Part shown: positions 1 to 34,484 of the stretch, in pieces | How positions within the stretch are numbered: the stretch's first letter is position 1 | Layout: every line of letters starts with the position of its first letter | Source: Alphaproteobacteria bacterium | GTDB lineage: Bacteria > Pseudomonadota > Alphaproteobacteria > UBA9655 | Assembly: GCA_020049895.1 (NCBI GenBank) | Contig: JAGVLE010000021.1 | Span: 1-34,484, forward strand | DNA length: 34,484 nucleotides | Direction of reading: 5' to 3' | Program-made: the position numbers and the translations under genes | The notes under the pieces: model-generated | The model's input: only the letters and a program-made list of their open reading frames with translations | Databases searched by the model: none | Told to the model about the DNA's origin: nothing

Positions 1-1
1 C

Positions 2-82
2 GAAATTGGAAACTTGCTGAATGCTTTTTCTCCAGATGAGTGTAAAAATTACTTCGCTTCTTCAGGCTATGTGCTTACTTAA
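2..82 (+). CDS. IS630-type transposase, C-terminal fragment (partial at window start)
   Basis: The first 26 codons are an open frame that runs in from outside the window and ends at TAA (80-82). The encoded tail (NLLNAFSPDECKNYFASSGY) looks like the C-terminus of IS630/Tc1-type DDE transposases, where the last helix typically reads roughly S-P-E-E-C-x-N-Y-F-x-x-A-G-Y. Only this end is visible, so catalytic residues and intactness cannot be judged. The beginning of another IS630-type transposase lies at the far right end of the window on the same strand. Family assignment rests on one short match recalled from family knowledge. Confidence 0.6.
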   Translation, partial: EIGNLLNAFSPDECKNYFASSGYVLT

Positions 83-345
83 ATCAAAAACGCTCTAGGT
101 TTGTATTCCTCATTGTGAAGAGATTTGTAATTGGTTTATAAAATTTCATAAAGCGTTTTTTCTTTGTTTTTGCTCGCGTCAAGTCAATCATGAAACTTTT
201 GAAAGCAGTTTAGCCTTATAGAGAAATTTAGACCTATTGCAAAAATGGGAGTGGTTTAAAAAGTATTTTGTGCATTCCAGGGTAGAGTTAAATGAGCATT
301 GTTGGACAAAATTCGATAGTCTAAAAACCTATGGAAAACTAATCC
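83..345. other. AT-rich non-coding stretch right of the transposase fragment
   Basis: No convincing gene is seen here. The stretch should contain the right end of the insertion sequence whose transposase ends at 82. A segment at about 228-245 (TTTAGACCTATTGCAAAA) has the look of an insertion-sequence terminus, but the matching left end is outside the window, so the boundary is not fixed. A short plus-strand frame at 237-455 is antisense to the secreted-protein gene and was not accepted. Confidence 0.3.
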
Positions 346-960
346 TCACTTCGCCACAAATAGTGGGTTTCCTGTCCCATCTGTCACTACGTACCCAAGG
401 ACATCCCCCGCTTGTCTCCATCCACCATGGGCATTCACCCACTCCATCACCGTAGCTTCTATGGGCTTGTGGAGCCTAAACCATCCATCTGACCACATGT
501 TAAAACCCAAAGGAAGCTTTACGTCGCCCTCATAGGCGGCCCCCTGCGCGACATTTTCATTCACCACTCGCTTCAGAGCCTTCCACTGTTTTTCGAGGGT
601 CGGGAGAGCTGCATCTGCTTGCGCTTGGTTGCAACTTTCACTGTAAGTCCATCTAGAACCTTTCGCCAGGCCCCAAGCCCCGGGGGCAGGCTTTTCAGCA
701 GTCCCTCCCAGCATCACGTGGTACGTCTTCCATTCTGACGTCTCCCCGAAACAGCAATTTGGAACATTAACCTTCTGCATCGTAGTTTCCGCTTTATAGT
801 ACTGCTGCCAGCGGCCCCAGTAGGCGGTCATCTCATCGGCTGCGCGCCGCACAGCAGCGGGGGCAGATCGGCCCTTATCATCATCATAGGGTAACCCTAC
901 AGCCGTGTGACCCAGTATGAGTGTGAGGAGGCCCAAGGCCAGAAGAAAATTTTTATGCAT
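346..960 (-). CDS. Secreted protein of unknown function, 204 aa
   Basis: The product begins with a clear Sec signal peptide (MHKNFLLALGLLTLILGHTA, cleavage probably near residue 22-25). The mature part is about 180 residues, rich in Trp and Gly, with a Cys pair (NCCFGE) near residue 69 and another Cys near residue 110 that could form disulfides in the periplasm. No family is recognised. The start ATG (958-960) has an AAAGGA ribosome-binding site about 8 nt upstream. The gene looks clearly more GC-rich than the AT-rich DNA on both sides, which fits recent acquisition or different codon use. It sits between an insertion-sequence remnant and a mobilizable element, so it may be accessory cargo. 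An 8-bp inverted repeat lies about 55 bp upstream. Confidence 0.75.
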   Translation of the reverse strand: MHKNFLLALGLLTLILGHTAVGLPYDDDKGRSAPAAVRRAADEMTAYWGRWQQYYKAETTMQKVNVPNCCFGETSEWKTYHVMLGGTAEKPAPGAWGLAKGSRWTYSESCNQAQADAALPTLEKQWKALKRVVNENVAQGAAYEGDVKLPLGFNMWSDGWFRLHKPIEATVMEWVNAHGGWRQAGDVLGYVVTDGTGNPLFVAK

Positions 961-1015
961 TCTGAATTCCTTTTGTTGAGAAAAAAGGCCTTAAAGGAAG
1001 TTTAAAAATACACCC

Positions 1016-1039
1016 AGGTTCTCCAATTATTGAGAACCT
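1016..1039. promoter_or_regulatory. Perfect 8-8-8 inverted repeat upstream of the secreted-protein gene
   Basis: AGGTTCTC (1016-1023) is exactly mirrored by GAGAACCT (1032-1039) around the 8-base spacer CAATTATT. It lies 55-80 bp upstream of the leftward gene starting at 960, so it could be an operator near its promoter. It could also be a terminator-like stem, but no T-run follows on either strand. The role is inference. Confidence 0.35.
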
Positions 1040-1441
1040 CTAGCAGAGACTTTTAGCCCCTTTGCGCATACGCCACTTCGTATTTTCTAAAGCTTTTTCA
1101 ATTGAGTAATTTTTTATTTACCCATTATCTTCCCCAACCCCCTATAAATGTCAATGTCATAAATTTTTTATGAAACTGAAAAAATCGTCTAAAATTACTT
1201 TAGTGAAGGCGTACTTATATGTTGTCTTTGCAAGCGACGGAGACCATTTGTTGGAGAAAAGGGGTTCTATTTTTGTCAAATGCGACAACAAAAGAAAGCG
1301 CTGAAAACAATCTGAAATATTCATGGAGAAAAATCTGAAAACCGCCAAAGGTGTTAGGAGAAGAATTCGGAGAATTTTTCGATTACGCAATATGTGTTGA
1401 GGGAAACACTCTCTTTTTGATATACTAAAGGTATTAGGTGC

Positions 1442-1493
1442 GGGGAGGCACTTTAGAAGCAGGAAGTTCGCCAAAGGCGCAAAATTCCTCCCC
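1442..1493. other. oriT: Candidate origin of transfer (oriT) upstream of the relaxase gene
   Basis: Just upstream of the relaxase start is a nested inverted repeat: outer arms GGGGAGG (1442-1448) and CCTCCCC (1487-1493), middle arms AGGAA (1461-1465) and TTCCT (1485-1489), inner arms CGCC (1469-1472) and GGCG (1476-1479). On the minus strand the central part reads TTTTGCGCCTTTGG. As I recall the published sites, this resembles the nick core of MobQ-type origins (RSF1010 and Ti-plasmid family, ...TGCGCCCTT...). Transfer origins of this class commonly lie beside the relaxase gene. The nick position is not shown by sequence alone. Confidence 0.45.
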
Positions 1494-1527
1494 CAAAACT
1501 AATTCCATTGGTTAGAAGGAGCCCTTC

Positions 1528-4500
1528 ATGGCGATTCAATTTGCACGTTGCGAATATATCTCCCGAAGCACGGGTGGGAATGCCTGCCGGAAAGCAGCCT
1601 ATAACGCGCGGACGGCTATTGTTTGTGATCGCACAGGAGAAACATTCTCGTATCAAGCCAAGGGAGATGTTTCCCATCATGAGGTTCTCTTGCCTCCAGG
1701 GGCTCATCCAAAATTTGCAGATAGCTCTACTCTTTGGAATGAAGCTGAGAAATGCGAGAAACGGAAAGATAGCCAGGTGGCAAAGGAGATCGTTCTTGCT
1801 CTTCCTGATGATGCCCAAGTCGCCTTAGAGGACCGCATTGAGCTGGCTCAGCGGTTTGCACGGGAGAACTTTGTTAACCATGGGGTGGCTGTTCAAGTCG
1901 ACCTCCATTCCCCAGACCATGATGCCTGTCCTCGCGAAAGCGGGGAACTTAATTGGCATGCCCATTTGTTGATTGCCACACGTCGCTTCTCTGAAGATGG
2001 AAACACCTTCTCTCTCAAGAAAGCCACGGATCTAGATCCTGTGGTGAGTGGAAGCCGCCATACGGTCGTTGAAGCCACTATTTGGGGAGAGAGTTGGCGG
2101 GATATTCAAAACAGCTATTTTGAAGAGAAAGGCTATGACCTAAAGGTGGACCCACTTGGAATCCTTCCTCAAGAACATTTAGGCCCTGTGCGGATGCGTC
2201 ATCATATGAACCAAGCCATTGAGCGGTCTTATGAGCTCCAAAAGGCGAATGAACAGCTATCCTGCCATCCAAAATCTATTCTTGAGGTACTTACACATCA
2301 TCAAGCCATCTTTACGGAACACGATGTTGACCGTTTCTTGACGAAGCATGCGGGTCAAGTAGATCATGCAGACCTGAAAGAAAATGTTCTCAGTCACCTT
2401 TCTGTTATTCCCCTGTATGATAAGGAAACGGGAGAAAAGACACCTTTCTTCACAACACATGAGGTACGTCAAGAAGAAGAAAAACTCTTGCGCTTTGCGG
2501 ACTCTATTTCAAAACGTTCGTCTCACGCTCTTACGACAGCAGCTATTGAGAAAGGCGTGGAAGGACGGGCATTCACTCAGGAACAGAAAGCCGCTTATGA
2601 GCAGTGTGTGGGATCAGAGCACAACCTTTCTATCATTCAGGGCCGTGCTGGCGTAGGGAAAAGTTATGTGCTCTCAGCTATTTGTGAGGCTCATAAGGAA
2701 TCTGGATTTCGTGTCATTGGGCTTGCGCCTACTCATAAGGTGGCAACAGCCTTAAAGGATAGTGGTTTTGAAGCAACCAACACCTGTCATGGGGTTGTGT
2801 TTTCTCACAAGGATAAACCACTGCCCTCAAAAGCCCTCGTGGTCGTTGATGAAGCCGCCATGATGGGGAGTTCTCTGTCCGTGGAGCTGTTTAATATCAT
2901 TAAGAGAAGTGATGCCAAGCTCATCCTTGTAGGAGATGACCGTCAATTGAGTTCTGTTGATCGATCAGGCGCCTTCGGGCTTTTGGCAAAGCGATTTGGG
3001 GCTGTAGAACTCCAAGATGTTCGCCGTCAAGCCATTGATTGGCAACGCGCAGTATCTGAACATCTGTCTCAAGGTACCATTAAGGAGGCCGTTTCTTTGC
3101 TGCAGGAGAACCAAGGTATTGTGTGGGCAGCGACAAAAGAGGATTCTCTCGCTGCCCTCCTAAAAGACTGGAACCAAGGTGAAGGGCTACGGCAAATCCT
3201 TGCGCCAAGGAATGTGGATGTTGACGCTCTGAATCAAGGGGCTCGAGACATCTTACGCTCCCAAGGCAAGTTAGGAGACCTGGAGATTACCTGCACAACC
3301 CAAAGAGGACAAGCAACCTTTGCGAAAGGAGATCGTATCCAGTTTACAAAAACAGATAAAGCCCAAGGGCTCGAAAATGGTCGGTTTGGCGTGATTGACC
3401 GCATCGATTCCAATACCAAGATAATCCATGTGACTTTAGATAATAAAGAAGCACTGGAGATTGACCCAACTACCTACACAGGCCTGCGTCACGGGTATGC
3501 AGCAACAGTCTATAAGGCCCAAGGCTCCACCCTTGAGCGGGCCTATGTTCTCCATGGCAAAGCCACGAATAAAGCCACCAATTATGTGGCCCTCACTCGT
3601 CAGACACAGTCTTTATCTCTTTATGTCGCCAAAGAAGAAACGCCAACAGAACGCGCTCTTGCCCATCAAATGAGCCGGGACGCTAACAAAAGCTCGAGCC
3701 TTCTGTTTGATGCGCAGCGGGATAAGGAACGGCGTCAGGAAGATAAGCCCTTAACGACGCAGCTGAAGCATGGAGTTGAGGATGTGGTGACCAAGATAAC
3801 GGATGCCTTCCATTCTAACAGGAAATTCTATCAATTTGAGAAACAGACGGAACGATCATCAGAAGTGACATTAACTCACAAACCCACAAAGGAATTTTCG
3901 AGAGAGACGTCTGCTTCCTTCAAACTTGAAAAAGAGGAAAACCCCAATAGTTGCTGGATGGACTCCTCTTCTGCGTATCAAAATGATCCTGAAGAGAAAG
4001 AAAACAATCGTCAAATTCGTAGACCTTCTCTTTGGCGTAATCCTGAGAAAAATCAGCCAGAAAAATCCTTACCTCAAAAAGGATACAAAGGATTCTGGAG
4101 AGATCCCACGTCTTCCGTTCAGAAGAGAAGTGAGCCACAAAAAGGGTATAAAGGATTTTGGAGAGAAAAATCGTCGATTGCCAATCAGGAAGAAAGGAGA
4201 ACAACCTCTTTTCAGAAAGAGCCGCATCTTGACCCTATGCCCACCAAAATTTTGGAGGAAGTTAGTGAACATATCAGAGATCAACTCCACGTTATTAAAA
4301 GCTATGCAGGAACTGGTCTTGCTCATAAAGCCAAGGATGAGCTCCATCGTTATATGGAAAATATTGAAACCCATACCTCTCTTGCTCCACTCCTTCGTGA
4401 TCACGATCTTCATCTTATGAAAGAAGTCGACCATATTTTCAAAGAGCAAGAACATCAGTTGGAGCATAGCCGTGACAAAGGGATGGATTTTGGGATGTAG
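1528..4500 (+). CDS. traA: MobQ/TraA-type conjugative relaxase-helicase, 990 aa
   Basis: This protein would nick oriT, stay covalently bound to the strand and unwind the DNA during conjugative transfer. The N-terminal MobA/MobL relaxase domain (about 1-220) carries the metal-binding HxH in NWHAHLL (His144, His146), with catalytic Tyr candidates near the N-terminus (Tyr10, Tyr25). The central superfamily 1 helicase domain has Walker A GRAGVGKS (372-379), Walker B VVVDEAA (Asp441, Glu442), a GDDRQL motif and a late YAATVYKAQGS motif with a VALTR box. The C-terminal third is charged and has WR repeats (SLWRN, GYKGFWRD, GYKGFWRE) and a helical tail. AAGGAG lies about 7 nt before ATG. Length fits the TraA family of Ti plasmids and Rickettsiales integrative elements. 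No mating-pore genes are present, so transfer would need a helper T4SS. Confidence 0.93.
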   Translation: MAIQFARCEYISRSTGGNACRKAAYNARTAIVCDRTGETFSYQAKGDVSHHEVLLPPGAHPKFADSSTLWNEAEKCEKRKDSQVAKEIVLALPDDAQVALEDRIELAQRFARENFVNHGVAVQVDLHSPDHDACPRESGELNWHAHLLIATRRFSEDGNTFSLKKATDLDPVVSGSRHTVVEATIWGESWRDIQNSYFEEKGYDLKVDPLGILPQEHLGPVRMRHHMNQAIERSYELQKANEQLSCHPKSILEVLTHHQAIFTEHDVDRFLTKHAGQVDHADLKENVLSHLSVIPLYDKETGEKTPFFTTHEVRQEEEKLLRFADSISKRSSHALTTAAIEKGVEGRAFTQEQKAAYEQCVGSEHNLSIIQGRAGVGKSYVLSAICEAHKESGFRVIGLAPTHKVATALKDSGFEATNTCHGVVFSHKDKPLPSKALVVVDEAAMMGSSLSVELFNIIKRSDAKLILVGDDRQLSSVDRSGAFGLLAKRFGAVELQDVRRQAIDWQRAVSEHLSQGTIKEAVSLLQENQGIVWAATKEDSLAALLKDWNQGEGLRQILAPRNVDVDALNQGARDILRSQGKLGDLEITCTTQRGQATFAKGDRIQFTKTDKAQGLENGRFGVIDRIDSNTKIIHVTLDNKEALEIDPTTYTGLRHGYAATVYKAQGSTLERAYVLHGKATNKATNYVALTRQTQSLSLYVAKEETPTERALAHQMSRDANKSSSLLFDAQRDKERRQEDKPLTTQLKHGVEDVVTKITDAFHSNRKFYQFEKQTERSSEVTLTHKPTKEFSRETSASFKLEKEENPNSCWMDSSSAYQNDPEEKENNRQIRRPSLWRNPEKNQPEKSLPQKGYKGFWRDPTSSVQKRSEPQKGYKGFWREKSSIANQEERRTTSFQKEPHLDPMPTKILEEVSEHIRDQLHVIKSYAGTGLAHKAKDELHRYMENIETHTSLAPLLRDHDLHLMKEVDHIFKEQEHQLEHSRDKGMDFGM

Positions 4501-4625
4501 GGTGCTTGTTGGAGTTTATGGGCATGAACGGGTTAAGGAATGGCAGTATGCCTGGGAGATGAGGATCTTGTCTAATCTCCTGATTCCGTTACGACGCCCA
4601 ATTACATTAAATGCAAGAAACTGTC

Positions 4626-5039
4626 TTACAACAAACCTAGAGATTCAAGAACGTTGTGAATTTTTCTTACTAACTCCGACACAGAGTTGACGTTTCCGCA
4701 AAAACTCGAAATGCTAGAAAAAAGCTTAGAGACAACACCTTTTTCAGGTTCACTTTTTCTTACTTCTTCTTTTAAGGTAGAAATTTCAGCTTTTAGGCTC
4801 AAATTTTCGCTTTCAGCAGAAAGAAGCTGATTTAAAAGATTTTCCAAGATTTCGTAGGGAGAAACAGTATTTCCAGCCTTTGCATTTGATCCAATTGCAA
4901 TAGAGCCAGGGCCTGCCTCTGCATTATGTCCATAAGCGCCAGGTCTCATGACGCTTTCAGTTACCACAACACATCTGTTGCCGACTCTCAGGTTTAATGG
5001 GAGCGGCCCCACTATCGTTGTATCGTCACCAATTTCCAT
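4626..5039 (-). CDS. Small β-roll plus coiled-coil protein, 137 aa
   Basis: No full-length family is recognised. Residues about 28-56 contain a motif of the YadA-head left-handed β-roll kind: GAYGHNAEAGPGSIAIGSNAKAG, with the G-x-N-A-x-A-G-x-x-S-I-A-I-G pattern. Residues about 60-92 form a heptad-like coiled coil (LLNQLL, LSLKAEISTLKEEV). The C-terminus is helical. There is no signal peptide or anchor, so unlike real YadA-type adhesins this is probably cytosolic. The β-roll repeat and coiled coil suggest a homotrimer. The ribosome-binding site before ATG 5039 is weak (AAGAAAG). It lies within the mobilizable element, downstream of a membrane-protein gene on the same strand with a 198-bp gap. 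Confidence 0.65.
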   Translation of the reverse strand: MEIGDDTTIVGPLPLNLRVGNRCVVVTESVMRPGAYGHNAEAGPGSIAIGSNAKAGNTVSPYEILENLLNQLLSAESENLSLKAEISTLKEEVRKSEPEKGVVSKLFSSISSFCGNVNSVSELVRKIHNVLESLGLL

Positions 5040-5237
5040 ATTTTTACTTTCTTAACAATTCTCGCTATTTTCCCCTTGATATGCATTTTTTGTCAACAGG
5101 AAAGGAACTTTTCTAGGTGTCTTGCATTTCAAATTTTATTTACTTAGAAGCGTATGTCTCAATTCTTAATCCATCATACCTCTGAAGGAGCTTATCCGTC
5201 GATTCAGGTCCATGCTTGTATGCTCGACGCTGTAACT

Positions 5238-5813
5238 TTAAACCCCTTTAATAAGAACAGAGAGAACATGTGCTATTGCAGCAGGGGTCGTCTCTCTAGC
5301 ATTCGCATATTCTTGCATATGATGGGTTAAAGTTTTTTTTCCTTCCAGAGAAAGGGTTGAATTTTCAATATGTTCAATTATTTTTTCTTTAATTTTTACA
5401 AAATTGCTAATGCCATCGTTTGTACTAAGAATGACATCGTCTGCTAATAATTTTGCTAATACTAATTTTGACAAGCGCTCAGCTTGTTTTTTTATAATTT
5501 CATCTTGCTCTTGATATAAAACAGCAGGAGCTTTTATAAGACAAGTAAAATATTTTATTGGATATTTAATAATTGCTACTACAATTGATAATATCACATT
5601 TTCTATTTCGCTCATGACATATATGCGTTGTTCTTTAAAGAAGAAAAAACAAATGGCCGTTGTTATAACAAAAGAAACCATATGAGATATATGTTCTGTT
5701 TTTTCTTTCTCGTTTAAATAAAAAGCTTTTTCCTTTGCATATTTGTGTAAATTTTTCCAATAAAGGAAATATTCTTTTATTTTATTTTTTTCGCTACAAC
5801 ATCTATCATTCAT
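5238..5813 (-). CDS. Membrane protein of unknown function, 191 aa
   Basis: Lys-rich N-terminal helix (1-42), then two hydrophobic segments (about 45-60, VSFVITTAICFFFF, and about 73-95, VILSIVVAIIKYPIKYFTCLI), then a charged helical cytosolic part of about 95 residues. No family is recognised. The gene is very AT-rich compared with the relaxase and primase genes, which suggests a separate origin within the element. The start ATG has a weak purine-rich site (AGAAGAGA) upstream. The next gene on the same strand codes for the β-roll/coiled-coil protein, so the two may form a cargo module of the element; this pairing is inference from position only. Confidence 0.65.
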   Translation of the reverse strand: MNDRCCSEKNKIKEYFLYWKNLHKYAKEKAFYLNEKEKTEHISHMVSFVITTAICFFFFKEQRIYVMSEIENVILSIVVAIIKYPIKYFTCLIKAPAVLYQEQDEIIKKQAERLSKLVLAKLLADDVILSTNDGISNFVKIKEKIIEHIENSTLSLEGKKTLTHHMQEYANARETTPAAIAHVLSVLIKGV

Positions 5814-5840
5814 ATGGATTCTCTTCTTTTATTTAATAAA

Positions 5841-5870
5841 ATCAACAATATTAGAAAATTGTTTGTTGAT
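5841..5870. promoter_or_regulatory. 8-bp inverted repeat between two leftward genes (operator or terminator)
   Basis: ATCAACAA (5841-5848) pairs exactly with TTGTTGAT (5863-5870) around 14 bases. Read on the minus strand the stem is followed by TTTTATT, so it could end transcription of the leftward cluster that stops at 5992. It also lies about 30 bp upstream of the gene starting at 5813 and could be an operator there. Confidence 0.35.
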
Positions 5871-5991
5871 CAATCAAGATGTCACATTGGTGATCATGAA
5901 GAGGTGATTTTTTGAAGTAATACAATAGAATAAATTCTTCTTCGGATAGAAAAAATGAAACCTTTAACATAAAATATATTTATATTAACAT

Positions 5992-6471
5992 TTAAAATCT
6001 CTTCACCAACCACATAAACACCATCAGTCCTGTCATTGCGCTTGCTAAGGATGCTGTGAGAAGAAGTGGTAGAAAAGGCCAGCCCCATCTAAGTCGATAT
6101 TTGTTCTGAATCCGTTCGCAGAGGGATTCGGTTTGGGCAACAGCATTTTCTAGCCTCTTGACGTCATCTTCAGACCGCTTCACAAGTGGAGCTACGAGAA
6201 GCCAGGTGCGAGTTTGGCAGTCATCTAGAATATCTTGGAAATTTTCTTTCAGCCGGTCTTTTATATGTTTTGACACAGTGATTCGGAGTTCGTCTTCTAA
6301 AGCCTCCTTCAGGTCAGACAGCTTGTCCTCAAAAATTTCCAGCTGCTCTTGATGGAGCTTCTTAAACGAATGCACAAGGGATGATTTGAGGGTGTCTAAG
6401 CAAAGCTCTTTTAGGGTCTCCCTTTCCAGCTTCTGGACGTCGGAGAGAGAATATTTGCTGTCAGAGTCCAT
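5992..6471 (-). CDS. Coiled-coil protein with C-terminal membrane anchor, 159 aa
   Basis: The product is mostly charged helix with coiled-coil character (about residues 10-125) and ends in one hydrophobic segment (FLPLLLTASLASAMTGLMVFMW) followed by a basic tail, so it is probably tail-anchored in the inner membrane with its helices in the cytosol. No family is certain; the layout recalls MobC/MbeB-like accessory mobilization proteins that sit beside relaxase systems. AAGGAG (6482-6487, minus strand) precedes two candidate starts: GTG at 6477 (4-nt spacing) and ATG at 6471 (10-nt spacing). I chose ATG. The start overlaps the end of the upstream gene, so the two are translationally coupled in the primase operon. 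Confidence 0.7.
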   Translation of the reverse strand: MDSDSKYSLSDVQKLERETLKELCLDTLKSSLVHSFKKLHQEQLEIFEDKLSDLKEALEDELRITVSKHIKDRLKENFQDILDDCQTRTWLLVAPLVKRSEDDVKRLENAVAQTESLCERIQNKYRLRWGWPFLPLLLTASLASAMTGLMVFMWLVKRF

Positions 6472-6922
6472 GATCACGGGGCTCCTTATTGCGCCAGAAA
6501 ATATAGTCTTGGGTTGAGTGCCACGCTTTCGCTGAGTGAATCCTGCGATTCAGCCACTCATTGAGAGAAATCTTAGGGCTAGAGTGTTGTTCAGGAAGAG
6601 ACAGCAGAATCGCAATAAATGCATCCTGATAGGCAATCCTTTCTGCTTGAGCTGTGCTTTGATGACCATCGTACTCAGCAATGGCCAAGCGTTCTTCAAA
6701 TTCTTCTTGGACGGAGCTCCCAGGAACTGACAACACTGACAAACCTCCCTCCATGTTTTGGTTGTCAGGTTTGTCAGTAACTTTAGTGTTCATATTTTGA
6801 GAATTTTTGGAAAAATCTCCTTGAGAAAGAACTGACAACACTGACAAATCGCCCCCCATGTTTTGGTTGTCAGGCTTGTCAGTAGTTTTATGGGTAAGAA
6901 ATCTTGTGAGCCAGACTCCCAT
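6461..6922 (-). CDS. Repeat-containing small protein of the primase operon, 153 aa
   Basis: The gene starts in a TAATG overlap with the stop of the primase gene and overlaps the next gene, so it is expressed from the same transcript. The N-terminal half has two copies of a motif TDKPDNQNMGGDLSVLSV / TDKPDNQNMEGGLSVLSV at about residues 14-31 and 49-66, encoded by a palindromic DNA repeat (6727-6882). The C-terminal half (about 70-150) is a folded-looking segment rich in Glu, Ala and Trp. No family is recognised. The repeat may exist for the DNA structure rather than for the protein. Small ORFs with TDK-type repeats after primase genes are, as I recall, common in mobile DNA. Confidence 0.75.
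   Translation of the reverse strand: MGVWLTRFLTHKTTDKPDNQNMGGDLSVLSVLSQGDFSKNSQNMNTKVTDKPDNQNMEGGLSVLSVPGSSVQEEFEERLAIAEYDGHQSTAQAERIAYQDAFIAILLSLPEQHSSPKISLNEWLNRRIHSAKAWHSTQDYIFWRNKEPRDHGL
6727..6882. repeat. Eight CTGACAA/TTGTCAG heptamers in two palindromic units (iteron-like)
   Basis: Unit 1 (6727-6777) has CTGACAA at 6727 and 6736 and the inverse TTGTCAG at 6762 and 6771. Unit 2 (6832-6882) has CTGACAA at 6832 and 6841 and TTGTCAG at 6867 and 6876. Within each pair the spacing is exactly 9 bp and the two units are offset by 105 bp (35 codons). Each unit can form a long hairpin with CCATGTTTTGG in the loop. The array lies inside a coding region next to the primase gene. It could bind a replication or partition protein, or act as a recombination or single-strand origin; this is inference. 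Confidence 0.75.
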
Positions 6923-9399
6923 TATGCTCTCCCTTGCTGTATTTTAGGGTTGATGGAATAAATAGTTTTTATTTTCCCCTCTTTATGGACCTGGCTTTGT
7001 CTCAGCCATCCCTTCTGTTCCAAATTATGACAAGCCGCCACAACCTCATCTTTATCCTTTAAAAGAGTCCATTGTTTGCGGTAAATATCTCGTAAATCAA
7101 AAGGATTCCCGACTTCTTTTCCCTGAATCTTTCGTGCAAGAGTCCTTGCGGCTTGCCAAGAAGGGTTGATCCCTAAGGCATAAATTCTCTGTGCATGAGC
7201 TTCCAAATAATCACACCAGCCTGCTGCTCTTTCAGCACATTCTGCAGGAACAGGTCCTGGAGCTTGGCCATTGGCAAGATTGATAAGGTGGAATATCAAT
7301 GCTAGGGATGGCATCAGCTTTCTGTACTTGGACAAATGCTCAGCAAGAATCGGCTCCCCTGGATAATTCTTGAGCTTTGTTTCCAGATCCGTAAACCATT
7401 CATAAAAAATCGCCTGAGCCTGGTCATCAAACTGAAAATAAGGAACCTGGGTGGTAGGATCAAGAAGAGCTCCATAGAGGGTAAAGTCCATAGACGCAAG
7501 CTTGTGCATTAACGCTGAGGCATGATTCCGTGCTTTTTCATTGGGGTGTTTGTCAACAAGTCTCCAGTCTCTCGGAAGATCTGGATAAACCAATAATTGG
7601 AACCGCTGGAGAAGCCCGTCATTATCGCTCCCTTGTAAGGCTTTTTCAAAATAAGTCGTCAATTTTAGAGGCTGGGTACTTCCTAAGAGAGACAAGCAAA
7701 TGTTTTCTGCATAAAGAGTCCCACGTCCAATACGGTCGACGGTATTGGAGCCATCTCCGTTCCACGCTTCTAAGTAAAAGGCTCTGTCACTTTCATGACC
7801 AGATTTATTCCATTGAGTCAGAAGCCCCAGGAGTTCATCTCGAAAGAGAAGCAATCCTCTTGGATTTCTGGAGAGAAGTTCATGCATTTTCTCAATAGTT
7901 GTGTCATTGACCAAATAACGTTTACAGGACGGCTCTTCAGGGTCTTTGAAGGTCCGAAGTCTTTCTTTAGATTCCCCTAAAGCAAAAGCATCAGAACAAG
8001 CTGCCGCGCGCGTCATCTCTTTCCGGATGGCTTCTTGGAGGGCCTTGCTGGCTTCTAAATCAATAAGATAATCTTGATAAGCGGATTTATACTCTTCATA
8101 AGCCTTCTTTTCTAAAGCCTCAATGGGACGCATGATTTCCTTAAGGGCCGGGCTCTTAAGCGTACTGGGGGCTCCCACAATCCCTCCCCACAGGTTAGGA
8201 ATTATTGCCCACGAATCCTTGGCCTTGGGCCGAATTCTGCATCCGGTGCCGATAAGAGACGATGTGACCACAAGGGCTCCGATAGCGACATAATCCAACG
8301 GGCATTGCATGCGTTCAGCAATATCACAGAGCCACTCTTGATAAGGCTCTGGAATGAGAGCTGGGGGGAAGACCGGAACAGGGGAAAGGTCTTGTTTAAG
8401 GGCATGAAGGGGAAAAGGGGAGGGCCATTTGAGGGAGGATTCCAATTGTTCCAGCTGCCGTTTAACCTCCTCCAACCCCTCTAACACATGCAGATCATTA
8501 AAATCCGTGGGATAAGTTGCCGTATTTTTGAAGGTTGGAAAGACAACAGAACAGCCATACTTTTGAGCGACGTCTTCAGCGGTTTTTCTTCCTACATTAT
8601 TGTCTTTCCATTGGTCCTCATCACCAGCAAGGATAAGGGACGTTTGGGAATACGCTTTGGTGAGAGCCTCAACAACAGGATCAAGGTTTCCGGCATCAAA
8701 GGCGATAGCAACAGGATTGCTCGTTGCCCTATAGACACTGGCGCCTGTAGCGTAGCCTTCAGCCACGTATAGATGTCCTCTGGCAGCAGGAGTTCCCATA
8801 AGATGAAAACAACCAGCCTTGCGGCCTCCTGCAAGAAAGCATTTGGTACCATCTGGATGAATCGTTTGAAGGCTCCAAAATTTTCCGGCGGTATCACGCA
8901 GGGGAACGATCAGATTTTGTCCCTCGAACCGTACACCCAAAGCATCAACTTTCTTTCTCTCTAAATAGGGAGAGTGTCCTGTTGCGGATAGAGCCTCCCA
9001 ACGTTCTAAAGCTGTGATAGAGAATTCTTCTTGCTTTCGGAGCGTTTCTTCTGCAAACCGCCTTTTGGCCTTTTGAATGTGAACCTGGATCTCTTCAGTA
9101 TTGAGAGGTGCAATTCCATTTCCCTTCAAGCTCCATAGCTCACGGATTCCCTGGCTCCACTCCCCAAACACGCCGGCAAGACCAAAGAAGACATACCAGC
9201 CGTCTCGCTCTTTCTTGCCACTTGGGGCAAACCGATGAATCTCACCATCAGCAATAATGGGTCCCTTAAAATCAACCCCTGCAGACTTCATAGCTTGGAG
9301 GAACTGCTGTTCATAACCCGGGGTTCGGGACGGTCTCCTCATAAAGGAGACCATTCCCTCTGGCTCAGAAACACTATTCATCTCAGGTGGCAACGTCAT
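6922..9399 (-). CDS. TOPRIM/DUF3987 primase-helicase-like replication protein, 825 aa
   Basis: This is a mobile-element replication protein. The N-terminal part (about 30-200) resembles the primase-associated region of phage and plasmid primases. A TOPRIM domain follows, with VAEGYATG (Glu214) and AGDEDQW (Asp260, Asp262), the acidic residues that bind metal in primases and topoisomerases. The C-terminal half is a DUF3987-type domain with a Walker-A-like loop GAPSTLKS (409-416) and a Walker-B-like LLLFRDELLGLL further on, so a helicase or ATPase role is likely. Stop and start overlap both neighbours (ATGA with the upstream HTH gene, TAATG with the downstream gene), making a tight four-gene operon. 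It probably primes or starts replication of the excised element. Exact activity is inference. Confidence 0.88.
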   Translation of the reverse strand: MTLPPEMNSVSEPEGMVSFMRRPSRTPGYEQQFLQAMKSAGVDFKGPIIADGEIHRFAPSGKKERDGWYVFFGLAGVFGEWSQGIRELWSLKGNGIAPLNTEEIQVHIQKAKRRFAEETLRKQEEFSITALERWEALSATGHSPYLERKKVDALGVRFEGQNLIVPLRDTAGKFWSLQTIHPDGTKCFLAGGRKAGCFHLMGTPAARGHLYVAEGYATGASVYRATSNPVAIAFDAGNLDPVVEALTKAYSQTSLILAGDEDQWKDNNVGRKTAEDVAQKYGCSVVFPTFKNTATYPTDFNDLHVLEGLEEVKRQLEQLESSLKWPSPFPLHALKQDLSPVPVFPPALIPEPYQEWLCDIAERMQCPLDYVAIGALVVTSSLIGTGCRIRPKAKDSWAIIPNLWGGIVGAPSTLKSPALKEIMRPIEALEKKAYEEYKSAYQDYLIDLEASKALQEAIRKEMTRAAACSDAFALGESKERLRTFKDPEEPSCKRYLVNDTTIEKMHELLSRNPRGLLLFRDELLGLLTQWNKSGHESDRAFYLEAWNGDGSNTVDRIGRGTLYAENICLSLLGSTQPLKLTTYFEKALQGSDNDGLLQRFQLLVYPDLPRDWRLVDKHPNEKARNHASALMHKLASMDFTLYGALLDPTTQVPYFQFDDQAQAIFYEWFTDLETKLKNYPGEPILAEHLSKYRKLMPSLALIFHLINLANGQAPGPVPAECAERAAGWCDYLEAHAQRIYALGINPSWQAARTLARKIQGKEVGNPFDLRDIYRKQWTLLKDKDEVVAACHNLEQKGWLRQSQVHKEGKIKTIYSINPKIQQGRA

Positions 9400-9629
9400 C
9401 GGAAACTCGATCCGTTGTCATTCACTGCGTCTGTTGTCTTATTCACTGTGCGTCGCTCAATGAACTGCAGAAGATCCGAGTAGCGATACTTCGCAAGCCG
9501 TCCCACTTTCACACATGGCACCGAGTACCGATTGTTGCACTTCCAAGTCGCAAGAGTAATCTCCTTCACACCGAGAAATGCGGCGGCTTCTTTACGGGTT
9601 AAAAGACGGTTAGAATTTACATGGTCCAT
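9396..9629 (-). CDS. AlpA/excisionase-type helix-turn-helix protein, 77 aa
   Basis: A MerR-like winged helix protein: LLTRKEAAAFLGVKEITLATWKC is a typical DNA-binding helix-turn-helix, and KVGRLAKYRYSDLLQFIERR is the wing and following helix seen in AlpA, Xis and phage transcription-activator families. It has AAAGGA about 9 nt upstream of ATG and overlaps the primase gene by ATGA, so it is the first gene of the operon and probably controls it. In integrative elements such proteins act as directionality factors for excision and as promoter regulators. No integrase gene is seen nearby. The inverted repeats at 9657-9706 would be natural binding sites. Confidence 0.85.
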   Translation of the reverse strand: MDHVNSNRLLTRKEAAAFLGVKEITLATWKCNNRYSVPCVKVGRLAKYRYSDLLQFIERRTVNKTTDAVNDNGSSFR

Positions 9630-9656
9630 AGTTTTATCCTTTCGAGTTTAATTTTG

Positions 9657-9706
9657 CCGATATCTAGTCAAGATCTTAAAAACGATCTATTTAAATAAAA
9701 TATCGG
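9657..9706. promoter_or_regulatory. Nested inverted repeats in the operon promoter region
   Basis: CCGATAT (9657-9663) and ATATCGG (9700-9706) form an outer inverted repeat; AGATC (9671-9675) and GATCT (9684-9688) form an inner one. They lie 28-78 bp upstream of the HTH gene that opens the primase operon, in an AT-rich stretch where the promoter is expected. Autoregulation by the HTH protein is a reasonable inference. Confidence 0.4.
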
Positions 9707-9898
9707 AAGAAATACTGTGATAAAAGTTAGATTTTTAAAATTCTACAGTCATAGAGTTAGCGAGAACCAGAGAGATTGTTTAAGTTGTTTTGTGTTGGTT
9801 AAAGTTGTAGCTGCGGCAAAAACTGTGCAGCAGTGATATAGTGTGGGAGTTAAAATGGGGAAAAACTATCCGGTTTCTTGGATAGTAGATGAGGACAC

Positions 9899-10732
9899 TC
9901 AGCCTACTTGGGCTGCTTCCTCTAAAGGATTTGATAATGCCTCGATGCTCTCATCATTAATCCAAGACGGAAGAGGAAGAAGAAGGTCTTCGGAAAACAG
10001 AAATTTTTCTTTTGCATTATTTGTGCGGAGAGATAAGAAATCTTCTCTTAAGGCATAGGAAATTTGCAAAAACCTTTCTATGTGCTCAGGTTTTTGTAAA
10101 AAAAAGAAATCTTCTGTCCAAGTTTCGTGTCCTAGTTCTTCCTTCAAAATTCTGTAAGCAATAATAAAGTGGCAGACTGATTTATAGGTATGGAAGCGAC
10201 CTATATAGGCCTTTTCTCCACATATTTGCTCAGTTTTTAATGATTCTTCCCTTTTCTTTTTGAGGGGGAGGGGACCTAAAAGTTCTTCAATCGCTCTTCG
10301 AAGGCTGGTTTGAAGGCCAAAGATAGGAGATGAGTTAGCGTGCCCTAGTTTAAGAAGCGTCCAGACAAGCTGATCGACGCTCTTAAAGTGCTGAGCTTTG
10401 TGTTTTTTCATAAATCCTTCATGGATAAGCCAAAGAGGATAGGCGTCTCCATGACATTTCCTAAAAACACTGTCCTCTGGAATTTTCAAAAAAAGCCTGA
10501 GGGCATAGAGATCAAGGTGCTCCCGAGTTTCTTCAATAGAATTATAAAGATCTGTATTCAAAGAGAGGATCACTTGCTCCCGCTTTTCTTGGCAGTGGCA
10601 GAGAGATGTGCAAGCACAAGTGGGTGGATAGAGAAGAAAAGCTTTAATGCGGTTGAATGTTTCTTGGAGGAGAATAGGGTGATGGTTGGCTAAAAATTCA
10701 GAAGAAAAACCTGTGGGGTTATTCCAAACCAT
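9899..10732 (-). CDS. Protein of unknown function next to tRNA-Asn, 277 aa
   Basis: No family is recognised. The product is soluble and largely helical, without signal peptide or membrane segment. A Cys/His cluster at residues 39-47 (CACTSLCHC) could bind zinc. There is a basic stretch (PLKKKREESLK) near residue 154-164. The likely start ATG (10730-10732) has AAGGGA about 8 nt upstream. It is the last gene of the putative mobile element before the tRNA and is transcribed toward the primase operon, with a 269-bp gap that holds the operon promoter. By position one would expect an integrase here, but the catalytic Arg-His-Arg-Tyr pattern of tyrosine recombinases is not visible. Confidence 0.7.
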   Translation of the reverse strand: MVWNNPTGFSSEFLANHHPILLQETFNRIKAFLLYPPTCACTSLCHCQEKREQVILSLNTDLYNSIEETREHLDLYALRLFLKIPEDSVFRKCHGDAYPLWLIHEGFMKKHKAQHFKSVDQLVWTLLKLGHANSSPIFGLQTSLRRAIEELLGPLPLKKKREESLKTEQICGEKAYIGRFHTYKSVCHFIIAYRILKEELGHETWTEDFFFLQKPEHIERFLQISYALREDFLSLRTNNAKEKFLFSEDLLLPLPSWINDESIEALSNPLEEAAQVG

Positions 10733-10795
10733 AAATCTTTATCCCTTGTAAGAGGAATTGAGGTGGCTTTAAAAGTACACTTATTTTTGTCTCTC

Positions 10796-10817
10796 TGCGG
10801 CACCAGTGCGGCACCAG
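10796..10817. repeat. Perfect tandem 11-bp direct repeat beside tRNA-Asn
   Basis: TGCGGCACCAG occurs twice in tandem (10796-10806 and 10807-10817), 45 bp downstream of the 3' end of tRNA-Asn. Short GC-rich direct repeats beside a tRNA 3' end are typical of arm-type binding sites for integrases or excisionases. The role here is inference. Confidence 0.6.
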
Positions 10818-10861
10818 GATTTTAGAGGGATTTTAATTTTTCTTGGAATCCTTTGTTTTGT

Positions 10862-10937
10862 TGGCTCCCCGGGACGGATTCGAACCGCCGACCCAGTGGT
10901 TAACAGCCACTTGCTCTACCGACTGAGCTACCGGGGA
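10862..10937 (-). tRNA. tRNA-Asn (anticodon GTT)
   Basis: The minus strand folds as a full cloverleaf of 76 nt: acceptor stem TCCCCGG/CCGGGGA, D-arm GCTCAGTCGGTAGAGC, anticodon stem AGTGG/CCACT with loop CTGTTAA (anticodon GTT), T-arm with GTTCGAATC and an encoded CCA end at 10862-10864. It is intact. Its 3' end faces the mobilizable element to the left, which fits tRNA 3' ends as integration sites, though no second copy of the 3' end was seen in the window. Confidence 0.97.
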
Positions 10938-11044
10938 ATAAAAAAACTTATACCAAACTCTTTTTAAGAGAGCTAGTCCTTTTTCAGAGAGATGAAAAAG
11001 ATTCTCCTTGCCGTGCCCCCCCCTTTGTTTGCTATACAAAAGGG

Positions 11045-11141
11045 GAGGGGTCAGCGTATGGGCGTATGACTTGTAAACCCGGTCAGGTTCGGAAGAAAGC
11101 AGCCGTCGCAAGACTCATGCGGGTCATAAGGTTGGCTCCTC
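11045..11141 (+). ncRNA. ffs: Signal recognition particle RNA, small bacterial (4.5S) type
   Basis: The hallmark SRP loop GGTCAGGTTCGGAAGAAAGC is present (11081-11100). The ends GAGGGGTCAGC (11045-11055) and GTTGGCTCCTC (11131-11141) pair over 11 positions with G-U pairs, as expected for the single long hairpin of 4.5S RNA. It binds Ffh and targets membrane proteins to the membrane. It is a one-hairpin form of about 97 nt. The gene lies directly upstream of dnaX, an arrangement seen in other alphaproteobacteria. Confidence 0.93.
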
Positions 11142-11199
11142 ACGCACTCTCATTTCTTTCTTGGCAGCAAGCCTTTGGACATGATAAGCCTACAGGACA

Positions 11200-12396
11200 A
11201 TGGAACAATACGCGCCTCTTGCCTTAACACCCCAAAGCTCTTCTTCCCCCTCAGAAGGCTATCTTGTGCTTGCGCGCAAATACCGTCCTGTTACCTTAAG
11301 CCAAGTCATCGGCCAAGACTTTTTGATAGAAACGCTGAAACGAGGGATTGAGGGAGGGCGCTTGGGGCATGCCTTTATTTTGACAGGCATTCGGGGAACT
11401 GGAAAAACAACGATAGCGCGCCTTATTGCGCGCTCTTTAAATTGTGAGAAAGGGCCCACACCTGATCCTTGTGGGGTATGTTCCTCGTGTACAAGCATTA
11501 CCCAGGATCGTTCTCTGGATGTGATCGAGATTGATGCGGCCAGCCGGACAAGTGTAGATGATATTCGAGAGATTATTGACGCATCACGCTATAAAGCCGC
11601 ATCCTCTCGCTATAAGATTTACATTGTTGATGAAGTTCACATGCTTTCTAAGAGTGCTTTTAACGCTCTTTTGAAAACCCTGGAAGAACCCCCCCCCCAT
11701 TTAAAATTTGTTTTTGCTACAACGGAAATTCATAAGGTTCCGACAACCATTTTGTCCCGGTGTGTTCGTTTTGATCTTAAACGAATTGAAGTCGAAACCT
11801 TAGCCTCCTATTTCAAGACCCTGTGTGCTCAAGAAAATGTGACGTTTGAAGAAGATGCCATCGCCCTGATTGCACGAGCCGCAGAAGGCTCTGCGCGAGA
11901 TGGGCTTTCCCTTCTTGACCAAGCGATGACCTATGGGGGAGACCATATTACAGCCGCTCAGGTCCGCCAGATGCTTGGGTTTTCCAATAGAGATGGCTTG
12001 CTTTCTTTGTTCCATGCCCTTTTAGAAGGAGACTGCCTTAGCGCCCTTGAAAAAATGCGGGAGTTATATCGAGAAGGTGCTGATCCTCAGCGTCTCCTTG
12101 AGGAACTCTTAGAGTTAACCCATCGTCTGCATTGTTTAAAAGTGAGCCCTGATCTTGTAAAAGACGCAGCTCTAACGGCAGAAGAGCAAGAGAAAAGCAA
12201 GGAACTTGCTGATACATTATCGATACCTACTCTAACACGCGTGTGGCAGATCTTATTGAAGGGGTTTGAGGAATTGAAGCGTTCACCTTCTCCTCAAAGG
12301 GCTTTGGAAATTCTTGCAATTCGATTAACTCACGTCGCTCCGGTTCCTTCGTTACACGATCTTTTCGAAAATGGAGATGAAAAAAAAAAGTCCTGA
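11200..12396 (+). CDS. dnaX: DNA polymerase III clamp-loader subunit DnaX (gamma-like frame), 398 aa
   Basis: DnaX is the ATPase core of the clamp loader that places the sliding clamp on DNA. The N-terminal AAA+ domain shows Walker A GIRGTGKT (63-70), zinc-binding cysteines (Cys82, 91, 94, 97), Walker B IYIVDEVHML, and sensor 1 FVFATTE with an SRC arginine finger (ILSRC). Domain III and its helices follow. The in-frame product stops at TGA (12394-12396) just after a run of ten A, but the -1 frame continues to 12584 with a typical alphaproteobacterial DnaX tail. So this frame gives a gamma-like short form and slippage would give the full form. The ribosome-binding site is AGGA close to ATG. 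ybaB and recR follow, a classic order. Confidence 0.95.
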   Translation: MEQYAPLALTPQSSSSPSEGYLVLARKYRPVTLSQVIGQDFLIETLKRGIEGGRLGHAFILTGIRGTGKTTIARLIARSLNCEKGPTPDPCGVCSSCTSITQDRSLDVIEIDAASRTSVDDIREIIDASRYKAASSRYKIYIVDEVHMLSKSAFNALLKTLEEPPPHLKFVFATTEIHKVPTTILSRCVRFDLKRIEVETLASYFKTLCAQENVTFEEDAIALIARAAEGSARDGLSLLDQAMTYGGDHITAAQVRQMLGFSNRDGLLSLFHALLEGDCLSALEKMRELYREGADPQRLLEELLELTHRLHCLKVSPDLVKDAALTAEEQEKSKELADTLSIPTLTRVWQILLKGFEELKRSPSPQRALEILAIRLTHVAPVPSLHDLFENGDEKKKS

Positions 12397-12584
12397 TATC
12401 ACCTCAAATTCCTAAAGAAAACGCTTCAACGATTGCAATTTCTGATGAATTGAGGCACCCTAGACGGATAGAAAGACCACAAACCCCTGAAGAACGGCGG
12501 GCCTCACTTTTGCGGACCCCCTTGGTAAAGGCGTTTATAACGACATTTCCAGAGGCCACCCTTCTTCACATTGAAGATAGATAA
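12373..12584 (+). other. dnaX: dnaX slippage site and -1 frame extension encoding the tau-like C-terminus
   Basis: GAA AAA AAA AAG TCC TGA contains ten A (12380-12389) and the heptamer A AAA AAG (12384-12390), the slip motif of E. coli dnaX. GGAG (12373-12376) lies 7 nt upstream as a possible stimulating Shine-Dalgarno. Downstream, CCTCAAATTC (12402-12411) can pair with GAATTGAGG (12447-12455) with one bulge. In the -1 frame the reading continues for 64 codons to TAA at 12582-12584 and ends HPRR...TPLVKAFITTFPEATLLHIE, like the conserved DnaX C-terminal segment of alphaproteobacteria. Either ribosomal -1 shifting or RNA polymerase slippage on the A run would make a product of about 461 residues. 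A homopolymer sequencing error is the alternative. Confidence 0.8.
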
Positions 12585-12594
12585 GGAGACATAT

Positions 12595-12921
12595 ATGTTT
12601 GGAAACATGGGCGATATGATGAAGAAATTTCAAAAACTTCAAGCTCAAATGGCTGAATCTCAAAAGCAGCTCGAATCCCGGGAGGTTGAAGGATCTTCGG
12701 GCGGAGGGATGATAAAAGTGACAGCAAACGGTCAAGGAGCCGTTCAGCGCATTAAAATTGATCCAAGTTTGTTGGACCCCAAGGAAATTGAGGTCTTAGA
12801 AGATCTTTTGGTCGCGGCTTTATCAGACGCACGTGTGAAAGTAGAAGAAACAACAGCCCAAGAAATGAGCAAGGTAACCGGCGGGTTGAATCTTCCTGCA
12901 GGCATGAAACTTCCCTTTTAA
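12595..12921 (+). CDS. ybaB: YbaB/EbfC nucleoid-associated protein, 108 aa
   Basis: A small DNA-binding, nucleoid-associated protein family member, almost always found between dnaX and recR. The sequence begins MFGNMGDMMKKFQKLQAQM and has the family's helical hairpin, then VTANGQGAVQRIKIDPSLL and a C-terminal helix. I start at ATG 12595 rather than the in-frame ATG at 12571 because TAAGGAG lies 7 nt upstream and overlaps the stop of the frameshifted dnaX product, pointing to coupled translation. Length fits the family. Confidence 0.95.
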   Translation: MFGNMGDMMKKFQKLQAQMAESQKQLESREVEGSSGGGMIKVTANGQGAVQRIKIDPSLLDPKEIEVLEDLLVAALSDARVKVEETTAQEMSKVTGGLNLPAGMKLPF

Positions 12922-12938
12922 GGGGGCCTTGCAAGACT

Positions 12939-13535
12939 ATGATTAGTAGTGAGCTCAAAACTTTAATTAACCTTCTCTCAAAGCTTCCAGGCCTTGGCCC
13001 GCGCTCAGGTAAGCGAATTGCATTGCATTTGCTTCATCAGCGGGCAACAACCTTGCCAGCTCTTACTTCTTCTCTGCAAGAGGTGAATCTAAAGGTTAAG
13101 GAGTGTTCAGTCTGTGGGAATCTAGATTCCTTGGAGCCGTGTACGCTTTGCCAGGATGCGCGGCGCGATTCTTCAATCTTGTGTGTGGTGGAAAGTGTTG
13201 CGGATTTATGGGCTTTAGAGCGGACATCTTCCTATAAGGGACAATATCACGTGCTGGGAGGCGTTTTATCAGCTATGGATGGGATTGGTCCTGAAAACCT
13301 AAGAATTGCAGACCTTTTTAAACGCTGTCGTAGTGGAGGCGTGACAGAGGTTATTCTGGCGTTGAATGCGACCGTTGAAGGGCAGACGACAAGCCACTAC
13401 CTAACAGATCGATTGCGAGAGATGAATATATCGGATATCTCAAGCCTCGCCCGGGGGGTGCCTATTGGGGGAGAACTTGATTATTTAGATGAGGGAACTC
13501 TTTCCACAGCTCTTCTCTCACGCCGGAGGATGTAA
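12939..13535 (+). CDS. recR: Recombination protein RecR, 198 aa
   Basis: RecR works with RecF and RecO to load RecA at gaps. N-terminal helix-hairpin-helix (LPGLGPRSGKRIALHLL, about 16-32), a C4 zinc finger with Cys56, Cys59, Cys68, Cys71, and a TOPRIM domain starting at ILCVVESVADLWALE (about 80-94), followed by the C-terminal Walker-B-like part. The length is normal for the family. It starts 17 bp after ybaB and its stop overlaps the start of erpA (TAATG), so dnaX-ybaB-recR-erpA is an operon. Confidence 0.97.
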   Translation: MISSELKTLINLLSKLPGLGPRSGKRIALHLLHQRATTLPALTSSLQEVNLKVKECSVCGNLDSLEPCTLCQDARRDSSILCVVESVADLWALERTSSYKGQYHVLGGVLSAMDGIGPENLRIADLFKRCRSGGVTEVILALNATVEGQTTSHYLTDRLREMNISDISSLARGVPIGGELDYLDEGTLSTALLSRRRM

Positions 13536-13864
13536 TGTCATTAACGCTTACAGAACAAGCCGCCAACAAGATTTTAAGACTGATAGAAGCTGAATCTGAT
13601 CCCACAGACCTTGGCTTTCGTGTCATGGTAGATGCAGGCGGATGCTCTGGGTTCCAATATATTTTTTCTTTAGATAAAGAGCGCAGAGAGGACGATCATT
13701 CCTTTGCAGCCCATGGAGTAACCGTGGTGGTGGATGAAGCATCGCTTCCCTTCCTAAAAGACTCCCAGCTCGATTATGTTGAGGACATGATGGGAGCTTC
13801 CTTCCAAATCAAAAATCCCAACGCTACGTCTTCCTGTGGCTGTGGAAGTTCCTTTTCTGTTTAA
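13535..13864 (+). CDS. erpA: A-type iron-sulfur carrier protein (ErpA/IscA), 109 aa
   Basis: A-type carriers receive Fe-S clusters and pass them to target enzymes. The three ligand cysteines are present: Cys37 in GGCSGF and Cys101/Cys103 in SCGCGSS near the C-terminus. The protein has the usual size and HesB fold pattern. ErpA is favoured over IscA because the gene stands apart from any isc or suf cluster, but the sequence alone does not settle it. Translation is coupled to recR by the TAATG overlap. Confidence 0.92.
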   Translation: MSLTLTEQAANKILRLIEAESDPTDLGFRVMVDAGGCSGFQYIFSLDKERREDDHSFAAHGVTVVVDEASLPFLKDSQLDYVEDMMGASFQIKNPNATSSCGCGSSFSV

Positions 13865-13991
13865 AAGCTAGATAAACTTTCTTTCATTATTATGATTTTT
13901 TTACGTTTTATTAACATGTCTGCTTTTATAAGGATGGGGAGAGCACCTCATTTCGATCCTTGGAATGGCCAATTACACTTTCTAAAAGTCA

Positions 13992-14029
13992 TTGACAGAG
14001 TCTTTTTCATATATAAAGATATGATATCT
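13992..14029 (+). promoter_or_regulatory. Candidate promoter with overlapping palindrome before the 222-aa protein gene
   Basis: TTGACA (13992-13997) is a perfect -35 hexamer. A weak -10 (AAAGAT, 14015-14020) follows at 17 bp. The palindrome AGATAT-G-ATATCT (14017-14029) covers the -10 region, as an operator for a repressor would. It lies about 60 bp upstream of the gene at 14088. Confidence 0.4.
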
Positions 14030-14087
14030 AATTTTAGAATAGGTGTTGTGATTATTTGAGAGGTATTGAGCAAATAGTAGGCAATTT

Positions 14088-14756
14088 ATGCTTAAACCCT
14101 TATCTAAACCACGGTGGGCATCCTGGGAAGACCTCTGTCTGAAGGCTGCCTTTAAGAAGAAAATCCAATTAAAAATTATTGCGACGGCTTTGCAGAAAAC
14201 GGTCACTTCTGTTAGCAAAAAAATAAGGGCTTTGGGGTTAAGACAAGAAAACACGAAGCCGGGCCGCTTGAAGGGGGATGAATATAACGGCAATTGGAGC
14301 GAACGAACCTCCCTTGATTTTGAAAATATGATGATGATCTTGCGGACGTATGCTCCTTTATCAAGCTCTTCTTCAAAACATCTTCCGGTGTTTCCTCCTG
14401 AAAAATCTATAAAGCGTGAATATCGTGTGGTTCAAAAAAATTCTCCCTATTCCTTTGCTCCGTCTCTTGCCTATGCTGTTTTAGAAGAAAAGTCTATCTC
14501 CCTTCCCGGGATTTCAAAAGGGTATGATAACAGCGTCTCCATTCCTCTGTGTTATCTGGAACAATGGGCTCTTTTAAAAGGATTTCAAGAAGCTTCCCCA
14601 GAGTTGAAAGAGCAGGGGTTACTCTATTGGCGGCAGGGGCGTTATTTTTCTAAGGCGCAAGTCTTAGTTTGCCTAAATGGAATACGGCTTTTAAAGAAGC
14701 TTAAGCCCGTGTTTTTAGATGAAGAAGAGAAGGGCAATCAGCTGAAGACACGCTAA
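14088..14756 (+). CDS. Protein of unknown function with HTH-like N-terminus, 222 aa
   Basis: No family is certain. The first 50 residues (WASWEDLCLKAAFKKKIQ...IATALQKTVTSVSKKIRALGL) resemble a SANT/Myb-like or GcrA-like helix-turn-helix: W-x-x-E at the start and IA-x-x-L-x-K-T-x-x-S-V-x-x-K-I-x-x-L as the recognition half. This suggests DNA binding. The rest is a soluble region rich in Ser, Lys and Leu with no known motif. The start ATG has only a weak site (TAGG). The gene is preceded by a candidate promoter with an operator-like palindrome, and its 3' end overlaps the HAD/UbiA-like gene on the other strand by 42 bp. Confidence 0.7.
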   Translation: MLKPLSKPRWASWEDLCLKAAFKKKIQLKIIATALQKTVTSVSKKIRALGLRQENTKPGRLKGDEYNGNWSERTSLDFENMMMILRTYAPLSSSSSKHLPVFPPEKSIKREYRVVQKNSPYSFAPSLAYAVLEEKSISLPGISKGYDNSVSIPLCYLEQWALLKGFQEASPELKEQGLLYWRQGRYFSKAQVLVCLNGIRLLKKLKPVFLDEEEKGNQLKTR

Positions 14757-15644
14757 AAGGCTCCATCTCAGATAAGGAAAGAGAGAGCGCGTTAAAAGGT
14801 CTGCTGCTATGAAGAAGGGAAGATAAAAGAAGAGTTCTGGCCACACAATAAGTGAAGAAAATGTCAATAACGGCGCTAAGAAAAAAGCCGTTGTGAGAGG
14901 AAGAAGACCTTCGGCAAAGACGGAAGTTTTTGAGGCATGGCTGCGTTCGGAATAAAGCGTAACCAAATCTCCTACAATGAAAACGCCAGAAGTAAAAAGA
15001 CATAAAACAAGGGAATCTTTGAGGGAAAAGGCACACAAATTAATAGCCCAAAACAAAGGACGAAGCGCTAAGATAAGGGCATGAAAAGGAGTCGTTGTAC
15101 GAGGGAAATGAGAAATTGAATCGTCTTTGCGGATGGCTTGAGCTTGATCCAGGACGCGTCGTTTAGGGCAGACAATCAAAGCGCGCCGCGCGACTTTCCA
15201 AACATGCAAATCCTGCTTAGAATCGCCCGCATAATCAAATCCTTCATGTCCAAAGCGCTCGAGGAGAGCATTTTGTTTGTTAATACCTGTCATGTTGACA
15301 TGTTCTGTGCTTCCAATAACTTCTTGAAAAATCCCGATATGATTGGCGATATCTTGGGCGAGTTTTTGGGGAGTCCCTGTGGCGAGGATGAGAGGACGTC
15401 CTGCTTTACCTTCTTCTTTTGCAAAGTTTAAAAAGGCAACGTTATAGGGGAGAGAAGAGGGGAGAATTTTAACGATTTGCGAAAGGCGCGTTTTTGTAAA
15501 AGCACGGCCTTTCAAAAACCAAAAGGGAAGAAGGAAAACAGTCCACGGTCTTTTGTAAAGAAGCCGAAGGATCATTTCATGGAAGGTATCCGTATAGATA
15601 AGTGTGCCGTCTAAATCAACGACAAGGGGAAGAGGTTTTAGCAA
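14715..15644 (-). CDS. HAD phosphatase fused to a short, degenerate UbiA-like membrane region, 309 aa
   Basis: The N-terminal half (1-185) is a HAD-superfamily hydrolase: DLDGT (nucleophile Asp10, acid Asp12), LATGTPQK (88-94) and GDSKQD (140-145). The C-terminal half has four to five membrane segments and aligns by pattern with the start of UbiA-type prenyltransferases (LRPLFWAINL), but the expected YxxND...DxxxDRxHPxK signature is changed to GDLVTLYSERSHASKT and the second Asp-rich half is missing. Intact HAD-UbiA fusions have about 470 residues. So phosphatase activity is likely and prenyl transfer unlikely. The start is TTG (15642-15644), preceded by AAAGGGA and overlapping the end of the MerC-like gene by 7 nt, so the two are coupled. 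Confidence 0.8.
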   Translation of the reverse strand: MLKPLPLVVDLDGTLIYTDTFHEMILRLLYKRPWTVFLLPFWFLKGRAFTKTRLSQIVKILPSSLPYNVAFLNFAKEEGKAGRPLILATGTPQKLAQDIANHIGIFQEVIGSTEHVNMTGINKQNALLERFGHEGFDYAGDSKQDLHVWKVARRALIVCPKRRVLDQAQAIRKDDSISHFPRTTTPFHALILALRPLFWAINLCAFSLKDSLVLCLFTSGVFIVGDLVTLYSERSHASKTSVFAEGLLPLTTAFFLAPLLTFSSLIVWPELFFYLPFFIAADLLTRSLFPYLRWSLLACLQLIALLFFI

Positions 15645-16021
15645 CAGGTGTTCCCTTTTTTATGAATAAGTTTTCTTTTACTCCAGACAAGGCTTCCCAT
15701 AAACAAAAATAAAGAAATATATCTGAGGAGATCAATATCATAAAAATCAGCTCCTAGCATTCCAAAAACGGCGAGAAGAGCAAAGCCAAAAGGAGTCCAC
15801 TTTCCATGATGAGTGTGAATTTGATAGGCCATAAATCCCAGAGAAAGGACGGCAAAGAGAAGGATGCTTGGCAGAAAAAGTGCGTGAAGATTGCCAAACT
15901 CAAGGCCTATCGCTCCTAAAAAAGCTGCGTAGATAGGAAGACAGAGAGGGCAGAACGCGCACGAAAGAAGAGAGAAAACAACGGCTCCTGCGCCACTCAT
16001 TAGGTCACCCCAACGTTTCAT
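15638..16021 (-). CDS. MerC-like metal-transport membrane protein, 127 aa
   Basis: Four predicted membrane segments (about 8-28, 33-62, 76-92, 99-112). The first contains the paired-cysteine motif CAFCPLCLP (Cys22, 25, 28), which in MerC/MerT-type proteins binds and passes soft metals such as mercury. A terminal CC (126-127) could be an extra metal site. AGGAG lies before ATG 16021. It is first in a two-gene leftward operon with the HAD/UbiA-like gene. No other mer genes are present, so a general thiol-metal transport role is as likely as mercury. A palindrome 45-58 bp upstream may be its operator. Confidence 0.75.
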   Translation of the reverse strand: MKRWGDLMSGAGAVVFSLLSCAFCPLCLPIYAAFLGAIGLEFGNLHALFLPSILLFAVLSLGFMAYQIHTHHGKWTPFGFALLAVFGMLGADFYDIDLLRYISLFLFMGSLVWSKRKLIHKKGNTCC

Positions 16022-16064
16022 TTTGTTTCTCCTGGCTGGTTATATTTTTAATTCTTAAGTATTT

Positions 16065-16086
16065 ATTATTACAATAATGATAATTG
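16065..16086 (-). promoter_or_regulatory. Fur/metal-regulator-like palindrome upstream of the MerC-like gene
   Basis: ATTATT-AC-AATAAT (16065-16078) is a perfect inverted repeat and continues into GATAATTG, so the stretch AATAATGATAATT closely resembles a Fur-box-type sequence. It sits in the region between the leftward MerC-like gene and rightward gltA. Metal-dependent control of the MerC-like operon is inference; plain AT-rich chance palindromes are the alternative. Confidence 0.4.
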
Positions 16087-16169
16087 ACAGGTTTTTCAAG
16101 TGTACAATGTGTAAAGAGAAGGTTTTCTGGATTTTTTCCGCGCAAGACAACCCTTCAGTTGTTAATAGA

Positions 16170-16197
16170 TTGTTAAGAAAGAATTCTGTAGTATTCT
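16170..16197 (+). promoter_or_regulatory. Candidate gltA promoter
   Basis: TTGTTA (16170-16175) and TATTCT (16192-16197), spaced by 16 bp, lie 23 bp before the gltA start codon. Both match sigma-70 hexamers only partly, and a second TTGTTA lies at 16159-16164. Confidence 0.3.
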
Positions 16198-16220
16198 AAA
16201 AAAAATAAGAGGATAATCTC

Positions 16221-17558
16221 ATGTCGTATCGCTCTCTCAATGATCCTACGGATACTGCCCATCTTGAAGCTATGCCCGGCCGTTCTGGGGGCGTTCAAGA
16301 GCTTACGCTTCCTGTCATTCAGGGAACTTTAGGCCCATCCGTCTTGGATATTCGGTCTCTTTACCCTGAAAAGGGATATCTTACCTATGATCCAGGCTAC
16401 ACCTCAACAGCAAGTTGTGCGTCAAAGATCACATTTGTGGATGGAGAAAAAGGAATTTTGCTTCATCGGGGATATCCGATTGCAGAGCTTGCGGAAAAAA
16501 GTACATTTTTAGAGGTTGCTTATTTGTTGATGGAGGGAGAGCTTCCGTCTGCAAAAGAATACGAAGATTTTTCCGGCAGTATTACGATTCATAATATGCT
16601 CCATGAGCAATTGCGTAATTTTTACAGCGGCTTCCGCAGAGATGCACATCCTATGGCTATTATGGTGGGCGTCGTGGGAGCATTGTCAGCTTTTTATCAT
16701 GACAGTCTTGACATTCGAGACCCTCAACAACGAATGATTGCCTCTCATCGATTGATTGCAAAAATGCCCACAATTGCATCTATGGCCTATAAATATGCGA
16801 TTGGTCAGCCTTTTGTATATCCGCGGAATGACCTTAAGTATGAAGAAAATTTTCTCTACATGATGTTTGGAATTCCAACTACCTCCTATCAGGTTAATCC
16901 CGTTGTTGCAAAAGCGTTGAATAAGATCCTCATTTTGCATGCAGATCATGAGCAAAACGCCTCAACATCAACTGTACGTCTTGCAGGATCAACGGGAGCC
17001 AACCCCTTTGCCTGTATTGCGGCAGGCATTGCATGTCTTTGGGGACCAGCCCATGGAGGCGCCAATGAAGCAGTTTTAAATATGCTGAGAGAAATTGGCC
17101 ACAAGGATAGAATTCCCGAATTTATTAAGAAAGCAAAGGACAAAAATGATCCGTTTCGTTTGATGGGATTCGGTCATCGAGTATATAAAAATTATGATCC
17201 CCGAGCCACTGTCTTGCGTGCAGCGTGTCATGAAGTTCTGGCAGAGTTGGGACGCAAAGATGACCCTCTTCTTGATCTAGCTCAAGCCCTTGAAAAGATT
17301 GCTCTTGAAGATCCTTATTTTATAGAGAAAAAGCTCTATCCGAATGTTGATTTTTATTCAGGCATTATCTTTCAAGCGATTGGAATTCCTCCTGCTATGT
17401 TTACCGTTTTATTTGCTGTAGCGCGCACCGTCGGCTGGATTGCGCAATGGATGGAAATGATTGAAGACCCTTCTCAAAGAATAGGACGTCCTCGCCAGCT
17501 TTATACGGGACATCCGATGCGCCCCTATGTATCGCTTAAAGAAAGAACAACAGCGTAA
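16221..17558 (+). CDS. gltA: Citrate synthase, 445 aa
   Basis: Condenses acetyl-CoA with oxaloacetate to start the TCA cycle in the cytoplasm. It is the large type II (hexameric, Gram-negative) form. Seen motifs are the [10 protein letters not shown] block (His240, His243), [26 protein letters not shown] with His319, and PNVDFYSG with Asp377; the last His and Asp are the expected catalytic residues. The length fits alphaproteobacterial enzymes, including the rickettsial gltA. The N-terminus has a somewhat long leader before the conserved core at about residue 30. AGAGGAT lies before ATG. The stop lies 2 bp from the convergent recG stop. Confidence 0.98.
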
Positions 17559-17560
17559 GA

Positions 17561-19639
17561 CTACCCCGAGCCTAAAGTGTAAATTGCTTTTTCTTGCCCA
17601 AAAAGAGAGAGAAGGAGGCGTGCGGCTTGACCACGAGGGGAAACCAAATGCGGATCTTCCTGAAGCAGGTCGTTTGCAGCTTTATGAGCTTCTTCAAGCA
17701 ACGGGCCGCAGGTGAGGGGATCTGCAAGTTTATAAGAGGGCAATCCGCTTTGTTTTGTGCCGAGAATATCTCCGCCCCCCCTTAAAATTAAGTCTTCCTC
17801 TGCAATGCGAAAACCATCTTCGCTTTCTCTCATAATGGAAAGGCGTTGTTTGGCAATGGGGGAGAGAGGATGAGTATACAGCAAGAGGCAGTGAGCATCT
17901 TGATCATTTCTTCCTACACGCCCGCGCAATTGATGAAGTTGGGCAAGGCCAAAGCGTTCTGCGTGCTCAATGATAATAAGATTCGCATCCTTTATATCAA
18001 TTCCAACTTCGATAACTGTCGTAGCCACAAGGATTTTGCAATTTCCTTCTTTGAAGGCAGCCATCATGCTCTCTTTTTCATCAGTTTTTTGCTTCCCATA
18101 TACAAGCCCAACTTTGTCTTTTCCTAAGCGTGTGCAAAGAGTTTCATAGCGTTCTTTTGCTGCAGCAAGGTCCAAGACTTCTGATTCCTCCACCAGAGGG
18201 CAAACCCAGTAGACTTTTTGGCCTTGAGAAAGAAATCTGTCGACTCCCTGATACACATCTTCCAAGCGGCTGAGATCAATGGTGCGAGTTTGAATAGGTT
18301 TCCGCCCCTTTGGTTTGTCGGGAATACGAGAGACCTCTATATCTCCATAGCTGGTGAGGCACAACGTACGCGGAATGGGAGTTGCCGTCATCACCAGAAC
18401 ATCCACAGCGTCTCCTTTTGCGGCCAGTTGCAGGCGTTGCTCCACTCCAAAACGATGTTGCTCGTCAATGATGGCTAAACCAAGGTTCTTAAATTGAATG
18501 GGATCTTGGAGGAGGGCATGCGTTCCAATCACAAGTTGAATTTTTCCCGTGTTTAAGTCTTCATAAAAAGTTGCTGACTTTTTTTGTCTTCCTTTAACAA
18601 GAGCTATGTCAATACCAACAGATTTTGCCAAAGGGCTCAAATTTTCCATATGTTGAGTGGCCAAAATTTCCGTAGGCACTAAGAGAGCCGCTTGGAATCC
18701 AGCCTCAATAGCATGAGAAATTGCTAAAAAAGCGACAAGTGTTTTCCCAGAGCCTACATCTCCTTGGAGTAAGCGAACCATTCGGTGGGAGGAAGCTAGA
18801 TCTGCCTCAATCTCTGCTAGGGCATGGGCTTGCCCAGGGGTAAGGGGATGTCCAAACGCTTGGAGGACTCTCTCTTTTAGGTTTTGTTGTATTGCTATGG
18901 ACTTGCCCGGCAAATGCGCCTTTCTCGTAAGCCCCAGGGCTAATTGATCGGCAAAGAGCTCATCAAAGGCAAGACGTTGGCGAGAGGGAGACGAAATTTC
19001 AAGATCTTCTTGGTGCTCTGGCGCATGGACCTTTTGGAGAGCACCTTTCCACGAAGGCCATTTTGAAGAATATTCATTCGGCAGCCATTCAGGAAGATCT
19101 GGCAGAAGTTTGAGGGCCATTTGAATAACTTTTTGCGCTTGGGACTGAAAGAGCCCTGCCGTTAGAGGATAAAAGGGCATCTTATCTTTCCAGTAGGGAG
19201 CGGCTTCAGGAAAAGCCGTTCTTTCTGGATGCGCCATTTGCCACGTTCCTAAAAACTTATCGATTGTTCCGCAGAGCAAGCGAGTTTGCCCAATGGGGAG
19301 GCGTTTTTCGAGAGACTTCAGGTGGGTTTTAAAGAAGATTACGGTCAGGGGGATTCCCTCCATATCACAGATAACCTTAGCCGGTGTTCGTTTATAATGA
19401 GAGGATTCTTCATAGGACACAACCTTGGCGAGAAGAGCCACAGGCTCTCCTTGAAAACACTCTAATAAAGATTTTTTTAAAGGGAAGTAAGCGATTCCTG
19501 TGGGGAGATGAAAAATAAGATCAAGGATACGTCTAATCTGAAGGCGCTTAAGCGTTTTAACGAGCGCTGGTCCTACGGCTTGTAAGGTTTCAACGGGAGC
19601 TTGCAAGGGGAGAAGAACTGAAGGTAACATATTAGGCAT
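17561..19639 (-). CDS. recG: ATP-dependent DNA helicase RecG, 692 aa
   Basis: RecG reverses stalled replication forks and processes branched DNA. The wedge/OB-fold domain spans about 60-170. The superfamily 2 helicase core has LLQGDVGSGKTLVA (Walker A), LVIGTHALLQ, a DEQHRFGVEQR box (DEQH), VMTATPIPRTL (motif III), then motifs IV-VI with ATTVIEVGIDI and QLRGRVGR. The C-terminal GDILGTKQSGLP motif is typical of RecG. The length is normal. An alternative start is Met4. It follows the SH3 gene by 48 bp in a dut-SH3-recG leftward cluster and is convergent with gltA. Confidence 0.97.
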   Translation of the reverse strand: MPNMLPSVLLPLQAPVETLQAVGPALVKTLKRLQIRRILDLIFHLPTGIAYFPLKKSLLECFQGEPVALLAKVVSYEESSHYKRTPAKVICDMEGIPLTVIFFKTHLKSLEKRLPIGQTRLLCGTIDKFLGTWQMAHPERTAFPEAAPYWKDKMPFYPLTAGLFQSQAQKVIQMALKLLPDLPEWLPNEYSSKWPSWKGALQKVHAPEHQEDLEISSPSRQRLAFDELFADQLALGLTRKAHLPGKSIAIQQNLKERVLQAFGHPLTPGQAHALAEIEADLASSHRMVRLLQGDVGSGKTLVAFLAISHAIEAGFQAALLVPTEILATQHMENLSPLAKSVGIDIALVKGRQKKSATFYEDLNTGKIQLVIGTHALLQDPIQFKNLGLAIIDEQHRFGVEQRLQLAAKGDAVDVLVMTATPIPRTLCLTSYGDIEVSRIPDKPKGRKPIQTRTIDLSRLEDVYQGVDRFLSQGQKVYWVCPLVEESEVLDLAAAKERYETLCTRLGKDKVGLVYGKQKTDEKESMMAAFKEGNCKILVATTVIEVGIDIKDANLIIIEHAERFGLAQLHQLRGRVGRNDQDAHCLLLYTHPLSPIAKQRLSIMRESEDGFRIAEEDLILRGGGDILGTKQSGLPSYKLADPLTCGPLLEEAHKAANDLLQEDPHLVSPRGQAARLLLSLFGQEKAIYTLGSG

Positions 19640-19687
19640 TCATCACATGTTTCTGAATCTTGGCGGTTGTGCCCTGATTCCTGCGAC

Positions 19688-20173
19688 TCATCCAATGGGT
19701 TCCTTAGGATAAATGCCCCATAAAGTGCTACGCTGTACCCAGCCCTTAATGTCTTCTATACGAACCTGGCACCACTCTTCTGAGCACTTCAAAAGATCTA
19801 CAAACACACCTTTTTGCAGGCGCACAAGAGGGCAACTAGCGGGGTTGGGGGTTTTATAGAGAAATGCTTCTGGAGATTGAACAATGGCATGGCGCTTGCT
19901 GCAAAGCATACTCTGATGAACCCAGCCTTCTGTTCCTTCAATATCCCGAATTTTACGCCAGACATCGAATTCTGCAATGATTTCCACAGGAATGCCTGCT
20001 TTAAGATAGACCCAATCGGTGGGATAATTTTGCCCAGGGCCAACACGTACATTGACTTCGTTGGGTTTTATGGAAACAAAGCGAGGAGTAAAGGGTTTTC
20101 CTGTGGCAAGGGCACAGCCTGTTATCTTAAGGCAGAGAATAAGGTATAAGAAAAAGCGCAATGCTTTTGTCAT
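19688..20173 (-). CDS. Exported tandem SH3b-domain protein, probable lipoprotein, 161 aa
   Basis: The N-terminus is a signal sequence with a lipobox-like ITGC (Cys20), so it may be lipid-anchored. Two bacterial SH3 (SH3b) repeats follow: about 32-90 (VNVRVGPGQNYPTDWVYLKAGIPVEII...GWVHQSML) and about 95-152 (FLYKTPN...VRLQKGVFVDLLKCSEEWCQVRIEDIKGWVQRSTLWG). This architecture is common in alphaproteobacteria (DUF1058-type). SH3b domains often bind peptidoglycan peptides, so a cell-wall role is likely. Start and stop overlap with dut (TAATG), so they are co-translated. Confidence 0.9.
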   Translation of the reverse strand: MTKALRFFLYLILCLKITGCALATGKPFTPRFVSIKPNEVNVRVGPGQNYPTDWVYLKAGIPVEIIAEFDVWRKIRDIEGTEGWVHQSMLCSKRHAIVQSPEAFLYKTPNPASCPLVRLQKGVFVDLLKCSEEWCQVRIEDIKGWVQRSTLWGIYPKEPIG

Positions 20174-20628
20174 TATTTTAATCCTGTAGAGCCGAAACCA
20201 CCTTTTCGCTCACTGGTTGCAGCATCATTATGTTCTTCAATTTCTTCCCATGTTACATGAGAAAAAGGGGCAATAACCATTTGTGCAATACGAAGCCCGC
20301 GTTCAATAGTAAAGGGCTCTTGGCCTAGATTAATCAGAATAACCTGGATTTCATTTCGGTAATCTGCGTCAATGGTTCCCGGCGTATTCAGGACGGTTAT
20401 TCCATGTTTAAGCGCGAGCCCTGAGCGAGGACGGATTTGGGCCTCATATCCACTCGGAAGTGCCAGGGAAAAACCTGTGGGAATGAGACAGCGTTGAAAA
20501 GGGAGAAGGACGACATTCTCTGCAATTGCTGCCATTAAATCAATGCCCGCGCTCTGAGAGGTAGCATAGGCGGGAAGGGGCAGGGCATCAGCGTGTGCGT
20601 ATCTAACAAGAGGAATACTTAAGCTCAT
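20173..20628 (-). CDS. dut: dUTP diphosphatase, 151 aa
   Basis: Cleaves dUTP to dUMP, which keeps uracil out of DNA and supplies the precursor of dTMP. All trimeric dUTPase motifs are visible: [48 protein letters not shown] and the C-terminal [11 protein letters not shown]-loop-like motif. The length is normal. It is the first gene of the leftward dut-SH3-recG cluster, 22 bp below tRNA-Arg, and its stop overlaps the next gene. Confidence 0.97.
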
Positions 20629-20650
20629 AAAAGCCTCAACTTTAAAATGC

Positions 20651-20727
20651 TGGCGCGCCCTGCAGGATTCGAACCTGCGACCTACGGCTTAGAAGGCCGC
20701 CGCTCTATCCAGCTGAGCTAAGGGCGC
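20651..20727 (-). tRNA. tRNA-Arg (anticodon TCT)
   Basis: Minus-strand cloverleaf of 77 nt with acceptor stem GCGCCCT/AGGGCGC, D-arm GCTCAGCTGGATAGAGC, anticodon stem CGGCC/AAGCCG region with loop CTTCTAA (anticodon TCT), T-arm GCAGGTTCGAATCCTGC and encoded CCA at 20651-20653. The gene is intact and reads AGA codons. Confidence 0.97.
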
Positions 20728-20865
20728 ATAATTTAAATCTATTCAATAGGAAAACCATAAATTTTGCAACCTTTTCTCGAGAAAATACTGATTTAATAAA
20801 TGCTTTTTCTCGTCTTTTCTATGCGGATTCCAGAACTATTTTTGCAAATTCTTGAAAGCCATAGG

Positions 20866-21603
20866 CTAGTAAGCAACAGAGATTGTCTTAGATTTTAAAG
20901 AACGAGCAAAGTCCCTTAGTTCTGTCGTTTTTTCTTGCGAGTCAAGGCCTTCCAGAACTAGGCCTTCCAGAGAGAGGTTTCCTCTAAACTTACATAATGC
21001 GTCTTTTAATGAATCCTTAAGGCCATCCTTTAACGTGCAGTTGTTTAATATGAGAGTTCTAGGGAACGGTTTGCTGACGTCGAAAATGCGTTGGAGACTG
21101 TTGATATCCTCTATTGTTAGGGACTGGCCCGATAGGTCAATAGGGAAATCTGCCCTCATGTGGTTTTTTAAAATTTCTGTTTCCAGAAGTCCAAATTTAT
21201 TGGATTCTAAATAGAGGCGAAGGCTGGTATTTTCTATTAAAATCGCATCTAATGTGCGGGCCATGTGCTTTCCACAGAGATTATTCCTTCTTAAATCAAC
21301 ACCTTTTCCCTGAAATAAAGTTAATGTTTTTCGTAAGGAAGGAATACTTTCTTCCCCTAAGTTACAATTTTCTAACGAAATCTGTTCTATAGAAGAGTCC
21401 GATGCTACAATACTATTAAGACGAAAAAAAGTACTTTCCTCTACATGATTGACAACAACATGTTTTGTATAAACTTCTATAGTTGGACGTTCTCTTAAAG
21501 GGTGTCTACTCTCGCTTTTGCTCTCGCCGTCGTTCATCGCTAAACAAGAGACGTGGCCTAGAAGAAGGCTGAAGAGAGTTGCGAAAAAAAATTTTGAAAC
21601 CAT
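20866..21603 (-). CDS. Secreted leucine-rich-repeat protein, 245 aa
   Basis: I start at ATG 21603, where AAGGA lies about 7 nt upstream and a signal peptide begins (MVSKFFFATLFSLLLGHVSC, cleavage near residue 20-23); the frame is open further upstream to 21792, but that part lacks gene-like features. The mature part has LRRs of the ribonuclease-inhibitor type (EQISLENCNLGEESIPSLRKTL, VDLRRNNLCGKHMARTL, LYLESNKFG, IDLSGQSLTIEDINSLQ, LILNNCTLKDG, LVLEGLDSQ). Such LRRs bind other proteins. Export plus eukaryote-like LRRs suggests a surface or host-directed factor in a host-associated bacterium, but no secretion signal beyond Sec is seen. Confidence 0.8.
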   Translation of the reverse strand: MVSKFFFATLFSLLLGHVSCLAMNDGESKSESRHPLRERPTIEVYTKHVVVNHVEESTFFRLNSIVASDSSIEQISLENCNLGEESIPSLRKTLTLFQGKGVDLRRNNLCGKHMARTLDAILIENTSLRLYLESNKFGLLETEILKNHMRADFPIDLSGQSLTIEDINSLQRIFDVSKPFPRTLILNNCTLKDGLKDSLKDALCKFRGNLSLEGLVLEGLDSQEKTTELRDFARSLKSKTISVAY

Positions 21604-21900
21604 TTTAAAATCCTTACCATAAAAAACACAATATCTACCATATTTAGTTACTCTGTTTTTTAATGTCAAGGGGAGGGGGGATAAAAAAGGTGTCATAGTA
21701 TGGATGATACTTGATAAATATTTCCTGTATAGAATTATTTTTCTGATAGATTCAGTAATAAACGTGTATCTCCACCTTAACCCTCCATACATCTCCTAAC
21801 AACAAGAAAAATGATAATGGAGCGAAGATGAGTGACGTGTGTTGAGCAGATAGACAAAAAAAATTATTTAGAGTAAGATACATTAAACAAAGAAAATCTC
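21604..21900. other. Divergent intergenic region between the LRR gene and the CorC/HlyC gene
   Basis: 297 bases without a gene. It should hold the promoters of both divergent genes, but no clear -35/-10 pair stands out. A G-rich run at 21669-21679 and an AT-rich tract at 21856-21895 are the only visible compositional features. Confidence 0.4.
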
Positions 21901-23208
21901 ATGACTCTCCTTTCATCTCTTCCCACTCTTCTTCTTATTTTCCTCTTTATCCTTTTGGCAGCATTAGGATCCGCTTCGGAGGCAGCTGTGCTAGCAGCGT
22001 CTCGGGTACGTCTTTATCATTTGGCTAAGAAGGGAAATAAAAAGGCGTCAGCCCTCTTGAAGATCCAGGAAAAAATTGGAGAATTTATCAGCTCCATTAT
22101 TCTTTTAAATACATGGGCGATCACGATTATAACGGCTCTTGCCACAGGTATTCTAACGTCTCTATTTGGAGAAGTGGGAACTATTTATGCGGGATTGGGG
22201 ATGGGGGCACTTATTACCATTTATGCAGAAGTTCTTCCTAAACTGTATGTCTATAGAGCCCCTGATCGAATGGCCCTTGCTTTCCTCCCTTTCTTCAAAC
22301 CTGTTCTTACCGTGATGTCTCCCTTCACCAAAGCCATCAACTTCATTGCACAAGGATCTTTACAGCTTGTTGGTGTTAATATTAGACATGATCTTGCAGA
22401 AAACCCTACAGGAGAAGAACTGCGAGGCGCTATTGAGCTTCATACGGGGTTGTCTGGCGAAGTAGAGTATGAGCGGGCTATGTTGCGTAGCATTCTTGAT
22501 CTTACGACAGTGGAAGTGACCGAGATCATGCGCCATCGGAAAACCATGTTTGTTTTAAATATTGATGAGCCAAAGACTAAGATTATTGAAGAAATTCTTC
22601 AAGCATCCTACACGCGTATTCCTCTTTGGAAGGACAATCCTGATAATATTGTAGGAATGATTCACGTAAAGGATCTGTTTAAAGTTCTTCAACTCTATAA
22701 AGATGATATCTCACAAGTTGACCTTAAGAAAATTATTACCCCGCCCTGGTTTATTCCTGAAACCACGACTCTTTTTTCGCAGCTTGCGGCCTTTCGCCAG
22801 CGCAGAGAACATTTTGCTCTCGTCATTGATGAATACGGTGATTTACAAGGAATGGTAACCCTTGAAGATATTTTAGAAGAAATTGTTGGAGAAATCGTTG
22901 ATGAACATGACGTTGAAAATCCAGGGATTAGAATTATACCGGACGGTACGTATGTTGTAGATGGAATCATTACTATCAGAGATTTGAATCGTTTGTATGG
23001 CTGGGATTTACCTGATGACCGTGCCGCAACTTTGGCAGGACTTGTGTTGTATGAAACCCGAGAAATTCCAGAAGTTGGACAATCTTTTTTGATTCATGGC
23101 TTTCGTATAGATATTCTCCGTCGCTACCGGCATCAAGTTACTCAGCTGCGGGTAACCCCTCCTCAGGACAAAGAGTCGTTAGCTGAAGAGCGTGAATCTC
23201 TTTCTTAA
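21901..23208 (+). CDS. HlyC/CorC-family membrane protein with CNNM and CBS domains, 435 aa
   Basis: An inner-membrane protein of the CNNM/CorB type, related to magnesium and cobalt efflux and to hemolysin C proteins. The N-terminal DUF21/CNNM region has about four membrane segments (about 6-25, 60-82, 88-110, 120-140) and the SASEAAVLAASRVRL motif. The paired CBS domains (about 205-330, with EIMRHRKTM...IPLWKDNPDNIVGMIHVKDL and YGDLQGMVTLEDILEEIVGEI) are followed by the CorC_HlyC domain (about 345-425). The length is typical. The ribosome-binding site is weak. The last 71 bp overlap the end of bolA on the other strand. Confidence 0.93.
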   Translation: MTLLSSLPTLLLIFLFILLAALGSASEAAVLAASRVRLYHLAKKGNKKASALLKIQEKIGEFISSIILLNTWAITIITALATGILTSLFGEVGTIYAGLGMGALITIYAEVLPKLYVYRAPDRMALAFLPFFKPVLTVMSPFTKAINFIAQGSLQLVGVNIRHDLAENPTGEELRGAIELHTGLSGEVEYERAMLRSILDLTTVEVTEIMRHRKTMFVLNIDEPKTKIIEEILQASYTRIPLWKDNPDNIVGMIHVKDLFKVLQLYKDDISQVDLKKIITPPWFIPETTTLFSQLAAFRQRREHFALVIDEYGDLQGMVTLEDILEEIVGEIVDEHDVENPGIRIIPDGTYVVDGIITIRDLNRLYGWDLPDDRAATLAGLVLYETREIPEVGQSFLIHGFRIDILRRYRHQVTQLRVTPPQDKESLAEERESLS

Positions 23209-23419
23209 GCTCATTTGCGAGGCAATCATAGACTTGGCGGTGCCTCTGAACCCGATTCACATGAGAAAATAAAGGGGAAACAATGGTAATGTTAAAGTGG
23301 CTTTCTCCTTTTCCAGAGTGGCCTGCATGGCCTTCATGAAGATAAGAGGTGTCTTTGACCTCTAAGAAAGTGGGAGAAAAAGCCCTTCGAAGCTTGTCTT
23401 CAATACGCGTTTTCATCAT
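23138..23419 (-). CDS. bolA: BolA-family protein, 93 aa
   Basis: BolA proteins pair with monothiol glutaredoxins in Fe-S and iron control. The sequence carries VKDTSYLHEGHAGH...ESHFNITIVSPLF and LSRVQRHRQVYDCLANEL-like features, including the conserved HxGH and SHF histidines and the RHRxVY motif. I start at ATG 23417-23419 (or the next ATG, 23416) because the family begins with MxxRIEDKLR; upstream in-frame residues do not fit. The 3' end overlaps the CorC/HlyC gene tail-to-tail by 71 bp, so the last 20 or so residues of both proteins share DNA. Confidence 0.88.
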   Translation of the reverse strand: MMKTRIEDKLRRAFSPTFLEVKDTSYLHEGHAGHSGKGESHFNITIVSPLFSHVNRVQRHRQVYDCLANELKKEIHALQLTTLCPEEGLPAAE

Positions 23420-23476
23420 AGCAAAATCAGTGTAACATAGGTTCCCATTATATCCTATTCTTCTTCTGGGAAGCAA

Positions 23477-24136
23477 ATGCCTCACTCTCGTCTCTTTAGT
23501 GTCTTCTGTTTGTTCATTATAGGTATCTTCCTAAGCCTAGGGACGTGGCAGCTCGTTCGCAAACAAGAAAAAGAAAGATTTATTAGCGATCTTCATGCAG
23601 CTCGGAAGGCGCCTGCACAAGATGCAGATAAGGTTAAGGCTGTGAGGTCTCCGTCTTCTTTGTTCGCCAAGGGCCAATTCTTGCCGGATAAAACGATTAC
23701 TTTGTCCACAAAAACTCACAAAGGAAAAGTCGGGGTTTATGTCTTAAGCGTTTTTCAAACGCAAGGAGGAAAGTATATCCTTATTCAGCGAGGATGGGCA
23801 CAGGCGCCTATGCTGCAGAGTCCTTTAGGATTTCTTACCCTTGAGGGGATTGGCCGTCTTCCGTCGCCACCAACGTATTTCCAACCAGAGAATGTGCCCC
23901 CAACGTATTTTTGGGTGGATCTTTTTCTTCTTTCCAAAGAATTTAAGCTTCCCTTGGAGCCTTATTATATTGTGCTGAAAACGTCTATGGAGTCTCGACT
24001 TCTTGCAACTGACGCATTCCCTTTACCCTCTAATAACCATCTTCAATATGCGCTTACGTGGTATAGTCTTGCTTTTATCCTTGTGGGTATGCTTTTGTAT
24101 GGAAGGAAAAAGTCTTTACAAAAGGAGCCTATGTGA
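23477..24136 (+). CDS. SURF1-family cytochrome oxidase assembly protein, 219 aa
   Basis: SURF1 helps insert heme a into cytochrome c oxidase at the inner membrane. The protein has the family plan: N-terminal membrane helix followed by LGTWQLVRKQEKERFI (about 17-37), a periplasmic domain with ILIQRGWAQ and the late FVLV-type membrane helix (about 188-206). GGAAG precedes ATG. The gene is not next to cox genes here. Its stop overlaps the GTG start of the M16 protease gene (GTGA), so the two are co-translated. Confidence 0.9.
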   Translation: MPHSRLFSVFCLFIIGIFLSLGTWQLVRKQEKERFISDLHAARKAPAQDADKVKAVRSPSSLFAKGQFLPDKTITLSTKTHKGKVGVYVLSVFQTQGGKYILIQRGWAQAPMLQSPLGFLTLEGIGRLPSPPTYFQPENVPPTYFWVDLFLLSKEFKLPLEPYYIVLKTSMESRLLATDAFPLPSNNHLQYALTWYSLAFILVGMLLYGRKKSLQKEPM

Positions 24137-25362
24137 CTGTTCAAACAACCACCCTTGAAAATGGATTACGTGTTATTACCGACGACATGCCCGGGATTGC
24201 AAGTGCTACTCTTGGTTTGTGGGTAGAAGTAGGGGCACGCCAAGAGCCTGTAGAGCTAAATGGCATTTCTCACTTTCTCGAACATATGGCTTTTAAGGGA
24301 ACAACGACGCGTACGGCTAAGCAAATTGCTGAAGAAATTGAAAACGTAGGGGGGCAGTTGAATGCGTATACATCAAGGGAAAATACAGCTTATCACGCGC
24401 GTGTCTTGGCAGCAGACGTTCCTTTAGCGTTAGAGCTCATTGCTGATATCATTCAAAACTCTACCTTTGAAGAGCAAGAGGTTGAAAGAGAGAGAAATGT
24501 TATCCTTCAAGAGATTGGACAAGCCTTAGATACCCCTGACGATATCGTCTTTGATTATTTCCAGGAAACAGCTTTTCCAGATCAACCCCTTGGGCGCCCT
24601 ATTCTCGGCCGGCCTGCTATTGTTCAAAAAATCTCTGGGGATGATTTGAGGAATTATATAAATCAGGAATATACAGCCTCTCGTATGGTATTCGCAGCTG
24701 CAGGGGCCGTTGCGCATGAGCAAATTGTGGACCTTTGTCGAAAGCATTTCACCAAACTTCCTATGCATCCAACAAAAGCCTATGAGAAAGCCATTTATAA
24801 GGGAGGCCATTTTTTTGAGAAGAAGGACCTTGAGCAGGTCCATCTCTTGATAGGCTTTGAGTCTTGCCCTTATGGTCATCCTGACTATTTCCCGTTTGCT
24901 GTTTTTTCTAATCTTTTGGGAGGAGGGATGTCTTCCCGCCTCTTCCAAGAAGTGCGTGAAAAGAGGGGACTTGTTTACTCCATTTCTTCTTTTAATTCTG
25001 CTTTCCGGGATGCAGGCATTTTTGGAATCTATGCAGGCACAGGGGAGAGCAAGGTTTCTGAACTTATTCCTGTCGTTAAAGATGTTTTGCAAGATTTTCC
25101 TAAAACCCTTGAGGATAAAGAAATTAAGCGCAGCCGAGCTCAATTTAAAGCCGATCTTTTGATGGCGTTGGAAAGAACTTCTGCCCGCTGTGAACAGATG
25201 GCTCAGCACATGTTAATTTATAAAAGACATATTCCTTATCAAGAGATAATAGATAAAGTGAATGCAGTAAATCGAGAAGATATTGTTAGAATTGCTGAAT
25301 CTCTTCAGCAGAGGTCGACAACATATGCCAGCCTTGGTCCAGGGAATGAGGTAAGGTGGTAG
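24133..25362 (+). CDS. M16-family zinc metalloprotease (processing-peptidase-like), 409 aa
   Basis: The inverted zinc motif HFLEH (His47, Glu50, His51) and the third ligand Glu127 in ERERNVILQEIGQ are present, so the enzyme should be active. A Gly-rich loop GGGMSSRLFQEVREKRGLVYS (about 265-285) also fits. This resembles the β subunit of mitochondrial processing peptidase and bacterial PqqL/YmxG proteins. The start is GTG at 24133 with AAGGAG (24122-24127) 5 nt before it, overlapping the SURF1 stop. It is followed by a 4-bp gap to the convergent yqgE stop. Confidence 0.95.
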   Translation: MTVQTTTLENGLRVITDDMPGIASATLGLWVEVGARQEPVELNGISHFLEHMAFKGTTTRTAKQIAEEIENVGGQLNAYTSRENTAYHARVLAADVPLALELIADIIQNSTFEEQEVERERNVILQEIGQALDTPDDIVFDYFQETAFPDQPLGRPILGRPAIVQKISGDDLRNYINQEYTASRMVFAAAGAVAHEQIVDLCRKHFTKLPMHPTKAYEKAIYKGGHFFEKKDLEQVHLLIGFESCPYGHPDYFPFAVFSNLLGGGMSSRLFQEVREKRGLVYSISSFNSAFRDAGIFGIYAGTGESKVSELIPVVKDVLQDFPKTLEDKEIKRSRAQFKADLLMALERTSARCEQMAQHMLIYKRHIPYQEIIDKVNAVNREDIVRIAESLQQRSTTYASLGPGNEVRW

Positions 25363-25366
25363 GGGG

Positions 25367-25948
25367 TTAAGCTTGCCCTGCTTCTTCAGACAAAACTTCG
25401 GGGGAGACGCCTAGTTTTGCTAGGGCTGCGTCCCATTTTTCTTCGATGGGTGTGTGGAAAAGAATATCAATGTCGCAGGGAGCTTGGAGCCAGTCACAGC
25501 CATGGAGTTCTGCATCAAGCTGTCCGGCTTCCCAACCTGTGTACCCCATAGCAAGTAAGCAGTCTTTTGGGCCCTTTCCTTCAGCGATAGGACCAAGAAT
25601 ATCCAGTGTGGCCGTCAGGGCAACATCGTTTGTTAAGGCAATTGTTTCTGGATGGAGGAAATCAGTGGAATGCAAAATAAATCCTCTCCCTGTATCTACG
25701 GGCCCTCCGAAATAAATACGCAAATCTTCCTGGCTTGCAGATTTTGGAAGGTTGAGATGTTCTAAAAGACCTGCAAGCGTAAGGTCCCCTAAATATTTAT
25801 TCACAATAACTCCCATGGCCCCATTGATATCGTGTCCACAGACATAAATGACTGCCTTTTCAAAGCGTGGGTCTGCCATATGGGGCATGGCGATTAAGAG
25901 TTGTCCTGTTATGTAGCCTGAGAGATCTGGCGAGTTATTTTCTTCCAT
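25367..25948 (-). CDS. yqgE: YqgE/AlgH-family protein (UPF0301), 193 aa
   Basis: A conserved small protein of unclear function (YqgE/AlgH, DUF179). Visible family motifs are GQLLIAMPHMADPRFEKAVIYVCGHDINGAMGVIVN at the N-terminus, YFGGPVDTGRGFILHS in the middle and LLAMGYTGWEAGQLDAEL near the C-terminus. Cytosolic, no signal. It lies 18 bp after tyrS as the last gene of the leftward ispB-membrane protein-tyrS-yqgE operon and faces the M16 protease gene. Confidence 0.95.
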   Translation of the reverse strand: MEENNSPDLSGYITGQLLIAMPHMADPRFEKAVIYVCGHDINGAMGVIVNKYLGDLTLAGLLEHLNLPKSASQEDLRIYFGGPVDTGRGFILHSTDFLHPETIALTNDVALTATLDILGPIAEGKGPKDCLLAMGYTGWEAGQLDAELHGCDWLQAPCDIDILFHTPIEEKWDAALAKLGVSPEVLSEEAGQA

Positions 25949-25966
25949 ATATGTATTCGCTTTTTT

Positions 25967-27205
25967 CTAAGTTTTTTTTACAAGTCCATGCCGTTTCTTG
26001 CCTGCAGAAAGCTTAAGAAACTCCTTCTCTTCAAAAGAAGCGGCCCTTATAACCAATAGTTCATCTTTGATAGGAGTGTCATTTACCCGAGCGCCTCCTG
26101 CTTCTATTAAACGGCGGGCTTCTCCTTTAGAGGATACCAGGTCCAATCGTTGAAAGAGATCAAGGATGGTGATCCCCTGTTCCAAGTCTTCTGGTGAAAG
26201 TGTGAGGGTTGGTAAGGCGGTTTCTGTGAGGTCTGTTCCAGACGACTCAAAGAGTTTTTGTGCCGTTGTGCGAGCTTCCTGAACTGCAGCTTGGCCATGA
26301 ATAAATTCTGTAGCTGCATCTGCCAACACTTTTTTGGCTTCATTAATGCCTGCACCTTGAAGGGCTTCAAGGCGGCTAATCTCATCTAGAGGAAGGATCG
26401 TAAACAAACGGAGAAAACGGCCAACATCCCTGTCTTCTGTATTCCTCCAGAATTGCCAATAGTCATAAGGAGACAAAAGATCAGCATTGAGCCACACAGC
26501 TCCTTGCGCGGTCTTTCCCATCTTCCCTCCACTGGAGGTGGTAATGAGAGGGGTTGTGAGCCCGAAAACCGTCTTATGGGCTATCCGACGCACAAGTTCC
26601 ATTCCATTAATGATATTTCCCCACTGATCGGCTCCGCCAATCTGTAAAAGACATCCATGATGTTTATAAAGCTCCAGAAAGTCATAGGCTTGTAGAAGCA
26701 TATAGTTAAACTCAAGGAAAGTCATGGGATGCTCACGCTCAAGGCGAAGCTTAACGCTTTCAAACGTCAGCATACGGTTGATTGTAAAATGAGGCCCATA
26801 ATCCCGTAGAAAGGAGATGTATTTTAAAGAATCAAGCCAATCTCTGTTGTCCAAGATAGGAACATCAGGAGATAAAACGTGCTTAAAAATACGAGAAAGA
26901 CTCTCAATGTTGGCTTGAATTTCTTGATCAGTTAAAAGTTTGCGCTGTTCATCTTTTCCTGTGGGATCGCCAATTTTCGTTGTGGCTCCTCCCATCAAAA
27001 CGAGCGGTTTATTCCCTGTTTGTTGAAGCCAATAGAGCACCATAATCTGAATGAGGCTTCCCACATGAAAGCTGCAGGCCGTTGCATCAAAGCCGATATA
27101 AGCCGTTATGGGGCCTTGCGTCATTTGGGCGTCAAGAGCCTCTAAATCTGTGGCTTGATGGATAAATCCTCTCTCTTGGAGGATAGAAAGACAGTTGGAT
27201 TTCAT
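25967..27205 (-). CDS. tyrS: Tyrosyl-tRNA synthetase, 412 aa
   Basis: A class I synthetase charging tRNA-Tyr. Signature motifs are HVGS (47-50) for HIGH, and KMGKT (228-232) for KMSKS. The tyrosine pocket residues in YMLLQAYDFLELY and IGGADQWGNIINGMEL are present, and an S4 RNA-binding domain closes the protein (about 345-405). The start at ATG 27205 is chosen because it gives the family N-terminus; the frame is open further upstream to 27349 but overlaps another gene there. It overlaps the small membrane-protein gene by ATGA. Confidence 0.97.
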   Translation of the reverse strand: MKSNCLSILQERGFIHQATDLEALDAQMTQGPITAYIGFDATACSFHVGSLIQIMVLYWLQQTGNKPLVLMGGATTKIGDPTGKDEQRKLLTDQEIQANIESLSRIFKHVLSPDVPILDNRDWLDSLKYISFLRDYGPHFTINRMLTFESVKLRLEREHPMTFLEFNYMLLQAYDFLELYKHHGCLLQIGGADQWGNIINGMELVRRIAHKTVFGLTTPLITTSSGGKMGKTAQGAVWLNADLLSPYDYWQFWRNTEDRDVGRFLRLFTILPLDEISRLEALQGAGINEAKKVLADAATEFIHGQAAVQEARTTAQKLFESSGTDLTETALPTLTLSPEDLEQGITILDLFQRLDLVSSKGEARRLIEAGGARVNDTPIKDELLVIRAASFEEKEFLKLSAGKKRHGLVKKT

Positions 27206-27444
27206 ATTATTTCTAACTTTCTGAAAATAAACAAAATAAGTCCTACAACAAGGCTTAGCCCCAACGCTATAACAGAAATAACAAGAAATCCAAAGGCAAA
27301 CAAGAGGCCACCTGCTAAGAGGAGAGTGAGAATAAGATACTGCTTCCATCCCAGGCGAACCTTCTTAGATTCCCATTGCCATCCCTCAACTTCGATATGA
27401 ATATCTTCTTTTTTAGAGGAGAGTGGGGTTTTCTTTTTTGACAT
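27202..27444 (-). CDS. Small two-helix membrane protein, 80 aa, coupled to tyrS
   Basis: Charged N-terminus (MSKKKTPLSSKKED...), then WQW...LGWKQY before two membrane helices (about 34-52 and 56-72) joined by a short loop, with a basic end (FRKLEII). AAGGAAA lies before ATG 27444. It starts 15 bp after ispB and its TGA overlaps the tyrS ATG (ATGA), so it is a true gene in the operon. No family is recognised. Its conserved position between ispB and tyrS would be worth comparing in relatives. Confidence 0.8.
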   Translation of the reverse strand: MSKKKTPLSSKKEDIHIEVEGWQWESKKVRLGWKQYLILTLLLAGGLLFAFGFLVISVIALGLSLVVGLILFIFRKLEII

Positions 27445-27459
27445 ACAGTTTCCTTATTA

Positions 27460-28476
27460 TTAATTTTCTCGATAAACAGAAAAGTAGGCCAAATCTTGAA
27501 GGGCAGTTTTAAGATGAGAATTTGGAAAGCTTTCTAACTGAGCAATAGCCTTATCTATAAAATGCTGGGCCAACTGCTGTGTTTTCATCAAAGCCCCTGT
27601 TCGTTTTAAGATGTCTGTGGCTTGAGTGAGCATTTTTTCATCTCGGCTTCCTTTAAGGATAGCTTCTTCCCAGAAATCGTTGTCTGTCCCTTCCTTATAA
27701 GCAATGATCACGGGAAAGGTGACCTTTCCTTCCCGAAAATCATCCCCCACTTGTTTTCCTAGTTTTTCTTGATCTGCGGTATAATCGAGCACATCATCCA
27801 TTAACTGAAAGGCAAGACCTAGAAAATGCCCAAAATGAGCCAAGTGGTCTTGCTGAGTCTCAGAGGCGTTTGCGACAACGGCACCTACTCGGGTTGCTGC
27901 TGAAAAAAGACATGCTGTTTTTGCTTCAATAATGTCTAAGTAAGCTTTTTCATCTAAATGCAGATTATGACTCGCACTCAGTTGCATAATCTCGCCTTCT
28001 ATAATCGTCGAGGATGCTTTTGAAAGGATCTTGAGGATAGGGAAAGACCCATCGGCGACCATGAGCTCAAAAGCGCGGCTAAAGAGAAAATCTCCCACAA
28101 GGACGCTGGCTGGGTTACTCCATTTTGCATTGGCTGAAGGCATGCCTCGTCGCAAGAAGCTTTCATCCACTACGTCATCGTGTAAGAGAGTGGCTGTGTG
28201 AATAAACTCTACACAGGCAGCCAATTGAATATGGCGATCTCCCTGGTAACCGCAAAGCTCAGCAGTTGCCACTGTTAAAAGAGGGCGCAGGCGCTTTCCT
28301 CCTAAAGAGACAAGGTACCCCGCCACTTCAGGAATCAGGTGGACTGCACTTTTCATTTTTTCAAAAAGACAGGTATTCACTGCCTCCAGCTGAGGCGCTA
28401 GAAGAGTTGAAAGAGAAACGGGCTGAGAGCGCTGAGGAGACGGTATCATTGTGAGGATATTTTCCAATGCTTGCAT
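27460..28476 (-). CDS. ispB: Polyprenyl diphosphate synthase, 338 aa
   Basis: Makes the long isoprenoid chain for ubiquinone from FPP and IPP. The two Asp-rich motifs are DDVVD (100-104) and DDVLD (227-231), with GGKRLRP (59-65), the first-site binding motif. Length and pattern match octaprenyl/decaprenyl synthases rather than geranylgeranyl synthases. An internal Met10 is an alternative start. It begins the leftward operon and faces divergently the ubiquinone monooxygenase gene, which fits a shared quinone role. Confidence 0.95.
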   Translation of the reverse strand: MQALENILTMIPSPQRSQPVSLSTLLAPQLEAVNTCLFEKMKSAVHLIPEVAGYLVSLGGKRLRPLLTVATAELCGYQGDRHIQLAACVEFIHTATLLHDDVVDESFLRRGMPSANAKWSNPASVLVGDFLFSRAFELMVADGSFPILKILSKASSTIIEGEIMQLSASHNLHLDEKAYLDIIEAKTACLFSAATRVGAVVANASETQQDHLAHFGHFLGLAFQLMDDVLDYTADQEKLGKQVGDDFREGKVTFPVIIAYKEGTDNDFWEEAILKGSRDEKMLTQATDILKRTGALMKTQQLAQHFIDKAIAQLESFPNSHLKTALQDLAYFSVYREN

Positions 28477-28533
28477 TTCAGAGGTAATTTAACTTACTTT
28501 CATAAAACTGTCACCTTGAACCTTAGGGCTGCC

Positions 28534-29691
28534 ATGTATGATGTGATTATCGTAGGAAATGGATTGACGGGCGGAACGCTCGCCTGCGCTTTAGCGCACA
28601 AAGGGCTCCAGGTGGCCTTGGTGGATCAACAAGATATTACAAAGCCTTTTCATCCGGATGGAAAATCTTTTGCCCTTTCGCGAAGCTCTTATCGACTCTT
28701 TTCCGAACTCGCCATATGGCAGGACTTAAATGAGGTAACGCCCATCTCAAGTATTCACACCTCTGATGGTATGCTCCCGAGCTGGGTGCGGTATGAAGAA
28801 AACGAGAGTGAAGAGGGGCCTTTGGGATATGTGGTGGAGAGCGCCCTCCTTAAATCTGCTATTTATCAGAAAATCCTTTCTCTTAAGAATATTACGTTTC
28901 ACGGATCCACGTCGGTAAAACGATGTGAGAGAGGTTCTTCTTCTTCTGTCCTCGTTGAAACAGACAACCAAATAACGCTTCAGGCGCCCCTTTGTGTCGC
29001 GAGTGATGGAAGATGTTCCATGCTTCGCGAAAGTGCGCAGATTCCTGTAATGAAGTGGGGATATGATCAAATAGCTATTGTGTGTACCGTAGCCCACACG
29101 TTGCCCCACTATAACCAGGCATTTGAGCACTTTTTACCCACCGGACCCTTAGCTTTTATCCCGCGGGAGGGAGATACGTCAGGAATCGTTTGGTCAATCG
29201 AATCAGAAAAGGCGAAAGATCTTCTTACTCTCTCTCCAGAAGCCTTTGCAGAAGAGCTTCAAGCCCATTTTGGAGAGGCTCTAGGCGCCCTTAAGGTGGT
29301 TTCTGAGCGGTGGCATTACCCTTTGAGTGTGAACTTACCTAAACGTATTATAGACACCCGTCTGGCCCTTGTAGGGGACGCTGCGCACAGCTTTCATCCT
29401 GTGGCAGGGCAGGGGTTAAATGTCGGTTTGAGGGATGTCAGCGCCTTAGCGCGTCTTCTCTCTGAGGGAGTGGCCTTGGGGCTGGATTTAGGGTCTCAAA
29501 CCCTTCTTGAGGCTTACCAGAGGAATCGTCGGGCCGATATTCTTGCGATGACTTTCTTTACCGATGGTGTCGTACGGGCGTTCTCTACACAAAGTCGTCT
29601 TATGGCGCGCGCACGTTCCATTGGTTTTTGGGCTGTTAAAAATATTTCTCCCCTCAAGAAATTTATGATTCGTCAGGCGACAGGAGATTAA
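28534..29691 (+). CDS. ubiH: UbiH/COQ6-family FAD monooxygenase, 385 aa
   Basis: A flavin hydroxylase of ubiquinone biosynthesis. The Rossmann motif VGNGLTGG (8-15) binds FAD; the GD motif VGDAAHSFHPVAGQGLNVGL (Asp282) marks the UbiH/UbiF/VisC/COQ6 group. The start at ATG 28534 is chosen over the further upstream ATG 28471 because the family begins with the FAD motif near residue 3-15 and TAGGG lies before it. Which ring position it hydroxylates cannot be told from sequence. It is divergent from ispB, with the upstream part overlapping the ispB start region. Confidence 0.93.
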   Translation: MYDVIIVGNGLTGGTLACALAHKGLQVALVDQQDITKPFHPDGKSFALSRSSYRLFSELAIWQDLNEVTPISSIHTSDGMLPSWVRYEENESEEGPLGYVVESALLKSAIYQKILSLKNITFHGSTSVKRCERGSSSSVLVETDNQITLQAPLCVASDGRCSMLRESAQIPVMKWGYDQIAIVCTVAHTLPHYNQAFEHFLPTGPLAFIPREGDTSGIVWSIESEKAKDLLTLSPEAFAEELQAHFGEALGALKVVSERWHYPLSVNLPKRIIDTRLALVGDAAHSFHPVAGQGLNVGLRDVSALARLLSEGVALGLDLGSQTLLEAYQRNRRADILAMTFFTDGVVRAFSTQSRLMARARSIGFWAVKNISPLKKFMIRQATGD

Positions 29692-29797
29692 GATCATTTA
29701 TTTTTACACAGTTCTTGTGATCATTTTTACAAGATGTTATTGTCTTCGAAGTAGTTCTTACTCTGTTAGAAATTCTTAACAAAAAAAGAGATTTTTA

Positions 29798-30115
29798 ATG
29801 CAAAAAAAACTTCTGTCGATCCTGTTAATGAGCCTTTGTCTTTTGCAGGCCAATACTGCAGTTAGTGCACAAAAGAACAAATCCGAAATAAAAGCTGATG
29901 TTCGTAATGGCTGTCCTGCCTGGAAGGAAGGATTTGACGTAGTATGTGAACATAACGTTAAGGCCTATTTGAAGAAATGTGCCAATGCTCTACGATTGGG
30001 GGCCTGCAAATCCAAATGTGTAGACCGCTGTTGGGAAAAAAATGCAGTTGCTTATTGTTGTAGTTGTGTTGAGAGTCCTTCGTTGAAAAAAAATGTAGGC
30101 AAGAAAAAACACTAA
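29798..30115 (+). CDS. Secreted small Cys-rich protein, 105 aa
   Basis: Signal peptide MQKKLLSILLMSLCLLQANT (cleavage about residue 24, AVSA). The mature part of about 81 residues has nine cysteines (NGC, VVC, KKC, GAC, SKC, DRC, YCCSC) and a Lys-rich tail (KKNVGKKKH). The spacing suggests disulfide-bonded knots stable outside the cell. No family is recognised. Small Cys-rich secreted proteins in host-associated bacteria are candidates for effectors or antimicrobial peptides, but there is no direct evidence. The ribosome-binding site (AGAG) is weak. Confidence 0.75.
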   Translation: MQKKLLSILLMSLCLLQANTAVSAQKNKSEIKADVRNGCPAWKEGFDVVCEHNVKAYLKKCANALRLGACKSKCVDRCWEKNAVAYCCSCVESPSLKKNVGKKKH

Positions 30116-30144
30116 TAATTTTTCCTAAAAAAATATGTAGTATT

Positions 30145-31884
30145 TCATCGTCTCCCGAATAAGGATTCCATATCCGAAAGCTGGAGTTCAACATACGTTG
30201 GACGTCCATGGTTGCATTGGCCGGAATGAGCTGTGTTCTCCATTTGCCTCAACAGGGCATTCATTTCATCCACAGAGAGTTTACGCCCAGCCCGAACGCT
30301 GTTGTGGCAAGCACAGGTTGCGAGGATTTCTGCAAGACGCTCCTTAAGGCTTAACGGGCTTCCGAGCTCATTGATTTCATCCGCTAAATCTTGGAGAAGC
30401 GCTTTAAGATTAATCTCTCCCAAGAGAGCAGGGATTTCTCTGATCAAAATCCCGCGTTCACCAAAAGGTTCGATCAGAAGCCCAAAAGCCTGTAAGTCTT
30501 CAGTAAGGGCAAGAACGGAGTCTGGGTGGTCCATTTCAACTACTTCAGGAATCAAGAGGATCTGACGCTGTACGTGGCCACGTTCAGCTTTCAAGCGCTC
30601 ATACACTAGGCGCTCATGAGCGGCATGTTGGTCAACAATGATCAAGCTTTCTTCCGTTTGTGCGATAATATAGGTCTCATGAAGTTGAGCTTTTGCAAAC
30701 CCTAAGCGAGGTGTTTCAAGAGGCATAGAGAGCGGCTCAGGGGGCGTCTCACATAAAGAAGCGACCATGGGTGCTGCAGACGTCTGTGTAAGGGGTCTGT
30801 AAGAAGAACGCGGTATATAAGGAGCTAAAGAAGGTTGGCGAACAGGTTCGGGACGAAAAGCATTTAGAGCTTGAAAACTGACAGGTGTTGCTGTTTTTTG
30901 TGTTGAGAGAGAAAGAGTTTGCTTAAGCGCGCTCACAAGTGTTCCCCGAATACGACCACTGTCACGAAAGCGCACCTCTGTTTTGGCAGGATGAACATTC
31001 ACATCCACATCTTCTCGGGGAAGCTCAAGGAAAAGAGCCAGCAGAGGGTATCGATTAGAAGCGAGGAAGTCTTGATAAGCCGCACGTACGGAACCTACCA
31101 AAAGTTTGTCCTTGACAGGCCTGCCATTCACGAACAGGTACTGATGGAGAGCGTTAGCCCTGTTGAGGGTTGGCAAGGAAATAAAACCTTTAAGGTGAAT
31201 TTCGTCTCGTGTCATATCAAGAGAAAGAGCATTTGTTGCAAAATCTTTTCCCATGATGTGCTCAAGGCGAGTGTGTAGGCTCTCTGTAGCCCTATAATCA
31301 AATAGGGTGCGTTCGTCAGCAATAAGCTTAAAGGAAACAGCCGGCTGGCTCATTGCCAAACGATTCAAGAAATCAACAGCGTGAGAGAGCTCCGTTGTTG
31401 GGTTTTTTAGGAACTTTAGGCGAGCGGGTGTTGCATAAAAGAGATCTTTCACTTCAATATGTGTTCCGTGAGGATGGGAAGCTGGCATAAGCGGTAGTTT
31501 GTTTCCGCCTTCTACCTTTAACATCCACGCCTCGTCAGATCCCTGGGGACGAGTTGTAAGATGCAGCCGGCTCACAGCGCCAATAGAGGGCAACGCTTCT
31601 CCGCGAAACCCGAGGGTTTGGATATTAAAAAGATCGTTCTCTGGGAGCTTTGAAGTGGCGTGTCTTTCGACGCCAAGTTCAAGCTCTTCTGGGGTCATTC
31701 CCATGCCGTTATCGGTGACAGCGATAAGACTACGGCCCCCATCTCGCAAGGTAACTGTAATGCTTGTAGCCCCTGCATCCAGGGCATTCTCTACCAGTTC
31801 TTTAATGGCAGAGGCTGGGCGTTCAATAACCTCGCCAGCAGCGATTTGATTTATGAGATGAGGCTCGAGTTTGCGAATTTTCAT
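30145..31884 (-). CDS. mutL: DNA mismatch repair protein MutL, 579 aa
   Basis: MutL couples mismatch recognition by MutS to strand incision. The GHKL ATPase domain has ELVENALDAGA, DNGMGM and TLGFRGEAL (ATP-binding motifs I-III). The C-terminal dimerisation domain has the endonuclease motif DQHAAHERLVYE (418-429; pattern DQHA-x2-E-x4-E) and a late CNHGRP zinc-site motif, so this is the nicking type of MutL used without MutH. I start at ATG 31884 (GAGGGG upstream) because the family begins MKIRKL; an in-frame ATG at 31920 adds 12 unlikely residues. It lies 42 bp after ampG, in the same direction. Confidence 0.97.
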   Translation of the reverse strand: MKIRKLEPHLINQIAAGEVIERPASAIKELVENALDAGATSITVTLRDGGRSLIAVTDNGMGMTPEELELGVERHATSKLPENDLFNIQTLGFRGEALPSIGAVSRLHLTTRPQGSDEAWMLKVEGGNKLPLMPASHPHGTHIEVKDLFYATPARLKFLKNPTTELSHAVDFLNRLAMSQPAVSFKLIADERTLFDYRATESLHTRLEHIMGKDFATNALSLDMTRDEIHLKGFISLPTLNRANALHQYLFVNGRPVKDKLLVGSVRAAYQDFLASNRYPLLALFLELPREDVDVNVHPAKTEVRFRDSGRIRGTLVSALKQTLSLSTQKTATPVSFQALNAFRPEPVRQPSLAPYIPRSSYRPLTQTSAAPMVASLCETPPEPLSMPLETPRLGFAKAQLHETYIIAQTEESLIIVDQHAAHERLVYERLKAERGHVQRQILLIPEVVEMDHPDSVLALTEDLQAFGLLIEPFGERGILIREIPALLGEINLKALLQDLADEINELGSPLSLKERLAEILATCACHNSVRAGRKLSVDEMNALLRQMENTAHSGQCNHGRPTYVELQLSDMESLFGRR

Positions 31885-31926
31885 ACCCCTCAAGCTAGCA
31901 GCAAAAGGGCTTTTCTGCAATGAGGC

Positions 31927-33189
31927 TTAAGAGGGACGGGGAAACGGAATTCTGCGAATCCAGGCAAGGCCAATCAGAGAAGAGAATGAAACAATTAGAA
32001 AGTAAGGCCCCCATCCACACATTTTGACAAGAAAGCCAGAGAGGGGTGAGCACAGGGTATGACTTAAACTTGCAAGAGACGTTAAAAGGGCCAGCTGTGT
32101 TGCAGCAAAAGTAATTCTGCAACATGTTAATTGATACGCAAAAAAAGCCGTTAGCGTAACTCCCCCCAGAAAATGTTCAATACCAGTCGTAAAATAAAGA
32201 AAAGAAAGATTGGCGACAAGAAAGTTCTGAATAAAAAAAAGGAGATAAGAGAGGCCATGCGCCGATCCTCCCCACCACAGCACTTTCCTATAACCATAAA
32301 TACGAATCCAATATCCTCCAATGATTCCCCCGATAACGAGGGCGCTGAGGCCAAAGATTTTCGTCGCATTTCCAATATCCACATAACTAAACCCTAAATC
32401 TAATAGGAAGAGGGGTAACATCATGTGAGAAAGGTTTTCTGGCAAGCGGTAAACAAGCATAAACACCAGGATAGCCTTCCAGGCATCCTGACGGATGAAG
32501 TCCTTAAAAGGACCTATGAAGGCATAAGAAGCCCATTGTCTCCAGCTTTCAAAGGAATGGGTATGGTCTTTGAGGAAAGGATCAGGCTCTTGCATCAGAA
32601 GAACTGTAATAAGGCCTATAAACATGAGGAAAGAAATCAGGAAATAAATTTCTTGCCAACTCAAGAATGTTGCAAGATAGAGAGCGCCAGCACCTGACGT
32701 AAGCATGCCCAAACGATACCCAAGGACACCCATTCCTTCTCCTACTCCCCATTCCTGAGAACGCAGAATTTCCATTTGGTAAGTTAACAAAAGGACATGC
32801 TGGCTTGCTGATGAAAAAGTAACGATAAAAGCACACGCAACGAATTTCTTAAGGTCTGAAATAGGATCAAAAAAAGCCATTCCCCAGAGGCCAGCGATAG
32901 CCGTGAGTTGCAGTAAGCACAGCCAACTTCGGCGTTGCCCTAAATATCTCTTTAAAAAAGGAAGGGGGACCTGGTCTAATAAAGGAGCCCAGAGAAATTT
33001 AAAGGTATAGGGCAGATGGAGGAGGCCAAAAAATCCAATAGAAACGAAACTCAAGCCATAACTTTTCAACCAAATCCCTAAAGTGGAAGACGTGAGCAGT
33101 AGGGGCAAGCAATTGGCATAAGCAATACATCCTATCGCAAGAACATGGCGATTTGTATAGGACCGAATGAGCGTAGAGAGAAACTGCAT
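31927..33189 (-). CDS. ampG: AmpG-like MFS permease, 420 aa
   Basis: A 12-helix major facilitator protein. The region GLLHLPYTFKFLWAPLLDQVPLPFLKRYLGQRRSWL (around residues 54-90) is the AmpG-type motif (KFLWAPLLD...GRRRSW). AmpG imports anhydromuropeptides released from the cell wall for recycling. Related siderophore permeases share this pattern, so substrate is less sure than family. The start has a weak ribosome-binding site. It precedes mutL in the same direction. A hairpin-bearing intergenic region and the secreted-protein pair lie to the right. Confidence 0.88.
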   Translation of the reverse strand: MQFLSTLIRSYTNRHVLAIGCIAYANCLPLLLTSSTLGIWLKSYGLSFVSIGFFGLLHLPYTFKFLWAPLLDQVPLPFLKRYLGQRRSWLCLLQLTAIAGLWGMAFFDPISDLKKFVACAFIVTFSSASQHVLLLTYQMEILRSQEWGVGEGMGVLGYRLGMLTSGAGALYLATFLSWQEIYFLISFLMFIGLITVLLMQEPDPFLKDHTHSFESWRQWASYAFIGPFKDFIRQDAWKAILVFMLVYRLPENLSHMMLPLFLLDLGFSYVDIGNATKIFGLSALVIGGIIGGYWIRIYGYRKVLWWGGSAHGLSYLLFFIQNFLVANLSFLYFTTGIEHFLGGVTLTAFFAYQLTCCRITFAATQLALLTSLASLSHTLCSPLSGFLVKMCGWGPYFLIVSFSSLIGLAWIRRIPFPRPS

Positions 33190-33240
33190 GAGCGTAATTT
33201 TTACTCATTCACTGCCGCGTTGTATAGGGAAAAAGAGAGG

Positions 33241-33290
33241 AGGCTAAGACCTCTTAAGTTTCTTGAAGAAACAAAAAGAAGACTTAGCCT
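33241..33290 (-). terminator. Long two-stem hairpin after the first secreted-protein gene
   Basis: AGGCTAAG (33241-33248) pairs with CTTAGCCT (33283-33290), and inside it GTTTCT pairs with AGAAAC around TGA. It starts 25 bp after the stop of the leftward gene at 33315, so it is probably its transcription end or an RNA-stabilising 3' structure. No long T-run follows. The same structure recurs at 33835-33885. Confidence 0.7.
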
Positions 33291-33314
33291 ATTGGTGGTT
33301 AGACCGATTAAATG

Positions 33315-33707
33315 TTAGTTAGCGTCTGCTGTTGGCGCTGGAATATTCGATCCAGTTCCAGTAATAGTATAGGCAGTTCCGTCAACGTTAACAGTCTTTC
33401 CAACATTTGTCTTGTCGCCAACAGTATAGGAAGGTCCGCTCTCACCGCTAACAGTATAAGTAGTTCCTTTTGTTGGTGTTGCTGGAATATTCGAGCCAGT
33501 TCCAGTAATAGTATAGGCAGTTCCATCAACGTTAACAGTCTTTCCAACATTTGTCTTGTCGCCAACAGTATAGGAAGGTCCGCTCTCACCGCTAACAGTA
33601 TAAGTAGTAGGCGTATGCGTAGGTTTAGGAGGTTTATTTGCATTTGCAGATAGGGACACAAGAGAGACTCCTGCGATGAGAAGTGTTAGTACGGTAAGAT
33701 TTTTCAT
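33315..33707 (-). CDS. Secreted tandem-repeat protein, 130 aa (cassette A)
   Basis: Signal peptide MKNLTVLTLLIAGVSLVSLSANA (cleavage about 23). The mature part is a Pro-rich linker (KPPKPTHTPTT) and two nearly identical 48-residue units (TYTVSGESGPSYTVGDK..., with GKTVNVDGTAYTITGTGSNIPA), rich in Thr, Gly and Val and likely β-stranded. The repeat is also nearly perfect at DNA level. There is no membrane anchor. No family is recognised; extracellular adhesive or surface-bound role is possible. The ribosome-binding site is AAAGGAAAC with ATT before ATG. Its 5' end, signal peptide and 3' hairpin match the gene at 33924. Confidence 0.75.
   Translation of the reverse strand: MKNLTVLTLLIAGVSLVSLSANANKPPKPTHTPTTYTVSGESGPSYTVGDKTNVGKTVNVDGTAYTITGTGSNIPATPTKGTTYTVSGESGPSYTVGDKTNVGKTVNVDGTAYTITGTGSNIPAPTADAN
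33337..33608. repeat. 144-bp tandem repeat inside secreted-protein gene
   Basis: The segment starting GCTGGAATATTCG at 33337 recurs at 33481. The 128 bp to GTATAAGTAGT match except for two single-base changes; the first copy is followed by a 16-bp spacer. The period of 144 bp is 48 codons and keeps the frame, so copy number could vary by slippage or recombination. Confidence 0.9.
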
Positions 33708-33834
33708 AATTGTTTCCTTTCAAATTAAGTTTTTCTAAAAAAAGAGATTGCCATATTATTAACAACAATACGATAAATAAGTAAAAAATGTGTTAAAGTA
33801 TTTTATATGAACGGAACAATACTTCAAATAAGAA

Positions 33835-33885
33835 AGGCTAAGTCCTCTTTAAGTTTCTGGAAGAAACAAAAAGAAGACTTAGCCT
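33835..33885 (-). terminator. Long two-stem hairpin after the second secreted-protein gene
   Basis: AGGCTAAGTC (33835-33844) pairs with GACTTAGCCT (33876-33885), with TCTTT/AAAGA continuing the stem and an inner stem GTTTCT-GGA-AGAAAC. It follows the stop at 33924 by about 38 bp. Both it and the sequence before it (CGATTAAATG) are near-copies of the element at 33241-33290. Confidence 0.75.
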
Positions 33886-33923
33886 ATCGGTGTATTATCG
33901 TCACTTAGATCGATTAAATGTCA

Positions 33924-34325
33924 TTAAGCACCAGCTGGTGGCTTTGGCGGTGTTGGCATTGTTGGTGTTGGTGTGACTGTCTTTTTGTCTTCTACTGCTT
34001 CTGCAGGGATAAGCCCCTCATTTGCTCTCGCCGTGACATCAGCTGAGATAGTAGCTCTATCCGTTTCTGTGGCTTTACCTGTTTGAAAGTCTGTTATTTT
34101 GCTTTCTACTGCTTCTGCAGGCTTCTCTCCATCAGAAGCTCTCTTTTCGATGTCAGCTCCCTTAACTTTTTTCTCAGCACTTCTTTTCTTAATTTTCTCA
34201 ATCTTTTCTTTGAAAGGAGTGTCCTTTTCTTTGAGAAAAAACTTAGTACCTTCAGCATTTGCAGCTGTGCCAACAAGAGATATTCCTGCGATGAGAAGTG
34301 TTAATACGGTAAGAATGTTTTTCAT
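33924..34325 (-). CDS. Secreted charged repeat protein, 133 aa (cassette B)
   Basis: Signal peptide MKNILTVLTLLIAGISLVGT (cleavage about 24, AANA). The mature part has a Lys/Glu-rich helix (FKEKIEKIKKRSAEKKVKG), two related segments (ADIEKRASDGEKPAEAVESK and ADVTARANEGLIPAEAVEDK) and a Pro/Thr-rich tail (TPTPTMPTPPKPPAGA). It has no membrane anchor and no recognised family. I chose ATG 34325 over 34331 because the pattern AAGGAAA-x-x-ATT before ATG copies that of the neighbouring gene at 33707. It shares signal peptide, upstream site and 3' hairpin with that gene but not the mature part. Confidence 0.75.
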   Translation of the reverse strand: MKNILTVLTLLIAGISLVGTAANAEGTKFFLKEKDTPFKEKIEKIKKRSAEKKVKGADIEKRASDGEKPAEAVESKITDFQTGKATETDRATISADVTARANEGLIPAEAVEDKKTVTPTPTMPTPPKPPAGA

Positions 34326-34387
34326 AATCATTTCCTTCCTTTATTAGGTTGATGTTAAATAGAGAAAACTCTCTACTGTTAATAAAA

Positions 34388-34407
34388 TATATAGCAAAGT
34401 CTATATA
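34388..34407. repeat. Palindrome TATATAG-6-CTATATA before the right transposase
   Basis: TATATAG (34388-34394) and CTATATA (34401-34407) surround CAAAGT. It lies about 50 bp upstream of the transposase start, where the insertion-sequence end and its TA target duplication would be expected, or it could be an operator of the secreted-protein gene. Not decided. Confidence 0.35.
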
Positions 34408-34455
34408 AATCGATTATAATATTGTCATAGCAAGAAAAGAAGGATAAGAAGAGCT

Positions 34456-34484
34456 ATGACATACAGTGTGGATTTTCGACAGAA
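34456..34484 (+). CDS. IS630-type transposase, N-terminal fragment (partial at window end)
   Basis: ATG at 34456, preceded by GAAGGATAAGAAG, starts MTYSVDFRQ, the usual opening of the helix-turn-helix of IS630-type transposases (typically MTYSIDFRKK). Only 9 full codons are in the window. With the fragment at the left end, the window is bracketed by IS630-type elements in the same orientation. Confidence 0.65.

What the first reader, a model, noticed from the sequence alone, without database searches (positions are those of the whole stretch)
33241..34325. Twin secreted-protein cassettes: same ends, different middle
Genes at 33315 and 33924 share the upstream site (AAGGAAA-x-x-ATTATG), nearly identical signal-peptide DNA (CCTGCGATGAGAAGTGTTA), the CGATTAAATG stretch after the stop and a 50-nt two-stem hairpin. 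Their mature regions are unrelated in sequence. This looks like duplication followed by exchange of the exported part, as in variable surface or effector cassettes. The two sit beside an IS630-type element.
Basis: partly seen in the sequence, partly recalled or inferred. Interest (0 to 1): 0.75.

Follow-up and report, generated by a model that had tools for sequence, protein, structure and literature searches.

The report
Shared signal peptides, rewritten secreted proteins
One small bacterial genome carries at least 14 scattered genes that begin with the same export signal but go on into unrelated, often repeat-built secreted proteins, so it seems to keep one launcher and rewrite what it launches, as some plant-pathogenic bacteria and venomous snails do.

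Summary
The two window genes (33315-33707 and 33924-34325, both on the minus strand) share ribosome-binding site, signal-peptide DNA and a 3' hairpin, and have unrelated mature parts. They belong to a family of at least 14 genes (up to 18 with weaker members) on 10 contigs of this 1.18 Mb genome. Over all 91 pairs the signal peptides are clearly related (mean z 7.2) and the mature parts are not (mean z -0.2). A second pair on contig 20 is cleaner: flanks and signal peptide are 95-97% identical and the middles unrelated. Simulation excludes point substitution at the rate shown by the ends. Eight of 14 mature parts are more repetitive than every control segment, so repeat amplification is the likeliest engine. 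No donor copies were found, so cassette exchange is not supported. The leader was found in none of 58 relatives (14 of the same genus) or 288 other genomes of the class. The transposon is a multi-copy element at contig ends, and its IS630 identity rests on about 10 residues. It works like the SVM-signal effectors of phytoplasmas but is not a member. Function (secreted effector or surface protein) is inferred.

The parts
33315..33707 (-). Gene C15a: 130-aa secreted protein (signal peptide 23 aa, mature 107 aa)
   Evidence: ORF with AAGGAAA ribosome-binding site
33639..33707 (-). Signal peptide MKNLTVLTLLIAGVSLVSLSANA, shared module
   Evidence: 59/69 nt identical to C15b; profile hit E 2.2e-12
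33337..33608 (-). In-frame tandem duplication of a 144-nt (48-codon) unit inside the mature part of C15a
   Evidence: TRF 1.9 copies, 98% matches; by far the strongest tandem repeat of the window
33241..33290 (-). 3' hairpin of C15a with an inner stem, followed by a U-rich stretch; probable terminator
   Evidence: -23.8 kcal/mol, z -5.2
33924..34325 (-). Gene C15b: 133-aa secreted protein, K/E-rich mature part with a T/P/A-rich tail
   Evidence: ORF, start set at MKNILTV by the ribosome-binding site
34254..34325 (-). Signal peptide MKNILTVLTLLIAGISLVGTAANA, shared module
   Evidence: profile hit E 2.7e-12
33835..33885 (-). 3' hairpin of C15b, near-identical to that of C15a
   Evidence: -33.4 kcal/mol, z -9.1; pattern found only at these two genes
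34390..34484 (+). Left end of a multi-copy insertion sequence (putative IS630 family) cut by the contig end; transposase starts at 34456 (MTYSVDFRQ...)
   Evidence: 11 matches in the genome, 10 of them shown to end at contig ends

Best explanation
The two genes belong to a lineage-specific family of small Sec-exported proteins. SHOWN: at least 14 members with a common leader module (ribosome-binding site plus signal peptide, ending in A-N/D-A), dispersed among housekeeping genes and in tandem pairs or triplets; two sets also share their own 3' hairpin region; the mature parts share no detectable homology outside a small Cys-bearing subgroup; the change is confined to the stretch between cleavage site and stop codon; eight of 14 mature parts are unusually repetitive. 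INFERRED: genes duplicate with their ends; the ends are kept by constraint (export, translation, termination); the exported stretch is repeatedly lost and regrown in frame by tandem amplification of short seeds (12, 15, 21, 39, 144 nt), then drifts or is selected. The products reach the periplasm or outside and probably serve as a varied set of surface or released proteins facing a host cell or competitors.
For: A profile from 9 leaders gave 14 hits at E<0.01 in this genome, five of them not used to build it, and none in 58 relatives; the enlarged profile gave 14 hits at E<1e-4 here and none in 288 other genomes of the class. 91 pairs: leader z mean 7.2 (93% above 3), mature z mean -0.2 (1% above 3). 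C20a/C20b: 5' flank 179/188, leader 77/81, 3' flank 116/120, mature 48/81. The 3' region of C20a/b recurs only at one further family member, C28. Leader dS is 0.12 (C20) and 0.25 (C15), whereas losing the mature homology by substitution needs d of about 1 or more (C20) and about 2 (C15). Repeats: 8 of 14 mature parts beat all 60 control segments; TRF arrays 144x1.9, 21x3.8, 12x4, 39x3.1, 15x11, 12x9.8. No leaderless copies of the tested mature parts.
Against: C20a, C23 and the Cys class (C17, C16, C2a) are not repetitive, so repeat growth cannot explain all members. The three C2 genes have alignable mature parts, that is, ordinary divergence. No strain of the same species was available, so turnover was not seen happening. 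Export is judged from the leader alone; secretion beyond the periplasm and any function are untested. AlphaFold models of the two window proteins are of low confidence (pLDDT 43 and 63).
Confidence: 0.55

Rival explanations
1. Cassette exchange by recombination: the common ends serve as homology arms and middles are swapped in from donor copies, as in Anaplasma msp2/p44.
For: Same ends and different middles in C15a/b, C20a/b and C28.
Against: No donor: none of the nine tested mature parts has a second or leaderless copy in this 96%-complete genome or in 189 relatives (the window genes also). The change boundaries sit at the cleavage site and stop codon, where selection would put them.
Confidence: 0.15
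2. Leader capture: a duplicated module of ribosome-binding site plus signal peptide lands in front of unrelated or non-coding DNA, and new secreted proteins arise de novo.
For: Dispersed single members share only about 20 nt upstream plus the leader; many mature parts are low-complexity with no database relative.
Against: The best-preserved sets (C15a/b; C20a/b/C28) also share their 3' ends, so there whole genes were duplicated and only the middle changed.
Confidence: 0.15
3. Ordinary duplicates under strong diversifying selection by point substitution, with short indels.
For: Change is confined to the exported part; leaders show moderate constraint (median dN 0.41 against dS 0.78).
Against: Needs roughly 8-fold (C15) to 8-20-fold (C20) the rate of leader and flanks; repeats show that the change is structural.
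Confidence: 0.1
4. Old duplicates whose ends are kept alike by gene conversion while the middles, too different to convert, diverge slowly.
For: Would also give near-identical ends and unrelated middles; C20a/b lie in tandem about 510 bp apart.
Against: Across dispersed members leader dS is high (median 0.78), so there is no general homogenising; it does not explain the repeats.
Confidence: 0.1
5. Decaying or functionless secreted ORFs: relaxed constraint, repeats as slippage noise.
For: One member (C28) has been cut inside its leader by an insertion sequence; many products are low-complexity.
Against: Fourteen leaders and reading frames are kept in a reduced genome; arrays have periods that are multiples of three and stay open.
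Confidence: 0.1

Closest known systems
Phytoplasma SVM-signal proteins (Pfam PF12113; SAP11, SAP54 and others)
   Same: Small secreted proteins of a reduced-genome, host-bound bacterium; shared signal-peptide motif, rapidly evolving proteins, association with mobile elements (PMC3984173, PMC8026896).
   Different: No PF12113 match in the members scanned; Gram-negative alphaproteobacterium; leaders unrelated in sequence; repeat-grown mature parts; no shown effector activity.
Anaplasma msp2/p44 expression cassette
   Same: Conserved 5' and 3' ends around a variable middle (PMC2789410).
   Different: msp2 draws on many pseudogene donors into one expression site; here many dispersed full genes and no donors.
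Prochlorosins and other leader-conserved precursor peptides; conotoxins (from own knowledge)
   Same: Constant leader, unrelated cores within one genome.
   Different: Here the leader is a Sec signal peptide cut at A-x-A; no modifying enzyme was looked for or seen beside the genes examined.
Tandem-repeat secreted proteins of Ehrlichia and Wolbachia (from own knowledge)
   Same: Repeat-built proteins in intracellular alphaproteobacteria.
   Different: Those do not form a family held together by the signal peptide alone.

Membership tests
Phytoplasma SVM-signal proteins | Match to PF12113 (SVM signal sequence) | tested here: not met
   Pfam scans of 13 of the 14 core members plus divergent ones, no such hit at E<1 or E<0.1
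Phytoplasma SVM-signal proteins | Common signal peptide with variable mature part | tested here: met
Phytoplasma SVM-signal proteins | Secreted into the host with an effector activity | not testable with these tools
   needs experiment
Anaplasma msp2-type antigenic variation | Conserved ends, variable middle | tested here: met
Anaplasma msp2-type antigenic variation | Silent donor copies of the middles in the same genome | tested here: not met
   (draft genome, 96.4% complete)
Mycobacterium 19-kDa antigen (PF05481) | Score above the curated cut-off in a single domain, lipoprotein Cys | tested here: not met
   C15a reaches 23.5 bits (cut-off 23) only as the sum of two matched stretches, its near-identical repeats; no lipobox and no Cys in the protein
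IS630-family element (neighbour) | Complete DDE transposase of the family | tested here: inconclusive
   All copies examined are cut at contig ends; only about 10 residues (MTYSVDFRQKV) visible
Sec/SPI-exported proteins | Positive n-region, hydrophobic core, A-x-A cleavage site, no lipobox | tested here: met
   Rule-based check on the members and alignment; no trained predictor was available

The most novel reading that the evidence does not exclude
This bacterium runs a generator of new secreted proteins: a fixed launcher (translation start, signal peptide, in some sets also the terminator) is copied around the genome, and the exported stretch is repeatedly erased and regrown from short in-frame seeds by tandem amplification, giving each species or strain its own set without any donor repertoire.
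Probability: 0.3. Interest if true: 0.8.

Novelty: new variant of a known kind. Interest (0 to 1): 0.6.

Why it matters
Families held together by the signal peptide alone are known from phytoplasma effectors and animal venoms; a clear bacterial case outside the phytoplasmas, with pairs whose ends date the change, makes the question 'how is a new secreted protein made' directly measurable. The pairs C20a/b and C15a/b show that the exported part was replaced while the flanking DNA changed little (a few percent in C20a/b). It also gives a search recipe (profile the leader DNA and ignore the rest) for hidden secretomes in endosymbiont genomes whose mature proteins have no database relatives.

Tried and rejected
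Leader DNA pattern in 84,980 genomes: no match (the own genome may be left out there). Relaxase against plasmids: broad hits, best Mesorhizobium (about 43%) and Megaera (about 38%). Window region against plasmid DNA: none. Mature C15a in phages: only E of about 0.4; mature C15b in plasmids: none. Solved structures for C15a: none. AlphaFold of both window proteins: low confidence, not used. Rejected: PF05481 membership of C15a (summed repeats) and PF11437 Vanabin-2 for C17 (below cut-off, Cys-driven).

Full report
WHAT WAS CHECKED. The window is the whole of contig C15 of a draft genome (1,178,087 bases, 35 contigs, 96.4% complete). It has 14 congeners among the genomes held, belongs to a class with many genomes, and carries type VI secretion genes (TssF E 9e-174, TssG E 7e-77). 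I think it is a host-bound alphaproteobacterium, possibly of the Holosporales, where type VI secretion is near-universal (PMC11909080), but this is inference.

THE TWO GENES. C15a (33315-33707, minus) encodes 130 aa, C15b (33924-34325, minus) 133 aa. They share the ribosome-binding site, the signal-peptide DNA (59/69), the ten bases after the stop and a 3' hairpin (75/80 over the aligned 3' block). The hairpins are far more stable than shuffled sequence (z -5.2, -9.1), and the pattern occurs nowhere else in the genome within three mismatches. The mature parts align no better than codon-shuffled versions (z 0.6). C15a's mature part is a 144-nt in-frame tandem duplication at 98% identity, by far the strongest tandem repeat in the window.

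THE FAMILY. A profile of nine leaders found 14 places at E<0.01 in this genome, five of which had not been used to build it, and none in 58 relatives. Rebuilt with 14 leaders it found 14 at E<1e-4 here and none in 288 other genomes of the class; within the family only weak hits with E of 0.046 or more appeared. Besides the window pair the members are: C20a, C20b, C20c (contig 20; the last runs off the contig), C28, C26a, C33a, C33b, C23, C19, C17, C16 and C2a. Weaker relatives are C2b, C2c, C33:18284 and C26b. Mature parts are Gln/Arg repeats (C33a), His-rich (C19, beside TssF/TssG), Ala/Pro repeats (C20b), 39-nt and 15-nt repeats (C20c), Gly-rich with an Asp tail (C33b), Ser/Asn-rich (C26a), or Cys-bearing (C17, C16, C2a-c, C33:18284). 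Pfam gives nothing convincing for any of those scanned.

SAME ENDS, DIFFERENT MIDDLE IS GENERAL. For all 91 pairs of members, leader DNA scores z 7.2 on average with 93% above 3; mature DNA scores -0.2 with 1% above 3. The neighbours C20a and C20b are the best case: 5' non-coding flank 179/188, leader 77/81, 3' flank 116/120, mature 48/81 ungapped (alignment). Their 3' region recurs only at one further member, C28, so three genes share both ends and no middle. The breakpoints lie within about ten bases of the cleavage site and the stop codon in both pairs.

NOT ORDINARY DIVERGENCE. Synonymous divergence of the leaders is 0.12 (C20a/b) and 0.25 (C15a/b). In simulated substitution of the real mature sequences, with one length change, homology remains obvious at these distances (median z 10-12 and 31-32), and the observed z values are reached only near d=1 (C20) or d=2 (C15). 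Point substitution would have to run about 8-fold or more faster in the middle. Gene conversion of the ends could mimic this and is kept as a rival.

LIKELY ENGINE. Eight of 14 mature parts have a self-repeat score above every one of 60 control segments from neighbouring genes. TRF gives arrays of 144 nt x1.9, 21x3.8, 12x4, 39x3.1, 15x11 and 12x9.8, all multiples of three. No second or leaderless copy of the nine mature parts tested was found in this genome or in 189 relatives. Regrowth by in-frame tandem amplification fits these facts better than swapping from donors. It does not explain the Cys class, where the three C2 genes show ordinary divergence with a conserved Cys pattern. I therefore hold repeat-driven rewriting as the main process, not the only one.

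THE MOBILE ELEMENT. The end at 34390-34484 occurs 11 times; the ten copies examined all stop at contig ends. Only about ten transposase residues can be read; MTYSVDFRQKV resembles IS630-type starts (own knowledge), but the family is not proven. One copy sits inside the leader of C28 and so broke that gene; another lies about 65 bases upstream of the C15b start codon. Adjacency may only mark dispensable DNA.

COMPARISON. The closest functional likeness is the SVM-signal family of phytoplasmas, where effectors share a signal-peptide motif (PF12113) and evolve fast (PMC3984173, PMC8026896). No member scanned here matches PF12113, so this is a likeness, not membership. The msp2 cassette of Anaplasma has conserved ends and a variable middle but draws on pseudogene donors (PMC2789410), which were not found here.

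LIMITS. Draft assembly; no second strain; no trained signal-peptide predictor; the AlphaFold models are unusable; the function is inferred.

Noticed in passing
L083:10305 and 10765, L082:7565, L085:10543 and 16345, L087:13422, L080:9353, L086:12111; also C10:36326 and C13:21434: An interspersed element starting CCTCTGCAAAAGGTATTTGTGTG, followed by differing modules, lies within 1 kb of a family member in 7 of 10 copies seen in 213 kb (12% of those bases; binomial p 3e-5). Large intergenic gaps and the choice of loci may explain this.
   Followed up: partly
L081:6383-7572 (contig C2): Tandem triplet of small secreted Cys proteins with a shared pattern of six Cys and one Trp and related leaders; no Pfam match.
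   Followed up: partly
L079:7733-7903 (contig C19): A His-rich family member (HNTGKPHHHHKKHSGHGHHNHSAHTQHKH) sits directly upstream of type VI secretion genes tssF and tssG.
   Followed up: partly
window 29798-30115, plus strand: Another small secreted Cys-rich protein (105 aa) with a different leader and no Pfam match.
   Followed up: no
L086:12829-13089 (contig C28 end): A family member is cut inside its signal peptide by the same insertion sequence that ends the window contig.
   Followed up: yes
window 1528-4500, plus strand: TraA-type relaxase/helicase, about 43% identical to Mesorhizobium and 38% to a Megaera plasmid: a conjugative remnant or element on this contig.
   Followed up: no
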